A stretch of 64,000 nucleotides of DNA. Source: Dysgonomonadaceae bacterium PH5-43 (GTDB taxonomy: Bacteria > Bacteroidota > Bacteroidia > Bacteroidales > Azobacteroidaceae). Shown here piece after piece: positions 1-64,000 of this stretch. The stretch's first letter is position 1; each line of letters begins with the position of its first letter. The DNA lies in assembly GCA_029916745.1 (NCBI GenBank), contig JARXWK010000001.1:124001-188000 (forward strand), read 5' to 3'. A program made the translations under genes and the position numbers. The notes below the pieces were generated by a model that made no database searches, was not told the DNA's origin, and saw only the letters and a program-made list of their open reading frames with translations.

Positions 1-311
1 AAGTTAAAAACTAAAAGTTAAAAACTAAAAGTTGGCGCAAAGCGAAGCAAATCGCAATGCAGCATACACATCAATAACCGCAGGCAACGCTTCGCTCGCC
101 GTACGGCTATGAAACTGCTACCCTTTGGGTAGGCGGTAGCCCGAATGGGCGATATATCCATAACCTTAGGTGAGCGTAGCGTTACCTAAGGAGATAAGGT
201 GCCGATTTGCGCCAATTCTTAGTTCTAAAAAGGCTGAAAGCCTTACAGACCTTAGCGTAGGGTAAGTGCCGCTTTGCGCAACTCTTAGTTCTTCACTCTT
301 AGTTCTTAGTT
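1..311. repeat. Composite repeat patch, copy A (inverted orientation)
   Basis: Intergenic mosaic without a gene. It opens with a 14-nt tandem motif (AAGTTAAAAACTAA repeated), then GCGCAAAGCGAAGC. The multi-hairpin core at about 69-191 contains GCCGTACGGC, CTACCCTTTGGGTAG, GCCCGAATGGGC and the palindrome CCTTAGGT...ACCTAAGG. A AAGGCTGAAAGCCTT hairpin (229-243) and CTTAGTTCT tandem bits follow. The core is the reverse complement of the copies at 1707-1830 and 3012-3135. No ORF of significance lies in it. Its mobility, if any, is unknown. Confidence 0.85.
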
Positions 312-989
312 CTAAACGATATTATCGGCATTTATAACATACTCAACAACACCATAAAGGAATTTCACAGGATGAAAAGAATAAGATATTGTATTGTTTT
401 CTGTATCTAATGTAGAAGAAAATATCAATAAAAATGTAGAATCGCCGATGTTATTTTTCTTATATTTTTCTACACAAGACTTATACTTATCAGAAATAGC
501 ATCTCTCTGCGAACTCATTTCGTCATTGTTGTTTGCGAATTGCTTAAACCAATCTTCAAAATGGTCATTAGTTCTTATATAGCCAATAAACTTTCTCAAT
601 TTAAATTCAATCATTCTGGCAGGATTAGAATCGATTAAATCTTTCGTGTTATCTATTTCAAAAATCAATACAGAATCTTGTTGCACTCTATGTTTTTCGG
701 CTCCATACAATCGTTTTATCAATACCGCATCATTATTTTTAATATTAGCAAAAGACATTGAGTTTCCTTGAACTATGAATATTTCAAAATCATTAGGATC
801 TACAACTTCATTTTTAAAAACAAATTTTTTATTAAGTAGATTGTTAATCTCAATGGTGTAAGGTCTGATACAATTAACATCTCCAGCTTTAACAACTTTA
901 TATGATTTTTTCTGCACAACAGGTCTGTTGCACCACAAAAAGATAATGAATACAATAAATAAGATTAATATAACAATAATTGCAATCAT
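312..989 (-). CDS. Membrane-anchored protein with S24/S26 serine-peptidase-like motif
   Basis: Unrecognised 225-residue protein. Residues 1-20 form one hydrophobic helix (MIAIIVILILFIVFIIFLW), so the rest probably sits on one face of the membrane. Residues 73-92 read VQGNSMSF..IKNNDAVLIKR, which resembles the G-x-SM...GD.v.v block around the catalytic Ser of LexA/signal-peptidase folds (Ser77 here). DSVLIFEI follows, then EFKLRKFIGYI, where Lys130 or Lys133 could be the general base. The Ser-Lys spacing is longer than in LexA. It overlaps the upstream gene by 4 bp (ATGA), so the two are probably translationally coupled. Peptidase assignment is inference; an inactive S24-like fold is equally possible. 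Confidence 0.7.
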   Translation of the reverse strand: MIAIIVILILFIVFIIFLWCNRPVVQKKSYKVVKAGDVNCIRPYTIEINNLLNKKFVFKNEVVDPNDFEIFIVQGNSMSFANIKNNDAVLIKRLYGAEKHRVQQDSVLIFEIDNTKDLIDSNPARMIEFKLRKFIGYIRTNDHFEDWFKQFANNNDEMSSQRDAISDKYKSCVEKYKKNNIGDSTFLLIFSSTLDTENNTISYSFHPVKFLYGVVEYVINADNIV

Positions 990-1444
990 ATTTCTGAGAT
1001 TATTACTGGTTTATTCAATTCAATTATTTTAGGCTGAGCAAATTTAATACTAAGATATTTTATAACTAATAAAGCTATCCAAAAAAGAAAGAAACATATT
1101 ATTTTTGCAAATAAGAGCTCTACTGCAACTGTAAATATTAAGAAAACTGCAATCAAAGCTAAGAATATAAAATTCATAATCAAACTTAATCGCATCTGTT
1201 CCTTTTCAAAATCTTTTGTTGTTAAAACCAAATATGCTGTATCTATTAAGTGTAGAACAATAACCATTGTTAGAGAAAACAAATAAGACTTAGATAATTC
1301 AACAACATCATTACTTGTTAGAAAAGAAAAATCTCCACTCAACAATGCATTCGGGAAAGTAGCTCCAAATATAATTACTCCCCAAAAAAACGTATATACT
1401 AACGCTGATATTTCCTTTGCTTTTCTCTCCCCTAATCTCAACAT
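986..1444 (-). CDS. Four-helix integral membrane protein, unknown function
   Basis: Unrecognised 152-residue protein with about four transmembrane helices (roughly residues 12-34, 53-73, 85-107 and 110-130) and short loops. No family motif was recognised. It is the first gene of a two-gene operon with the S24/S26-like protein. A good Bacteroidota promoter (TTG, 19-nt spacer, TATTTTTG on the minus strand at 1483-1512) lies 39 bp upstream. The pair is bracketed by inverted copies of the composite repeat, suggesting an accessory cassette. Confidence 0.7.
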   Translation of the reverse strand: MLRLGERKAKEISALVYTFFWGVIIFGATFPNALLSGDFSFLTSNDVVELSKSYLFSLTMVIVLHLIDTAYLVLTTKDFEKEQMRLSLIMNFIFLALIAVFLIFTVAVELLFAKIICFFLFWIALLVIKYLSIKFAQPKIIELNKPVIISEI

Positions 1445-1482
1445 ATTAACAATAAAGGTTTTATAAATGTTTATTTCGAACG

Positions 1483-1512
1483 CAAAAATAATCTTTTTTT
1501 CTGATTAGACAA
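1483..1512 (-). promoter_or_regulatory. Promoter of the membrane operon
   Basis: On the minus strand TTG (1512-1510) is followed after 19 nt by TATTTTTG (1490-1483). This matches the Bacteroidota primary-sigma consensus TTTG-N19-21-TAnnTTTG. The leader to the start codon at 1444 is about 35 nt. Confidence 0.6.
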
Positions 1513-1534
1513 TCTAAAAAGTTAAAAACATTCT

Positions 1535-1920
1535 GGAACGAAGAACTAAGAGTGAAGAACTAAGAGCTGTGTGCTTCGCACAAGTTAAAAGTTAAAAGTT
1601 AAAAACTAAAAGTTGGCGCAATGCACAGTAGAGACGTGGCGTGCCGCGTCTACAGAGCACAGCAAAAGGCTGAAAGCCTTTTTTTACTTCGCTTTGCGAT
1701 TTAGTCCCTTAGGTAACGCTACGCTCACCTAAGGTTATGGATATATCGCCCATTCGGGCTACCGACTACCCAAAGGGTAGCAGTTTCATAGCCGTACGGC
1801 GAGCGAAGCGTTGCCTGCGGTTATTGATGTATGTGCCGCATTGCGATTTACTTCGCTTTGCGCCAGTTCTTAGTTCTTCACTCTTAGTACTAAAAAGGCT
1901 GAAAGCCTTTTTAGAACAAA
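1535..1920. repeat. Composite repeat patch, copy B
   Basis: About 385 bp of repeats without a gene. It holds AGAACTAAGAG tandem bits, GTTAAAA units, a GAGACGTGGC/GCCGCGTC inverted repeat (1628-1653) and AAAAGGCTGAAAGCCTTTT hairpins at 1664-1685 and 1892-1912. The multi-hairpin core is at 1707-1830. The core lies in the same direction as copy C and opposite to copy A. An ORF reading through the core (1737-1976) is repeat-derived and not credible. Confidence 0.85.
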
Positions 1921-1937
1921 TTTATTTACCAAAAAGC

Positions 1938-1968
1938 TTGACTTTCGCCTTAAAATTTTGTATCTTTG
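1938..1968 (+). promoter_or_regulatory. Promoter of the HU-like gene
   Basis: TTG at 1938-1940, a 20-nt spacer, then TATCTTTG at 1961-1968. This is a close match to the Bacteroidota consensus. It places the transcript start near 1973, which rules out the longer in-frame TTG start at 1966 for the downstream gene. Confidence 0.75.
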
Positions 1969-2052
1969 TTATGTAATAAATGCCAAGTCGACAAAGCCAT
2001 TCTTACACTTAACAAACTAATTATTAACAACTTAAAAAACCACTTATTTTTT

Positions 2053-2433
2053 ATGAAGTACAATGTAATTGGAAGAGCTAACCCTTTAGATCGTCAAGCC
2101 GAAAAGAAGTTTTATGCAGTATCTAAAAGCTTAGGAAATGTGAACTTAAATGAGATTTGTAACGATATTTCTATCAGTTCGTCGCTTACTCGTGGAGACG
2201 TTACCAACACTATTATGAGTTTTATCGACTCTATCCCTAAATACCTAAAAATGGGCTACAGTGTTAGCTTGGGCGAGTTAGGAACCTTCCGTTTATCGAT
2301 ACAGAGTAAAGGTGAAGATAGTCCTACCGATGTAAATGCTGGCTGTATAAAGAAGATCCGTCCGGTATTCACTCAGAGTGCTAGGTTCAGAAAGGAGATA
2401 TCGGACACTCACGTTGAGAAATGGGAGGGATAA
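2053..2433 (+). CDS. HU-related DNA-binding protein
   Basis: 126-residue histone-like protein of the Bacteroidota HU-related family. The residue pattern AEKKFYAVSKSLGNVNLNEI...SSLTRGDVTNTIMSFIDSIPKYLKMGYSVSLGELGTFRLSIQS follows the HU/IHF fold: N-terminal helices, then the GxxVxLGxLGxF turn leading into the DNA-gripping arms. The extended C-terminal tail is typical of the family. The start at 2053 was chosen because the promoter at 1938-1968 makes upstream starts untranscribed. It precedes a muramyl peptidase; HU-related genes are commonly paired with a cell-wall hydrolase in Bacteroides genomes. Role: probably DNA architecture, not shown. Confidence 0.85.
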   Translation: MKYNVIGRANPLDRQAEKKFYAVSKSLGNVNLNEICNDISISSSLTRGDVTNTIMSFIDSIPKYLKMGYSVSLGELGTFRLSIQSKGEDSPTDVNAGCIKKIRPVFTQSARFRKEISDTHVEKWEG

Positions 2434-2488
2434 TAATTAACTATCAACCTCAATAACTTAACTTCTTAAACAACAATCAATTAAATGA

Positions 2489-2887
2489 ATGAAACTAACC
2501 ACAAACTTCACACTGGAGGAGATGACTCGCTCCTCCAGTGCCGCCAAACTGGGCATAAGAAATGTGCCGACTGTCCAACAAATAGAAAATCTGCGTCTAT
2601 TGTGCAAGCATTTGCTCCAACCATTGCGAGATGGGTATGGGAAGCCGCTGAATATCTCTTCAGGCTTTCGCTGTCGAAGCTTAAACGAGGCGGTGGGCGG
2701 CAGTCCTACGAGCGATCACCTGCACGGTTTAGCCGCTGATATTGCTACCAGTAATCCTATGGCTCTGTTCGCTTGGGTGTGTCGATTAAACTTGCCTTTC
2801 GACCAGGCGATTATCGGGAAGGGGTATCTGCATTTGTCTTGGCGCACACAAGCACGCAAAGTGTGCTTCGCACAAGATAAAAACTAA
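2489..2887 (+). CDS. Peptidase M15 family D,D-carboxypeptidase/endolysin-like protein
   Basis: 132-residue protein of the M15A type. The core SSGFRCRSLNEAVGG.PTSDHLHGLAADI supplies the His and Asp zinc ligands (H-x6-D), and YLHLSW near residue 117 supplies the third ligand, so the fold looks complete. No signal peptide is visible. It probably cleaves peptidoglycan peptides. The last about ten residues (KVCFAQDKN) are encoded by repeat sequence identical to that at 1570-1582, so the stop codon is donated by the repeat. It follows the HU-like gene by 55 bp and is probably cotranscribed. Confidence 0.85.
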   Translation: MKLTTNFTLEEMTRSSSAAKLGIRNVPTVQQIENLRLLCKHLLQPLRDGYGKPLNISSGFRCRSLNEAVGGSPTSDHLHGLAADIATSNPMALFAWVCRLNLPFDQAIIGKGYLHLSWRTQARKVCFAQDKN

Positions 2888-3160
2888 AAGATAAAAGATA
2901 AAAGTTAGGGCGCGAAGCGAATAAAAATGCAAAGCACAGTAGAGATGTGGCGTGCCGCGTCTCGTGTAATAAAAAGGCTGAAAGCCTTTTACTTCGCTTC
3001 GCGACTTAGTCCCTTAGGTAACGCTACGCTCACCTAAGGTTATGGAAATATCGCCCATTCGGGCTACCGACTATCCAAAGGGTAGAATCTTCATAGCCGT
3101 ACGGCGAGCGAAGCGTTGCCTACGGTTATTGAGGTATATTGTCGCTTGTCGCCAACTCTT
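2888..3160. repeat. Composite repeat patch, copy C
   Basis: No gene. It contains AAAAGTTA/ATAAAAG units, a GAGATGTGGC/GCCGCGTCTC inverted repeat (2942-2963) and an AAAAAGGCTGAAAGCCTTTT hairpin at about 2971-2990. The multi-hairpin core at 3012-3135 is in direct orientation with copy B. CTTAGTTTTTAGTTCTTAG bits at its right end run into the flippase stop codon. Confidence 0.85.
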
Positions 3161-3165
3161 AGTTT

Positions 3166-4695
3166 TTAGTTCTTAGCTTTTAACTTCGTCTTCAATGTTT
3201 GCAAAATCATTTGTTTCTCTGTTTTATTAACTCCTATAATAAAAGAAAAGATAACAGTAATCAAGAATATGATAATAACTCTAATTAATGCATTTTCAAT
3301 AAAAATATAATGCATCATAACAACAACCAAAGCGCACGATACGACAAGTGTTATCAAACAAGTTGCTATCGTCTTCAAATACATAAACACATCAAACATC
3401 GGTATATTCTTTCTTGTGATAAGCAAATTGGATATACCTGCAATTAAAGCTGTTACAAAAGTTGCGTAATAAGCATATTCTGCATCACACCCAAGCTTAA
3501 ACAACAAGTATACAACAGGAACATTTAATAAATAAATCGAGCCTGTTATAAAGCTAATTTCAACCACTCTACCTGTTGCGTGAATAAGTGCTATAAGTAA
3601 AGAAAACAACAACGACACCAAACTTGCACAAATCGATATCCTTAGAAATACAACAACCTTATCTGGCACTTCCTTCAACCATAAATTAAGAAAAAAGTCA
3701 GCTTCGAAGAATAATGGTATTGCTATCATTAAAAATAAAAAATACGACAATCTTGTTCCTTGATTTGTTAATACATTCATTCTTGAAAAATCATTTTTAG
3801 CATACGATTTCATAAGTTGGGGTCTTATTGCCATAACAAAATTACCAGTAAGCGAACTAACTCCTGCCATAGCCTGAGCAGCCACTGCTGACGCTGCATT
3901 AATTACAGTTCCAAAAAACATATTATGCAACACCTTAATCCCCTGTTCTTTTATAGTAACACTAAAATTACCATAAGTATCCCAACCAAAAAAAGACAAC
4001 ATATTCTTCATGATATCTTTGTCGTATTTCCAATTAACCTTACACTCCTTAAAGTTTCGGACACAATAAACCTGGTAAATAATCCTTATAATAGTTGTTG
4101 CTAATAGTATCAAAACGGCATACAATATAAGCTTATCAAAGTCTACAAATATAACCACAAATACAACTGCAAGCTTTAACGCTGCTTCTATTATAGATAT
4201 ATAAGCAAAAACCTTCATTCGTTCGTGTGCTATAATAGCAGAATTGTACGGAATTTGATAAATAGATATAAGAACAGAGACTATTGATATTTGATAGGTA
4301 ATTAAAGCTGCATTAAATCTACCATCTGGTATTTCTAATTTATTGTAAACAAGCCATAAACCTACAGTTTCTGATAGAATAAAAACTACAGCGCACAAAA
4401 TAAGATGTATAATAAGAGAAGTATTGAACACTTTGGATAAGGCATCATCATCTTCTGTCATAGCCACATTTAGAAACCTAACAGTTGCCCCAGAAAGTGC
4501 ACTCTGTAAAAAAGCAAACATCAAAACAACGCCCCCAACTATGGAATACAATCCATAATCCGAAACACCAAGTGTATCTAACAGCAATCTTGAGGTATAT
4601 AATCCTATACCCATAGTGAACAGCATCCTAAAATACAGAAACATTGTATTTTTCGCTATTCTCTTATTACTTCCTATATTATCTTCTTGTGCCAA
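3166..4695 (-). CDS. Polysaccharide flippase-like membrane protein (MATE/MOP superfamily)
   Basis: 509 residues, about 12-14 hydrophobic segments. The N-terminus (IAKNTMFLYFRMLFTMGIGLYTSRLLLDTLG.SDYGLYSIVGG) is typical of Wzx-like lipid-linked oligosaccharide flippases of the MOP superfamily. It should move an undecaprenyl-linked glycan across the inner membrane. It stands alone, with no glycosyltransferases beside it. The minus-strand TACCTTTG box at 4735-4742 lies 40 bp upstream. The last codons (LKAKN then TAA) fall in repeat-like sequence, so the C-terminus may have been remodelled by repeat invasion. Confidence 0.85.
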   Translation of the reverse strand: MAQEDNIGSNKRIAKNTMFLYFRMLFTMGIGLYTSRLLLDTLGVSDYGLYSIVGGVVLMFAFLQSALSGATVRFLNVAMTEDDDALSKVFNTSLIIHLILCAVVFILSETVGLWLVYNKLEIPDGRFNAALITYQISIVSVLISIYQIPYNSAIIAHERMKVFAYISIIEAALKLAVVFVVIFVDFDKLILYAVLILLATTIIRIIYQVYCVRNFKECKVNWKYDKDIMKNMLSFFGWDTYGNFSVTIKEQGIKVLHNMFFGTVINAASAVAAQAMAGVSSLTGNFVMAIRPQLMKSYAKNDFSRMNVLTNQGTRLSYFLFLMIAIPLFFEADFFLNLWLKEVPDKVVVFLRISICASLVSLLFSLLIALIHATGRVVEISFITGSIYLLNVPVVYLLFKLGCDAEYAYYATFVTALIAGISNLLITRKNIPMFDVFMYLKTIATCLITLVVSCALVVVMMHYIFIENALIRVIIIFLITVIFSFIIGVNKTEKQMILQTLKTKLKAKN

Positions 4696-4734
4696 TACGA
4701 TAGTATTTTAGTTTATTTCATATTTATCAAACCG

Positions 4735-4742
4735 CAAAGGTA
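4735..4742 (-). promoter_or_regulatory. -7 box for the flippase gene
   Basis: TACCTTTG on the minus strand, matching TAnnTTTG. A TTG-like element lies about 22 nt further upstream. Divergent from the +strand box at 4810-4817. Confidence 0.5.
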
Positions 4743-4809
4743 ATTATATTTATTTAACCAAAGCCAACTCTTATGCAAATTATTTTATCCACTTAATTAC
4801 TTTTTGTTG

Positions 4810-4817
4810 TACCTTTG
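4810..4817 (+). promoter_or_regulatory. -7 box for the AmgK/RapZ fusion gene
   Basis: TACCTTTG, matching TAnnTTTG, 37 nt before the start codon. No clear TTG element is seen at the expected upstream distance. Confidence 0.5.
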
Positions 4818-4854
4818 ACTGGAAATGGATAGCTGCTATAACAAATGATTTTTT

Positions 4855-6258
4855 ATGCAACACCTAATTAATAATTTCGAAAGGATAACTAACGACCTGT
4901 GTAGGGAGGTTGAAACGATTAAAGGATCGGGGTCGGGACGACAGTATTTCAGACTAAAGGGCAACAACACATCTATGATTGGTGTTGTGGGGGAAGATGT
5001 TGATGAGAATATGGCATTCGTTAATATGAGTTATCACTTCGAGAAACAAAACTTGCCTACTCCTAAGGTTATTTATGTGTCGGACGATAAAAAGCATTAT
5101 CTGCAAGAGGATTTGGGGAGCGTTTCTTTGTTCGATTACATTAAAAACGGACGTTTAACGGGTTCTTTCTCCGAACAGGAAATTGATATGCTTAAGAAGA
5201 CTATCAGACAACTTGCCGTGTTTCAGCATAAAGCGGCTCAGGGGTTCGATTTCAAAAGCTGCTACCCTGTTGAGGAGTTCGACAAACGTAATATTCTGTG
5301 GGATTTGAACTATTTTAAGTACTGTTTCCTTAAGCCTTCTAACATTACTTTCTCTGAAAACCGTTTGGAAGATGAGTTTGATACTCTTGCTAACATCTTG
5401 CTTAAAGGCGAGAATAATACGTTTCTGTATAGAGATTTTCAGTCGAGAAACATTATTATACATAACAACAAACCTTATTTTATCGATTATCAGGGAGGAC
5501 GTAAAGGTCCTGTGTTTTACGATGTTGCTTCTTTTCTATGGCAAGCTAAGGCCAACTTCCCTAACAACTTAAGAGATGAGCTGTTGTTGGAATATTTATC
5601 GGAACTAAACAAATACAACAATATAAGCGAAAGCGCATTCAGACAACAACTTAGACACTTTGTATTGTTCCGTACTTTACAGGTATTGGGGGCTTATGGC
5701 TATCGCGGATTGTTCGAGAAAAAGGCACACTTCATACAGAGTATTCCTTTTGCTATAAGCAACTTACAAGAGATTTTGAACGACAATTACGAATACGAAT
5801 ATCCTTATCTTATTGGTCTGCTACGTGAGTTATGTGCGAGCTATAATAAACAAAAGCCTACTACCCTATCGCCTTTGATGGTTACCATATACAGCTTTTC
5901 TTATAAGAAGGGAATACCCGAAGACAAGTCGGGCAATGGCGGTGGTTATGTGTTTGATTGCAGATATATTCATAATCCGGGGCGATACGACGAATACAAA
6001 TCTTTAACGGGATTAGATAAGCCTGTGATAGACTTTCTTGAAAGGGAGGGCGAAATTATTTCTTTTCTCGACAATATATATGCTCTTGCCGATAAGCATA
6101 TTGAAAGGTATATAGAAAGAGGTTTTACGAGTCTTATGTTCTCTTTCGGTTGCACTGGCGGTCAGCATCGTTCGGTTTATTCGGCTCAGCATCTTGCCGA
6201 CTACATCAGAGATAAATATAACGTAACTGTGAACCTAATACACCGAGAACAACAATGA
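4855..6258 (+). CDS. AmgK-like sugar kinase fused to RapZ C-terminal domain
   Basis: 467 residues with two modules. Residues 1 to about 330 are an aminoglycoside-phosphotransferase-type kinase: RDFQSRNIIIHNNKPYFIDYQGGRKGPVFYDVAS carries the catalytic loop Asp/Asn and the IDYQ (DFG-like) Asp. This resembles AmgK, which phosphorylates the anomeric carbon of MurNAc/GlcNAc in peptidoglycan recycling. Residues about 340-467 match the C-terminal half of RapZ (GGGYVFDCRYIHNPG...SFGCTGGQHRSVYSAQHLA), the part known in E. coli to bind RNA/GlcN6P. The RapZ P-loop kinase half is absent. It overlaps the MurU-like gene by 4 bp, supporting a recycling role. Regulation by the RapZ-like part is inference. 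Confidence 0.85.
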   Translation: MQHLINNFERITNDLCREVETIKGSGSGRQYFRLKGNNTSMIGVVGEDVDENMAFVNMSYHFEKQNLPTPKVIYVSDDKKHYLQEDLGSVSLFDYIKNGRLTGSFSEQEIDMLKKTIRQLAVFQHKAAQGFDFKSCYPVEEFDKRNILWDLNYFKYCFLKPSNITFSENRLEDEFDTLANILLKGENNTFLYRDFQSRNIIIHNNKPYFIDYQGGRKGPVFYDVASFLWQAKANFPNNLRDELLLEYLSELNKYNNISESAFRQQLRHFVLFRTLQVLGAYGYRGLFEKKAHFIQSIPFAISNLQEILNDNYEYEYPYLIGLLRELCASYNKQKPTTLSPLMVTIYSFSYKKGIPEDKSGNGGGYVFDCRYIHNPGRYDEYKSLTGLDKPVIDFLEREGEIISFLDNIYALADKHIERYIERGFTSLMFSFGCTGGQHRSVYSAQHLADYIRDKYNVTVNLIHREQQ

Positions 6259-6980
6259 AAGCTATGATATTTGCAGCGGGTTTAGGCTCTCGCCTTAAGC
6301 CCATAACCGACTCTATGCCCAAGGCTCTTGTTAGGGTACACAACAAGCCTTTATTACAGATTGTGATTGAGAATCTTAAAGCTGCTGGATTTAACGAGAT
6401 AGTGGTTAACGTTCATCATTTCTCCGAACAAATAATAGACTTCTTAAACAACAACAACAACTTCGATATAAAGATAGGTATTTCAGACGAATCGGATAAG
6501 CTATTAGATACTGGTGGAGGGATTAAGAAAGCGTCTCACTTCTTCAACGACAATACTCCTTTCTTGGTTCACAACGTAGATATTTTGTCGAACATAAATC
6601 TTAATTCGTTTTACAATCACGCTAAAGAATCTAATGCAAGTGCTTGTTTACTAGTGAGTGAGCGTATAACTAATCGTTATCTCCTGTTTAACGACAACGA
6701 CAATCTGGTTGGTTGGATTAACGAAGCAACAGGAGAGATTAAATCTCCTTACAAGTCATTCGACCCTACTCTATATAAGAAGTATGCTTTCGGAGGATTA
6801 CACATAATACACCCTTCTATATTCGGTTTAATGAACGAAATGGAAGATGATTGCTTCTCTATTATCGACTTCTACTTATCGGTATGCGATAAAGTGCCGA
6901 TAAAGGCATATACCCAACCAGACCTAAACATAGTTGATATTGGCAAGACAGAGGTTTTAATGCGAGTAAACTCGCATTAA
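6255..6980 (+). CDS. MurU-like N-acetylmuramate-1-phosphate uridylyltransferase
   Basis: 241-residue nucleotidyltransferase. The N-terminal signature AGLGSRLKPITDSMPKALVRV (residues 8-28) is the sugar-phosphate nucleotidyltransferase loop, and HNVDIL near residue 110 is the metal-binding Asp region. Together with the AmgK-like kinase (ATGA overlap) it would convert MurNAc-1-P to UDP-MurNAc, bypassing de novo synthesis. A related sugar-1-P guanylyl/uridylyl transferase is the main alternative. The last codons and stop lie inside a perfect 11-bp inverted repeat (6957-6980). Confidence 0.8.
   Translation: MKAMIFAAGLGSRLKPITDSMPKALVRVHNKPLLQIVIENLKAAGFNEIVVNVHHFSEQIIDFLNNNNNFDIKIGISDESDKLLDTGGGIKKASHFFNDNTPFLVHNVDILSNINLNSFYNHAKESNASACLLVSERITNRYLLFNDNDNLVGWINEATGEIKSPYKSFDPTLYKKYAFGGLHIIHPSIFGLMNEMEDDCFSIIDFYLSVCDKVPIKAYTQPDLNIVDIGKTEVLMRVNSH
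6957..6980. terminator. Stop-codon-embedded hairpin between murU-like gene and dnaJ
   Basis: TTAATGCGAGT (6957-6967) and ACTCGCATTAA (6970-6980) pair perfectly with a 2-nt loop. The 3' arm includes the TAA stop. Flanking T and A runs are short, so a bidirectional terminator between convergent genes is likely but of uncertain strength. Confidence 0.5.
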
Positions 6981-7006
6981 AGAGTGAATACACTGTCTTT
7001 TTTATA

Positions 7007-8161
7007 TCAAAATAGATTTCTGAATTTACTGAAAATCTTTTCTCTTATTGAAGTAGTAGGCTGAAAGTTTGGAGAGTTATCCAAACCTTCCAACATTTCT
7101 TTTTGCTCTTTAGAAAGAGTTTCGGGAACATATACAGCTACATTTATCAATAAGTCGCCAGTTCCATAACGATTTACCGAAGGCAATCCTTTATTTTTCA
7201 ATCGCAATACTTTACCAGGCTGAGTACCTGCTTCAATCTTTATCTTTGCTTTACCTTCCAGAGTAGGAACTTCTACTGTGCTACCTAAAGCAGCTTGAGG
7301 GAAAGTTAATAATAGATTATAGATTATATCTTGTTGATCACGAATTAATTCTGGGTGATTTTCCTCTTCAATAGCAATTAGCAGGTCTCCATTAACACCG
7401 CCTCGACGAGCTGCATTTCCTTTTCCACTCATCGACAGTTGCATTCCTTCGGCTACACCTGCTGGTATGTTTATTGTAATTACTTCATCTTCGCGAATTA
7501 TACCTTCACCGTTACAATGCGCACACTTTTTAGTTATACGTTCACCTTGACCGCCACAATCAGGACAAGTAGAGGCTGTTTGCATCTGACCTAATATAGT
7601 GTTTACTACTTTAGTAACCTGTCCGCGACCATTACAAGTAGAGCAAGTGGTGTAATCTCCTGCCTCTGCTCCTTTACCTGAGCAGTGAGAGCAACTAACA
7701 TATTTATTTACTTTAATTTTTTTCTCTACACCTGTAGCTATTTCTTTAAGAGTAAGTTTCACTTTTACTCTCAAATCAGAACCTCGAGCCGCTCTTCTAC
7801 CCGAAGAAGAACCAAAACCGCCACCAAATCCACTAAAGCCACCAAAACCGCCAAAAATATCTCCAAAGGAAGAGAATATATCTTCCATCGACATTCCTCC
7901 GCCTCCGTAACCTCCGCTTGCTGCGCCACCAACACCTGCATGACCAAACTGATCGTAACGGCTTCTTTTCTCTCCGTTACTTAACACTTCGTAGGCTTCG
8001 GCTGCTTCTTTGAACATCTCTTCAGCCTCTTTGTTACCAGGATTCTTATCAGGGTGATATTGTATCGCTTTCTTTCGATAAGCTTTCTTTATCTCATCGG
8101 CCGATGCAGTTTTCGATACCTCTAATACTTCGTAGTAACATCTTTTAGTTATAGTTGCCAT
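7007..8161 (-). CDS. dnaJ: Chaperone DnaJ
   Basis: 384-residue type I Hsp40 co-chaperone that stimulates DnaK ATPase. The J domain carries the HPD motif (36-38), followed by a Gly/Phe-rich linker. A zinc centre has four CxxCxGxG repeats ([32 protein letters not shown]), and the C-terminal substrate-binding domains end the protein. It is full length. It lies 11 bp downstream of grpE, in one operon; dnaK is not in the window. Confidence 0.98.
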
Positions 8162-8172
8162 ATTATTTCTTA

Positions 8173-8736
8173 TTAATTAGCTACAACCACTTTGGCATAG
8201 CGGATTACTTTATCGTTGAGTGTATATCCCTTTTGTACGTCATCAATAACCATTCCTTCTTGTTCTTTATCTTGAGCAGGAACCATCGCAACAGCTTCAA
8301 ATAAATCTTCATTAAAAGGTTCGCCTACTGTTTGCATAGCCTTAACTCCGTTTTGTTGAAGAAAATTTATGAACTTACTGTGTATAAGCTCTACACCTTC
8401 CTTCAGTCCATTAATATCATCGGTCTTATTAATATTGTCTAAAGCACGTTCAAAGTCATCAACCACAGAAAGTAAACCAATCAACACTTTTTCACCTCCA
8501 CTTTTTATAAGGTCGGCCTTTTCTTTAATTGTACGTTTACGATAATTATCGTATTCGGCCATTAAACGAACATACGAATCTTTTAACTGAGCCAACTCGT
8601 CTGCCTCATTGTCAGTTTCTACAGTGTTTTCTTCTTGAGTTGTATCCTCTTCTTGTTGTTTTGACACTTCATCTATAAGATTGTCAGTCAAGTTGTCGTT
8701 GTTTTCGACTTTCTTTTCTTGTTCTTTTTTGTCCAT
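8173..8736 (-). CDS. grpE: Nucleotide exchange factor GrpE
   Basis: 187 residues. The acidic, Gln/Glu-rich N-terminus (residues 1-50) leads into the long dimerisation helix ([23 protein letters not shown]). The conserved beta domain ends [21 protein letters not shown]. It releases ADP from DnaK. No CIRCE inverted repeat is seen upstream (8737-8883), so HrcA control is not supported. Confidence 0.97.
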
Positions 8737-8871
8737 AATATTGTTATTATTTAGTTTATCTTTTATCTATCAACTATTTACAAACAAAAGGATAAACAAT
8801 AATGTTGTTTGCTTACGCTTATAAACAAACAAAAAGTTTGCCAAAGCAAGAAGAGTAACAATATTTTCTCT

Positions 8872-8879
8872 TAACTTTG
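8872..8879 (+). promoter_or_regulatory. -7 box for lipoprotein-ruvB operon
   Basis: TAACTTTG, matching TAnnTTTG. It predicts a transcript start near 8884, so the first ATG (8884) would sit at the very 5' end. The ATG at 8899 is therefore preferred for the lipoprotein. Confidence 0.55.
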
Positions 8880-8898
8880 CATTATGAATATTATAAGC

Positions 8899-9735
8899 AT
8901 GAAAAAATATAGTTTATTATTTGTTGTAGCATTGATTATCGTTAGTTGTAACGACGAAGAAAAAGCAGCTAAAGAATTACTTAACGAAGCTAAAGCTTTA
9001 TACGAGAACACAGAATATGGCTCGGCAAAATTAAAATTAGATAAGATTAAAGAAGACTATCCTAAAGAGCTTGAAATACGCAAAGAAGCTTTAAGTCTTA
9101 ACCGAGAGATAGAAATTAAAGAACAACAAAGAAATATTGCTTATTGCGACAGTATGATTATTGTTCGCAATAAAGAAGCTAAAGCTATGCTCCCTCAGTT
9201 TGCTTTTGTTAAAACTGAATACGATAATGTAGGTCGATACTATTACAAAGAGTTTAACCCTCAACCTAATTATACTGCTGCAAGGTATATTAATGTTCAC
9301 GTAAACGAACGAAACGACTTAGTGCTTACAAGCGTATATAAAGGTAATGCTATCGGGCACAATCAAATTAAAGCATATATATCTTCGGGAGAATATGCAA
9401 CAACAGAAAAGATACCTAACGACAAAGCTGCCAACTATTCGTTTACTGACGCTCTTGGCACAACATACGAAACGGTTACTTATCAAAACGGAAGAGACAA
9501 TGGAGTGTTAGCTTTCATAGGCACTTATGCCGACAAAAACATTACGATTGACTTTATTGGTAAACAAACCGTAACTCATACTTTATCAAACAAGGAGAAA
9601 CAAGCTGTTTTACATACTGTAAAGTTTTACACAATAAAAGAAGATGTTAAACAGTTTGAGAAAGAAATCGCTAAAGCCAAAGACCGACTTTGGTACTTAG
9701 AAAGAAAAGTAAATGTAGTGAGTGCCGAACAGTAA
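8899..9735 (+). CDS. Predicted lipoprotein, unknown function
   Basis: 278 residues from the preferred start (an ATG 15 bp upstream is also in frame). The signal sequence MKKYSLLFVVALIIVSC ends in a lipobox, so a lipid-anchored envelope protein is expected. A short TPR-like helical segment follows (KELLNEAKALYENTEYGSAKLKLDKI). The middle looks beta-rich, and a coiled-coil tail ends it (KQFEKEIAKAKDRLWYLERKV). Family not recognised. It lies 28 bp before ruvB and may share its transcript. Confidence 0.8.
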   Translation: MKKYSLLFVVALIIVSCNDEEKAAKELLNEAKALYENTEYGSAKLKLDKIKEDYPKELEIRKEALSLNREIEIKEQQRNIAYCDSMIIVRNKEAKAMLPQFAFVKTEYDNVGRYYYKEFNPQPNYTAARYINVHVNERNDLVLTSVYKGNAIGHNQIKAYISSGEYATTEKIPNDKAANYSFTDALGTTYETVTYQNGRDNGVLAFIGTYADKNITIDFIGKQTVTHTLSNKEKQAVLHTVKFYTIKEDVKQFEKEIAKAKDRLWYLERKVNVVSAEQ

Positions 9736-9763
9736 ACAATTAGCACATTAGCAACTTAATTAA

Positions 9764-10774
9764 ATGGATATTAGAACAAACAATATAAGCGAAAAGGAAA
9801 AAGAGTTTGAAAACGCTCTTCGCCCCCTATCGTTTCAAAGTTTTAGCGGACAAGATAAGATAGTCGAAAACTTGAAAGTATTTGTTCAGGCTGCTAAAAT
9901 GAGAACCGAAGCTTTAGACCACGTTTTATTACACGGTCCTCCGGGCTTAGGGAAAACAACTCTGTCTAACATTATAGCAAACGAACTTAATGTTGGCTTT
10001 AAGATAACTTCAGGTCCTGTGCTTGACAAACCGGGCGACTTAGCAGGCATACTTACTTCGCTCGAAAGAAACGAAGTATTGTTTATTGATGAAATACATA
10101 GACTTAACCCCGTTGTTGAAGAATATCTTTATTCTGCAATGGAAGACTATCGTATAGATATAATGATAGATAAAGGTCCAAGTGCTCGTTCTATTCAAAT
10201 AGATTTAGAGCCCTTTACTTTGGTAGGAGCCACAACACGAAGCGGACTACTAACCTCTCCCCTACGAGCAAGGTTTGGTATAAATCTACATTTAGAATAT
10301 TACGACATAGAAACTCTCAAATCTATAGTTAAACGTTCGGCAGCTATATTAGATGTACCCTGCGACAATCAGGCTGCAATAGAAATAGCTTCACGAAGTA
10401 GAGGAACTCCCCGTATTACAAATGCTTTATTAAGACGTGTTCGAGATTTTGCACAAGTTAAAGGAAGCGGAAAGATAGATAAAGAAATAGCTTGCTTTGC
10501 ACTCGAAGCTCTTAACATAGATAAGTACGGATTAGACGAGATTGACAACAAAATACTCCTCACGATTATAGATAAATTTAATGGAGGTCCGGTAGGATTA
10601 ACAACCATCGCAACCGCTTTGGGAGAAGACCCTGGCACAATAGAAGAAGTGTATGAACCGTTCTTAATAAAGGAAGGCTTTTTGAAAAGAACCCCTAGAG
10701 GTAGAGAAGCAACCCTTCTCGCATATTCGCATCTTAACCGAAGCAAAGGATACGAACAAGGATCGCTTTTCTGA
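9764..10774 (+). CDS. ruvB: Holliday junction branch migration helicase RuvB
   Basis: 336-residue AAA+ motor that drives branch migration with RuvA. Walker A is GPPGLGKTT (residues 58-66), Walker [10 protein letters not shown], and sensor/arginine-finger elements are [19 protein letters not shown] winged-helix C-terminus ([16 protein letters not shown]) completes it. Full length. Confidence 0.98.
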
Positions 10775-10813
10775 ACTAAGAACCAATAGTTTTATTCATT
10801 AATAATAAAAAGA

Positions 10814-12292
10814 ATGTCGTTACTAAAAGATAGTGTAATATACGGAGGAAGCAGCATCTTATCTAAAATGGTAAGCTGGCTTATGACCATTCTATTTACC
10901 TACACCCTTTCGACTGCAGAATTTGGCATAATGACAAATCTATACGCCATTATGGCTTTAATAATAGTTCTGCTTACATTCGGAATGGAAACAGGCTTCT
11001 TCCGATTTATTAATCAAACCGACACATACAAACCCAAAGACGTCTACAACAATGTGCTAACCATTGTAGGGCTAATCGTGATATCGGCAGTAATTATCTT
11101 TCAAGTATTCTTGCAACAAATAAGACCCTTTATCTGGCAAAACGAAGTACCCGACATATACATCCGCCTCATAATCATAATATTTGCGCTCGACTCCTTT
11201 ATAGCCATACCCTTCGCTTACCTTCGTCACAAGAAACGACCCATAAAATTCGGCTCACTGAAAATACTAAACGTAGTATTGTATGCCATTTTATGTACAT
11301 TCTTTTTGGTAATATGTCCTCAGATAAACAAACACAACCCCGATTTAATTGCGTGGTTTTGGAACTCCGATTTCAAAGTAGGCTATATCCTTATATCCAA
11401 TATAATAGCTACAGCAATAGAATCATTATGTCTTATACCCGAGTTAATAGGATACAAGTTTACCCTACACACAGAACTAACAAAAAAACTATTCCGCTAC
11501 TCATTCCCACTAGTTATAATGGGCATAGCCGGAATGAGCAACCAAGTATTTGACAAAATCCTATTCCCAATAATATACAGCGACCCCGAAGTAGCTTTCA
11601 GCGAACTCGGAGTTTATTCCGGCTGCTTCAAGATAGCACTTATTATGATTATGTTTACACAAGCATTTAGATACGCTTACGAACCGTTCATCTTCGAGAA
11701 AAGCAAACAAACAGACGCTAAACAATCATACGCAAACGTTATGAAATACTTCATCATATTCGGACTATTTATATTTCTTAGCGTATCCTTCTACCTCGAC
11801 ATCTTAAAGTATTTTGTAGACGAGCCATATCGCGTAGCCATCTGGATAGTGCCAATTGCACTTATGGGAGAACTATTTTTCGCTATATACTCAAACCTAT
11901 CTCTTTGGTACAAACTAAACGATAAAACCCATTGGGGAATGATATTCTCCATAATCGCCTGCGTAATTATTATCCTAATCAACATAATATTTATCCCCAT
12001 TTACGGATACGGAGCCTGCGCTTGGGCAGTATTTATAGGCAACGGAATAATTATGCTACTCTCGTACATAATCGGACAGAAGAACTATCGAATAAATTAC
12101 GACCTCAAAACAATATTAATATACTTCGGCTTAGCCACATTATTGTTCACCATCTCGTATCTTGCGCCCATCAACAACGAATGGATACGAATGGGTTTCA
12201 ACACAATATTACTGCTTGCATACATAGCATTCACCATAAAGCGAGACATAAAATTAAAAGACATTCCGTATATAAATCGTTTCATAAAGTAA
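10814..12292 (+). CDS. Polysaccharide flippase-like membrane protein
   Basis: 492 residues, about 14 hydrophobic segments. The N-terminus (LLKDSVIYGGSSILSKMVSWLMTILFTYTLSTAEFGIMT) is typical of the polysaccharide biosynthesis/MOP flippase family. It probably exports a lipid-linked glycan. It is not closely similar to the flippase at 3166-4695. It follows ruvB by 39 bp and precedes the DUF389 gene by 14 bp on the same strand. Confidence 0.85.
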   Translation: MSLLKDSVIYGGSSILSKMVSWLMTILFTYTLSTAEFGIMTNLYAIMALIIVLLTFGMETGFFRFINQTDTYKPKDVYNNVLTIVGLIVISAVIIFQVFLQQIRPFIWQNEVPDIYIRLIIIIFALDSFIAIPFAYLRHKKRPIKFGSLKILNVVLYAILCTFFLVICPQINKHNPDLIAWFWNSDFKVGYILISNIIATAIESLCLIPELIGYKFTLHTELTKKLFRYSFPLVIMGIAGMSNQVFDKILFPIIYSDPEVAFSELGVYSGCFKIALIMIMFTQAFRYAYEPFIFEKSKQTDAKQSYANVMKYFIIFGLFIFLSVSFYLDILKYFVDEPYRVAIWIVPIALMGELFFAIYSNLSLWYKLNDKTHWGMIFSIIACVIIILINIIFIPIYGYGACAWAVFIGNGIIMLLSYIIGQKNYRINYDLKTILIYFGLATLLFTISYLAPINNEWIRMGFNTILLLAYIAFTIKRDIKLKDIPYINRFIK

Positions 12293-12306
12293 GAATTACA
12301 TAGCGT

Positions 12307-13671
12307 ATGAAAAACTATTACAAAAGATCGACAAAAAAACTAAAGCTCTTCTTTCTTCGCAAACTTGACATAAGAAACGAAAAAGAAGACGATATAGCAA
12401 CTATCGAGTCGATAAAAAAGGGCGTAGAGTTTACAGGAACAAATCTATGGGTATTAATCTTCGCCATACTCATAGCATCGCTAGGACTAAACGTTAACTC
12501 AACCGCCGTTATAATCGGAGCCATGCTTATATCGCCACTGATGGGACCGATAATGGGATTCGGACTAGGACTCGGTATCAACGACTTCGATATGTTTAAG
12601 AAAAGCGTACGCAACTTCGCCATCGCAACCTTCTACAGCGTTGTCGCATCAACCCTATTCTTCATAATATCGCCCATATCAGAAGCCCAGTCAGAACTTT
12701 TAGCACGCACGCAACCAACAATATACGACGTAATGATAGCATTCTTCGGAGGCTGCGCCGGAATAATTGCAAGCTGCTCAAAATCAAAAGGAAACGTAAT
12801 ACCAGGAGTCGCAATAGCAACAGCATTAATGCCACCACTGTGCACAGCAGGATTCGGACTCGCAACCGGAAACCTATCATACTTCATCGGAGCATTCTAC
12901 CTCTACTTCATAAACACAGTGTTTATCGCACTCGCAACATTTTTCGTCGTAAAAATCCTAAAATTCCCCAAAGTAGTATTGGTCGACAAGAAGCTCCAAA
13001 AAAAAGTATCGCGCATAATAACAGCAATCGTTATCTGCACAATGATACCATCGTCGGTGCTAACATATAATATGATACAGAACGACGTATTCGAAAACCA
13101 AGCCAACAACTTCATACACAAAGAACTAACATTTCCCGAAACCCACATAATAAACAAAGAACTAAAGAGAAAAAGAAACGAAAAAGAGATAAAAATAATA
13201 ACCATAGGCAAAACAATATCGGAGCAAACGCTCGAAAGAGCAAAAAACAAGTTAGAAAATTACGGACTAAAAGGCACAGAACTAATCGTTCAGCAGGGAG
13301 TAAACAACACCGAAGACGAAATAGACGTAATAAAGGATATGGTGATGAAAGATTTTTATCAGTACTCGCAAAACTCCATAGACAGCAAAAACCTTGTGAT
13401 AGACTCGCTGCGACAACAACTCAAGAAGTACGAAGAATTCGACCAACTGAGCCTAAATTTAGTACCCGAGTTCAAAGCCCTATTTCCGAAAGTAAAAGAA
13501 GCATCAATCTCGCGCACGTGGATAGTAGACATCGAAACAAACGAATACGAGCCCACAACCCTAGTTTATCTTCGAGTAAGCAGCCCGCTAACCCCAGAGA
13601 AGCGCGAAAATATGATAACTTGGCTAAAAGCGAGAACAAACTCAGTGAACTTAAAACTCATCGAGCAGTAA
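12307..13671 (+). CDS. DUF389 family membrane protein
   Basis: 454 residues. The N-terminal hydrophobic domain bears the family pattern (ILIASLGLNVNSTAVIIGAMLISPLMGPIMGFGLGLG...PGVAIATALMPPLCTAGFGLATG) over about six helices. A hydrophilic region of about 220 residues (from about residue 240) follows. Function of the family is not established. It ends just before a tandem array. Confidence 0.88.
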   Translation: MKNYYKRSTKKLKLFFLRKLDIRNEKEDDIATIESIKKGVEFTGTNLWVLIFAILIASLGLNVNSTAVIIGAMLISPLMGPIMGFGLGLGINDFDMFKKSVRNFAIATFYSVVASTLFFIISPISEAQSELLARTQPTIYDVMIAFFGGCAGIIASCSKSKGNVIPGVAIATALMPPLCTAGFGLATGNLSYFIGAFYLYFINTVFIALATFFVVKILKFPKVVLVDKKLQKKVSRIITAIVICTMIPSSVLTYNMIQNDVFENQANNFIHKELTFPETHIINKELKRKRNEKEIKIITIGKTISEQTLERAKNKLENYGLKGTELIVQQGVNNTEDEIDVIKDMVMKDFYQYSQNSIDSKNLVIDSLRQQLKKYEEFDQLSLNLVPEFKALFPKVKEASISRTWIVDIETNEYEPTTLVYLRVSSPLTPEKRENMITWLKARTNSVNLKLIEQ

Positions 13672-13681
13672 CCAAAATTTA

Positions 13682-13857
13682 CATACGGACGCAGATAAAT
13701 TTTCATGCGGATGAAAATAAATTTTCATGCGGACGTAAATAAATTTTCGTACGGACGTAAATAAATTTCCAGACGTGCGAAAATAAATTTCCAGACGTGC
13801 GGAAATAAATTTTCAGACGTGCGGAAATAAATTTTCAGACGTGCGAAAATTTACAGC
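13682..13857. repeat. 22-nt tandem array (8 units)
   Basis: Eight contiguous 22-nt units such as CAGACGTGCGGAAATAAATT-TT and CATGCGGACGTAAATAAATT-TT fill most of the gap after the DUF389 gene. The AAATAAATTT half is nearly invariant, while the GC-rich half drifts from CATGCGGACG to CAGACGTGCG along the array. No ORF of note. No intrinsic terminator for the upstream gene was recognised. Confidence 0.9.
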
Positions 13858-13922
13858 ACTACAAACGCGCAAAAACAAACGTAAATATACGTTAAACATT
13901 ACTCAATCTGAATAATTTTTTG

Positions 13923-13930
13923 TAGCTTTG
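13923..13930 (+). promoter_or_regulatory. -7 box for metK
   Basis: TAGCTTTG, matching TAnnTTTG. The transcript would start near 13934, exactly at the 5' end of the predicted riboswitch stem. No clear TTG element. Confidence 0.55.
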
Positions 13931-13933
13931 CAC

Positions 13934-14057
13934 CGTGTTCAGAAAGTGGAAGGATTTGTATGCTTGCAACCACAATAAAAAATGCTAAAAACCAGCTAAA
14001 TGGTTAATAGACACCTACCTACACTTTCTGATAACCGTGTTATCAGATTTTTTATTT
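13934..14057 (+). promoter_or_regulatory. Candidate SAM riboswitch (S-box-like) with terminator, metK leader
   Basis: A closing stem pairs TCAGAAAGTG (13939-13948) with CACTTTCTGA (14022-14031). Inside it, AAAGTGGAAGGA, GCTTGCAACCAC and ATGCTAAAAACC appear in the order of the S-box blocks GTGGAGGGA, GGCAACC and GTGCTAAttCC, but P2/P3 are very short. A SAM-II-like pseudoknot is an alternative reading: GTGG/CCAC with GGATTTGTAT pairing to ATGC and AAAACC. The intrinsic terminator CTGATAAC-CGT-GTTATCAG plus a T-tract (14028-14057) shares CTGA with the closing stem. Position before the SAM synthetase gene supports the call; the direction of control cannot be decided by eye. Confidence 0.6.
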
Positions 14058-14073
14058 TAAAGAAACATATAAA

Positions 14074-15336
14074 ATGAGCTACTATTTCACATCGGAATCG
14101 GTGTCGGAAGGACACCCAGATAAAGTGGCAGATCAAATTTCTGACGCTTTACTAGACCAGTTCTTAGCCTACGACCCAACCTCGAAGGTTGCCTGCGAAA
14201 CCCTAGTTACTACGGGGCAGGTAGTGTTGGCGGGCGAAGTTAAATCTAAATCGTACGTTGATATACCCGAAGTTACGCGTAGAGTGATACAGCAGATAGG
14301 GTACACAAAAAGCGAGTATCAGTTCGAGGCTTTATCGTGCGGCATATTAAACGCTATTCACGAGCAATCGGGCGATATAAACAGAGGCGTGGAAAGAGAA
14401 GACCCGCTTAACCAAGGCGCGGGCGACCAAGGTATGATGTTTGGTTACGCTACAAACGAAACCCAAAACTATATGCCGTTGCCGTTAGACCTATCGCACA
14501 AATTGCTTATCGAGTTGGCAAATATTCGTAAAAACGAATTGCACTTAATGCCGTATCTACGTCCTGATGCAAAATCTCAGGTTACGATAAAATACAACGA
14601 CAATGATACGCCCGAAAAGATTGATACTATAGTTATTTCTACTCAGCACGACGAGTTCGACGGCGATGAGGCAATGCAAGCTAAGATAGCCAAAGATGTT
14701 AAGGAGATACTAATACCCAGAGTTGTAGCCCTTTACCCCGAAAAGGTACAGGCGTTGTTTACTGATGATATAAAGTATCACGTTAATCCTACGGGCAAGT
14801 TTGTGATTGGCGGTCCTCACGGAGATACGGGTTTAACGGGACGAAAAATTATTGTTGACACTTATGGCGGTAAAGGTGCACACGGTGGTGGTGCTTTTTC
14901 GGGCAAAGACCCTTCGAAAGTAGACCGTTCGGCAGCTTATGCGGCACGTCATATAGCTAAAAATTTGGTTGCTGCGGGCGTTGCCGACGAAGTGCTTGTT
15001 CAGGTTTCTTATGCTATCGGAGTTGCCGAGCCTATGAATATCTTTATAAATACTTACGGCAAGAGCAATGTGGAGATTAGCGATAGCGAAATTGCTCAGA
15101 AGGTTACTAAAATTTTTGATATGCGTCCGAAAGCGATAGAAGACCGCTTAAAATTGCGTAACCCTATCTACTTAGAAACTGCATCGTATGGCCACGTTGG
15201 ACGCGAGCCTATGGTGGTGAAAAAAACCTTCACGTCTCGTTACGAGGAAGAGCCAACAAAGGTTATTGAGGTTGAGCTTTTTACTTGGGAGAAGTTAGAT
15301 TTTGTTGATGCTATTAAGGCTGAGTTTTTTCAGTAA
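14074..15336 (+). CDS. metK: S-adenosylmethionine synthetase
   Basis: 420 residues, normal for Bacteroidales. It makes SAM from methionine and ATP. Signatures include [20 protein letters not shown] (ATP site), the [12 protein letters not shown] loop and [19 protein letters not shown] near the C-terminal third. It is monocistronic, between a riboswitch-like leader and a strong hairpin at 15357-15401. Confidence 0.98.
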
Positions 15337-15356
15337 CGTACGGCAATTTATTAAAC

Positions 15357-15401
15357 AACAATGGCGCAAAGCGATATATACTATGCTTTTGCGCCATTGT
15401 T
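15357..15401. terminator. Bidirectional hairpin between metK and ilvC
   Basis: AACAATGGCGCAAA-GC (15357-15372) pairs with GCTTTTGCGCCATTGTT (15385-15401), 16 bp with one bulge and a 12-nt loop. It lies between convergent genes, so it probably ends both transcripts, although the T-runs are weak. Confidence 0.65.
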
Positions 15402-15434
15402 CGTTATTGAGTTTTGTTATTGATTAATGATTAA

Positions 15435-16481
15435 TCAATTGTTTTCTGGTCTTAATTTACGTACTACTGCACCAGTTCTCCACATTTCGCTTTCGCGAAG
15501 TTCTTTAAGTTCAGCTTCAAGATTTTCTCTGTAGTCGGGTTTAGAATTTGTGTCGATAGAGCGTTGAGCTTCGTTACCACTAGCAACTTCGTTGTATAGC
15601 TTTTCGAATACAGGTTTAGTAGCATCGTGGAAAGGAGTCATCCAGTCTAACGCACCTCTTTGAGCTGTTGTAGAGCAGTTTGCGTACATCCAGTCCATTC
15701 CGTTTTCGGCGAATAAAGGCATTAACGATTGTGTTAATTCTTCTACTGTTTCGTTGAAAGCTTCAGATGGAGAGTGTCCGTTTTCGCGTAGCACTTCATA
15801 TTGAGCTAATAACAGACCTTGGATAGCTCCCATTAGCGTACCTCTTTCTCCTGTTAAGTCTGAGTAAACTTCTTTCTTGAAGGTTGTTTCGAATAAGTAT
15901 CCCGAACCTACACCAATTCCTAAAGCGATAGCTCTATCTCTTCCTTTGCCTGTTGCATCTTGGAATACTGCGAAGCTTGAGTTAAGACCTCTTCCTTCTA
16001 AAAACATTCTTCTTAAAGAAGTACCCGAACCCTTAGGTGCAACTAAAATAACATCGATATCGGCTGGAGGCACAATGCCTGTTCTTTCTTTGTATGTGAT
16101 ACCAAAACCGTGCGAGAAGTATAACGCTTTACCTGCTGTTAGGTATGGTTTAATGCGAGGCCACACTTCGATTTGTGCTGCATCTGATAGAAGATATTGT
16201 ATGATAGTTGCTTTTTCGCACGCTTCTTCTATCTCGAATAAAGTTTCTCCTGGCACCCAACCGTCTGCGATTGCTTTGTCCCAAGTTTTTCCGCCTTTGC
16301 GTTGTCCTATTATTACGTTAAAACCATTGTCGCGTAGGTTTAATGATTGTCCAGGACCTTGAACACCATAACCTATAACTGCGATTGTTTCATTTTTCAA
16401 AAACTCTCTTGCTTGTTCCAATGGGAACTCTTCGCGAGTAACTACTGATTCGTCTACTCCTCCAAAATTCATTGTTGCCAT
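15435..16481 (-). CDS. ilvC: Ketol-acid reductoisomerase
   Basis: 348 residues. Second step of Val/Ile synthesis: NADPH-dependent isomeroreduction of acetohydroxy acids. The Rossmann motif is IAVIGYGVQGPGQSLNLRDNG (residues 33-53). DLTGERGTLMGAIQG carries metal-binding acidic residues, and the C-terminal knotted domain is present. Last gene of the ilv operon. Confidence 0.97.
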   Translation of the reverse strand: MATMNFGGVDESVVTREEFPLEQAREFLKNETIAVIGYGVQGPGQSLNLRDNGFNVIIGQRKGGKTWDKAIADGWVPGETLFEIEEACEKATIIQYLLSDAAQIEVWPRIKPYLTAGKALYFSHGFGITYKERTGIVPPADIDVILVAPKGSGTSLRRMFLEGRGLNSSFAVFQDATGKGRDRAIALGIGVGSGYLFETTFKKEVYSDLTGERGTLMGAIQGLLLAQYEVLRENGHSPSEAFNETVEELTQSLMPLFAENGMDWMYANCSTTAQRGALDWMTPFHDATKPVFEKLYNEVASGNEAQRSIDTNSKPDYRENLEAELKELRESEMWRTGAVVRKLRPENN

Positions 16482-16526
16482 AATTGCTTTATTAAATTAT
16501 TTATTAAGTTGTTTGTATGATTATTT

Positions 16527-17264
16527 TTATTTCCAAATAATTCTGCTTCTGCATATCGACTCTTCTCCTCGTTTAGTATCTACCAAACATTCGTTATGGG
16601 AGTTATCTTGTCGGTATAGTTTAAGTTTATCTCCAAATCCGCCTTCGGCAATATAAACCATCTCGAACTTGCTTATCATCTTGTCTCTAAACATTTCTAA
16701 GTCGAAGATATTTATAACGTGTTCGATGTATTTTATACTGTTCATATGCTTATTAATATCTATGTCGCTATATCTGACCGAGTATCCCATTGTAGCTTCC
16801 ACATCGTTCACTGGTGGTATTTTCGCTAACTTCTCTATTGGACATTCTTTTTCGGCATCGATATAATTACTTAAGTCGGGACGCCAAAGAGGAATATCTA
16901 CGGGGCGACGAGTTTTCATATCTATCGCTGCCCAAATACTACGGGCATATCCTACAACTTTGTTATCGCTGGTAAGAAAACGGAAACAGCGTTGAGTAAA
17001 GAAGCGAGCAACATCTTCTACCCACGTTTCCACTATCAAATCTTGGTCGTAACTGGGATATTCATTCATTTGTATTGACAAACGCGATAATACCCACGCT
17101 GTGTTAAGCTCTGTCATATCATCGTAACCAAATCCACGCTCGGCAGCGTGTATCGTAGCCGACTGTAAAATAAAGTTGCCGATAATAGGAAGTGTTGCCT
17201 TCCCTTGAAAGTCGCACACATACGACTCGATATGAAACTTATATGAACCTACTTTAGATAACAT
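16527..17264 (-). CDS. Acyl-ACP thioesterase
   Basis: 245 residues, double hot-dog fold of the acyl-ACP thioesterase family. Typical parts are GFGYDDMTELNTAWVLSRLSIQMNEYP at the front and YSVRYSDIDINKHMNSIKYIEHVIN, the second hot-dog repeat with its catalytic Asn/His region. It releases free fatty acids from acyl carrier protein. It overlaps the ilvN end by 11 bp and is embedded in the ilv operon, as in other Bacteroidales. A link to branched-chain acyl groups is plausible but not shown. Confidence 0.88.
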   Translation of the reverse strand: MLSKVGSYKFHIESYVCDFQGKATLPIIGNFILQSATIHAAERGFGYDDMTELNTAWVLSRLSIQMNEYPSYDQDLIVETWVEDVARFFTQRCFRFLTSDNKVVGYARSIWAAIDMKTRRPVDIPLWRPDLSNYIDAEKECPIEKLAKIPPVNDVEATMGYSVRYSDIDINKHMNSIKYIEHVINIFDLEMFRDKMISKFEMVYIAEGGFGDKLKLYRQDNSHNECLVDTKRGEESICRSRIIWK

Positions 17265-17814
17265 CTTTGTGCTTCTTTGTTATTTTTTCTTCTATAGAGG
17301 CTAACATATCGCTTAGTCGCTCTACTTTAGACTTATTAATGGCTACCCTACCCGAACGAATGAACTGTAAGACTCCTATCTTCTCGCTCAATTCTTTAAA
17401 CAAGGCTTGAGTTTCGTCGTAATGTCCGGTTTTTTCTAATACAGTCCACGTTTCCGTAAGGTCTAATATACGAGCATTGTACCGTCTTATTATATCTTCG
17501 ATAGAACCCAAAGACAGAAGCTTTTCGGTCGACACCTTATATAATGCTATCTCTTGAAAAATTAAATCTTCGTTAGTATTATAATAAGCTTTTATAATAT
17601 CTACTTTCTTATCTATTTGCTTTACAACTTTCTCTATTAAGTCTTGATCGGCAAATGTAGTAACTGTAAACTTATGAATACCCTCTAATGCCGAAGGAGA
17701 AACAGATAACGTTTCTATATTCATACCTCTTCGGGTAAATATAATTGTTACTTGATTTAGTAACCCAACCGTATTCTCTGAGAATATTGTAATTGTATAA
17801 AGTTTATTTTCCAT
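17254..17814 (-). CDS. ilvN: Acetolactate synthase small (regulatory) subunit
   Basis: 186 residues. The N-terminal ACT domain (LYTITIFSENTVGLLNQVTIIFTRRGMNIETLSV) is the valine-binding type, and the C-terminal domain is that of the IlvN/IlvH family. It activates the large subunit and gives feedback control. It begins 1 bp after the ilvB stop codon and overlaps the thioesterase gene at its 3' end. Confidence 0.95.
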   Translation of the reverse strand: MENKLYTITIFSENTVGLLNQVTIIFTRRGMNIETLSVSPSALEGIHKFTVTTFADQDLIEKVVKQIDKKVDIIKAYYNTNEDLIFQEIALYKVSTEKLLSLGSIEDIIRRYNARILDLTETWTVLEKTGHYDETQALFKELSEKIGVLQFIRSGRVAINKSKVERLSDMLASIEEKITKKHKDVI

Positions 17815-17815
17815 A

Positions 17816-19534
17816 TTATTCTCCGTTTAATAATATTTCGGTAATTCCTGCTCCTGCTGGAACCATTGGATAAACCAATCCTTTTTGTATAACTTTTGCT
17901 TCGAGAAGATAAGCTCCTTTTGTGTTTAGCATTTCTTCTATCGCATCATCTAAATCTTCCCTTTTATCTACACTTCGAGATGCTATATTATAAGCTTGTG
18001 CAATCTTAACAAAGTCGGGATTAATCATTGTTGTTTCAGAATATCGTTCATTAAAAAACAGCTCTTGCCATTGGCGAACCATTCCTAAGTAATCGTTATT
18101 AAGAAGAATTATCTTAACATCAATATCCGACTGCATTATTGTTCCTAACTCTTGGATAGACATTTGCAATCCGCCATCGCCCACAAACAAACAGATAGTA
18201 CGGTCGGGAGCTCCGTATTTAGCTCCAATAGCCGCAGGAAGTCCGAAGCCCATTGTTCCTAAGCCTCCCGAAGTAACAACACTTCTTGTTTGATTATATT
18301 TGAAGTATCTTACTCCCATCATTTGGTTTTGACCTACATCAGTTACTAACACAGCGTTATTGCCCGTTGCTTCTGAAACTTTATTTACAACCTCTCCCAT
18401 CTTTAATGGTCCGGAAGTAGGATAAAGTTCTTTATTTATTACAGCTTCGTTTTCTCTTTCCCAATATGTATTAAAACTATCTCGCCATTCTTTGTGCGAG
18501 TTTTCTGCAACTAATTCGGTTATCTTTGCCAATGTTTCTTTAGCATCTCCCAATACAGGAACATCTACTTTTACATTCTTATTTAATTCGGAAGGATCAA
18601 TATCAAAGTGAATAACCTTTGCTTGTTTTGCATATTTATTTAGATCTCCTGTTACTCTATCATCGAAGCGCATACCTATTGCAATAATCAAATCGGCTTC
18701 GTTGGTTTTGATATTAGGAGCTATATTACCGTGCATACCAATCATTCCCACAAACTGTTCTTCGTTTGAAGCTATTGCCGACAATCCAAGCACTGTGGAA
18801 GCCACTGGTATTCCTGTCTTTTTAATAAAAGCTTTTAACTCTTCTTCTGCTTTACCAAGTATAACACCTTGACCAATAAGAGCAAGCGGCTTTGTTGAAC
18901 TGTTTATAAAATCGGCTGCTGCCTCTATGTTCTTAAGATTTATGTCTGGCACAGGGATATAAGAACGTATATGGTCTACCTTTTCGGGTTTATAATTTAC
19001 GAGTTCTACTTGTGCATTCTTTGGGAAGTCGAGAACTACAGGACCCGGACGCCCTGTTGATGCTATATAGAAAGCTCTTGCTACTGCCCAAGCAATCTCA
19101 TCAGCCGTTCTTATCTGATAACTCCATTTTGTTATGGCTTGAGTTATACCTATAACATCTATTTCTTGAAAAGCATCAGTACCTAAAAGAGAACAAGGAA
19201 CTTGTCCTGCTATAACAACAATAGGCGTGCTGTCCATCATTGCATCTGCAATACCTGTTATTGTGTTAGACATTCCCGGACCCGAAGTAACTAACGTAAC
19301 CCCTACTTTACCAGAGACTCGAGCATAACCTTGAGCTGCGTGCGTAGCACCTTGTTCGTGACGTACAAGAACGTGATTTAACTTGTCCTTGTAATCATAC
19401 AACTTGTCGTAGATAGGAATTGCTTGCCCTCCGGGATAACCAAAAATAGTATCTACCCCTTCGTTGATAAGCGATTCCAGCAATGCTTTCGAGCCCGTTA
19501 TATACGGCGTCTCATTGTTAATCATCTCTTTCAT
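17816..19534 (-). CDS. ilvB: Acetolactate synthase large subunit
   Basis: 572 residues, a ThDP- and FAD-dependent enzyme that forms acetolactate/acetohydroxybutyrate. The Pyr domain carries the catalytic Glu in VRHEQGATHAAQGYAR. The ThDP/Mg motif is GDGGLQMSIQELGTI...LLNNDYLG, in the usual GDG-x(n)-NN arrangement. Full length. It sits 14 bp downstream of ilvD. Confidence 0.97.
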   Translation of the reverse strand: MKEMINNETPYITGSKALLESLINEGVDTIFGYPGGQAIPIYDKLYDYKDKLNHVLVRHEQGATHAAQGYARVSGKVGVTLVTSGPGMSNTITGIADAMMDSTPIVVIAGQVPCSLLGTDAFQEIDVIGITQAITKWSYQIRTADEIAWAVARAFYIASTGRPGPVVLDFPKNAQVELVNYKPEKVDHIRSYIPVPDINLKNIEAAADFINSSTKPLALIGQGVILGKAEEELKAFIKKTGIPVASTVLGLSAIASNEEQFVGMIGMHGNIAPNIKTNEADLIIAIGMRFDDRVTGDLNKYAKQAKVIHFDIDPSELNKNVKVDVPVLGDAKETLAKITELVAENSHKEWRDSFNTYWERENEAVINKELYPTSGPLKMGEVVNKVSEATGNNAVLVTDVGQNQMMGVRYFKYNQTRSVVTSGGLGTMGFGLPAAIGAKYGAPDRTICLFVGDGGLQMSIQELGTIMQSDIDVKIILLNNDYLGMVRQWQELFFNERYSETTMINPDFVKIAQAYNIASRSVDKREDLDDAIEEMLNTKGAYLLEAKVIQKGLVYPMVPAGAGITEILLNGE

Positions 19535-19548
19535 ATATTTATAATTTA

Positions 19549-21375
19549 TCAGATAAGACGGATTGCGCCTTTATCTGCCGAACTAACCATTGATGCGTAA
19601 GCTCTCAATGCTTTCGAAACTTCTCTCTTTCTTGTTGGAGGTGTAAATGCTAAATCACCTCTTTTAATTTCTTCTTCTCTCCTACTCTCTAATTCTTGTT
19701 CCGAAACGAGCAAGTTAATTGTTCGTTCGGGTATATTTATTTCTATAATATCATTGTTTCTAACCAAACCTATATTACCGCCTGCTGCTGCTTCGGGAGA
19801 AATATGTCCGATAGACAAGCCAGAAGTACCTCCAGAGAAGCGTCCGTCTGTGATTAATGCACACTCTTTTCCTAAGTGTTTAGACTTGATGTAAGAGGTA
19901 GGATAAAGCATTTCTTGCATACCCGGACCGCCTTTAGGACCTTCATACACAATAACTACCACATCGCCTGCCACAACTTCTCCTTTTAAGATAGCATCAC
20001 ACGCCGATTCTTGCGAATCAAAAACTTTTGCAGGACCTGTAAACTTAAGTATACTTTCGTCTACGCCTGCCGTTTTAACAACACAACCATCTAAGGCTAT
20101 ATTACCTTTTAAGATTGCCAAACCACCATCTTTGCTATAAGCACTTTCAATGCTTCTTATGCAACCATTGGTGCGGTCGGTATCTAATGATTCGTATCTT
20201 TTATCTTGCGAGCCCATCTCCAAGTTGAAGTAACCTCCGGGAGCTGAACTGTAGATATTGGCGGCTTCTTTATTATCAGAATTATTAATATCATATAGTT
20301 TCATTGCCTCTTGTAGTGTTAAACCATCAACTCGTTTAACAGAAGTGTGCAATAAGTCGGCTTTACTAAGTTCGTTTAGAATACCTAATATACCTCCCGC
20401 CTTATTTACGTGCTGAATATGATATTTATTTGTGTTAGGTGCTACTTTGCACAAGCAAGGAGTTTTGCGAGAAAGTTCGTCTATGTCGTTCATCGTAAAA
20501 CAAACTCCTGCTTCTTGTGCTATAGCCAAAAGGTGAAGAACTGTATTGGTAGAACCTCCCATTGCAATATCAAGTGTCATTGCATTAAGGAAAGCCTCTC
20601 TTGTTGCTATACTGCGAGGAAGTACGCTTTCGTCTCCTTCTCCGTAATATTTATAAGCATTATCGACTATAAGTTTTGCAGCTTTCTTAAACAAGTTAGC
20701 TCGGTTGATATGAGTTGCTACTATTGTTCCATTACCGGGCAAAGCCATACCAATAGCTTCGTTTAAGCAGTTCATAGAGTTTGCTGTAAACATTCCCGAA
20801 CAAGAACCGCAAGTAGGACAGGCATTAATTTCTATTTTACGAACCATTTCGTTGCTCACACTTTCATCGGCACTCTTAATCATTGCATCGATAAGGTCTA
20901 AACCTTGTCCGTCGAGATTGCCAGCTTCCATTGGTCCGCCAGAAACAAAAACCGCAGGAATATTGAGTCTCATAGCCGCCATAAGCATACCCGGAGTTAT
21001 TTTATCACAGTTGCTGATACAAATCATTGCGTCAGCCTTATGTGCATTTACCATATACTCCACACTGTCGGCAATTAAATCTCTCGAAGGAAGAGAATAT
21101 AACATACCATCGTGCCCCATAGCTATACCATCGTCTATCGCGATAGTGTTAAACTCGGCTGCAAAGCAACCTAAACTCTCTATTTCGGCTTTTATTTGTT
21201 GTCCTATCTTATGAAGGTGTACGTGTCCGGGCACAAACTGAGTAAAAGAATTTACTATTGCTATAATAGGTTTACCTATCTGGTCTTCTTTCATTCCGTT
21301 TGCCTTCCATAGAGCGCGCGCTCCTGCCATTTTACGACCGTGCGTACTTGTATAACTTCTTAATTGTACTTTCAT
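19549..21375 (-). CDS. ilvD: Dihydroxy-acid dehydratase
   Basis: 608 residues, an Fe-S enzyme in Ile/Val synthesis. [15 protein letters not shown] (first cluster Cys) and [17 protein letters not shown] (cluster Cys residues) are intact, as is [14 protein letters not shown] near the C-terminus. First structural gene of the ilv operon. Its transcript starts with a leader peptide and terminator (21395-21543), so expression is probably set by attenuation. Confidence 0.97.
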
Positions 21376-21394
21376 TTCATTAGTTTATTATATT

Positions 21395-21427
21395 AAAAAA
21401 CCTTTCTCCGGGTAACAGAGAAAGGTT
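21395..21427 (-). terminator. ilv attenuator terminator
   Basis: On the minus strand AACCTTTCTC (21427-21418) pairs with GAGAAAGGTT (21408-21399), 10 bp with a 9-nt loop, followed by a T-run at 21400-21395. It lies 20 bp before the ilvD start. Its 5' arm can instead pair, with one G-U, with GAGAGAGGTT at 21469-21460, just after the leader stop codon, forming an antiterminator. Confidence 0.85.
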
Positions 21428-21471
21428 ATCTTAATAATATTTTAAATTTTACACAACACAACCTCTCTCCC

Positions 21472-21543
21472 TTATCCTTTAATGACAAGCAGAATTACGT
21501 TGACGAGAACAGTATTATTATGTAAAATGTTATTTATACTCAT
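21472..21543 (-). CDS. ilv operon leader peptide (attenuator)
   Basis: 23-codon ORF from ATG to TAA. Residues 11-21 read TVLVNVILLVI; in all, 4 Ile, 4 Leu and 4 Val make 12 of 23 residues. It starts about 24 nt after a TACCTTTG box. The antiterminator strand begins 2 nt past the stop codon, where a ribosome finishing the peptide would cover it; stalling at scarce branched-chain aminoacyl-tRNA would leave it free. It lacks a Shine-Dalgarno sequence, which is normal in this phylum. Composition, position and hairpins agree, so chance is unlikely. Confidence 0.85.
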   Translation of the reverse strand: MSINNILHNNTVLVNVILLVIKG

Positions 21544-21566
21544 TGTTTTATTTACTAATACAGGCG

Positions 21567-21574
21567 CAAAGGTA
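21567..21574 (-). promoter_or_regulatory. -7 box of the ilv operon
   Basis: TACCTTTG on the minus strand, matching TAnnTTTG. It would start a transcript near 21562, 19 nt before the leader peptide. No clear TTG at the expected distance. Confidence 0.6.
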
Positions 21575-21766
21575 ATAAATTAATTGTGAATTTAAATAAA
21601 TAGCGAATGTTTTTTTAGATATTAATAGCAAAAACAGTTTTTTACTATCAAAATATCCATTAAACAAACAAGCGGACAGACTAAAACCTAACTTATTTTC
21701 AGATGTTGAACTATTTGCTTTCTCTTATACGGTAAAGTTATTCTGCCTACACTGTAGGGCAAATTT

Positions 21767-21899
21767 GTTTCACACGGGTGAAACAGGTTGTTTCAGTTAG
21801 GTGAAACAAAGAGTTTCAGTTAGGTGAAACAAGTAGTTTCAGTTAAGTGAAACAAAGTGTTTCAGTAGTATGAAACAAATAGTTTCAACAGTATGAAAC
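21767..21899. repeat. 23-nt tandem palindrome array (6 units plus a degenerate one)
   Basis: Six units start every 23 nt at 21767, 21790, 21813, 21836, 21859 and 21882. Each is GTTTCA, six variable bases, TGAAAC, then a 5-nt linker. A decayed unit follows to about 21920. Every unit is its own short hairpin. It lies between the divergent ilv and trmB transcripts. The remaining gap, 21575-21766, shows nothing I recognise. Confidence 0.92.
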
Positions 21900-21988
21900 A
21901 GGTTATTTCATACCGATAAAATAAAAAGGCGTTTGCTAAGTACCAATTAACGTTTGTTAAAGTAATAAGGCGAATAAATATTTATCAT

Positions 21989-21996
21989 TACCTTTG
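21989..21996 (+). promoter_or_regulatory. -7 box for trmB-mrp
   Basis: TACCTTTG, matching TAnnTTTG. The transcript start near 22001 excludes upstream in-frame starts and supports GTG at 22021 as the trmB start. Confidence 0.6.
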
Positions 21997-22020
21997 CACC
22001 TTATTATATATACAAATCTC

Positions 22021-22779
22021 GTGGGAAAAAATAAATTACAAAAGTTTGATGATATGAGCTCTTACCCTCACGTGTTTCAATATCCTTTTGCTGTATTGCA
22101 AGAGAAAGGATTTGAAATGAAAGGTAAGTGGAATGAATTATTTTTCAAAAACAACAACCCTATAGTTCTTGAGCTTGGCTGCGGAAAAGGCGAATACACG
22201 GTAGGATTAGCCAAACTGTTTCCCGACAAAAACTTTATAGGCGTAGATATAAAAGGGGCTCGTATGTGGACTGGTGCAAAACAAGCTCTCGAAGAAAACA
22301 TCAATAATGTAGCATTTCTCAGAACTCATATCGAACTTATAGATAAGTTTTTTGAGGCTAACGAAGTTGCTGAAATCTGGATAACTTTCCCCGACCCACA
22401 AATGAGCAAGGTTAATAAACGAATGACAAGCACTCGCTTTATTAAAATGTATAGAAAGATATTAAATAACGAAGGCATAATTCATCTTAAAACCGATAGT
22501 AACTTTATGTTTACTTATACAAAAGAGATGATTAAAAGCAATAACCTACCCGTTGTTATGCAAACCGATAACCTCTACGAGAGTGGATTGGTAGACCCAA
22601 TACTATCTATACAAACCTTCTACGAACAACAATGGCTCGACAGAGGATTGAATATTAAATACATTAAATTTATTTGTGAACACAGAGACGAATACATCGA
22701 ACCCGAAGTTGAAATAGAACTCGATGCTTATCGTAGTTTCAACAGAAGTAAACGTTCACAAAAAACAGAAAAGAAATAA
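22021..22779 (+). CDS. trmB: tRNA (guanine46-N7)-methyltransferase
   Basis: 252 residues starting at GTG ([12 protein letters not shown]), the usual N-terminus in Bacteroidales. A longer start would lie at or before the promoter box. The SAM-binding motif is [17 protein letters not shown], and [20 protein letters not shown] is the signature TrmB block. It methylates G46 of tRNAs. It is followed after 4 bp by mrp. Confidence 0.95.
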
Positions 22780-22783
22780 TATT

Positions 22784-23902
22784 ATGAGCATCAAATTATA
22801 TCCTAATCTTATTTTAGAAGCATTATCGAAAGTTCGTTACCCAGGAACGGGTAAGAGTATCGTTGAGATGAATATGATAGAAGATGATATGAGAATAGAC
22901 GGAAATAAAGTTTCGTTTTCCATTATCTTCGAAAAACCTAACGATCCTTTTATGAAATCGGTAATAAAAGCTGCCGAAACATCTATTCTTACTTACATAA
23001 GCTCTGATATAGATATAAAAGGAAACATACAAGCTAAGGCAAAACAAGCCCCACGCCCCGAACCTGAGAAGTTACTTCCTCAAGTAAAAAACATAATAGC
23101 TGTTTCGTCGGGCAAAGGTGGAGTAGGTAAAAGTACTGTGTCGGCAAATTTAGCTGTAGCATTGGCTAAACTCGGTTACAAGGTAGGACTTTTAGATGCT
23201 GATATTTACGGACCAAGTATGCCTAAAATGTTTGGCGAAGAAGATGCTCGTCCGTATATGGAAGAAGTAAATGGCAGAGAGCTTATAGTACCTGTAGAGA
23301 AATATGGAGTAAAACTGTTATCAATAGGCTTTTTTGTCGATAAAGATAATGCCTTAGTGTGGCGAGGAACTATGGCAAGCAACGCTCTTCGTCAATTAAT
23401 AGCCGATGCCAACTGGGGAGAATTAGATTATTTCTTATTAGATTTACCTCCCGGCACAAGCGATATACATCTTACTTTGGTACAAACGTTAGCCGTTACT
23501 GGGGCTATTGTTGTTACCACTCCTCAATCTGTAGCTCTGGCTGATGCTCGAAAAGGAATCAATATGTTTATGAGTGAAAAGATTAATGTTCCCATCTTAG
23601 GTTTGGTCGAAAATATGTCGTACTTCACTCCTGCCGAATTACCACAAAACAAATATTATCTTTTCGGCAAAGAAGGAGGCAAAAAGCTTGCCGAAGAATT
23701 AAACGTACCCCTACTCGGAGAAATCCCTATTGTTCAAAGCATTTGTGATGCTGGAGATGCTGGCACTCCTGTAGCTCTAAACGATAATTCGATAACCGGA
23801 ATGGCATTCAAACAACTTGCTATAAACACGGTAACACAAACAGACTATCGCAATGAGAACCTTAAGGCTACCGAACGAGTGAATGTAAAAGGTAAAAAGT
23901 AA
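22784..23902 (+). CDS. mrp: Mrp/ApbC-type Fe-S cluster carrier ATPase
   Basis: 372 residues. An N-terminal MIP18/DUF59-like domain (residues 1-90) is followed by a deviant Walker A P-loop, SSGKGGVGKSTVSANLA (about residue 108), and then DADIYGPSMPKMFG and LDLPPGTSDIHLT. Such proteins deliver Fe-S clusters. The CxxC seen in many homologues is not evident near the C-terminus. The ATG at 22784 gives the typical start (MSIKLYPNLILEAL). Confidence 0.93.
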   Translation: MSIKLYPNLILEALSKVRYPGTGKSIVEMNMIEDDMRIDGNKVSFSIIFEKPNDPFMKSVIKAAETSILTYISSDIDIKGNIQAKAKQAPRPEPEKLLPQVKNIIAVSSGKGGVGKSTVSANLAVALAKLGYKVGLLDADIYGPSMPKMFGEEDARPYMEEVNGRELIVPVEKYGVKLLSIGFFVDKDNALVWRGTMASNALRQLIADANWGELDYFLLDLPPGTSDIHLTLVQTLAVTGAIVVTTPQSVALADARKGINMFMSEKINVPILGLVENMSYFTPAELPQNKYYLFGKEGGKKLAEELNVPLLGEIPIVQSICDAGDAGTPVALNDNSITGMAFKQLAINTVTQTDYRNENLKATERVNVKGKK

Positions 23903-23928
23903 AACAACTACACATTAATGCATATAAA

Positions 23929-23960
23929 AAAAGGAGAAAACTTCACAGTTTTCTCCTTTT
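23929..23960. terminator. Bidirectional terminator between mrp and TPR gene
   Basis: AAAAGGAGAAAACT (23929-23942) and AGTTTTCTCCTTTT (23947-23960) pair perfectly over 14 bp with a 4-nt loop. A- and T-runs on both sides serve both convergent transcripts. Confidence 0.9.
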
Positions 23961-23976
23961 CTTATCAATGAACGAA

Positions 23977-25197
23977 CTATTTATTTAGTTCAGAGTAAAT
24001 TTTATCCATCTTTTCGTATTCGGCATTCATTCTTAAACTATAGTATATATTGCGTAAAGCGAATACAGAATCTCTATCTTTAGGATCTAATTTGAAAGCT
24101 TGTTCGAAGAATGGCAATGCTTGTTTGAAGAAATTATCAACTTCTTTCTTACCTTCTTCAAAAGCCTTACCCTCTAAAAGATTCACGTCAATACGCCTTT
24201 CAACACCCGCATTATAGTAAATACGTCCTAAATGAGAAAGTGTAGCTGGGTTTTCAGAATCTATCTCTACTGCTTTTTTCAATGCCTCAACCGCAGAAGT
24301 CATATCACCCTTACTTTCATAAACCATACCCAACATATCGTAAAGCTGAGCTTTGTCTGGAGTAATTTCGATAGCTTTCTTTAAGAACATTTCTACATCA
24401 TCTAAGTTACCTTGCACTAAAGAAATGTTGATTAATCTTTCAATATAAAACGGCTCTTCAGGAAATCTTTCTACTCCATCTTTTAATATACGAGTATAAT
24501 TCACTGTATCATTTTGTTGCATATAAATAGTAGCCAACTGACGATGAACAATATTATCCTCTACTCCTAAGTCTTTAACTTCTTCAAATATCTTCACAGC
24601 AGCATCGTTGTCTGGTATTTTAACAGCTGCAAGCCCTGAATAGTATTTGATAAGATTCATAATCGAATCTTCAAGTTCGCCCAAAATAGGTTCTTCGTCA
24701 AACATTTCAAATTCTGTAATCTCAGAGAATACAGTAAAGTTGTTGTATGCTTTTTGGTAATTTCCTTTATTGAAAAAATATTGAGCAGCGTTAATGAAAT
24801 AAGGACGATTATCAGATATCATTTTCCTTATATCTTTTCTGTGCTTAGGCTTAATTCTACCTTTAGCATCAGGAATCATATCCAAAGAGTCTGCTGTCAA
24901 GAAATAATACAGAGTCATATCCAAAGCAGGATACATTTTATCCTGATTAGGTCTCTCTCCTATTTTTTCTTTATCTCTTTCTACTACAAACTGATCGTTT
25001 TCGATCATACCTGCAGTAAACCAAGTTTCAGCTTTGTCTTTTGTCTCAGGATTTTTAAGAGCTTCTTGAATAAAGCTTCTTGCGACATCAAAATTACCTG
25101 CTTTACGTTCACTATTAGCTTCTTTAACTGCTTTTTTCTGAGCAAAAGAAGAACTCGCTATAAGACATAGTCCTAATATAAATATTAACTTCTTCAT
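23977..25197 (-). CDS. Exported TPR-repeat protein
   Basis: 406 residues. A signal peptide (MKKLIFILGLCLIASSSFAQ) has no lipobox, so a soluble periplasmic protein is expected. At least five tetratricopeptide repeats are visible, for example KAQLYDMLGMVYESKGDMTSAVEALKKAVEID and NPATLSHLGRIYYNAG. It probably serves protein-protein interaction in the envelope. It lies 62 bp downstream of gyrA. A TATTTTTG box on the minus strand (25231-25238) suggests its own promoter. Confidence 0.85.
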   Translation of the reverse strand: MKKLIFILGLCLIASSSFAQKKAVKEANSERKAGNFDVARSFIQEALKNPETKDKAETWFTAGMIENDQFVVERDKEKIGERPNQDKMYPALDMTLYYFLTADSLDMIPDAKGRIKPKHRKDIRKMISDNRPYFINAAQYFFNKGNYQKAYNNFTVFSEITEFEMFDEEPILGELEDSIMNLIKYYSGLAAVKIPDNDAAVKIFEEVKDLGVEDNIVHRQLATIYMQQNDTVNYTRILKDGVERFPEEPFYIERLINISLVQGNLDDVEMFLKKAIEITPDKAQLYDMLGMVYESKGDMTSAVEALKKAVEIDSENPATLSHLGRIYYNAGVERRIDVNLLEGKAFEEGKKEVDNFFKQALPFFEQAFKLDPKDRDSVFALRNIYYSLRMNAEYEKMDKIYSELNK

Positions 25198-25259
25198 CTT
25201 TAATTAATTTAATTCATTATTATTATGACACAAAAATAGATATTTAATTTAAAAACATC

Positions 25260-27794
25260 TTATTCTTCTGATTTGTTTTCAATATTTTTTTCGTCTATTA
25301 TGCCATCTTCATTAACATCTCCACTTATTTCCTCTATTTCGTCTTCCGAAAGCACCTTACAAACAGAAGCTATCTCATCGTTTTTCTTATCTAAATTAAT
25401 AAGTTTCACACCTTGAGCTGCTCGTCCTATTACATTAAGGTCGGCTACTTTAATACGAATAGTGATTCCTGATTTATTAATAATCATAAGGTCGTTGTCT
25501 TCGGTAACAGTTTTTATATCTACCAACAAACCAGTTTTGTCTGTAATGTTAATAGTTTTAACACCTTTACCACCTCTATTAGTAATTCTATAAGAATCTA
25601 AATAAGAGCGTTTACCATAACCTTTTTCTGACACCACCAATATAGCTTCTTTCTCTGCATCTTTGATAGAAACCATTCCAACAACTTCATCGTTCTGAGG
25701 AGCTAATGTTATACCTCTAACACCTGTTGCAGTTCGTCCCATACTACGAACAACCGACTCATTGAAACGAAGAGCACGTCCTTGTTTTGTTGCTAAAATA
25801 ATTTCATTCGTTCCATTAGTCATTCTTACTCCAATCAATTCGTCGCCATCTTTTAAGTTAATTGCATTAACTCCATTTTGACGAGGACGAGAGTATGCCT
25901 CTAAAGTTGTTTTCTTAATAACACCTTGTTTTGTACAGAATATCAGATAATGCGAATTAACAAACTCTTTATCAGTAGTAAGTTTTTTCACTCTTATGAA
26001 AGTATTAACCTTATCATCTGCATCTATATTTAATAGATTTTGTATAGCTCTACCTTTAGAAGTTTTAGTTCCTTCTGGTATCTGATAAACTTTAAGCCAA
26101 TAACATTTTCCTTTTTGCGTAAAGAACATCATTGTAGCGTGCATACTTGCAGGATATATATACTCAACAAAGTCTTCATCGCGAGTTTCAGATCCTTTAG
26201 AACCAACCCCTCCTCTATGTTGAGACTTAAACTCTGCCAATGGAGTACGCTTTATGTATCCCATATGAGATATTGTTATAATCATTTCGTCATCAGCATA
26301 GAAATCTTCAGGATTCATATCTTCTGTTGCATAGATTATATCTGTACGTCTTTCATCGCCATATTTATCTTTAATTTCTGTAAGTTCTTCTTTTATAACC
26401 TCAAGAAGCTTATCTTCATCTTCAAGTATTCCTTTTAAATAGGTTATAAGAACTTGTATCTCTTCGTATTCGGCTCTTAGTTTATCTTGTTCAAGACCTG
26501 TTAATTGTCCTAAACGCATTTCAACTATAGCTTTTGTTTGTTCTTCAGAAAGTCCGAAACGTTCCATCAAACGCTCTACTGCCACAGGTCTACTTGGCGA
26601 CTTTTTAATAATCTCTATTACTTCATCAATATTATCTGAAGCAATTATTAAACCTTCTAATATATGAGCGCGTTTTTCTGCTTCATCTAAATCAAACTGA
26701 GTTCTACGAGTAACAACTTCAATTCTATGTTCAACAAAATACTTTACAAGGTCTTTAAGATTTAACATCATCGGACGACCTTTTACTAAAGCAATATTAT
26801 TTACATTAAATGAAGACTGTAATGCAGTTAGTTTATACAGTTTATTTAAGATAACATTAGAATTAAAATCTTTCTTAACGTCAACAACAATACGCATACC
26901 CGAACGGTCTGATTCGTCATTCACATTAGATATTCCTTCTAATTTCTTCTCACTAACTAAGTCGGCAATATGTTTAATAAGTTCAGCTTTGTTTACTAAG
27001 TATGGTATTTCGGTTACAACTATTTTTTCTCTGTTGTTATGAACTTCTATCTCAGCTCTACCTCTTAATAATATTCTACCTCTACCAGTTTCAAAAGCAT
27101 CTTTCACTCCTTGGTAACCGTAGATAGACGCACCTGTAGGAAAATCGGGAGCCTTTATATACTGCATTAATTCTTCGATAGTAATATCTCCCTTTGCATC
27201 TATAAAAGCAGTAATACCGTCAATACATTCTGTTAAGTTATGGGGCGGCATATTAGTTGCCATACCAACAGCAATACCAGAAGCTCCATTCATTAAAAGA
27301 ATAGGTATTCTTGTAGGAAGCACAGTAGGCTCTTTAAGAGTATCATCGAAATTAAATGTCATATCAACAGTATTTTTCTTAATATCTCTAAGAGTTTCTT
27401 CTGCCAACATACTTAAACGAGCCTCTGTATAACGCATAGCAGCAGGCTCATCACCATCTACAGAACCGTAGTTACCCTGTCCATCTACCAAAGTATATCG
27501 TTGCGACCATTCTTGAGCTAAGCGTACCATTGCAAAATACACAGAACTATCACCGTGTGGGTGATATTTACCTAAAACTTCACCAACTATTCTCGCCGAT
27601 TTCTTATGTGGTTGATTAGAATGGTTTCCTAATTCGTTCATACCAAACATCACACGACGATGCACTGGCTTAAATCCGTCTCTAACATCAGGCAAAGCAC
27701 GAGACACGATGACAGACATTGAATAATCAATGTATGCCGTTTTCATCTGCTCTTCAATATTCACCTGAATAATTCTGTCTTGATTATCCGTCAT
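25260..27794 (-). CDS. gyrA: DNA gyrase subunit A
   Basis: 844 residues. The breakage-reunion domain has the catalytic Tyr in [11 protein letters not shown], and the quinolone region is [16 protein letters not shown] (Ser83, Phe87). The C-terminal beta-pinwheel of six blades (for example [27 protein letters not shown]) is followed by an acidic tail. GyrA and GyrB together introduce negative supercoils; gyrB is not in the window. Divergent from clpC. Confidence 0.98.
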
Positions 27795-27890
27795 TATATT
27801 ATTATTAGTTATTTTATTGTTAAATCAAAAAATCACGCTAAATTACTATATTTTATTCAAATAATAAAACAAATTTCAAATTCTTTCTGT

Positions 27891-27898
27891 TAGTTTTG
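27891..27898 (+). promoter_or_regulatory. Possible -7 box for clpC
   Basis: TAGTTTTG, matching TAnnTTTG, 127 nt before the clpC start. The implied 5' leader is long (about 120 nt). It holds a 12-codon ORF at 27918 of unremarkable composition, which I do not call a gene. Confidence 0.4.
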
Positions 27899-28024
27899 CA
27901 TAGAATTGTGTCAATTATGGCAGTATTTTGGTATCAAAAACTAAATGGCATATAATTTGACTATATATCGGTAAAGGAGCTGATAAATATCAAAGCTATA
28001 AAACTTAAAGAAAGGATAAATACA

Positions 28025-30571
28025 ATGAAGAAAAACTTTTCAAATAGTGTGAAAGACATATTAATGTACAGCCGAGAAGAGGCTGGACGTTTACACAATA
28101 CAAATGTAGGAATCGAACATATATTATTAGGTATATTAAGAGATTCTCGAAACTCTGCATCTACATTGATTAAATCATTTGGAGTAGACTCTAACGAATT
28201 AAAGTCTGCCTTGGATAACGAAATGTATGAAGAAGGAAATTATGTTTCTGAAACTCAACTAACAATAGACAAAAGCGTAGAAAACTTACTCAGATTAAGT
28301 CTATTAGAATCTATAAATCTAAATAGTAATGAAACCGACAGCGAACATTTACTTTTAGCTATACTAAAAAATAAGGATTCGTTGGCATACAAAATTCTTT
28401 CTAAATACGATATTGATTACAATAAGGTATACAGCTCTTTGTCTGACAAAAATACAGATGCATCTATTTCAAAAGAAGAACTTCCTTATATGGGTGCCGA
28501 ATTTGGAGAAGATGACGATGATGATGAAACTTATTCTACCAAAAGAGAAAAGGGTTCTTCTAAAAATAAGAACAGCGATACTCCTATGATAGACAGTTTC
28601 GGAACCGACTTAACAAAAGCTGCCGAAGAAAACAGATTAGACCCTATAATAGGTCGAGATAAAGAAATTGAACGTTTAGCTCAAATTTTAAGTCGCAGAA
28701 AGAAAAACAACCCTATACTAATAGGTGAACCTGGCGTTGGGAAATCTGCTATAGTAGAAGGTTTAGCATTACGAATAACTCAAAGGAAAGTTGCAAGGGT
28801 ACTTTTCGATAAACGCGTTATCAATTTAGATATGGCTTCGGTTGTTGCTGGCACTAAATACAGAGGACAATTTGAAGAGAGAATAAAAGCGATACTTGGC
28901 GAACTTTCAAAAAATCCGAATATAATTCTATTTATAGACGAGATACACACCATTGTTGGTGCTGGTGGTGCTACCGGCTCTATGGATGCCGCAAATATGT
29001 TGAAGCCCGCTTTAGCAAGAGGAGAAATTCAATGTATAGGAGCTACTACTTTAGATGAGTATAGAAAAAACATAGAAAAAGACGGAGCTTTAGAACGTCG
29101 TTTTCAAAAGGTAATGGTAGACCCTACAACAGCCGATGAGACTCATCAAATATTGAAAAATATAAAACCTCGTTACGAAGAACATCATAATGTAAGCTAC
29201 ACCGACGAAGCTTTAGAACTTTGTGTTAAGTTGACCGACCGTTATATTAGCGACCGCAATTTCCCAGACAAAGCCATAGATGCATTAGATGAAGCTGGTT
29301 CGAGAACTCATATTGCAAATGTTATAGTTCCTAAAGTTATTGAAGAATTAGAAAAACAAATTGCAGATACAGACGAACTAAGAACTCAAGCAGTTGCTGA
29401 TCAAAACTATGAGCTGGCTGCTACTTACCGCGACCAAAGAGATAAGTTTAAAATAGAATTAGAAACTGCTCTAACAAAATGGGAAGAAGAAATAAAAGAA
29501 GATAAGCAAGTTGTTGACGGTGACACTGTAGCTGAAGTTGTAGCAATGATGTCTGGCGTTCCTGTTCAGCGTATTGCTAAAGCTGAAAATCAGAAGTTAA
29601 TGGAGATGACCGATATTCTTAAAGCAAACGTTATCGGACAAGATGATGCTGTTACTAAAATAGTAAAAGCAATTCAAAGAAATAGAATAGGATTAAAAGA
29701 TCCAAACAAACCCATAGGAACATTTATGTTCTTAGGTCCTACTGGAGTTGGCAAAACTCACCTTGCTAAGAAGTTAGCCGAATTCTTATTCGACTCTGCC
29801 GATACTCTTATTCGTATTGATATGTCGGAATATATGGAGAAATTTACTGTTTCTCGATTAATAGGTGCGCCTCCAGGATATGTTGGTTATGAAGAAGGCG
29901 GACAATTAACAGAAAAAGTTAGACGTAAACCATACTCTGTTGTTTTATTAGACGAAATAGAGAAGGCTCACCCTGATGTATTTAATTTGTTATTACAAGT
30001 TATGGACGAAGGGCGGTTGACCGATAGTTTAGGTCGTCGAATTGATTTCAAAAACACTATACTTATTCTTACTTCTAATGTAGGAACTCGACAGTTAAAA
30101 GACTTCGGCAAAGGTATAGGTTTCAACACTTCCGAATCTAACGAAAACGATAAAGAATTTTCTCGTGGTGTTATACAAAAAGCTCTGAACAGAGCATTTG
30201 CTCCCGAATTCTTAAATCGTATTGACGATATAGTTATGTTCGACCAATTAGATAAAGAAGCTATTTCTAAAATCATAGACCTCGAACTTAAAGGTTTTTA
30301 CGAAAGAGTTGAAAACTTAGGATACAAACTAAGTATAACCAACCAAGCTAAAGAGTTTATCGCTTCTAAGGGATACGATATTCAATTTGGAGCAAGACCT
30401 CTTAAAAGAGCTATCCAAAAATATCTCGAAGACGAATTAGCCGAAATGATTATAAAAGCTAATGCCTCTGAAGGCGACTCTATATATGTAGACTTCGACT
30501 CAGAAGCTCAGAAGATTATAACAACGGTAGAAAAGCCAAAAGAAAAAGAGAACAACAATATAACTAAATAA
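28025..30571 (+). CDS. clpC: ATP-dependent Clp protease ATP-binding subunit ClpC
   Basis: 848-residue Hsp100 unfoldase. The N-terminal Clp_N double repeat (residues 1-145) and an acidic linker precede AAA+ domain 1 (GEPGVGKSAIVEGLA; Walker B ILFIDEIHTI). A UVR-type coiled middle follows, then AAA+ domain 2 (GPTGVGKTHLAKKLAE; VVLLDEIEKAH) and the D2-small domain. It should feed substrates to ClpP, which is not in the window. htpG starts 6 bp later. Confidence 0.96.
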   Translation: MKKNFSNSVKDILMYSREEAGRLHNTNVGIEHILLGILRDSRNSASTLIKSFGVDSNELKSALDNEMYEEGNYVSETQLTIDKSVENLLRLSLLESINLNSNETDSEHLLLAILKNKDSLAYKILSKYDIDYNKVYSSLSDKNTDASISKEELPYMGAEFGEDDDDDETYSTKREKGSSKNKNSDTPMIDSFGTDLTKAAEENRLDPIIGRDKEIERLAQILSRRKKNNPILIGEPGVGKSAIVEGLALRITQRKVARVLFDKRVINLDMASVVAGTKYRGQFEERIKAILGELSKNPNIILFIDEIHTIVGAGGATGSMDAANMLKPALARGEIQCIGATTLDEYRKNIEKDGALERRFQKVMVDPTTADETHQILKNIKPRYEEHHNVSYTDEALELCVKLTDRYISDRNFPDKAIDALDEAGSRTHIANVIVPKVIEELEKQIADTDELRTQAVADQNYELAATYRDQRDKFKIELETALTKWEEEIKEDKQVVDGDTVAEVVAMMSGVPVQRIAKAENQKLMEMTDILKANVIGQDDAVTKIVKAIQRNRIGLKDPNKPIGTFMFLGPTGVGKTHLAKKLAEFLFDSADTLIRIDMSEYMEKFTVSRLIGAPPGYVGYEEGGQLTEKVRRKPYSVVLLDEIEKAHPDVFNLLLQVMDEGRLTDSLGRRIDFKNTILILTSNVGTRQLKDFGKGIGFNTSESNENDKEFSRGVIQKALNRAFAPEFLNRIDDIVMFDQLDKEAISKIIDLELKGFYERVENLGYKLSITNQAKEFIASKGYDIQFGARPLKRAIQKYLEDELAEMIIKANASEGDSIYVDFDSEAQKIITTVEKPKEKENNNITK

Positions 30572-30577
30572 ATAACA

Positions 30578-32443
30578 ATGAGCAATAAAAAACAAACCGG
30601 TCATATAGGGGTAACGACCGACAACATTTTCCCCGTTATTAAAAAATTTCTTTATAGTGATCACGAAATATTCCTTCGTGAAATAGTGTCGAACGCTGTT
30701 GATGCTACCCAAAAGTTAAAAACGTTAGCATCTGTTGGCGAGTTTGATGGAGAACTTGGCGACTTAGCAATCCGCATCACTCTTGATGAAAAGAAAAAAA
30801 CTTTAACCATTTCTGATAGAGGTATAGGACTTAGCTCCGACGAGATTGAAAAATATATTAATCAGATTGCTTTTTCAAGTGCCAATGACTTCTTAGACAA
30901 ATATAAAGATAATGCAAACTCCATAATCGGACATTTTGGCTTAGGTTTCTATTCTGCTTTTATGGTTTCTAAGAAAGTTGAAATCATTACAAAATCTTGG
31001 AAAACCAACGAAGTGGCAATGAAGTGGGAATGTGATGGTTCGCCAGAATACACAATGAGCGAAACCACAAAAGAAGGTAGAGGTACCGACATCATTCTTT
31101 ATATCGACGACGAAAGCAAAGAGTTTCTTGAAAAAGCAAGAATAGAATCGCTATTAAAGAAATATTGTCGTTTCCTTCCGGTTCCTATTGCATTTGGTAA
31201 AAAAACAAAATGGGAAGATGGAAAATCTGTTGAAACAGACGAAGATAACATCATTAACGATACAAATCCTCTATGGACAAGAAAACCATCAGAGCTAAAA
31301 GATGAAGATTATATTGCTTTCTACAAAGAACTTTATCCGTTTAGCGAAGATCCTTTATTTTGGATACACCTTAATGTAGATTACCCATTTAATCTTACAG
31401 GTATATTATACTTCCCTAAAGTAAAGAGCGGAATTGATTTACAAAAGAATAAAATTCAGCTTTATAGCAATCAAGTATATGTTACTGACAGTGTAGAAGG
31501 TATAGTGCCTGAGTTTTTAACTCTTCTTCACGGGGTTATCGACTCTCCAGATATTCCTCTTAACGTTTCTCGTTCTTACTTACAATCCGACAGTAACGTT
31601 AAAAAGATTTCTACTTATATAACAAAAAAAGTAGCAGACCGCTTAGATGATATATTCAAAAATAATCGTCCTCAATTTGAAGAAAAATGGAGTAGCCTAA
31701 GAATCTTCATAGAATACGGTATGATTACTGAAGAAAAGTTTGCAGAAAAAGCAATGAAGTTTGTACTTTTAGAAGATGTAGAAAACAAGTTCTTCACTCT
31801 CGACGAATATAAAACGCTGGTTGAATCTAATCAAACCGACAAAGACGGCTCTATAATATATCTTTATACTACAAACAAAGAAGAGCAATACGCATATATC
31901 GACGAAGCTAAGGAAAAAGGTTACGACATATTGATAATGGACGGTCAACTCGATAATCACTTTATGAATACCCTCGAGCAAAAACTTGAAAAAACACGTT
32001 TTGTTCGTGTCGACGCTGATGTTATTGACAATCTTATCAAAAAAGGAGACAACAAAGAGGTTACTCTTACCGAAGAAGAACGCAACGCCTTAGTTGAAGT
32101 CTTTAAGTCGGCTATTCCTCCTATCGACAAAACCGATTTCATTGTTGGTTTTGAACATTTAGGAGAAAAAGGCAATCCGGTTACTATTACTCAAAATGAG
32201 TTTATGAGGCGTATGAAAGAAATGTCGGATATGCAACCTGGAATGAACTTCTACGGAGATATGCCTATATCGTATAATATGACAGTAAACTTAGACTCTC
32301 CTACTGTTAAGAAGATAGAGGCAGACAAAGACAACTCCAAAAATACGGTTAGTCAGTTAGTCGATTTAGCTCTACTTTCTAACGGATTATTAAAAGGTGA
32401 AGCTTTAAGTAAATTCATTAAAAGAAGTATCGAATTGATATAA
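30578..32443 (+). CDS. htpG: Molecular chaperone HtpG (Hsp90)
   Basis: 621 residues. The GHKL ATPase domain shows LREIVSNAVDATQKLK, DRGIGL and GHFGLGFYSAFMV. The middle domain has the catalytic-loop Arg in PLNVSRSYLQSD, and a C-terminal dimerisation domain is present. It is probably cotranscribed with clpC, forming a protein-quality operon. The C-terminal part is somewhat shorter than in Bacteroides homologues. Confidence 0.97.
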   Translation: MSNKKQTGHIGVTTDNIFPVIKKFLYSDHEIFLREIVSNAVDATQKLKTLASVGEFDGELGDLAIRITLDEKKKTLTISDRGIGLSSDEIEKYINQIAFSSANDFLDKYKDNANSIIGHFGLGFYSAFMVSKKVEIITKSWKTNEVAMKWECDGSPEYTMSETTKEGRGTDIILYIDDESKEFLEKARIESLLKKYCRFLPVPIAFGKKTKWEDGKSVETDEDNIINDTNPLWTRKPSELKDEDYIAFYKELYPFSEDPLFWIHLNVDYPFNLTGILYFPKVKSGIDLQKNKIQLYSNQVYVTDSVEGIVPEFLTLLHGVIDSPDIPLNVSRSYLQSDSNVKKISTYITKKVADRLDDIFKNNRPQFEEKWSSLRIFIEYGMITEEKFAEKAMKFVLLEDVENKFFTLDEYKTLVESNQTDKDGSIIYLYTTNKEEQYAYIDEAKEKGYDILIMDGQLDNHFMNTLEQKLEKTRFVRVDADVIDNLIKKGDNKEVTLTEEERNALVEVFKSAIPPIDKTDFIVGFEHLGEKGNPVTITQNEFMRRMKEMSDMQPGMNFYGDMPISYNMTVNLDSPTVKKIEADKDNSKNTVSQLVDLALLSNGLLKGEALSKFIKRSIELI

Positions 32444-32472
32444 GAAGTATCGACAAAATCGTACTGTGTTAC

Positions 32473-32541
32473 AAAAAAACCTCAGTGTTTTTCTACCATA
32501 CTCTCAGTGAGTTTAAAGGTAAAAAACACTGAGGTTTTTTT
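32473..32541. terminator. Strong bidirectional terminator between htpG and rimM
   Basis: AACCTCAGTGTTTTT (32478-32492) pairs perfectly with AAAAACACTGAGGTT (32522-32536), 15 bp, flanked by A7 and T7 runs. The 29-nt loop contains a further CTCAGTGAG element. Confidence 0.92.
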
Positions 32542-32559
32542 ATGGCGCAGTGAGAAAAA

Positions 32560-32602
32560 GTAAAAGTTAAAAACTAAAAACTAAAAGTTAACGCAAAGCG
32601 AC
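32560..32602. repeat. Fragment of the composite repeat
   Basis: AAAAGTTAAAAACTAAAAAC-type units followed by GTTAACGCAAAGCGAC match the left edge of the repeat at 1-48. The multi-hairpin core is missing. It shows that the family is spread beyond the first 3 kb. Confidence 0.75.
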
Positions 32603-32660
32603 AACACATATGCTTACGGGTATCTTTTATCTATTAACGTTTTTGCTTGCCTTCACTCTT

Positions 32661-33185
32661 TTAATCGTTAATCGACAATAATTCTTCGGGAAGAATTACG
32701 TATAACTTCTTATTATCTTCGTCAATATGAGTTATAATTTCGTCTATGGCAGGAATTAGCAGCTCTTTATTATCTTTATTTACTATAAAAATAGTGTTTA
32801 TGGTAGACTCATCTACATAATCAATTTGACCTATTTCTCCTTCTTTTTCGTCTATAATAGTAAAACCCTCGAAATAACTCCAAGCATACACATCATCATC
32901 TGTAGGTTTGTTTACAAATTCTTTGGGGAAAAAGACCTCCTTATTTGTTAGTTGGCGAGCCTGAGTATCGGAGTTTATATTTTTAAGTTTTACTAAAGCA
33001 TTTTCTGCCGAAGTAAATCTAATTTCTTCCACTCTAAATGGAACAAATATATCGTCGATGTTAAGTATTAAGAATGGGCACTGCTCTTGGTTATACAAAT
33101 CAGTATAAGTAAAAGACATTTCACCCTTTATTCCGTGAGGTTTATTAAGTTTTCCTACTCTAATTATATCTTCGCTATTAATCAT
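32661..33185 (-). CDS. rimM: Ribosome maturation factor RimM
   Basis: 174 residues, involved in 16S rRNA processing and 30S assembly. The N-terminal beta-barrel begins IRVGKLNKPHGIKGEMSF. The PRC-barrel-like C-terminal half carries DVYAWSYFEGFTI and KELLIPAIDEIITHID. It overlaps murA by 8 bp at its start. Conserved Bacteroidales neighbourhood DUF4290-murA-rimM. Confidence 0.95.
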   Translation of the reverse strand: MINSEDIIRVGKLNKPHGIKGEMSFTYTDLYNQEQCPFLILNIDDIFVPFRVEEIRFTSAENALVKLKNINSDTQARQLTNKEVFFPKEFVNKPTDDDVYAWSYFEGFTIIDEKEGEIGQIDYVDESTINTIFIVNKDNKELLIPAIDEIITHIDEDNKKLYVILPEELLSIND

Positions 33186-34485
33186 GGCGTATAATAAGTG
33201 CGCCTAAGGCATTTAAACGTTTATCTATGTTTTCGTAACCTCTATCTATTTGATCTATATTGTGTATCTGACTTGTACCTTCTGCGCTCATTGCAGCAAT
33301 AAGCATTGCTATACCAGCTCTAATATCTGGAGAAACCATATTGGCAGCCCTTAGTGGGTATCGTCTTCCCGAACCAATAACTGTAGCTCGGTGCGGGTCG
33401 CAAAGTATTATTTGAGCCCCCATATCTATTAATTTATCAACAAAGAAAAGACGACTCTCAAACATCTTCTGATGGATAAGCACACTACCCTTAGCTTGAG
33501 TGGCAACAACCAATAAAACGCTAAGTAAGTCAGGCGTAAGTCCGGGCCAAGGAGCATCAGAAATAGTCATTATAGAACCATCGATAAAAGTATCTATCTC
33601 GTAGAGTTCTTGTTCTGGAATAACTATGTCATCGTTGTCTTGATTTACAATAATTCCAAGTTTACGAAATACATCTGGTATTAAACCTAAGTCGTTGTAC
33701 GATACATTTTTAATACGCACATTAGAAGCGGTCATTGCTGCCATTCCTATAAAGCTACCTATCTCTATCATATCGGGCAATATTGTGTGTTCGCAACCGT
33801 GCAAACCGTCAACACCGTGTATTACAAGCAGATTAGAGCCTAAGCCTTCAATCTTAGCACCCATAGAGATAAGCATTTTTGTTAGCTGTTGCAAATAAGG
33901 TTCGCAAGCAGCGTTATATATAGTTGTCTTTCCTTCAGCCAATACTGCCGCCATAAGAATGTTTGCTGTTCCTGTAACCGAAGCTTCGTCAAGCAACATA
34001 TAACAACCTCTAAGCTTATCTGATTTAACTTCGTATGCTTGTCTGCTTGCATCGTAATTAAATGTAGCTCCTAATTTTTGAATACCTAAGAAATGAGTAT
34101 CTAAACGTCTACGACCTATTTTATCTCCTCCAGGTTTAGGAATAATAGAATAACCAAAGCGAGCAACTAACGGACCAACCAACATTACAGAGCCTCTAAG
34201 CGAAGTGCTTTTCTTGAAAAAATCTTCACTTTGAAGATAACCCATATCTACTTCGTCGGCTTGAAACACATAAGTCCCCACAGATGGGTTATCGACTTTC
34301 ACTCCCATTTCGCGAAGCAATACAATAAGATTATTTACATCTAAGATGTCTGGCACATTATTAATTACAATTTTTTCGGGAGTAAGTAAAGTTGCACATA
34401 TAACTTGTAGAGCTTCGTTTTTTGCTCCTTGCGGAATAATTTCACCAGAAAGTTTATGTCCGCCTTCTATAATAAATGATGCCAT
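33178..34485 (-). CDS. murA: UDP-N-acetylglucosamine 1-carboxyvinyltransferase
   Basis: 435 residues. First committed step of peptidoglycan synthesis. The repeated EPSP-synthase-like fold is clear: IIPQGAKNEALQVICATLL holds the N-terminal substrate Lys/Asn, and GIAMLIAAMSAEGTSQI lies near the end. The active-site loop reads CYMLLDEASVTGTANILMAAV. At the place where most MurA proteins have the fosfomycin-target Cys, GRRRLDTHFLGIQKLGA precedes this loop and no Cys is obvious; an aligned check is needed before concluding fosfomycin resistance. Confidence 0.95.
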   Translation of the reverse strand: MASFIIEGGHKLSGEIIPQGAKNEALQVICATLLTPEKIVINNVPDILDVNNLIVLLREMGVKVDNPSVGTYVFQADEVDMGYLQSEDFFKKSTSLRGSVMLVGPLVARFGYSIIPKPGGDKIGRRRLDTHFLGIQKLGATFNYDASRQAYEVKSDKLRGCYMLLDEASVTGTANILMAAVLAEGKTTIYNAACEPYLQQLTKMLISMGAKIEGLGSNLLVIHGVDGLHGCEHTILPDMIEIGSFIGMAAMTASNVRIKNVSYNDLGLIPDVFRKLGIIVNQDNDDIVIPEQELYEIDTFIDGSIMTISDAPWPGLTPDLLSVLLVVATQAKGSVLIHQKMFESRLFFVDKLIDMGAQIILCDPHRATVIGSGRRYPLRAANMVSPDIRAGIAMLIAAMSAEGTSQIHNIDQIDRGYENIDKRLNALGALIIRHD

Positions 34486-34494
34486 AATCTTTAA

Positions 34495-35100
34495 TTATTT
34501 ATTTTGACGACGTGTCAGGTTTTTATTTTTCTTAGATAGAATATCTTTCGATTCTGTAAGTTTATGCTCTTCTTCATTAAGACGAATACGTCCTTGAGAT
34601 AGATAATCCAAATCGTCGAATATCTTTTGATCTTCAACTACTTCTTTATTCCAAGTCAGAAAAGATTTTTTCATATGATTAGCTAAAAGACCTATTAAAT
34701 AATCTTTTTCTTCTCCTTCGGGATATTCGGTAGCTCTTTTAATCATAACTTCAAGGTTTTTACCGTAATGCTTATATGCTATTCGACCTTGAGTATAAGG
34801 TATTTTATTTGGTCTCAAATACATTTCATCTTCTTTTATCACTTCGTAAGGATAATCAATATCTAAAGCAAATTTAGACATAATGGCTAAATGATCCCAA
34901 AGAATATGTTTAAAGTCGTTTACATCTCTTAGGTGAGGAAACATATTTCCCATTATATTAATAATAGTATTTGCGCATCGCGTTCTATCTTCTCTATCAG
35001 CTATAGAAACACAATAATCTACCATATTTTGTATATTTCTACCATACTCCGGAAGAGCTAATCGTTTCTTCTTCGTATTGTATTTCAAGTTTTCAATCAT
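34495..35100 (-). CDS. DUF4290 family protein
   Basis: 201 residues, soluble, highly charged, no signal peptide. Recognised mainly by its fixed position directly upstream of murA-rimM in Bacteroidales and by the N-terminal pattern LPEYGRNIQNMVDYCVSIADREDRTRCANTIINIMGNMFPH. Function of the family is unknown. The C-terminus is Lys-rich. It is in the same operon, 9 bp before murA. Confidence 0.8.
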   Translation of the reverse strand: MIENLKYNTKKKRLALPEYGRNIQNMVDYCVSIADREDRTRCANTIINIMGNMFPHLRDVNDFKHILWDHLAIMSKFALDIDYPYEVIKEDEMYLRPNKIPYTQGRIAYKHYGKNLEVMIKRATEYPEGEEKDYLIGLLANHMKKSFLTWNKEVVEDQKIFDDLDYLSQGRIRLNEEEHKLTESKDILSKKNKNLTRRQNK

Positions 35101-35110
35101 ATATTTGTTA

Positions 35111-35923
35111 TTAATTATTTTTATCTTCTATTGGTAAGTTCACAAAGGTAGTCAGATTATTTTTCTTTTCAAACCATTTTATTAGTGCATCAGCTCTGTT
35201 GATAAAAGATTCCCTTACTCTTTTCTCTATCCACGAGGGCACCGAAGCTTTAGCCATCGACAATACATATATTAATATATGGTCTTTTGCATCTATTATA
35301 CTAACAACCGAACGTAAGTTACTCTCTCCGATAAGAGTTACAAAACCATACTTCATGTTTGTTAAGTTTTCTTGTGTAAACAACAATATGTCGGGTGTTG
35401 AATAGTATTTATACATATATATATTACTCCCAAACGAAGAATCTTTCTGCTTAGCATAAACAGTTACGCTATCCTGAACATCATTAAAAAACTTATCTTT
35501 TATTGTTTTTTGCTCTTTCGGATTGTTTATCGTAACAGATTCTTCATATAGCACTCGCATTTTTCCTTTAGTCTTAGAGTAATACTCTATACCTTGCAAA
35601 GAACTCACATTAAGCGTTGTGTTTAATAAAGCTAACCTATCTCGTTCTGAGGAAGATGATTTTTTTTCTTTTTTGTATATAGTTAAACATTCTACAAACA
35701 AATTTGGATTTAATAAACTTATTTGTTCGTCAACAATATCTTTTACAAATGTTAGATTGGGGATAAGTTGTGGTGCTTCTATTTTATCATTGCTATATAC
35801 CGAACCATAAGTTAATATTTCTTTAACATTCTCCTCTCCTATTAATTGCTTAAGAAAATCTGACGAGAAAACAGAACTTGAAAACAGAAACAAACAAATA
35901 TTGATAATTATAATTCGACTCAC
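35111..35923 (-). CDS. Exported protein of unknown function (possibly DUF6675-like)
   Basis: 270 residues with a signal peptide (MSRIIIINICLFLFSSSVFSS) and no lipobox. The pattern IPNLTFVKDIVDEQISLLNPNLFVECLTIYKK and the position between tsaB and DUF4290 resemble an uncharacterised exported Bacteroidales family. I am not certain of the family name. No catalytic motif was recognised. Confidence 0.7.
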   Translation of the reverse strand: MSRIIIINICLFLFSSSVFSSDFLKQLIGEENVKEILTYGSVYSNDKIEAPQLIPNLTFVKDIVDEQISLLNPNLFVECLTIYKKEKKSSSSERDRLALLNTTLNVSSLQGIEYYSKTKGKMRVLYEESVTINNPKEQKTIKDKFFNDVQDSVTVYAKQKDSSFGSNIYMYKYYSTPDILLFTQENLTNMKYGFVTLIGESNLRSVVSIIDAKDHILIYVLSMAKASVPSWIEKRVRESFINRADALIKWFEKKNNLTTFVNLPIEDKNN

Positions 35924-35935
35924 CTTAACTTAGAT

Positions 35936-36640
35936 TTAAGTTGGATTAATTACTTTATTCTTTGCTACTGTTGCTTGAAATTCTTTAAGATAAAAAGGTT
36001 CGAAATAAGCTACATCAACAAAGTCTTTATTAGAATAAGCTGTTGCAGCTAAATTAGTCATAGCAGAAGCCATAGGGTAAATATCATCAACAAACAAAGC
36101 ATTATGAGATGTTATTACATCTTTACACTTAGCTGAACCATCGCCGAAGTATATAACTTTACCTGCTTCAAGATACTCTTTATAACTTTCAGCATCTATA
36201 ATATCTGCACCAACCGAGCGTACTTCATTAAGATTAACATCATACAACGCCGAGTAAACTTCCATTCTTCTTGCATCTATCATCGGACATAACAATATAT
36301 CATCTTTATAAGATGTATGTTGGAGCAACAAACTTTCAGTTAAAACTTTCAAAGATGGAATTGCTATTAGAGGAATATCAAGTCCGTAGCAGAGTCCTTT
36401 AGCTTCAGACACTCCTATTCTTAAACCTGTATAAGAACCAGGACCAGAGCTTACTGCTACCGCATCTACATGTATATTGTTTTTCCTTACAAACTCCATA
36501 GCTTCGTAAGCATACACTCCCAATAAAGAAGCGTGTGATGCATCTTTTATTTGCATTTTATTCAGAAGCACTTTATCGCCTACGGAAAGGGCTAACGAGC
36601 ATACTTTTGTTGATGTTTCGATACTTAAAATACAAGGCAT
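35936..36640 (-). CDS. tsaB: tRNA threonylcarbamoyladenosine biosynthesis protein TsaB
   Basis: 234 residues from ATG at 36640 (MPCILSIETSTKVCSLAL). An upstream in-frame ATG at 36679 lies upstream of the predicted promoter box (36667-36674), so it cannot be used from that promoter. ASKHA-fold signatures are ILSIETST and SSGPGSYTGLRIGVSEAKGL. TsaB scaffolds TsaD/TsaE in making t6A37 of tRNA. Confidence 0.93.
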   Translation of the reverse strand: MPCILSIETSTKVCSLALSVGDKVLLNKMQIKDASHASLLGVYAYEAMEFVRKNNIHVDAVAVSSGPGSYTGLRIGVSEAKGLCYGLDIPLIAIPSLKVLTESLLLQHTSYKDDILLCPMIDARRMEVYSALYDVNLNEVRSVGADIIDAESYKEYLEAGKVIYFGDGSAKCKDVITSHNALFVDDIYPMASAMTNLAATAYSNKDFVDVAYFEPFYLKEFQATVAKNKVINPT

Positions 36641-36666
36641 TTTAACACAAAAATGATTTTTCGTGA

Positions 36667-36674
36667 CAAAGTTA
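36667..36674 (-). promoter_or_regulatory. -7 box for tsaB operon
   Basis: TAACTTTG on the minus strand, matching TAnnTTTG; transcript start near 36662. It decides the tsaB start codon at 36640. Confidence 0.6.
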
Positions 36675-36697
36675 TTCATTTTGTTAGATAAAAAGCC

Positions 36698-36705
36698 TAA
36701 TTTTG
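36698..36705 (+). promoter_or_regulatory. -7 box for yicC operon
   Basis: TAATTTTG, matching TAnnTTTG; only a 12-nt leader to the yicC start at 36722. Divergent with the tsaB box 24 bp away. Confidence 0.5.
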
Positions 36706-36721
36706 CAAAAACAATTAATCA

Positions 36722-37594
36722 ATGGTTCAATCAATGACAGGTTATGGGAAGGCTGTAGCAGAACTTCCTAACAAGAAAATTAGTGTAGAAATCAAGTCTC
36801 TTAATAGTAAACAAATCGACATTAACACACGTATTCCTCATATTTACAGGGAAAAAGATATAGAAATACGAAACATCTTATCTCAACACATAGTTAGAGG
36901 CAAGGTGGATTTTGCTATTTATTTTGACAATACAGAAGGTCAGCTATCATCAAAAATAAATACTCCCGCAATAGAGAGTTATTATTGCCAAATAAAACAA
37001 ATTGCTGATAAACTAAACATTGCTGAGCCTGCCGATTTTTTCTCTGTGGCTTTACGACTACCCGAAACAGTTAAAACAGAGGTTGTAGAATTAGACGAAC
37101 AAGAATGGTCTGCAATAAAAGCAACCATATTAGAAGCTTTGAAAAACTTCAGCGATTTTCGTGCTCAAGAAGGTGTAATGCTTAACAACATTTTCAATGA
37201 AAAAATCGAATCCATTGCTAATCTTCTGAAAGAAATTGAAAAATACGATTCTGAAAGAATTGAAAAAATAAAACAAAAGATGCTTGAATCGGCTAAAAAA
37301 GCCGAGACAATATCTTTTGACAATAATCGTTTCGAACAGGAATTGATTTATTATATAGAACGACTTGATGTAAACGAAGAGAAAACTCGTTTGAACAATC
37401 ACCTTCAGTATTTTATTGAGACAATGAATACAGAAGAAAATCAAGGTCGCAAACTGGGTTTTATAGCTCAAGAAATAGGTAGAGAAATAAATACTTTAGG
37501 TTCTAAATCTAATCACGCCGAAATGCAAAAGATTGTAGTGCAAATGAAAGACGAATTAGAACAAATTAAAGAACAGGTACTAAATACTTTATAA
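36722..37594 (+). CDS. yicC: YicC family endoribonuclease
   Basis: 290 residues. The N-terminal signature MVQSMTGYGKA...ISVEIKSLNSKQIDINTRIP and the C-terminal DUF1732 block RLDVNEEKTRLNNHLQYF...NQGRKLGFIAQEIGREINTLGSKS are both intact. E. coli YicC is an RNase linked to sRNA turnover. First gene of yicC-gmk-nadD, the common arrangement next to guanylate kinase. Confidence 0.94.
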   Translation: MVQSMTGYGKAVAELPNKKISVEIKSLNSKQIDINTRIPHIYREKDIEIRNILSQHIVRGKVDFAIYFDNTEGQLSSKINTPAIESYYCQIKQIADKLNIAEPADFFSVALRLPETVKTEVVELDEQEWSAIKATILEALKNFSDFRAQEGVMLNNIFNEKIESIANLLKEIEKYDSERIEKIKQKMLESAKKAETISFDNNRFEQELIYYIERLDVNEEKTRLNNHLQYFIETMNTEENQGRKLGFIAQEIGREINTLGSKSNHAEMQKIVVQMKDELEQIKEQVLNTL

Positions 37595-37602
37595 GAAAAA
37601 AT

Positions 37603-38169
37603 ATGGCTGGTAAATTAATTATTCTTTCTGCGCCTTCTGGCTCAGGAAAATCCACTATTATAAATAAAATCTTAGAACAAGGATTTCCTATGAAGTTCTC
37701 TATATCTGCAACCAGTAGGGCTCCTCGAGGAGAAGAAAAACATGGAATAGAGTATTATTTTCTTACACCTCAAGAATTTAGACAAAAAATAAAAGACGGA
37801 GATTTTTTAGAATATGAAGAAGTGTATCCTGATAAATTTTACGGCACATTAAAATCTGAAGTTGAAAAAGAACTTAATAAAGGAAATGATGTGGTTTTAG
37901 ACGTTGATGTTGCAGGAGGACTAAATATCAAAAAAATATACGGAGAGCAAGCTTTGTTAATATTCGTTATGCCGCCTTCGGTTGAAGAACTAAAACGAAG
38001 ATTAGAAGCCAGAGGAACTGATAAACCTGAAGTTATTGCAGATAGAATTTCTAAAGCTGCTTATGAAATGAGTCTGGCTCCTAAATACGACAAAATTATA
38101 ATTAATGAAGATTTAGAAAAAGCAATTAAAGACACTATAACAACTATAACAAACTTTGTACACTTATGA
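37603..38169 (+). CDS. gmk: Guanylate kinase
   Basis: 188 residues; GMP + ATP to GDP + ADP. The P-loop is LSAPSGSGKSTII (residues 8-20). The GMP-binding block is SISATSRAPRGEEKHGIEYYFLT and the lid RRLEARGTD. Overlaps nadD by 4 bp. Confidence 0.97.
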   Translation: MAGKLIILSAPSGSGKSTIINKILEQGFPMKFSISATSRAPRGEEKHGIEYYFLTPQEFRQKIKDGDFLEYEEVYPDKFYGTLKSEVEKELNKGNDVVLDVDVAGGLNIKKIYGEQALLIFVMPPSVEELKRRLEARGTDKPEVIADRISKAAYEMSLAPKYDKIIINEDLEKAIKDTITTITNFVHL

Positions 38170-38816
38170 AAATAGGAATTTTTCCGGGTTCGTTTAATCC
38201 GGTACATATTGGACATTTAGCTATAGCTAATTACATTTCAGAATTCGAAGGTTATGATGAGGTTTGGTTTCTAATAACACCACAAAATCCTCTTAAAAGA
38301 AGCAAAGATCTTTTAGACCAAAAAACACGGTTAGAACTGATTGAACAATCAATAGTTGGTTACGAAAAATTTAAGATATGCACTTTAGAGTGGGACTTAC
38401 CAAAACCGTCATACACAATCAACACGTTACAAAAACTAAGAATGTTGTATCCGAAATACACATTTGAATTGGTAATAGGTTCCGACAACTGGGCAACAAT
38501 ACATCGATGGAAAGATTATCAAGTTATACTGAAAAACTTCAGCACTCTTGTGTATCCGAGAAAAAACAATGAACACATAGCAATAAATCACCCTAACGTG
38601 CGCCTTTGCAAAAACTCGCCTATGATAGAAATGTCGGCGTCAACTATCCGTGCTGCTATTAAAGCGGGGAAAGACGTTCGCTTTTATCTTCCTGCTGGTG
38701 TTTATGAAAAAGTATTAGCTACTGGATTTTTTGAACCAGAACCAGAACTGGAAGCTAAAACAGAAAATATAGAAGATAGTCTATCTTCGCTCGAAGAGCA
38801 AATCAATAGTTTGTAA
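38166..38816 (+). CDS. nadD: Nicotinate-nucleotide adenylyltransferase
   Basis: 216 residues; NaMN + ATP to deamido-NAD. The nucleotidyltransferase motif is IFPGSFNPVHIGHLAIANY (HxGH at residues 18-21 or so), and MSASTIRAAIK is the SxxxIR motif. About 25 extra acidic residues follow the catalytic domain at the C-terminus. Confidence 0.95.
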   Translation: MKIGIFPGSFNPVHIGHLAIANYISEFEGYDEVWFLITPQNPLKRSKDLLDQKTRLELIEQSIVGYEKFKICTLEWDLPKPSYTINTLQKLRMLYPKYTFELVIGSDNWATIHRWKDYQVILKNFSTLVYPRKNNEHIAINHPNVRLCKNSPMIEMSASTIRAAIKAGKDVRFYLPAGVYEKVLATGFFEPEPELEAKTENIEDSLSSLEEQINSL

Positions 38817-38840
38817 TTTACTAATAATATAGTAACTTTG
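38810..38840 (+). promoter_or_regulatory. Promoter of lysS
   Basis: TTTG (38810-38813), 19-nt spacer, TAACTTTG (38833-38840): an almost perfect Bacteroidota promoter, beginning inside the end of nadD. Confidence 0.8.
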
Positions 38841-38867
38841 CACTTTTATTTATCATAAAAAATACAG

Positions 38868-40382
38868 ATGAACGTTTCAGAATTAAGTGAACAGGAAATC
38901 CTTCGCCGACAAAGTTTAGACGAACTTAGAACGAATGGAATAAACCCTTACCCTGCGCAAGAGTTTGTAGTTAATGCGTATTCAACAAATATAGTTAAAG
39001 AGTTTGAAGATGAAGCTCCAAGAAAAGAAGTATCTATAGCTGGTCGTATTATGAGCCGTAGAATTATGGGTAAAGCTTCCTTTGTTGAACTACAAGACTC
39101 GGAGGGTAGAATCCAATTATATATTAGTCGAGATGACCTATGTCCCGATGAAAATAAAGACCTATATAATATAGTATTCAAAAAACTGTTAGATATAGGT
39201 GATTTTATAGGTATAACTGGATATGTATTCAGAACTAAAATGGGTGAAGTATCCATTCACGTTGAAAGTTTGAAGGTATTGGCTAAATCGCTACGACCTC
39301 TTCCTATTGTAAAATATAAAGATGGTGTTGCTTACGATTCTTTCGACACTCCTGAATTACGTTACCGACAAAGATATGTAGACCTTGTTGTTAATGAAGG
39401 TGTAAAAGACATATTCTTGAAAAGAACAAAGATATTTAACTCTATGAGAAACTTTTTTAACGAAAAAGGTTATATCGAGGTAGATACTCCTGTTCTTCAA
39501 AGTATTCCTGGAGGTGCGGCTGCTCGTCCTTTTATTACTCACCACAATGCTTTAGATATTCCATTATACTTAAGAATAGCTAACGAACTATACTTAAAAA
39601 GACTTATAGTTGGTGGATTTGAAGGAGTTTATGAATTTTCCAGAAACTTCAGAAATGAAGGAATGGACAGAACTCACAATCCCGAATTTACTTGTATGGA
39701 AATATATGTTTCATATAAAGACTACAACTGGATGATGAGTATGACAGAGCAAATGCTTGAACGTATTTGCTTAGATGTATTAGGTACTACAGAGGTAAAA
39801 GTAGGCGATAACACAATTAACTTCAAAGCACCTTTCCGTAGAGTTACAATGATAGAGGCTATAAAAGAAAATACTGGTATTGATATTACTGGTATGAATG
39901 AAGAACAATTGAGAAATGTTTGTCGAGAACTACACATAGAGCAAGATGCTACTATGGGTAAAGGTAAACTTATCGACGAAATATTTGGAGAAACAAGCGA
40001 AAGCAAATACATACAACCTACTTTTATTACCGACTATCCAAAAGAAATGTCGCCTCTTTGCAAAATGCATAGAGATAATCCTGAATTAACCGAACGCTTC
40101 GAGCTTATGGTTAATGGCAAGGAATTAGCAAATGCATACTCTGAGCTAAATGACCCTATAGACCAAAGAGAACGTTTTGAAGAACAACTCAAACTCTCTG
40201 AAAAAGGAGATGATGAAGCTATGTTTATTGATCAAGACTTTCTTCGTGCATTAGAATATGGAATGCCTCCTACTTCTGGTATGGGAATAGGAATGGATAG
40301 ATTAGTGATGTTATTAACTGGACAAACATCTATACAGGAAGTTTTATTCTTCCCTCAGATGAGACCAGAAAAGACTAATTAA
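38868..40382 (+). CDS. lysS: Lysyl-tRNA synthetase, class II
   Basis: 504 residues. An N-terminal OB fold ([32 protein letters not shown]) precedes the class II core, with motif 2 around [23 protein letters not shown] and motif 3 [28 protein letters not shown]. It ends right after motif 3, without the C-terminal extension found in some Bacteroides LysS. Confidence 0.98.
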
Positions 40383-40393
40383 AATTATTTATC

Positions 40394-41389
40394 ATGAACT
40401 CACCCGGTAAAATTGGTATAATGGGAGGTGGCAGTTGGGCTACTGCAATTGCTAAAATTATTTCAATGACGCAATCTAATTTCAATTGGTATATGCGTCG
40501 TCCTGAACAAATAGAGGAATTTCAAAAGTTCGGTCATAACCCTTTCTACTTAACAGGAGTAAAATTCAATGTTGAGAATATTTCTTTTTACGACGACATT
40601 AACGAAGTTGTTGAGAATAGTGATATTATAATATTTGCAATTCCATCTCCTTTCTTAAAGCAACACTTGCTAAAACTAACAGCCTCTCTTAAAAATAAAG
40701 TTATTATATCTGCTATAAAGGGGATTGTACCTGATGAAAATATGCTGGTATCAGCTTATTTCAATAAATTTTATGGTGTAGATAATGACAATATCGTTAC
40801 TTTGGGAGGACCTTGCCATGCAGAAGAGGTTGCTCTGGAAAAACTTTCTTACCTTACCGTGGGGTGCTCAAATGAAGAGAGAGCTCTGGCTATGTCGAAC
40901 ATATTCAAAACTCATTTCATTAAAACATCTACAAGTTCAGATGTTATTGGTATAGAATATGCATCGGTTCTTAAAAACGTTTATGCAATAGTATCTGGAA
41001 TTTGTCACGGACTTAAATATGGTGATAATTTTCAAGCTATATTCATTTCTAATTCAATAATGGAGATGGATAAATTTACAGATGCTGTGAGTCCGATGGA
41101 ACGAAATATTTGTAGTTCCGCTTACCTTGGAGACTTATTGGTAACCGCCTACTCTCGTTTTAGTAGAAACAGAATATTTGGCACAATGATAGGCAAAGGC
41201 TATTCAGTAAAAACAGCTCAATTAGAAATGGAAATGATTGCCGAAGGTTATTTTGGAACTAAATGTATCAAAGAAATAAACAACGAATACAAGGTAGAAA
41301 TGCCTATATTAGACACTGTTTACTCTATACTTTACGAAAGAAAATCGGCTGTACCTGCTATTAGAAAACTTACAGAAACTTTTAAGTAA
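40394..41389 (+). CDS. gpsA: Glycerol-3-phosphate dehydrogenase [NAD(P)+]
   Basis: 331 residues; reduces DHAP to sn-glycerol-3-phosphate for phospholipids. The Rossmann motif is [15 protein letters not shown] (7-21). Catalytic Lys regions are [13 protein letters not shown] and [26 protein letters not shown]. It follows lysS by 11 bp. Confidence 0.95.
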
Positions 41390-41405
41390 AAGCAATAAAA
41401 AGAAT

Positions 41406-42746
41406 ATGAATACAATAAAATTAAACATTGAGAAAGCTTTAGGCTCAATAACTAAAGAACAAATATTATCGCAGGCTGAACAAGCTAAATTATCAAACAA
41501 AACATTAGAAAACGGAAATGGGAAAGGTAACGATTTCTTAGGTTGGTTAAATCTCCCCTCTTCTATTACCGAACAAGAATTAAACGATATTCAAGCTACA
41601 GCTAACAAACTAAGAAACTCGTGTGAAGTTGTTGTTGTTGTTGGTATAGGTGGCAGCTATTTGGGCACAAAAGCTGTAATAGATGCTATATCTGGTAGTT
41701 TTGAACAATTAGAAAATAAAAAACCTATAGTTCTTTATGCAGGACACAATATAGGAGAAGATTATCTTTACGAATTATCTAAATATCTTGAAGGAAAATC
41801 TTTCGGTATAGTTAATATTTCAAAATCTGGAACAACTACCGAACCTGCTTTGGCTTTCCGCATTCTAAAAAAACAATTAGAAGATGCTGTAGGAAAAGAG
41901 GAAACAAAAAACAGAATTGTTGCTGTTACTGATAAAGCAAAAGGAGCATTACGTACTTTAGCCGATAAAGAAGGTTACAAAACTTATATTATCCCTGACA
42001 ATGTAGGTGGTCGTTTCTCTGTTTTAACTCCTGTAGGCTTACTTCCTATAGCAATAGCAGGAATAGACATTAAACAATTAGTAGCTGGTGCTGTGTCAAT
42101 GGAGAAATCTACTTCAAGCGACATTCCTTTTGAAAATAACATAGCCGAAATATATGCCGTTACTCGTAACGAATTATATAAGGCAGGAAAAAAGATTGAA
42201 ATATTAGCCAATTATTCTCCTAAACTTCATTACGTATCCGAATGGTGGAAACAATTATACGGAGAAAGTGAAGGAAAAGAAAACAAAGGTATTTTCCCTG
42301 CTTCTGTAGATTTCACTACCGATCTTCACTCTATGGGACAATGGATACAAGATGGAGAAAGAACTATCTTCGAAACAGTTATATCAATCAACAAAACAAA
42401 GTATAATGTTGAAGTTCCTTTCGACGAACAAGATTTAGATGGTCTAAACTTCCTATCTGGTAAAAAAGTTGATTATGTAAATAAAATGGCTGAATTAGGA
42501 ACTCAAATCGCACACATAGACGGAGGCGTTCCAAATATAAAAATAGAACTTCCTGAACTTAACGAGTTTTACATTGGTCAATTACTATACTTCTTTGAAC
42601 GTGCTTGCGGAATTAGTGGTTATATATTAGGTGTAAATCCTTTTGATCAACCAGGAGTTGAAGCTTATAAAAAGAATATGTTTGCACTTCTAAACAAACC
42701 AGGATTTGAAGAAGCAAGCAAAGCTATTCAAGCAAGAATTAAATGA
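41406..42746 (+). CDS. pgi: Glucose-6-phosphate isomerase
   Basis: 446 residues, the short bacterial type. Signatures are [35 protein letters not shown] (SIS-domain phosphate loop), [22 protein letters not shown] and [16 protein letters not shown]. It interconverts Glc-6-P and Fru-6-P. It overlaps the HAD gene by 4 bp. Confidence 0.97.
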
Positions 42747-43420
42747 TAAAGGCAATATTATTTGATATGGATGGAGTCTTATACGACTCCATGCCTAATC
42801 ATGCAAGAGCTTGGTACGAAACAATGTCGGCTCTTAACACAGTGTGTACTCCTCGCGACTTTTATCTTTACGAAGGACGTACTGGCGATTCTACTATTAA
42901 CATAATTTTCAATCGTTCATTCAATCGAGACGCTACGGCTGAAGAGATAGAAAAGATATACGCTCAAAAGGCTAAAAGATTTAATGAATTAGAAGTAAAA
43001 CCTAAACCTATGTCTGGCGCCTTAGATGTATTAACTAAGGTAAAAGAAATGGGATTACTAAGAGTTATTGTTACTGGTTCGGGGCAAAAATCCTTATTTA
43101 ATAAGTTAGATGATAACTTTGCAGGTTTTTTTGATAAAAATCTTATGGTTACAGCATACGATGTTAAATATGGTAAGCCAAACCCAGAACCATATTTAAT
43201 AGGCTTAGAAAGAGCTAACATACAAGCTAACGAAGCTATAGTTGTGGAAAATGCACCTTTAGGAGTAGAAGCCGGACATTCAGCTGGAATATACACAATA
43301 GCCGTAAACACTGGACCTTTAGAAGATAATATTTTATTAAATGCCGGAGCTGATATATTATTTCCATCTATGAATGTATTGGCTGATAATATAGAGAACA
43401 TAGTAAAACAACGCTCTTAA
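42743..43420 (+). CDS. HAD-superfamily hydrolase, beta-phosphoglucomutase-like
   Basis: 225 residues. Motif I is [14 protein letters not shown] (nucleophile Asp8, acid/base Asp10), motif [10 protein letters not shown], motif III Lys in [19 protein letters not shown], and motif IV is degenerate ([16 protein letters not shown]). The cap suggests subclass I. Likely a sugar-phosphate phosphatase or phosphoglucomutase; coupling to pgi hints at hexose-phosphate metabolism. Confidence 0.88.
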
Positions 43421-43485
43421 AAGTATAAAATATATTAATCTTAGTATAGGGAATAGGTATTAAACTATTATTCCAAATAATTTCT

Positions 43486-43493
43486 TAATTTTG
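43486..43493 (+). promoter_or_regulatory. -7 box for glnS
   Basis: TAATTTTG, matching TAnnTTTG, 22 nt before the glnS start. No clear TTG upstream. Confidence 0.5.
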
Positions 43494-43515
43494 TACCTCA
43501 ATTAAAACATACTAT

Positions 43516-45222
43516 ATGAACGTAGAAGTATCATCAGAAGATAAAAAGAGTCTAAATTTTATTGAAACTATAGTAGAAAAAGATTTAGCAGAAGGTAAGA
43601 ACGGAAACAAAATACAAACTCGTTTTCCTCCTGAACCTAATGGTTACCTACATATCGGACACGCAAAGGCTATATGTATGGACTTTGAACTTGCGAAAAA
43701 ATATGGAGGAATTTGTAATCTACGTTTCGATGACACAAACCCTACTCGAGAAGATGTAGAATATGTAGACTCTATAATGGAAGATATTAATTGGTTAGGC
43801 TATAACTGGGCTAACGTTTATTATGCTTCTGATTACTTCCAACAACTTTGGGACTTTGCTGTGCAACTCATTAAGGCAGACAAAGCGTATATCGACGAAC
43901 AATCGGCTGAAGAGATAGCTCAACAAAAAGGAACTCCTACTAAAGCTGGAGTTGATTCTCCATATAGAAATAGACCTATTGAAGAAAGTCTTGATTTATT
44001 CTACAAGATGAATAGTGGAGAAATAGAAGAAGGAGCTATGGTACTTCGTGCTAAAATTGATATGGCATCTTCTAATATGCATTTCAGAGACCCTATTATA
44101 TACAGAGTAATTAAATATGCTCATCATAGAACAGGTACAACTTGGAAAGCCTATCCTATGTACGACTTCGCACACGGACAAAGTGATTACTTCGAAGGTG
44201 TTACACACTCTCTTTGTACTTTGGAGTTTGTTCCTCACCGTCCTCTTTACGATTTATTTATTGACGAACTTAAAGAACTAAACGGAGATAATACCGACTA
44301 TCGCCCAAGACAGTACGAGTTTAACCGTCTTAACCTTACTTATACTGTTATGAGTAAGCGTAAACTACTTCAGTTAGTTAATGAAAACTTAGTAAATGGC
44401 TGGGACGATCCTCGTATGCCTACTATAGCTGGACTAAGAAGAAGAGGATACACATCAGATTCTATCCGTAATTTTATAGATAAAATAGGATATACTAAAT
44501 TTGAAGCATTAAACGATATAGCTTTATTAGAATATTCGATAAGAGAAGATCTAAACATTAAGGCTAAAAGAGTTTCTGCAGTTATCGACCCTGTTAAATT
44601 AATTATAACTAACTATCCAGAAGGTCAAGTGGAATATATGGAAGCTATTAATAATCCAGAAGACGAATCAATGGGTAATCACGAAATAGCTTTTACAAGA
44701 GAACTTTATATAGAAAGAGAAGACTTTATGGAAGATGCTCCTAAGAAGTTCTTTAGAATGACTCCTGGCAAAGAAGTTCGACTTAAAAATGCCTATATTA
44801 TAAATTGTACGGGCTGTAAAAAAGACGAAGAAGGAAACGTTATTGAAATATATGCAGAGTACGACCCTCTTACAAAAAGCGGAATGCCTGAAAGTAATCG
44901 TAAAGTTAAAGGAACATTACATTGGGTATCCGTAGAACATAGCTTACCTGCAGAAGTAAGGATATACGACAGATTATTTGCCGTAGAAAACCCAGGAGAT
45001 GAAAAGGACAAAGATTTTAGAGAGTTGTTAAATCCTGATTCTCTTGTTATAAAAACAGAAGCTCGAGTTGAAAAAGAATTAGAAAATGCTAAGCCTTTAG
45101 ATAACTTCCAGTTTCAAAGGATTGGATACTTTAATATGGACCCAGATTCTACTAAAGAACATCTTGTATTTAATAGAACTGTAGCACTGAAAGATTCGTG
45201 GACCAAGATAAAAGATAAGTAA
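43516..45222 (+). CDS. glnS: Glutaminyl-tRNA synthetase
   Basis: 568 residues, class I. HIGH motif in TRFPPEPNGYLHIGHAKAICMDF; KMSKS equivalent in LTYTVMSKRKLLQLV. The two C-terminal anticodon-binding beta-barrels end FNRTVALKDSWTKIK. Its presence means direct Gln-tRNA charging. CDFELA-type and RFDDTNPTRED blocks are intact. Confidence 0.98.
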   Translation: MNVEVSSEDKKSLNFIETIVEKDLAEGKNGNKIQTRFPPEPNGYLHIGHAKAICMDFELAKKYGGICNLRFDDTNPTREDVEYVDSIMEDINWLGYNWANVYYASDYFQQLWDFAVQLIKADKAYIDEQSAEEIAQQKGTPTKAGVDSPYRNRPIEESLDLFYKMNSGEIEEGAMVLRAKIDMASSNMHFRDPIIYRVIKYAHHRTGTTWKAYPMYDFAHGQSDYFEGVTHSLCTLEFVPHRPLYDLFIDELKELNGDNTDYRPRQYEFNRLNLTYTVMSKRKLLQLVNENLVNGWDDPRMPTIAGLRRRGYTSDSIRNFIDKIGYTKFEALNDIALLEYSIREDLNIKAKRVSAVIDPVKLIITNYPEGQVEYMEAINNPEDESMGNHEIAFTRELYIEREDFMEDAPKKFFRMTPGKEVRLKNAYIINCTGCKKDEEGNVIEIYAEYDPLTKSGMPESNRKVKGTLHWVSVEHSLPAEVRIYDRLFAVENPGDEKDKDFRELLNPDSLVIKTEARVEKELENAKPLDNFQFQRIGYFNMDPDSTKEHLVFNRTVALKDSWTKIKDK

Positions 45223-45245
45223 GCCTATTACTTAACTTAATAAAT

Positions 45246-46334
45246 ATGTACGAAGAAGATAAATTTGACTTACCTGAAGATAGTTATTCTCCTTATTTTA
45301 AGGACTGGGATAATGCTTTGAAGCAAAACAAAAGTCCCAAATTCTTAGAAGTTGAAGATATAGAGGGAATATTCGAAGAATATTTAGAAGAATCTGATAT
45401 TGATTCTTTTAGAGCTTCGGTTAAGTATGCCTTAGCATTTCATCCTAATAATGAAGAACTCATTATAGATATTATGGCATATATGGAAGAACTATCTTTA
45501 TGGAAAGATTTATACAACTTTGCAATACAATATGATGATATTGAAGATGCAATATATCCTCGCACCAGTAGATTAAAAGCTTTACTTCATATGGGATTAG
45601 AGGAAGATGCCTTCGGATATTTTCAAGAACTCAAAAAAATATATAGTGAAAGAGGCGAATTATCGATGATATATGTAGCAATGAGTGAAGCCTTAAACAG
45701 TATGCGCCTTAACGATGCTGCCATAAAGGTAATTAAAGAAGCTACATCTAAAGTCGGAGACTTCCTATACTTAAACTGGATAGAACTAAGAGCCTACGCC
45801 GATATTAATGATAAAGAAAATGCTCTTGCTCTTGCCGACAGAATGGAAAAGAAAATGTCATTAAGTTACGAGTGCTGGGAAGATTTAGCTATCATTTTTT
45901 TGGATTTGGAAGAATACGAAAGAGCTATAGAATCTATGGAATATGCAAAAACATTAGGTGCAAAATCTTTAGACCTCTATACTGCTTTAATCGAGTGTTA
46001 TACAAAAAATAACAATCCATTAAAGGCTCTCGAAATTGCTAAAGAATGTATTGAAATATATCCCGACACTTTAGAAGTTATTCCTATTGCTATTGTTATT
46101 GCTATTCAGATTGAAGCTTGGGACGAAGTTTTTATGCTCATTGATAAAATAATAGGAATAGAACCCAGCGAAGAAATATATCTTTGTAAAAGTGATGTTT
46201 TTATAAAGTTTGGTGAATATAAAAAAGCTATACAAACACTTCAAGAAGGACTAATAGCTTTAGAAGGTGATAACGAATCTATAAAAAAACAATTAGCTGA
46301 ACTAACAAGTCAGTATCCCGACTTAGTTGACTAA
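45246..46334 (+). CDS. Cytoplasmic TPR-repeat protein
   Basis: 362 residues, acidic, no signal peptide, built of tandem helical repeats (for example CWEDLAIIFLDLEEYERAIESMEYAKTLGAKSLDLYTALIECYTKNNNPLKALEIAKE). Probably a protein-interaction scaffold; partner unknown. It lies 23 bp after glnS and 27 bp before the oxidoreductase genes, so it may be cotranscribed with them. Confidence 0.85.
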   Translation: MYEEDKFDLPEDSYSPYFKDWDNALKQNKSPKFLEVEDIEGIFEEYLEESDIDSFRASVKYALAFHPNNEELIIDIMAYMEELSLWKDLYNFAIQYDDIEDAIYPRTSRLKALLHMGLEEDAFGYFQELKKIYSERGELSMIYVAMSEALNSMRLNDAAIKVIKEATSKVGDFLYLNWIELRAYADINDKENALALADRMEKKMSLSYECWEDLAIIFLDLEEYERAIESMEYAKTLGAKSLDLYTALIECYTKNNNPLKALEIAKECIEIYPDTLEVIPIAIVIAIQIEAWDEVFMLIDKIIGIEPSEEIYLCKSDVFIKFGEYKKAIQTLQEGLIALEGDNESIKKQLAELTSQYPDLVD

Positions 46335-46361
46335 AATAAACGAAAGTATAAATAAATAATT

Positions 46362-46586
46362 ATGGCAAAGATAAAAGGTAGTGTTGTTGTAGACACTAAT
46401 AGATGTAAAGGTTGCGACCTTTGTGTTGTTGCTTGTCCTACAGATGTACTTATCTTGGGAAAAGAAGTTAATAGCAAAGGTTATAATTATGCTCAGATGG
46501 CAAACCCTGACGATTGCATTGGTTGTGCAAGTTGTGGATATGTTTGTCCTGATGGTTGTATCACAGTATATAAGGTAAAAATATAA
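46362..46586 (+). CDS. 2-oxoacid:ferredoxin oxidoreductase, ferredoxin-like (delta) subunit
   Basis: 74 residues with two [4Fe-4S] motifs, CKGCDLCVVACP and CIGCASCGYVCP. It is the electron-transfer subunit of a four-subunit enzyme whose other genes follow in order. Such enzymes decarboxylate 2-oxoacids to acyl-CoA with ferredoxin as acceptor. Confidence 0.95.
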   Translation: MAKIKGSVVVDTNRCKGCDLCVVACPTDVLILGKEVNSKGYNYAQMANPDDCIGCASCGYVCPDGCITVYKVKI

Positions 46587-46588
46587 AA

Positions 46589-47671
46589 ATGGCAGAAGAA
46601 ATAAAATTAATGAAAGGCAATGAAGCTATAGCTCATGCCGCCATTCGTTACGGAGTTGACGGATACTTTGGTTATCCTATAACCCCTCAATCGGAGATAA
46701 TGGAAACGTTGATGGAAGAAAAACCTTGGGAAACTACAGGTATGGTTGTTCTTCAAGCTGAAAGTGAAGTATCTGCTATTAATATGGTATATGGTGGAGC
46801 CGCTTGCGGGAAAAGAGTTATGACATCTTCTTCCAGTCCTGGCATAAGCCTAAAACAAGAAGGCATTTCGTATATGGCAGGAGCTGAACTTCCTGGATTA
46901 ATAATCAACATTATGCGTGGAGGTCCTGGATTAGGAACAATACAACCAAGTCAGGCCGACTATTTCCAGACAGTAAAAGGTGGCGGACACGGCGATTATC
47001 GTTTAATAACTCTTGCCCCTGCTTCTGTTCAAGAAATGGCAGACCACGTAGCTTTAGGATTCGACCTTTCTTTCAAATACAATAATCCTGCAATGATTTT
47101 ATCTGATGGTGTTATCGGACAAATGATGGAAAAAGTTGTACTTCCAGAGCAAAAGTCAAGAAAAACTGAAGAAGAAATAAGAAAAGAACAACCTTGGGCT
47201 TCTTTAGGAAAACCTGCCAATAGAGATAGAAATGTAGTTACTTCGTTAGAATTAGATTCTTATCTTATGGAACAAAAGAATGTTCGCTTTCAAGAAAAGT
47301 ACAAACTAATAGAAGAAAACGAAGTTCTATATGAAGCTATTATGTGCGACGATGCCGATTATATCATTGTAGCTTTTGGTTCGGCTGCCAGAGTAAGTCA
47401 AAAAGCCATTCAATTGGCAAGAGAAGAAGGGATTAAAGTTGGTTTATTCCGTCCTATAACTTTATGGCCATACCCATCTAAGCAACTAAATTCATACAAA
47501 GATAAGGTTAAAGGAATGTTATCTGTAGAATTAAACGCAGGACAAATGATTGAAGATGTAAAATTAGCTGTCGAATGTAAAGTTCCAGTTGAACACTTCG
47601 GTCGCTTAGGAGGTATAGTTCCAACTCCGCAAGAAGTATTAAACGCTCTTAAAGAAAAATTAATCAAATGA
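46589..47671 (+). CDS. vorB: 2-oxoacid:ferredoxin oxidoreductase, alpha subunit (VorB-type)
   Basis: 360 residues. The pyrimidine-binding domain opens LMKGNEAIAHAAIRYGVDGYFGYPITPQSEIMETL, a family signature; GLGTIQPSQADY and AFGSAARVSQKAIQLAREEGIKVGLFRPITLWPYP (domain II) follow. In Bacteroides this family is usually named for 3-methyl-2-oxobutanoate (branched-chain) oxidation, but 2-oxoglutarate is an alternative. It overlaps the next gene by 4 bp. Confidence 0.92.
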   Translation: MAEEIKLMKGNEAIAHAAIRYGVDGYFGYPITPQSEIMETLMEEKPWETTGMVVLQAESEVSAINMVYGGAACGKRVMTSSSSPGISLKQEGISYMAGAELPGLIINIMRGGPGLGTIQPSQADYFQTVKGGGHGDYRLITLAPASVQEMADHVALGFDLSFKYNNPAMILSDGVIGQMMEKVVLPEQKSRKTEEEIRKEQPWASLGKPANRDRNVVTSLELDSYLMEQKNVRFQEKYKLIEENEVLYEAIMCDDADYIIVAFGSAARVSQKAIQLAREEGIKVGLFRPITLWPYPSKQLNSYKDKVKGMLSVELNAGQMIEDVKLAVECKVPVEHFGRLGGIVPTPQEVLNALKEKLIK

Positions 47672-48432
47672 ATACTATAGATATAATAAAACCAGAAAAT
47701 AAGGTTTACGGCAAACCTACATTAATGAACGATAATGCTATGCATTATTGTCCTGGTTGTAGTCACGGTGTAGTTCATAAACTAATAGCCGAAGTAATAG
47801 AAGATATGGGAATGGCGGAAACAACAATAGGTATAGCTCCTGTTGGTTGCGCTGTTTTTGCTTACAACTATTTAGATATAGATTGGATAGAAGCTGCTCA
47901 CGGTAGAGCTCCAGCTATTGCAACTGCGGCAAAGAGATTAAACCCTGAGAAAATGGTTTTCACATATCAAGGTGACGGCGACTTAGCAGCTATTGGTACT
48001 GCCGAAACTATTCACGCTTGCAATAGAGGTGAAAATATTGTTATCGTATTTATAAACAATGCTATCTATGGTATGACTGGAGGACAAATGGCTCCTACCA
48101 CACTATTAGATATGAAAACTGCAACTTGTCCTTACGGACGTAATGTTGCTCTTAATGGTTATCCTCTTAAGATTTCTGATTTATTAGCTCAACTTGAAGG
48201 AACTTGCTTAGTAACAAGAGAAACAGTTCATACTGCCGCTGCTATTAAGAAAGCAAAGAAAATGCTACGTAAAGCTTTCGAAAATGCTATGGCAGGTAAA
48301 GGGACTTCGGTTGTTGAGTTCGTTTCAACTTGTGCTTCAGGTTGGAAGATGACTCCCGACCAAGCTAACAAATGGATGGTAGCAAATATGTTACCTATGT
48401 ATCCTTTAGGTGTATTAAAAGAAAAAGAATAA
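47668..48432 (+). CDS. 2-oxoacid:ferredoxin oxidoreductase, beta subunit (thiamine pyrophosphate)
   Basis: 254 residues. YCPGCSHGVVHKLIAEV at the N-terminus and the ThDP/Mg motif GDGDLAAIGTAETIHACNR...VFINNAIYGMTGGQMAPTT identify the catalytic cofactor subunit. It works with the alpha, gamma and delta subunits encoded beside it. Confidence 0.94.
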   Translation: MNTIDIIKPENKVYGKPTLMNDNAMHYCPGCSHGVVHKLIAEVIEDMGMAETTIGIAPVGCAVFAYNYLDIDWIEAAHGRAPAIATAAKRLNPEKMVFTYQGDGDLAAIGTAETIHACNRGENIVIVFINNAIYGMTGGQMAPTTLLDMKTATCPYGRNVALNGYPLKISDLLAQLEGTCLVTRETVHTAAAIKKAKKMLRKAFENAMAGKGTSVVEFVSTCASGWKMTPDQANKWMVANMLPMYPLGVLKEKE

Positions 48433-48435
48433 ATT

Positions 48436-48981
48436 ATGCAACACGAAATAATTATAGCCGGTTTTGGAGGACAAGGAGTTCTTTCTATGGGTAAAATTTT
48501 AGCTTACTCAGGATTAATGGAAGACAAAGAAGTAAGTTGGTTTCCTTCTTACGGTCCAGAACAAAGAGGAGGTACCGCAAATGTAACCGTTATTCTTAGC
48601 GACGACAGAATATCTTCTCCTGTATTAAATGAATATGATATAGCAATAGTATTAAATCAGCCTTCGTTAGAAAAATTTGAGAAAACAGTTAAATCTGGTG
48701 GCATCTTAATTTACGATGGTTATGGTATTACTCAACCTCCTACTCGCAAAGACATAAGAGTATTCGAGATTGATGCTATGAACACTGCAACTGCCGAAGG
48801 TAATGCTAAAGCTTTCAATATGATTGTATTAGGAGGTATGCTTAAAATTACACCTATGGTAAAAATAGAAAGTGTAATGGCTGGACTTAAAAAGTCTCTT
48901 CCGGAACGCCATCATAAACTTCTCCCAATGAACGAAAAGGCAATTATGCGCGGAATGGAGTTAATTAAAGAGATAAAATGA
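48436..48981 (+). CDS. 2-oxoacid:ferredoxin oxidoreductase, gamma subunit
   Basis: 181 residues. IIAGFGGQGVLSMGKILAYSG and SWFPSYGPEQRGGTANVTVILSD are the typical gamma-domain blocks that bind CoA in related enzymes. It completes the delta-alpha-beta-gamma set. Its stop overlaps the porin start by 4 bp (ATGA). Confidence 0.94.
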   Translation: MQHEIIIAGFGGQGVLSMGKILAYSGLMEDKEVSWFPSYGPEQRGGTANVTVILSDDRISSPVLNEYDIAIVLNQPSLEKFEKTVKSGGILIYDGYGITQPPTRKDIRVFEIDAMNTATAEGNAKAFNMIVLGGMLKITPMVKIESVMAGLKKSLPERHHKLLPMNEKAIMRGMELIKEIK

Positions 48982-51107
48982 AGACTAATAAAATAATGAA
49001 CAAAGGCGAGAGAATGATATTTTTATTGTTCTCTTGCCTTTCGTTATTTATATGCACCTCTCTTAATGCACAAACATTACAAAACACGTTAACCATAAAA
49101 CAAGACTCGACAATTAATATTGCTACTAAACTTGTTGATGACGACCACATACATGATGAAAACTGCAACCACAACCACGAATCGGAATATAACGAACTGT
49201 CTGTAAATGACAGCATTCAACCACTTTACTACAACCTCGAAGCTCCCACACTGAACATAGATACAACTCGTATTATTAACTACTGGAAAATAACAGAACG
49301 TACTGGTGAAATTATTCCTGCATATCCCGACACTTTTCTTACCGATTACTTCAACAGAACTAATGTAGAGGGATTAGGAACTTCGGAAGCTTACCTTGGC
49401 AACTTAGGCTTAGCAACCGAATCGAGAGTGTTTTTCGATAGAAACAACCGCTCTCAGTTTATGTTTATAGATCCTTTTTACAGATATTCTAAAACACCAA
49501 GTAACTTTAATTTCATAAACACAAAAATACCTCATTCTAATATCTCATATCAGAGAGCTGGTAGCAGACAGGTTATGGAAGAAAGACTACAAGCTATTCT
49601 TGCTATTAATTTAGGTAAGAAATTCAACTTCGGATTCGATGTAGATTACCTATACGCAAGAGGGTATTATCAATCTCAAGCTTCAAAACATTTAGAATGG
49701 GTATTCTTTGCTAATTATATTTCAGACAGGCACGTACTTCACGCGTTTGTTAATCCTTCGGATTATACATCTGCCGAAAACGGAGGTATAGTCGACGATT
49801 TAGACATTACCTATCCTTCGGGAGACGATAATACACAAGAGTTTACAACTAATCTTACCAACACTTGGAACAAAGTTAAAGGAACTCAATACTATCTAAA
49901 CTATCGCTTTAATTTAGGTTTCGACCGAGATACAGATTACACAGATGAAGACGGAAATGTTATTAAACAGTTTGTTCCTGTTTCGAGCATAATATATACT
50001 TTTAACTTAGACGATAAACAGAAAAAATTCTATACTAAAAATCAATCATCAGTAAGTAATTATTACAAAGACAAAACCGACTATTTCGAAAACATAGCAA
50101 CAACAAGAGATTCTACTTCGGATTGGAATATGAGTAATACTCTTGGTTTATCCTTACGCGAAGGTTTTAGCGAATGGGCTAAATTCGACCTCACAGCTTT
50201 TATTACTCAAGATTTCCGTAGCTTTACTTTAATGGACAAAACAACCAGTTACGAAAAAAACCAAGCATCAACTTACATTGGTGGTGAGCTGGCAAAACGA
50301 AAAGGTAGCATATTACGCTACAATGCACAAGGTAGTTTTGGCGTTATCGGAGACAATATAGCAGATATAGATTTGTCGGGAAACATAGAAACAAGAATAC
50401 CAATTTGGGGCGATACGGCATCTGTAATTGGCTATGGTTCGTTTAAGAATTTATCTCCAACGTTTTACGAAAATCGTTACCATAGTAAATACTTTTGGTG
50501 GGAAAACGATTTTTCTAAAGTTAAAAAAGTTCGTTTTGGTGGAAAGATTAATATTCCTCACACAAATACGGTTTTCGACTTAGGAGTAGAAAACATTACA
50601 AATTATATTTACTTTAATAAAAATGGACTGCCAACGCAGCACGGTGGTAATATACAAGTTGTATCGGCTCAACTAAATCAAGACTTTCAATTTGGGGCTC
50701 TACACTGGGACAATAAGTTGGTGTATCAAAAATCGAGTAACGAAAAAATATTACCCCTACCCGACTTTGCAGCATATTCGAGTCTGTATGTTCAATTTAA
50801 GGTAGCTAAGGTGTTAACAATACAAATGGGAGCTAACGCCCATTACTGGACTAAATATTATGCTCCTTCTTACGAACCTGCAACTCAACAGTTCAAACTG
50901 CAAGATTACAACGATGCTGTTAAGGTAGGAAATTATCCTTTGTTGAGCGGATTTATTAATTGTCATCTTAAACAAACCCGTTTCTTTTTGCAATACTACA
51001 ATGTAGGTTCGAGTTTTATTAATCCTCCTGAATATTTCTCATTACCGCATTATCCTGTAAATCCTGCAATTATTAAATTAGGACTTAGCATCGACTTCAT
51101 AAACTAA
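48978..51107 (+). CDS. Putative outer-membrane porin (Porin_10-like) with His-rich N-terminus
   Basis: 709 residues. A signal peptide is present (core MIFLLFSCLSLFICTSLNAQ; starts at 48978, 48996 or 49014 are possible). A His/Asp/Asn-rich segment follows in the mature N-terminus (DDDHIHDENCNHNHESEYNE), which could bind divalent metal. The remainder alternates aromatic and polar residues as in a beta-barrel and ends LGLSIDFIN. Family call is by overall pattern; substrate unknown. It is coupled by a 4-bp overlap to the oxidoreductase operon. Confidence 0.82.
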   Translation: MKTNKIMNKGERMIFLLFSCLSLFICTSLNAQTLQNTLTIKQDSTINIATKLVDDDHIHDENCNHNHESEYNELSVNDSIQPLYYNLEAPTLNIDTTRIINYWKITERTGEIIPAYPDTFLTDYFNRTNVEGLGTSEAYLGNLGLATESRVFFDRNNRSQFMFIDPFYRYSKTPSNFNFINTKIPHSNISYQRAGSRQVMEERLQAILAINLGKKFNFGFDVDYLYARGYYQSQASKHLEWVFFANYISDRHVLHAFVNPSDYTSAENGGIVDDLDITYPSGDDNTQEFTTNLTNTWNKVKGTQYYLNYRFNLGFDRDTDYTDEDGNVIKQFVPVSSIIYTFNLDDKQKKFYTKNQSSVSNYYKDKTDYFENIATTRDSTSDWNMSNTLGLSLREGFSEWAKFDLTAFITQDFRSFTLMDKTTSYEKNQASTYIGGELAKRKGSILRYNAQGSFGVIGDNIADIDLSGNIETRIPIWGDTASVIGYGSFKNLSPTFYENRYHSKYFWWENDFSKVKKVRFGGKINIPHTNTVFDLGVENITNYIYFNKNGLPTQHGGNIQVVSAQLNQDFQFGALHWDNKLVYQKSSNEKILPLPDFAAYSSLYVQFKVAKVLTIQMGANAHYWTKYYAPSYEPATQQFKLQDYNDAVKVGNYPLLSGFINCHLKQTRFFLQYYNVGSSFINPPEYFSLPHYPVNPAIIKLGLSIDFIN

Positions 51108-51195
51108 TTTATTAAGTAAGCTTTTTATTAGAAACAAGATATATGGTTCTAAGTAGTTACATTAAGTAAAAGAAGTAATGTTTCTAAATTTATTG

Positions 51196-51203
51196 TATAT
51201 TTG
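51196..51203 (+). promoter_or_regulatory. -7 box for solute-binding lipoprotein
   Basis: TATATTTG, matching TAnnTTTG, about 50 nt before the start at 51254. No clear TTG partner. Confidence 0.45.
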
Positions 51204-51253
51204 TCCTGTGCTTTGTATATGAGAAAGGAATAATTAACTATCAATTATCTTAT

Positions 51254-52003
51254 ATGTACAAAAAGAAAGCAAATATAATAATTGCATTTTCAACATTCTT
51301 AATTCTCTTTGCCTGCAAGCAAGATAATGCAAGTATAAGAGACTATCCAGAAATAGAAACTTCGGGCGAGCTTAATATTGTTATGGAGTACAACTCATTA
51401 GACTATTATATTTATAACGACACCATTAAAGGCATTCAATACGATTTTGCAAAACAAGTTGAAACTCGTTCCGGACTAAAGGTGAATATATTTTTAGAGA
51501 ACAATCTTGAAACTTCCATAAACAAATTAAAACAAAACGAGTACGACATTATTGCTCGCAACATACCTATAACCAACGAAATAAAGAAACAATTAGCCTT
51601 TACCGAACCTATTACTAAAAGTAAACAGGTGTTAGTTCAAAATAAAAAACAATTAAACGATACTACATTTATATCTAATCAGATAGATTTGGCTTACAAA
51701 ACTATTCACATACCTCTTAATTCGCCAGCTTTATTAAGAATAGAAAATCTTTCAAATGAAATTGCATCTCCTATTTACATAAAAGAAGATGCTACATACA
51801 CTTCAGAACAACTTCTGTATATGGTTGCCTTTAACGAAATTGATTATGCTATTGTAGATTATAATATAGCAACAAATAATCTAAAGCTATTTCCGGGATT
51901 AGATATAAATACTGATATAAGTTTCACTCAGTTACAAGCGTGGGCTGTAAGAGATAATTCTCCAATACTACTCGATAGCTTAAATATCTGGTTAAGAAAA
52001 TAA
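51254..52003 (+). CDS. Solute-binding (SBP_bac_3-like) lipoprotein
   Basis: 249 residues. The lipoprotein signal ends LFAC (Cys21). The rest resembles a family 3 periplasmic binding protein: SGELNIVMEYNSLDYYIYNDTIKGIQYDFAKQVETRSGLKVNIF and NKLKQNEYDIIARNIPIT...LAFTEPIT. No permease or ATPase is adjacent. It may be a ligand sensor or an MltF-like protein lacking the lytic transglycosylase domain; the latter domain is absent here. Confidence 0.82.
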   Translation: MYKKKANIIIAFSTFLILFACKQDNASIRDYPEIETSGELNIVMEYNSLDYYIYNDTIKGIQYDFAKQVETRSGLKVNIFLENNLETSINKLKQNEYDIIARNIPITNEIKKQLAFTEPITKSKQVLVQNKKQLNDTTFISNQIDLAYKTIHIPLNSPALLRIENLSNEIASPIYIKEDATYTSEQLLYMVAFNEIDYAIVDYNIATNNLKLFPGLDINTDISFTQLQAWAVRDNSPILLDSLNIWLRK

Positions 52004-52025
52004 TATCACAGTCGGATTTAAAGCA

Positions 52026-52064
52026 AAACACCTCCCAAAGACTTTAAATCTAAGGGAGGTGTTT
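52026..52064. terminator. Terminator between lipoprotein and winged-helix gene
   Basis: AAACACCTCCC (52026-52036) pairs with GGGAGGTGTTT (52054-52064), 11 bp, with an inner AGACTTTAAATCT stem. It can serve both convergent genes. Confidence 0.75.
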
Positions 52065-52086
52065 CGTATAAGGGGTAAAGAGTTCC

Positions 52087-52284
52087 TTAAACTAAAGATA
52101 CGACCATTTCGTCGTCTAACATCTCTAAAATAAGTTTGTCTTCTCTTGCTAACCAACCAATAGCGGCAAAAACTTCTTTGTCTTTCAATTTGGTTAATTT
52201 TTTCAGTTCTTTCACCGATTTTGGTCCTTGTTCTGATAGAACCAACCATAGACGACCAGCATCTGTTCCAATTTTTTCTTTCAT
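52087..52284 (-). CDS. Small winged helix-turn-helix protein (DUF2582-like)
   Basis: 65 residues: KIGTDAGRLWLVLSEQGPKSVKELKKLTKLKDKEVFAAIGWLAREDKLIL. This fits the short winged-helix family common in Bacteroidota. The helix-turn-helix is residues 21-47. It probably binds DNA; targets are unknown. It has its own position between two terminable units. Confidence 0.85.
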   Translation of the reverse strand: MKEKIGTDAGRLWLVLSEQGPKSVKELKKLTKLKDKEVFAAIGWLAREDKLILEMLDDEMVVSLV

Positions 52285-52320
52285 TCTTTTCGATTTTTAA
52301 TTTAACAAAAATAAAATTAT

Positions 52321-53394
52321 TTAGTCCATAGCACTGTTTTGTGCTTTTTTTGCAATTACTAATCTCGTTATTGTTCTTATAATAATTTCAAGAGCGACTA
52401 CAAACGCTAACATTAACAGTAACGATCTTAAGGCTCCGGTGTCTTGCACAAAGTAAGCAAAAGTTATTGTTAGGAAGGTTAGAAATACTAAAATTAATGT
52501 AGATTGTGCGTGATTAAATCCTATTTTAAGCAAGTTATGATGAATATGTCTATTATCTGACTTAAAAGGATTGTGTCGTCTGAAAAGTCTTACTATCACA
52601 ACAAATATCATATCAACAATTGGTATAGCAATAACACTTATAGCCATTGTATGAGGTGCTGAGATGTGTGCATTACCGAATGTCATTGCAGGTAATTGCA
52701 TTATTCTTAGAGCAAAACAAGCAAACATAGTTCCTAAAAACAGCGCACCTCCGTTGCCCATAAATATCTTTGCAGGAGACCAATTGTAGATTAAGAAACC
52801 TATTAAAGCGCCTGCCATAGAAACGCAAAGCAATGTCCATAGCCATTCGTTAGCATAATGAAATACTAAAGCGTAAGATACTGCTCCATATAAAGTTAAT
52901 GATACAAGCAGCCCGTCTATTCCATCTATAAAGTTGTAAGCATTTATACAACCTACTATAAATAATGATGTTAATATATAACTGGTTACTATATGTATTT
53001 CTTGAATTCCAAATATACCCCAAAGAGTTGTAAGTCTTATGTCGGTAATGTAAATAATAAAAAGAGCACAAATAAACTCAAACAATATCCGACTACGCAC
53101 CGACATCGGCTCCATATCGTCTTTCACTCCTATAAAGAATAAGAATATGGATATAGAAAATAATTTATCAGGACGAATAGTATCGGCATAGTCGCTAAAT
53201 GCAAAATAAGGTACTATTGTTGCTATAAATACAGCTATACCGCCTAAGTTTGGAATCTTTTTTTTATGTATTTTCCTTTTTTCAGAAGGATCATCGCCAA
53301 AACCTAAAGCTTTAGAAAACTTTATTGTTTTACTCGTTACAAAAACACTTATTCCAATACTTAATATTAATACTATAATAATATTAATGCTCAT
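52321..53394 (-). CDS. MraY/WecA-family undecaprenyl-phosphate sugar-1-phosphate transferase
   Basis: 357 residues, about 10-11 transmembrane helices. It should transfer a sugar-1-phosphate to undecaprenyl phosphate at the inner membrane to start surface glycan synthesis. VKDDMEPMS (Mg-binding Asp pair), NAYNFIDGIDGLL and the HIHH motif (NRHIHHNLL) are conserved. The usual FMGDxG motif reads FMGNGGALFLG, an Asp-to-Asn change at a position that binds Mg in MraY. It overlaps the WecG-like gene by 4 bp. Confidence 0.9.
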   Translation of the reverse strand: MSINIIIVLILSIGISVFVTSKTIKFSKALGFGDDPSEKRKIHKKKIPNLGGIAVFIATIVPYFAFSDYADTIRPDKLFSISIFLFFIGVKDDMEPMSVRSRILFEFICALFIIYITDIRLTTLWGIFGIQEIHIVTSYILTSLFIVGCINAYNFIDGIDGLLVSLTLYGAVSYALVFHYANEWLWTLLCVSMAGALIGFLIYNWSPAKIFMGNGGALFLGTMFACFALRIMQLPAMTFGNAHISAPHTMAISVIAIPIVDMIFVVIVRLFRRHNPFKSDNRHIHHNLLKIGFNHAQSTLILVFLTFLTITFAYFVQDTGALRSLLLMLAFVVALEIIIRTITRLVIAKKAQNSAMD

Positions 53395-54155
53395 AAATTA
53401 TTTGTTTTTCTCTTTTTATACTCTTTTATATATATACCAGGTAATGAAGTTACAATTAAGCTACAACGTTTGATTTGTTTTTTAGGCTCACTAATTATAC
53501 GTTGCAACCATTCTAACTTAGCATTAATTACCCATTGTGGTGCACGTTTTTGGTCTTTCAAACCAGAATGAAACTTAAAAGCAGCTCCTACTCCTATCAA
53601 TATACCTCTATCAATATAAGGTGATAGTTTATACATAAAAAACTCTTGCTTGGGCATTCCGAGCGATACGAAAACTATATCTGGATTATAGTCTTTTATG
53701 TTTTCTGCTATTTTGGGGTAATCAAAGTCTTCAACATCTAAAAATGGTAAAGAGCCAAAATGCATATCCGACACGTTGTTGTCTATTTCAGACAAGCGTA
53801 TTTTAAGCGCATCTAATGTTTTCGGAGATGCTCCAATAAACATTATCTTATATTTCTTTTGAGATACAATATCCATAAGCAAATCGCTACCGCAATATTG
53901 TTCTCTTTGTATTTTATATATTGATTTTAAGTAGAGAGGAACCCAACCACTGTCGCAAACAGTTATTGAAGCATTGTCTAAAACAGTTTTAAGATTTTCA
54001 TTTTTATGACTCATAGCCAAGGTAACACCATCGGCTACACAAACATACCCTTTAGAGTTTGAGTTTAATATATTATCAATTTTTAATTTTACGTTTTCTC
54101 GTCCAAACGTATAAGTAATTCCGAAGAATTTTTCAGTCATAATCTTGGAGTCCAA
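53391..54155 (-). CDS. WecG/TagA/CpsF family glycosyltransferase
   Basis: 254 residues. Family signatures are VADGVTLAMSHKN (front), FVSLGMPKQEFFMYKL and GVGAAFKFHSGLKDQKRAPQWVINAKLEWLQRIISEPKKQIKR. It would add the second sugar to the lipid-linked monosaccharide made by the adjacent WecA-like enzyme. A start at 54140 (MTEKFFGITYTF) is also possible. Confidence 0.9.
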   Translation of the reverse strand: MDSKIMTEKFFGITYTFGRENVKLKIDNILNSNSKGYVCVADGVTLAMSHKNENLKTVLDNASITVCDSGWVPLYLKSIYKIQREQYCGSDLLMDIVSQKKYKIMFIGASPKTLDALKIRLSEIDNNVSDMHFGSLPFLDVEDFDYPKIAENIKDYNPDIVFVSLGMPKQEFFMYKLSPYIDRGILIGVGAAFKFHSGLKDQKRAPQWVINAKLEWLQRIISEPKKQIKRCSLIVTSLPGIYIKEYKKRKTNNL

Positions 54156-54170
54156 ATCTAATTTAGTTCA

Positions 54171-54178
54171 CAAAGGTA
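54171..54178 (-). promoter_or_regulatory. -7 box for wecG/wecA-like operon
   Basis: TACCTTTG on the minus strand, matching TAnnTTTG, 15 nt before the first start codon. Confidence 0.5.
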
Positions 54179-54240
54179 CTTCTTTTTTTAGATTTATATA
54201 GATTATCGAAAGAAAAAATTAGCATATGTATTTAAACTAC

Positions 54241-54285
54241 AAATGGAGTACGATTAATTACAAAGCAATTAAGCATACTCCATTT
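54241..54285 (-). terminator. Hairpin downstream of nrdJ
   Basis: AAATGGAGTA (54241-54250) pairs perfectly with TACTCCATTT (54276-54285), with an inner partial stem TTAATT/AATTAA. T-richness after it on the minus strand is modest, so terminator strength is uncertain. Confidence 0.55.
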
Positions 54286-54309
54286 GTTAATATATAGCGT
54301 TATTTTCTT

Positions 54310-56850
54310 TTATCCGCACTTAGAAGTTCCGCAAGCGGTGCAGGTTAAGCAACCTTCTTGATAAACCAAAGACTCTTGACCACAGTTGCCACATTTTTGT
54401 CCTTTTGCTTGAACTCCTTCTTGTATATATTTCTTTAATGCGCGTTCAACACCATTTTTCCAAGTATTGATAGATTCGTCATTAAGCTCTAAACCTCCAA
54501 CTAATTTCAATACTTGTTCAACAGGCATTGAGTATCTTAGCACTCCCGATATTAGTTTTGCATAGTTCCAATACTCTGGATTAAACTTATCAGACAGTCC
54601 TTCTATTGTTGTTTTATATCCTCGCTTGTTGGTGTATTGGAAGTCGTAACGTTTATTTCCAAATTCATCTACATTCTTTATTATAGTTCCTTTTGAAAGA
54701 TTTTTAGGTAAAAATATTCCCTCTTCTTCGTCATTGATACCTGTAAATATTTCGTAAGGACGACCGTTTAGTAAACCTACAAAGGCTATCCATTTCTCTT
54801 TATTGTTTTGGAATTTAACAATATCGGCATCTAACTCTCTCGGACGTTTAGCTACAATTACAGGAGGTTCAGGACATTCTACGCATTCTTTTTCTTTCTT
54901 AGAGTCGTTAGCGATTAAAACTCCACTACGCGAACCATCTCTATATACCGTACAGCCTTTACAGCCCGACTTCCAAGCCTCAACATAAAGGTTATTCACC
55001 AACTCTTCGTCTACATCATTAGGAAGATTGATAGTAACACTTATCGAATGGTCTACCCACTTTTGCACCCGTCCTTGCATTCTAACTTTTTGTAGCCAGT
55101 CTACATCATTAGACGTTGCTTTATAATAAGGAGATTTCTCTATCATTGCGTCTATTTCTTCAGACGAATACTTCTTAACTGTTGAGTATCCATTAGCCTC
55201 CATCCAAGTAACAAACTTGTGGTGAAACACTACATACTCTTCCCAAGAGTCGCCCACTTCATCTACAAAATCTACTTTTACAGAAGCATCGTTTGGATTA
55301 ACTTTTCTTCTTCTTTTATATACTGGTAAGAATACAGGCTCGATACCCGAAGTAGTTTGCGTCATCAAAGAAGTTGTTCCTGTAGGAGCTATTGTTAAAC
55401 AAGCTATATTTCTACGTCCGTATTTGCGCATCTCCTTAATTAGTTCTGGGTCTGCTTCTTTCAATCTATTTATAAACGGATTAGTTTCTTCTTTCTTAGC
55501 ATTGAATATTTCAAAAGCACCGCGTTCTTTAGCTAAACCTACAGAAGCACGATAAGCAGCCAATGTTAGTTCTTTTTGTATCTTTTCTGCAAAATCGGTA
55601 GCTTGTTCTGTTCCATAGCGATACCCCAAAGCAGCCAACATATCCCCTTCGGCAGTAATACCAACACCTGTTCTTCTTCCTAACAATGTTTTACTACGAA
55701 TTTTCTCCCATAAAACTCTTTCCACTGCTTTAACTTCTTCCAATTCGGGGTCGGTGTCAAGCTTACGAAGAATAGCATTAATCTTTTCAATCTCTAAGTC
55801 GATTATATCGTCCATTATTCTCTGAGCAATAGCAACGTGGCGTCTGAATAAATCAAAATCAAATTCAGCCCCAGGCTTAAATGGATTATTTACGTAAGAA
55901 TATAAGTTTATTGCCAATAGACGACAACTATCGTAAGGACATAAAGGTATTTCTCCACAAGGATTAGTAGAAACTGTAGTAAAACCTTGATCTCCATAAC
56001 AATCGGGAACCGACTCCTCTATAATAGTATCCCAGAATAACACTCCTGGTTCTGCCGACTTCCACGCATTATGAATTATTTTTTCCCAAAGGCTTACGGC
56101 ATCAATCTCTTTTGTGTATACAGGATTATCTGAATTTATAGGATATTGTTGAATAAAAGGTCTATTATTTATAACCGCCTCCATAAAATCATTAGTAATC
56201 TTAACAGACACATTAGCCCCTGTAACTTTACCTTCAGCCATTTTAGCATCGATAAAAGCTTCGGCATCGGGGTGTTTAACAGATACACTAAGCATCAAAG
56301 CTCCTCGACGACCATCTTGTGCTACTTCTCTTGTTGAATTAGAGTAGCGTTCCATAAAAGGCACTAACCCTGTAGAAGTTAAAGCTGAGTTTTTAACCGG
56401 CGAACCTTTAGGGCGAATATGAGAAAGGTCGTGCCCTACTCCACCTCTACGTTTCATTAACTGAACTTGCTCTTCATCTATTTTAATAATAGCACCGTAA
56501 GAGTCGGCAGGACCATCAAGTCCGATAACAAAACAATTCGACAACGAAGCTACTTGGTAGTTATTACCAATACCAGTCATCGGGCTTCCCTGAGGAACAA
56601 TATACCTAAAGTGATCGAATAGTTGAAAAAGTTCTTGCTCTGAAATCGGATTAGAATAATTCTTTTCTATTCTTCCTATTTCATTAGCTAAACGCCAGTG
56701 CATATCAGCTGGAGTTTTCTCGAAAATATTACCATAAGCATCTTTTAGAGCATACTTATTAACAAAGACTTTAGCAGCAAGCTCGTCGCCGTTAAAATAT
56801 TCAAGAGAAGCCTTATAGGCTTCATCGAAGGTATAGCTATTCTGTTTCAC
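54310..56850 (-). CDS. nrdJ: Class II (adenosylcobalamin-dependent) ribonucleoside reductase
   Basis: 846 residues. The barrel is recognisable by SLSNCFVIGLDGPADSYGAI, TNPCGEIPLCPYDSCRLLAINL, GRRTGVGITAEGDMLAALGYRYG and CLTIAPTGTTSLMTQTTSGIEPVF. The C-terminus carries redox/zinc-type cysteines (CGNCGQES...CLTCTACGTSKCG). It makes deoxyribonucleotides with B12 and needs no oxygen. No cobalamin-riboswitch signature was seen upstream. Confidence 0.95.
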   Translation of the reverse strand: MKQNSYTFDEAYKASLEYFNGDELAAKVFVNKYALKDAYGNIFEKTPADMHWRLANEIGRIEKNYSNPISEQELFQLFDHFRYIVPQGSPMTGIGNNYQVASLSNCFVIGLDGPADSYGAIIKIDEEQVQLMKRRGGVGHDLSHIRPKGSPVKNSALTSTGLVPFMERYSNSTREVAQDGRRGALMLSVSVKHPDAEAFIDAKMAEGKVTGANVSVKITNDFMEAVINNRPFIQQYPINSDNPVYTKEIDAVSLWEKIIHNAWKSAEPGVLFWDTIIEESVPDCYGDQGFTTVSTNPCGEIPLCPYDSCRLLAINLYSYVNNPFKPGAEFDFDLFRRHVAIAQRIMDDIIDLEIEKINAILRKLDTDPELEEVKAVERVLWEKIRSKTLLGRRTGVGITAEGDMLAALGYRYGTEQATDFAEKIQKELTLAAYRASVGLAKERGAFEIFNAKKEETNPFINRLKEADPELIKEMRKYGRRNIACLTIAPTGTTSLMTQTTSGIEPVFLPVYKRRRKVNPNDASVKVDFVDEVGDSWEEYVVFHHKFVTWMEANGYSTVKKYSSEEIDAMIEKSPYYKATSNDVDWLQKVRMQGRVQKWVDHSISVTINLPNDVDEELVNNLYVEAWKSGCKGCTVYRDGSRSGVLIANDSKKEKECVECPEPPVIVAKRPRELDADIVKFQNNKEKWIAFVGLLNGRPYEIFTGINDEEEGIFLPKNLSKGTIIKNVDEFGNKRYDFQYTNKRGYKTTIEGLSDKFNPEYWNYAKLISGVLRYSMPVEQVLKLVGGLELNDESINTWKNGVERALKKYIQEGVQAKGQKCGNCGQESLVYQEGCLTCTACGTSKCG

Positions 56851-57045
56851 CTCTTATTATTATTTTATGTTTATGTTATTATCTCTTTTTTTGAAAAAGG
56901 AATTGCAATATTAAAGAGAGATTTCCAAAGAAACAAATAAAAGAGAAAATTTATAGAAACATTGTTAATAAGTTTTTATTGCTATTTGGTAAAACAACAA
57001 TAATAAAAGGAGGAAAAGCTGTTATTAGATAGGCGAGTTGTTTCT
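56851..57045. other. A/T-rich leader region of nrdJ, nothing recognised
   Basis: About 195 bp between the nrdJ start and the tandem array. No TAnnTTTG box at a convincing position, no NrdR-type palindrome and no riboswitch was recognised. Confidence 0.5.
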
Positions 57046-57250
57046 TAGTAGACACCCCTTGTAGTTGTTACTAAATACCCCATCTCGCTCTTAGTAGATA
57101 GGCGAGCTGGTTCTTAGTAGAGACCCGATGCCGCTCTTTATAGAACCGCCCCGCCTTTATACTTAAGACACCCCGTCTTTCTACTAAGAGAGACCTCGCC
57201 TATCTAATAAGAGAGAGAAGGGGTCTCTACTAAGAGAGACGACCCTAAGT
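57046..57250. repeat. 23-nt tandem array with inverted halves (9 units)
   Basis: Units begin at about 57046, 57069, 57092, 57115, 57138, 57161, 57183, 57206 and 57229, so the period is 23 with one 22. Early units carry CTTAGTAGA; the last three carry the reverse complement, CTACTAAG. TTAGATAGGCGAG (57027-57039) and CTCGCCTATCTAA (57197-57209) are perfect inverted copies. The whole block could fold as one long hairpin. It lies between tyrA and nrdJ, both on the minus strand. Confidence 0.88.
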
Positions 57251-57275
57251 GAAGCTTTGCATTTTTAAGAGAAAT

Positions 57276-58049
57276 CTACTCTATTTTCTTTCTAACTGAT
57301 CGAAGAAATTCTTTCATTGCTTCAGAATCTTTTGATTCTATTATTTTCAAAAGTTCTGCAAGTTCTTTACGTATTTGTCCTAACTGTCCGGGAGTATGTG
57401 GATTAAAAAGTATTTCAGTAAGAAGGTAATCATCTTCCGACATCAGACCGCGTGCTATATCCATATGTTTTTTAAAGGTAGTACCCGGAGCTTCTTGATG
57501 TTTCATTATTGATGCAAATACAAGAGTTGACGCAAAAGGAATAGAAAGTGAGTAAGCCATAGTTTCGTCGTGTTCCTCAAAAGTATATTCGAAGATATTT
57601 AGTTTAAGAGAACTATATAAATCACGAAAGAATATCTTACCCATATGGTCGGAGTCTGATATTATTATTGCATTTTCAGTTGTTAGGTTACCCATATTAG
57701 CAAATGTAGGTCCAAACATTGGGTGAGAAGATACAAACGGACGCCCCTTACTCTTGTAATATTCGTGCAAACCTGTTTTCACCGATGCTATATCAGAGAT
57801 TATACAGTTTTCAGGAACATAAGGCAAAACCTGTTCGAACGCTGCAATAGTGTACTGAACTGTTGCGGCGTTAATTAATATCTCTGGTTTAAAATCTGCA
57901 ATCTCTTTAGGGTCGCTCATTCTTATACAATTATATGTAAACCTAAGTTTCTCAGGATTGTAGTCGAATATAGCCACTTCGTGTTCGAAGCTCAACACAT
58001 CGGCAAAGAAAGAGCCCATCTTTCCGGCTCCAAGTATTTGTATTTTCAT
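57276..58049 (-). CDS. tyrA: Prephenate dehydrogenase
   Basis: 257 residues. An N-terminal Rossmann motif (IQILGAGKMGSFFADVLS) leads to SDIASVKTGLHEYYKSKGRPFVSSHPMFGPT, typical of prephenate dehydrogenases. It makes 4-hydroxyphenylpyruvate for tyrosine. No ACT domain. Last gene of the aromatic operon; overlaps the preceding gene by 4 bp. Confidence 0.93.
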   Translation of the reverse strand: MKIQILGAGKMGSFFADVLSFEHEVAIFDYNPEKLRFTYNCIRMSDPKEIADFKPEILINAATVQYTIAAFEQVLPYVPENCIISDIASVKTGLHEYYKSKGRPFVSSHPMFGPTFANMGNLTTENAIIISDSDHMGKIFFRDLYSSLKLNIFEYTFEEHDETMAYSLSIPFASTLVFASIMKHQEAPGTTFKKHMDIARGLMSEDDYLLTEILFNPHTPGQLGQIRKELAELLKIIESKDSEAMKEFLRSVRKKIE

Positions 58050-59113
58050 TGATTCAGTACGTTTATTTGTTGCTTTATTGATTCTTCGTGAATAGATTCT
58101 AATATACTTTTCATAAAACCAGAAGAGAATCCTAAATCTTGAGCTTGCGCTATCCTTTTACCTAATATCTCATCGTAGCGTATAGTTTGAAGCACTGGCA
58201 TATTGTGTTCTTTTTTGTATTGTCCGATTTCTTGAGATATTCGCATACGTTTAGCCAATATAGATAAAAGTTCATCGTCTATTAAATCTATTTGATGACG
58301 AAGCTCCGTAAGGTTTTCTGTTGTTTGTTTTGTATCTCTTATAACTAAAAGATTCATAATGTAAGATAATACATCTGGGGTTATCTGCTGGTCTTTATCA
58401 CTTAAAGCGTTATCTGGCGAACAGTGAGATTCTATTATTAAACCTTCAAGATTTAAGTCCATAGCCTGTTGCGACAAAGGAGCTATTAGCTCTCTTTTAC
58501 CCCCTATATGACTTGGGTCTACTATTATAGGTAATTCGGGTATTCTTCTTTTTAGTTCAATAGGAATATGCCATTGAGGAAGATTTCTATAAATCTTTTT
58601 ATCATACGAACTAAACCCTCTATGTATAGCTCCAATTTTTTTAACACCTGCATTATAAATACGCTCTACAGCACCTATCCACAATTCTAAATCGGGATTT
58701 ACTGGATTCTTAATAAGTACAGGACCTGTAAATTTCAATTCTTTCAGAGCATCAGCAATCTCTTGCACAGCAAAAGGGTTTGCTGAAGTGCGAGCTCCAA
58801 TCCATAAAATATCTATTCCATGCTCTACTGCTTCAATAACGTGGTTTCTTGTTGCCACTTCGGTTGCAACATACATACCTGTTTCTTGCTTTACTTTCTG
58901 AAGCCAAGCTAATCCTTGAACTCCAATACCTTCAAAACCTCCTGGTTTTGTACGTGGTTTCCAAATACCCGCACGATAAACCTTAACACCATTGCGATGT
59001 AACTCTCTTGCGGTAGTTAATACCTGTTCTTCACTCTCAGCACTACACGGTCCTGCTATTAATAAAGGACGAACATCGTTCATTCCTGGCAGTAAAATTG
59101 ATTCTAAGTTCAT
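58046..59113 (-). CDS. Bifunctional DAHP synthase / chorismate mutase
   Basis: 355 residues. Residues 1 to about 260 are the AroA-beta type DAHP synthase (LIAGPCSAESEEQVLTTA, YRAGIWKPRTKPGGFEG, PIIVDPSHIGGKRELI). Residues about 265-350 are an AroQ chorismate mutase (ELRHQIDLIDDELLSILAKRMRISQEIGQYKKE). The fusion joins the first shikimate step to the Phe/Tyr branch point and probably mediates feedback. Placed between the aminotransferase and tyrA genes. Confidence 0.94.
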   Translation of the reverse strand: MNLESILLPGMNDVRPLLIAGPCSAESEEQVLTTARELHRNGVKVYRAGIWKPRTKPGGFEGIGVQGLAWLQKVKQETGMYVATEVATRNHVIEAVEHGIDILWIGARTSANPFAVQEIADALKELKFTGPVLIKNPVNPDLELWIGAVERIYNAGVKKIGAIHRGFSSYDKKIYRNLPQWHIPIELKRRIPELPIIVDPSHIGGKRELIAPLSQQAMDLNLEGLIIESHCSPDNALSDKDQQITPDVLSYIMNLLVIRDTKQTTENLTELRHQIDLIDDELLSILAKRMRISQEIGQYKKEHNMPVLQTIRYDEILGKRIAQAQDLGFSSGFMKSILESIHEESIKQQINVLNQ

Positions 59114-59132
59114 TATGTTTATATTTAATTTA

Positions 59133-60299
59133 TTATTTTTCTATTTTCTGTATTCTCTTCAAAGATTCCTTTAATTTCTCTTCACTGCAACAAAGAGAGA
59201 TTCTTATATATCTTTCGCCATTGCTACCAAATATAAATCCCGGAGTAAGAAACACATTAGCTTCATAAAGGATTTTATCTGCAAGCTCGCCACTATCTTT
59301 ATATTTATCTGGTATTCTTCCCCAAAGAAACATACCCGACTGTTTAGTATCGAAATAACAACCAAGATAATTCATTATTTCTTCGGCTACCACTCTGCGT
59401 TCTTTATATATTTTATTCATATTTTCGTACCAAGAAGCAGGAGCTTCAAGAGCTTTAGCAGCTGCAAGCATCATAGGTTTGAATTGTCCGCTATCTATAT
59501 TGCTCTTTACTTTAAGCACCCACTCTACAAACTGAGCATTAGATGCCAACATTGCTATTCTCCACCCCGGCATATTATGTGATTTACTTAAAGAATTAAG
59601 CTCTATACAAATATCTTTAGCTCCCTCAATCTCTAAGATACTCAAAGGATTATCGTTTAGAATAAAACTATAAGGATTATCATTACATATAACAATACTG
59701 TGTTTTTTGCCAAAAGCAACAAGTTTTGCTAATAGCTCTTTAGTTGCTTTAGCTCCCGTTGGCATATTAGGATAATTAACCCACATAAGTTTTACTTTAG
59801 ATAAGTCTAATTGTTCTAAAGCTTCGAAGTCTGGCTCCCAATTATTGTCTTCTTTTAAGTCGTAAGTTACAATTTTCGCCTCAACCAAATTACTTACCGA
59901 ACTATATGTTGGGTAACCCGGATTAGGGACAAGCACTTCATCTCCTGGGTTAAGAAAGGCAAGCGATATGTGCAGTATTCCTTCTTTAGAACCTATAAGC
60001 GGTTGTATTTCTGTTTTAGGATTTAAGTATACTTTATACCATTTATTATACCAATCGGCAAAAGCTTTTCGTAACTCAGGAATACCAACATAAGATTGAT
60101 AACCATGAGCTTTAGAGTCGTGTGCCGATTTACACAATTCTTCAATAGTTTCTTCAGAAGGAGGCAAATCGGGACTACCAACACCAAGATTAATAACATC
60201 TTTACCTGCTGCATTCATCTCTGCAACCTCTTTCAATTTCTTCGAGAAATAATATTCACTTACCGTTCTTAAACGATTTGCTGGTATAATATTTTGCAT
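59133..60299 (-). CDS. Class I/II aminotransferase (probable aromatic aminotransferase)
   Basis: 388 residues, PLP-dependent fold type I. GVGSPDLPPSEETIEEL and GYQSYVGIPELRKAFADWYNKWY lie at the front. NYPNMPTGAKATKELL and NSLSKSHNMPGWRIAMLASN (PLP Lys in SLSKSH) form the active site. The operon context suggests transamination of phenylpyruvate/hydroxyphenylpyruvate; substrate range is inferred. Confidence 0.9.
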   Translation of the reverse strand: MQNIIPANRLRTVSEYYFSKKLKEVAEMNAAGKDVINLGVGSPDLPPSEETIEELCKSAHDSKAHGYQSYVGIPELRKAFADWYNKWYKVYLNPKTEIQPLIGSKEGILHISLAFLNPGDEVLVPNPGYPTYSSVSNLVEAKIVTYDLKEDNNWEPDFEALEQLDLSKVKLMWVNYPNMPTGAKATKELLAKLVAFGKKHSIVICNDNPYSFILNDNPLSILEIEGAKDICIELNSLSKSHNMPGWRIAMLASNAQFVEWVLKVKSNIDSGQFKPMMLAAAKALEAPASWYENMNKIYKERRVVAEEIMNYLGCYFDTKQSGMFLWGRIPDKYKDSGELADKILYEANVFLTPGFIFGSNGERYIRISLCCSEEKLKESLKRIQKIEK

Positions 60300-60311
60300 A
60301 CTATCTGTATA

Positions 60312-61166
60312 TTAAACGTTTGTGGTGTTATTTTCTTTATACTCTCCTAATATCTTAAAATCTTTGGTTAGCGGTCGTACCGCATCTAAACCTTGCTTGT
60401 ATTTCATATAGTTACTAAAGGTAAGATCTACATAAAACAGATACTCCCATTCGCGACCCACTATTGGTAAAGACTGAATCTTAGTTAAATTAACATCGTA
60501 GAATGAGAGTATAGTTAAAACTTTCGACAGACTTCCCTCTGTGTGTGGTAAGGTAAATACTACAGAAGATTTATTTGCTGCCGTTTCATCAATAAGTTCT
60601 TCCGCCAACCAACGTTCTGCCAGCAATAGAAAACGTGTAAAGTTACGTTTATTAGTTTCTATTCCTTCTTCAAGAATATTAAGTCCATAAAGCTGAGCTG
60701 CATATTTACTGCACACAGCAGCATGACCAGTAAGTTTTTCTTCTGCAATCTTTTTAGCACTTAAAGCAGTATCTTCTCCTTCCACAACCTTTACGTTGGG
60801 GAGCGTGCTAATATATTCGCCACACTGCATAAGTGCTATTGGGTGAGAATTAATTTCAGTTATCGTATCAAGAGTTTCACCCGGTAGGGCTACCAAACAA
60901 TGTGATATTCTTATCTTCTTTTCGCCTATTACAAGAAAATCGCTTTCTCTTATAAGTTCGTGATTTTGCAATAAACTTCCAGCTATAGTATTCTCTATCG
61001 CCATAAGACCAATAATATTAGGATCTTTCTTTATTACAGAAATAACATCTTTGAATTTCTGACATGGAAGTATTTCTATTTCTTCACCATACTCTTGTCT
61101 AAAGTAATCTCGAGCTGCTATTTCGTGATAAGCCCCCTCTACCCCTTGAATTGCTACTGTTTTCAT
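60312..61166 (-). CDS. pheA: Prephenate dehydratase
   Basis: 284 residues from ATG at 61166 (MKTVAIQGVEGAYHEIAARDYF). The longer in-frame start at 61196 lies inside the attenuator terminator. Type II periplasmic-binding-like fold with GLMAIENTIAGSLLQNHELI; the C-terminal ACT domain (HTEGSLSKVLTILSFYDVNLTKIQSLP) gives Phe feedback. The usual ESRP of the ACT domain reads QSLP. First structural gene of the aromatic operon, preceded by a Phe/Tyr leader peptide. Confidence 0.94.
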   Translation of the reverse strand: MKTVAIQGVEGAYHEIAARDYFRQEYGEEIEILPCQKFKDVISVIKKDPNIIGLMAIENTIAGSLLQNHELIRESDFLVIGEKKIRISHCLVALPGETLDTITEINSHPIALMQCGEYISTLPNVKVVEGEDTALSAKKIAEEKLTGHAAVCSKYAAQLYGLNILEEGIETNKRNFTRFLLLAERWLAEELIDETAANKSSVVFTLPHTEGSLSKVLTILSFYDVNLTKIQSLPIVGREWEYLFYVDLTFSNYMKYKQGLDAVRPLTKDFKILGEYKENNTTNV

Positions 61167-61178
61167 TTGATTATATTC

Positions 61179-61209
61179 AAAAAAAAATCCCGTCATTTCT
61201 GACAGGATT
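61179..61209 (-). terminator. pheA attenuator terminator
   Basis: On the minus strand AATCCTGTCA (61209-61200), loop GAAA, TGACGGGATT (61195-61186), then a run of nine Ts (61187-61179). This is a 10-bp stem with one G-U and a GNRA loop, 13 bp before the pheA ATG. AATCCTGTC is also a perfect complement of GACAGGATT at 61272-61264, giving an antiterminator. Confidence 0.92.
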
Positions 61210-61255
61210 CTATATTTATTTAATATTCTATTTACGTTTTAAGCGTTCATTTTCA

Positions 61256-61330
61256 TCATACAAAATCCTGTCTTACTTTTTTGCTAAAGTAAAAATAATA
61301 AAAGAAATATGTAAAATAAAAATTGTTCAC
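61256..61330 (-). CDS. Phe/Tyr leader peptide (pheA attenuator)
   Basis: 24-codon ORF starting at GTG and ending TGA. Residues 4-15 read FYFTYFFYYFYF; overall 7 Phe and 5 Tyr. The transcript should begin about 22 nt upstream. The antiterminator strand GACAGGATT (61272-61264) is coded within residues 19-23. A ribosome reaching the stop would mask it and let the terminator form; stalling on the Phe/Tyr run would leave it free. No in-frame ATG exists before the upstream stop, so GTG is the likely start. No Shine-Dalgarno sequence. Confidence 0.87.
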   Translation of the reverse strand: MNNFYFTYFFYYFYFSKKVRQDFV

Positions 61331-61356
61331 TTTCGTGTTATGTATGTATTACGGTG

Positions 61357-61385
61357 CAAATGTAATTATTTTTTTTCTAATACAA
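61357..61385 (-). promoter_or_regulatory. Promoter of the aromatic operon
   Basis: TTG (61385-61383), 18-nt spacer, TACATTTG (61364-61357) on the minus strand. Spacing is 1 nt below the usual 19-21. Transcript start near 61352. Confidence 0.65.
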
Positions 61386-61403
61386 TCTAAAACTAAAAAA
61401 AAA

Positions 61404-63053
61404 TTACACTACTTCTATACCTTGTGCTTTCAACAAATCTAAAGCAATATCTTTCAGTTTATATTTTTGTATCTTACCGCTACCCGTAAGTGGATATTCT
61501 TCTACAAAAAATACGTATTTAGGTATTTTATGACGCGCTATTTGTCCTCTACAAAAATCTTTAACTTCTTCTGCTGTTAACGTTGCTCCTTCTTGCAATA
61601 TTATAAAGGCTCCAACTTCTTCTCCATATTTATTCGATGGAATACCTGCCACCTGAATATCTTTTACGCCTTTAAGTTGATAAAGATACTCTTCTACCTC
61701 GCGAGGATAAATATTTTCTCCACCTCTAATAATCATATCTTTTATACGACCTGTAATCGTGTAGTTACCATTAGAATCGCGCACTCCTAAATCGCCAGAG
61801 TGAAGGAAACCATCTTTATCTATAACTTCAGCCGTAGCTTCTGGATTTTTATAATATCCTTTCATCACATTATATCCACGACAACAAACTTCACCTTGTA
61901 CATTATCTGGCAAATGCTCTCCTGTTTCAGGGTCGATGATTGCTACTTCTGTAAACTCATAAGGACGACCAACAGTGTTACATCGAACCTCAAAAGAATC
62001 ATCAATACGAGTTTGTGTCATACCAGGCGCAGTTTCTGTTAATCCATATACACTTGTAATCTGAATATACATTTTTTCATTAACCTGACGCATTAGCTCT
62101 ATCGGACAAAGAGAACCTGCCATAATTCCAGTTCGCAAACAAGTAAGGTCGAACATATCAAACATAGGGTGATTTAGTTCGGCTATAAACATAGTTGGCA
62201 CTCCATAAAGTGCTGTGCATCGTTCTTTATGTATCGAAGCTAAAACTACCAACGGATCAAATCTTTCTACCATTACTTGCGTACACCCGTGAGTAAGCAC
62301 ATTCATTGAAGCCAAAACTACACCAAAACAGTGAAAAAGCGGAGTACAAACACACAAGCTATCTTCTTGTGTAAAGTTCATATGTTCGCCTGTTAAATAT
62401 CCATTATTAACAATATTGTGATGTGTAAGCATTACTCCTTTAGGAAAACCTGTTGTTCCTGACGTATATTGCATATTCACAACATCATAACAAGAAACCT
62501 TTGCTTTAGCTTCATTAAGTTTTTCATTACTAATATTATCTCCAAGCAAAAGAAGCTCAGCGGTATTGTACATACCTCTATATTTCTCTTGACCAATAAA
62601 AACAACATTTTTAAGAAATGGGAATCTGTCACTCTTAGCGTACCCTCTTTGTGTAGTTTTTAATTCAGGAAGCATATTATACACCATATCTATATAGCTA
62701 CCATCAAACACACCTTCGGTAATACAAAGAGTATGAATATCAGAGTCTTCCATTAGATATTCGAGTTCGTGTTGTTTGTAGTTAGTATTTACCGTTACAG
62801 CAACAGCTCCTATCTTTGCTGCAGCATATAAAAAGGTTAGCCAGTCTGGTACATTTGTTGCCCAAATGCCGATATGCGTTCCTTTAGTTACACCTATCGA
62901 CATAAGACCTTTAGACATATTATTTACTCTTTCATCTAATTGTTTCCATGTAAAGCGTAAATCACGATCGGAATAAACTACATATTCTTTATCAGGAGTA
63001 GTTTCAGCCCAGTATTCGAGCCACTGCCCCATTGTTCTTTCTGTTAATTGCAT
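61404..63053 (-). CDS. AMP-binding acyl-CoA ligase (medium/long-chain fatty acid type)
   Basis: 549 residues of the ANL superfamily. Adenylation motifs: [23 protein letters not shown] (P-loop), [54 protein letters not shown], and the C-terminal catalytic Lys in [13 protein letters not shown]. It activates a carboxylic acid to its CoA thioester. It follows the XRE/cupin regulator by 14 bp, a pairing common in Bacteroidales. Confidence 0.93.
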
Positions 63054-63067
63054 ACTTTCAGGCTTAA

Positions 63068-63646
63068 TTATATTGGAGTATATACTACGGCTAATATTTT
63101 AGCACCTTGTTCGTCTGCAGCATGAACGTGGTGAGCCACAATAGAATCGTAATAAATGCTATCGCCTTCCTCTAAAATATACACATCTTTACCATACGAA
63201 ATCTCAATAACTCCTTCCATACAGAATATAAACTCTTCGCCTTCGTGAGAAGATAGAATAAAGTCTACACCTTCTTCTTTTGGCTCTATACCGATAATAA
63301 AAGGCTCCATGTGACGACCCGACTTAGCCGACGACAAAGAATAATAATCCATATGAGTTCTCGATGATTTTTGATTGGTAGAAAAGCTTACTGTTTCTTT
63401 ATATTTTTCTTTTCTTGAAACAACTGGTCCTAATGAAGATTGGTCATCAAGGAATGTTCCTAATCTTACACCCAACACTCGAGCTATTTTGATAAGAGGA
63501 GCTAAAGAAGGGAAATCTTTATTTTCTTCTATTCTCTTTATTTGATCAATACTTAATCCAGATCTTTCTGATACGTCTTCTATCGAAATTGATTTAGTTT
63601 CTCTTAAATTCTTTATTCTACTACCTACTAATATTTCCGAACCCAT
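63068..63646 (-). CDS. XRE-family regulator with cupin domain
   Basis: 192 residues. The N-terminal helix-turn-helix is [31 protein letters not shown] (residues 10-41), and the C-terminal cupin (about 115-190) includes [18 protein letters not shown] and [17 protein letters not shown]. It probably senses a small ligand and controls the acyl-CoA ligase gene beside it; the ligand is unknown. Confidence 0.92.
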
Positions 63647-63674
63647 ATATTTGCATTTATAATATTTCAGGCAG

Positions 63675-63704
63675 CAAAAGTAATAATTTATTTGTAATTA
63701 ACAA
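63675..63704 (-). promoter_or_regulatory. Promoter of the XRE/cupin-ligase operon
   Basis: TTG (63704-63702), 19-nt spacer, TACTTTTG (63682-63675) on the minus strand: a close match to the Bacteroidota consensus, 29 nt before the start at 63646. Confidence 0.7.
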
Positions 63705-63751
63705 TGTATTAATTCAATTTAAAACAAGAGAGAGTGGATTGTTCTTATTAT

Positions 63752-64000
63752 TTAATTAGCAAAACCAATATTTTTCAAATCAGTCGCTAATTTTGTTGAA
63801 AATAATTCAGCTCCTACTTTTTTCATATGTTGGGAGTTATAAAAATAATCTTTGTTATAACATATAGAATCTGATGAATAATCTAAAAATGGGATATTAT
63901 ATTTATCAGACAGATTCTTATAGAAGTCTACTGCTACATCTTTGTTTTGCAAAAGCTCCTCAAGCTCATAATATTGCGGAGACCAAACTAAAGCAATGTT
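63752..64000 (-). CDS. C-terminal part of an SGNH-hydrolase-like protein (cut by window edge)
   Basis: The open frame runs off the right edge, so only the last 82 residues are visible (beginning NIALVWSPQYYELEELLQNKD). FLDYSSDSICYNKDYFYNSQHMKKVGAELFSTKLATDL resembles the final block of SGNH/DltD-like acyl-modifying proteins (DxxH...N..GA..F). Here the block reads NSQH, so the catalytic Asp position is altered or shifted. Partner genes such as an MBOAT acyltransferase would lie outside the window. Confidence 0.65.
   Translation of the reverse strand, partial: NIALVWSPQYYELEELLQNKDVAVDFYKNLSDKYNIPFLDYSSDSICYNKDYFYNSQHMKKVGAELFSTKLATDLKNIGFAN

Follow-up and report, generated by a model that had tools for sequence, protein, structure and literature searches.

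The region upstream of pheA on the minus strand of a 64,000-nucleotide stretch of the Dysgonomonadaceae bacterium PH5-43 genome (the window, i.e., the whole stretch of DNA that was analyzed) is in all likelihood a ribosome-mediated attenuator of transcription with charged tRNA-Phe and tRNA-Tyr as its signals, as judged from sequence and modeling. It very probably turns on the genes for phenylalanine and tyrosine synthesis when these amino acids are short. The same reading had been put forward in an initial annotation of this DNA, and it was supported by the anatomy of the region, its conservation, the joint changes of its RNA strands, the geometry of the ribosome, and sister leaders in the same genome. 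We infer the stalling, the termination, and the sensing of both amino acids; there are also good grounds to infer joint control of the operon by Phe and Tyr, because the codons are mixed and the operon makes both products.

Anatomy of the region upstream of pheA

The leader region lies between the stop codon of an acyl-CoA ligase gene (61404) and the ATG of pheA (61166), and its features are listed in Table 1. The promoter box, the GTG-started ORF of 24 codons, the complementary strand, and the terminator with a GNRA loop and a T9 tract, all described initially as standing before pheA, were found in the sequence. A promoter, assigned by consensus, is followed downstream by a short ORF rich in codons that match the products of the operon, and an intrinsic terminator stands between this ORF and pheA, with its arms at 61211-61200 and 61195-61184 and the T9 tract at 61187-61179 of the minus strand. 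The strand GACAGGATT (61272-61264) is perfectly complementary to AATCCTGTC (61209-61201). The box is of the TAnnTTTG type, which is given as the promoter consensus of Bacteroidota in the available text of PMC9723704. The annotation had counted 12 aromatic codons out of 24, and this number stood, with 11 of them among codons 4-15 and the twelfth at Phe23; but the string quoted for them, FYFTYFFYYFYF, contains 11 aromatics and one Thr. The GTG start was also correct, and it is exceptional, since 78 of the 79 aligned leaders described below begin with ATG and GTG was found in the window alone. No Shine-Dalgarno sequence was found at the leader, again as first reported, and this is usual for Bacteroidetes according to the available text of PMC6847099; the same text gives A at -3 as favorable for translation starts of F. 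johnsoniae, and this base was present in only 40 of the 79 leaders, the window among them. An in-frame ATG at 61196, beside the terminator loop, gives a longest pheA ORF of 294 rather than 284 amino acids, so automatic annotation may choose the 294-aa start.

Table 1. Coordinates of the pheA leader, its operon, and the ilvD leader within the window.
Feature	Position	Strand	Basis
Putative promoter -7 box TACATTTG, Bacteroidota TAnnTTTG type	61357..61364	-	Sequence; promoter by consensus only
Leader peptide ORF, GTG 61330 to TGA, MNNFYFTYFFYYFYFSKKVRQDFV	61256..61330	-	ORF translation; start aligns with the ATG of relatives
Strand 1, which overlaps the Phe-Thr-Tyr codons and forms the 5' side of the protector pairing (1:2)	61303..61332	-	Minimum-free-energy fold
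Small hairpin, last Tyr/Phe codons (61294-61286) paired with AAGTAAGA (61279-61271)	61271..61294	-	Fold
Strand 2, GACAGGATT, antiterminator 5' strand, inside the ORF in the window	61264..61272	-	Sequence, covariation
3' side of the 1:2 pairing, across the stop codon	61241..61269	-	Fold, relatives
Strand 3, AATCCTGTC, antiterminator 3' strand and terminator 5' arm	61201..61209	-	Sequence, covariation
Intrinsic terminator, strands 3:4, GAAA loop, T9 tract	61179..61211	-	Sequence, fold, 79 leaders
pheA, prephenate dehydratase	60312..61166	-	Pfam PF00800, E 5.9e-52
Class I/II aminotransferase	59133..60299	-	Pfam PF00155
Fused DAHP synthase/chorismate mutase	58046..59113	-	Pfam PF00793 and PF01817
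tyrA, prephenate dehydrogenase (N-terminal domain match)	57276..58049	-	Pfam PF02153, E 5.7e-9
ilvD promoter box TACCTTTG	from 21574	-	Sequence
ilvD Ile/Leu/Val-rich leader MSINNILHNNTVLVNVILLVIKG	21543-21472	-	Sequence
ilvD leader strand 2 GAGAGAGGTT	21469-21460	-	Sequence
ilvD leader terminator	21427-21395	-	Sequence, fold

The aromatic run of the leader ORF is not a product of chance. When both strands of the 64 kb were scanned for 12-codon segments with at least 10 Phe/Tyr codons, only one was detected, and this corresponded to the pheA leader. No run of this kind was present in 20 first-order Markov copies of the 64-kb window; for the 238-nt intergenic stretch, none of 2000 Markov copies had a run with 11 or more. 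Moreover, the leader folded better than its dinucleotide shuffles (z -4.13), and none of the 200 was as good. In the predicted fold, the terminator was accompanied by a small hairpin by GACAGGATT and by a 1:2 pairing, long and imperfect, between the codon run and the sequence around the stop codon; this 1:2 pairing and the small hairpin had been missed in the initial annotation. The small hairpin, which adjoins strand 2, was also present in the aligned relatives (by eye, uncounted). The Rfam search of positions 54000-64000 of the window gave three matches, each unrelated and short of its gathering score, and nine relatives' and sister loci gave none; a known Rfam element was rejected, as no family passed its gathering score in these 10 kb or nine loci.

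Conservation and spread of the leader

Two sets of pheA loci were compared. The first kept the best 80 of 572 loci, and the second comprised 30 loci from the genus of the window, that of the window included, which were taken from 43 matching genomes out of 58. Among the best 80 of 572, the closest pheA relatives were Candidatus Symbiothrix, Candidatus Azobacteroides, and Dysgonamonadaceae, which are termite symbionts, followed by Parabacteroides and Tannerella. At least 140 nt of upstream sequence was available in 107 of the 110 loci, and a 12-codon segment with at least eight Phe/Tyr codons was present in 89 of these and absent in 18. After removal of nine duplicates and of L034, whose start is off the contig, an alignment of 79 leaders (A1) was obtained, among them those of Parabacteroides distasonis and P. 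goldsteinii.

The length of the coding run changed by whole codons: from codon 2 onward, the common run measured 41 nt in 73 and 44 nt in five of 78 leaders, a difference of one codon, and the additional codons found at the end of this run were whole codons too (by eye). In the counts per codon, which leave out L068 and in which inserted codons shift the numbering of a few leaders, Phe or Tyr was found at codons 10, 12, and 13 in all 78 leaders, at codon 11 in 77, at codon 14 in 76, and at codon 15 in 77. Both amino acids were interchanged at codons 9-11; codon 9 was Tyr in 30, Phe in 25, and Ser in 23 leaders, and codon 11 was Tyr in 41, Phe in 36, and Ser in one. The whole-codon length changes and the Phe/Tyr swaps indicate that the aromatic run is read as codons. 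Past this run, the reading frame and the stop position vary among relatives. With the C of the strand 2 core as the reference point and the stop codon placed by its first base, the stop was 5-12 nt before the core in 25 of the 79 leaders and 12 or 14 nt after it in 47, and in both main positions (72 of 79) a terminating ribosome would thus cover strand 2. The other stops were found 15 nt after the core in one leader, 18 nt in two, and at least 23 nt in four (L052, L008, L010, and L093, the last at 40 nt); the interval from 12 nt before to 18 nt after the core included 75 of the 79.

The pairing of the strands was then counted over the 79 leaders. In helix 3:4, 97.9% of cells were paired, with 58 double-changed cells compared with 19.7 in shuffles; the corresponding values were 91.3%, 30, and 9.8 for helix 2:3, and 82.7%, 50, and 23.4 for helix 1:2. 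The covariation score exceeded all 500 shuffles for the three helices alike, a comparison in which the shuffles overstate significance because the aligned sequences are related. Columns 88/168, in helix 2:3, were G-C in 51, A-U in 27, and G-U in one of the 79 leaders, and columns 168/184, in helix 3:4, were C-G in 51, U-A in 14, and U-G in 14. Since column 168 is common to both helices, strands 2, 3, and 4 change together (A-U-A/G versus G-C-G), and this joint change is predicted by mutually exclusive pairing. An antiterminator that shares the 5' arm of the terminator is kept by covariation at columns 88/168/184, few pairs being variable. Columns 90/166 of helix 2:3 were A-U in 72, G-U in four, and G-C in three, and the pair at columns 94/162 of the same helix failed in 48 of 79. 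The numbers of double-changed pairs and of pair types were within the shuffles both for helix 1:2 (82 and 80 of 500 as high, respectively) and for helix 2:3 (124 of 500 in each case); the 2:3 signal therefore comes from two pairs, chiefly that at columns 88/168. Sliding the partner strand lowered all helix measures, and helix 1:2 slid by -2 still had 74.1% of cells paired; the register counted for this helix is the one that suits the Parabacteroides type, and the count is lowered by the type closest to the window, in which a bulge of one base is needed (by eye). The automatic consensus fold of the 79-leader alignment gave the terminator hairpin alone, with no 2:3 and no 1:2, and thus these two helices rest on structures that were named first and then counted.

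Such an alignment of relatives had been proposed as a check in the initial annotation, with frameshifts and the loss of the Phe/Tyr codons or of the alternative pairing as the outcomes that would speak against attenuation. The 79 leaders kept their Phe/Tyr codons and their terminator as well as the alternative pairing, with compensatory changes; however, the frame of the tail changed, the stop codon was not conserved, and some genomes of the same genus had no leader. Among the 29 assessable same-genus loci (one of the 30, with 43 nt upstream, was left out), 22 had the leader, six were without it, and one (L098) had a shortened run. By eye, L011 has kept the terminator and its leader is gone; L017, L018, and L033 have a promoter box directly 5' of the pheA start and no leader; and nothing recognizable was observed upstream of pheA in L105 and L110, from genomes of 1.2 and 1.0 Mb. 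That some genomes of the genus have no leader, these two included, offers a natural comparison.

A covariance model built on the pheA leaders, with a threshold of E 0.01, matched 145 of 294 sampled genomes of the order and 98 of 177 genera, and the count of 145 genomes takes in trp leaders and false matches near the threshold. Within the 30 best-scoring loci, pheA was in the fetched flank of 26; at L135 the leader was before an aminotransferase and a DAHP synthase gene (named by eye) instead of pheA, and no pheA was seen in the stretches fetched for L129, L133, and L140, which were shorter. Twenty weaker or repeated matches included 13 with pheA, six with trp genes, and one (L215, E 0.0015) with neither, indicating that the model yields some false matches near the threshold.

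For a class-wide sample covering the order and the class, 60 regions upstream of pheA were drawn from 49 of 71 other genomes matched (mostly better matches) and 11 of 12 genomes of the order outside the genus. A leader, here taken as at least seven Phe/Tyr/Trp codons in 12, was found in 44 of the 60 regions; among the 60 reverse complements there was one, and each of ten Markov runs gave between 0 and 4 out of 60. A terminator was behind the leader in 42 of the 44, and the end of the ORF paired significantly with a terminator arm in 35 of these 42, with seven short of p 0.05 in the duplex test. Elsewhere in the class, the leaders retained their Phe/Tyr-rich composition with a different sequence. 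In family f39, the leader was absent in the eight genomes examined. Two complete modules of Phe/Tyr leader and terminator, in series before pheA, were observed at L201, L202, L203, L204, L173, L191, and L055, i.e., at six of the seven candidate loci examined plus L055, and probably also at L059; L205, fetched as a tandem candidate, had one leader only. These tandem modules may serve to broaden the range over which the operon is controlled.

Predicted switch and rival explanations

In the proposed mechanism, RNA polymerase would start just below TACATTTG and a ribosome would begin the leader without a Shine-Dalgarno sequence. When Phe- or Tyr-tRNA is scarce, the ribosome would stall within the aromatic run and open the 1:2 pairing, and the freed GACAGGATT would pair with AATCCTGTC before the 3' arm of the terminator is made, allowing read-through into pheA and the aminotransferase, DAHP synthase/chorismate mutase, and tyrA genes. 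When both amino acids are plentiful, the ribosome at the stop codon would cover GACAGGATT; AATCCTGTC would then join its 3' partner, and transcription would stop in the T9 tract. For such a device to work, the leading ribosome must keep up with RNA polymerase, so transcription-translation coupling is testable in this phylum by reporters. If the reading is true, ribosome and polymerase would be closely timed on Bacteroidota leaders.

The geometry of this switch was analyzed with partition functions, modeling a ribosome footprint of 11 nt beyond the A-site codon along with other reaches, five in all. With the ribosome placed mid-run or on the last aromatic codon (11-nt reach), 2:3 formed before strand 4 in 79 of 79 leaders, and with the ribosome on the stop codon it formed in three (L008, L010, and L052). 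The terminator formed in the 79 full-length RNAs when the ribosome was on the stop codon or when there was none. A mid-run stall freed strand 2 in all 79 leaders at the five reaches, and a stall on the last aromatic codon did so in 77 at 12 nt, 51 at 14 nt, and 22 at 16 nt, indicating that the last-codon stall works only with a footprint of about 12 nt or less downstream. In geometric terms, a ribosome on the stop codon masked strand 2 in 76 of the 79 leaders and a stalled one left it free in 79, the last codon being footprint-dependent. With no ribosome, 2:3 was favored before strand 4 in 60 of the 79, the window included (0.999 in the window). The protector helix 1:2 is largely conserved (82.7% of cells), yet the ribosome-free equilibrium prefers 2:3 in these 60, and thus 1:2 need not protect at equilibrium.

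It is unlikely that the attenuator senses just one of the two amino acids, with the codons for the other as bystanders. The codon kinds are mixed throughout, with a minimum of four Phe and three Tyr in every one of the 78 leaders, and because each leader holds both kinds, the comparison cannot separate Phe from Tyr sensing; however, the operon makes both amino acids, and the stalls predicted mid-run and at the end of the run give the same switch.

Ligand-sensing arrest peptides such as TnaC exist, and in a leader of that sort the nascent peptide, not tRNA charging, would stall the ribosome, with free Phe or Tyr as the ligand. The strong conservation of Thr7 (69 of 78), Tyr8 (77 of 78), and the Phe-Tyr-Phe ending would suit such a peptide, but the Phe/Tyr swaps at codons 9-11, a tail that differs even in frame, class-wide leaders that keep composition rather than sequence, and sister leaders that carry the amino acid of their own operon make it very improbable. 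Moreover, the conserved ACATAT (Thr-Tyr) participates in the 1:2 pairing. Arrest as the main idea was rejected on the codon swaps and frame changes among the leaders.

The tail of the ORF is less conserved than the RNA strands, as would be expected if the leader were a ribosome-independent riboswitch or bound by a protein (a T-box or similar) and its ORF fortuitous. There is little chance of this: the whole-codon length changes and the Phe/Tyr swaps point to a run read as codons, a Phe/Tyr-rich ORF recurs class-wide with different sequence, and the Rfam search, which covered 10 kb of the window and nine loci of relatives and sister leaders, gave no family above its threshold. Finally, an ordinary terminator of the acyl-CoA ligase gene next to a chance ORF, suggested by the position between this gene and pheA, has a negligible probability and was rejected, given the promoter box that separates the leader from the upstream stop (61404), an ORF far beyond chance, and comparative data that contradict it, as strand 2 co-varies with the terminator strands 3 and 4.

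Known attenuators and sister leaders

The E. coli pheA leader (PheL) has a Phe-rich leader peptide, a logic of strands 1, 2, 3, and 4, and an intrinsic terminator before pheA, and the leader in the window resembles it by anatomy in these elements. In contrast to PheL, the window leader has mixed Phe and Tyr codons and no Shine-Dalgarno sequence, its strand 2 is inside the ORF (after the stop codon in other relatives), and the operon adds DAHP synthase, chorismate mutase, and tyrA. Lopatovskaya et al. 2010 is said to be a comparative study of attenuation that may already list Bacteroidetes. The mechanism is textbook, and a structured element before pheA has already been reported for Flavobacterium psychrophilum, as stated in the available text of PMC9723704. 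That text speaks of strong clues that amino-acid operons of this organism are preceded by leader-peptide attenuators, and describes 5' elements before pheA and hisG that are conserved in Flavobacteriaceae and have no Rfam hits (PMC9723704). The gene and the taxonomic class are the same as in the window, whereas no leader peptide, alternative strands, or spread beyond Flavobacteriaceae is given in the available text of that paper (PMC9723704). For Bacteroides thetaiotaomicron, sORFs in long 5' UTRs are described as resembling attenuation leader peptides in the available text of PMC7366714, and the term 'pheA' is absent from its main text. In the available text of the open-licence literature, we did not find the complete anatomy, the joint changes of three strands, either of the stop positions as such, how widely the leader is spread, or its tandem copies. 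The points of interest are the breadth of the leader in a group without Shine-Dalgarno sequences and the tandem copies in some relatives.

Sister leaders were found in the same genome. Inside the window, an Ile/Leu/Val-rich leader (Table 1) precedes the genes from ilvD through the acetolactate synthase large and small subunits to ilvC. The leader MSLLTNTFYWWRLFFIKRVS, with Trp-Trp, stands before a trpB-like gene (PF00291) directly 5' of trpE (PF04715), and MNNTNAHTHHHHGE, with five His, before hisG (PF01634). For the ilvD, trp, and hisG leaders, the folds showed a terminator and the shorter transcripts a competing pairing. No leader was found in about 320 nt upstream of the thrA-like gene of this genome. 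Attenuation by a translating ribosome would account for all these observations, and without it the match between codons and operon in four leaders of one genome is hard to explain. The trp, his, and ilv operons of proteobacteria have leader-peptide attenuators with operon-matching codons, and their counterparts in this genome look alike in plan; the latter differ in belonging to another phylum, in having no Shine-Dalgarno sequence, and in their Bacteroidota promoter boxes. Attenuation is probably general for the amino-acid operons of Bacteroidia (pheA, trp, his, and ilv), with two stacked Phe/Tyr modules in some lineages. If so, Bacteroidota would have a concrete and widely shared way of sensing aromatic amino acids, with four codon-matched leaders in one genome. 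These leader peptides are too short for routine annotation, and therefore a whole regulatory layer is easily missed. The sister ilvD leader in the window and the spread of the pheA leader in relatives go beyond the reading of the initial annotation.

At least nine Ile/Leu/Val codons in 14, a threshold set without a chance control, were found before ilvD at 10 of 25 loci with that of the window included, i.e., at nine of the 24 others, and the ilvD leader was absent from most of the same-genus ilvD loci examined. Leaders with Trp-Trp or Trp-Trp-Trp were found before trpB-like genes or trpE at L206, L207, L208, L209, L212, and L213, in six other genomes; these six loci were among the weaker matches of the covariance model built on the pheA leaders. 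At L206, L207, and L212, the complementary strand of the trp leader seems to pair with the loop and the 3' arm of the terminator, not with its 5' arm (by eye). Upstream of the ilv promoter, positions 21767-21927 of the window hold tandem 23-nt units, most of them with GTTTCA and TGAAAC as inverted halves.
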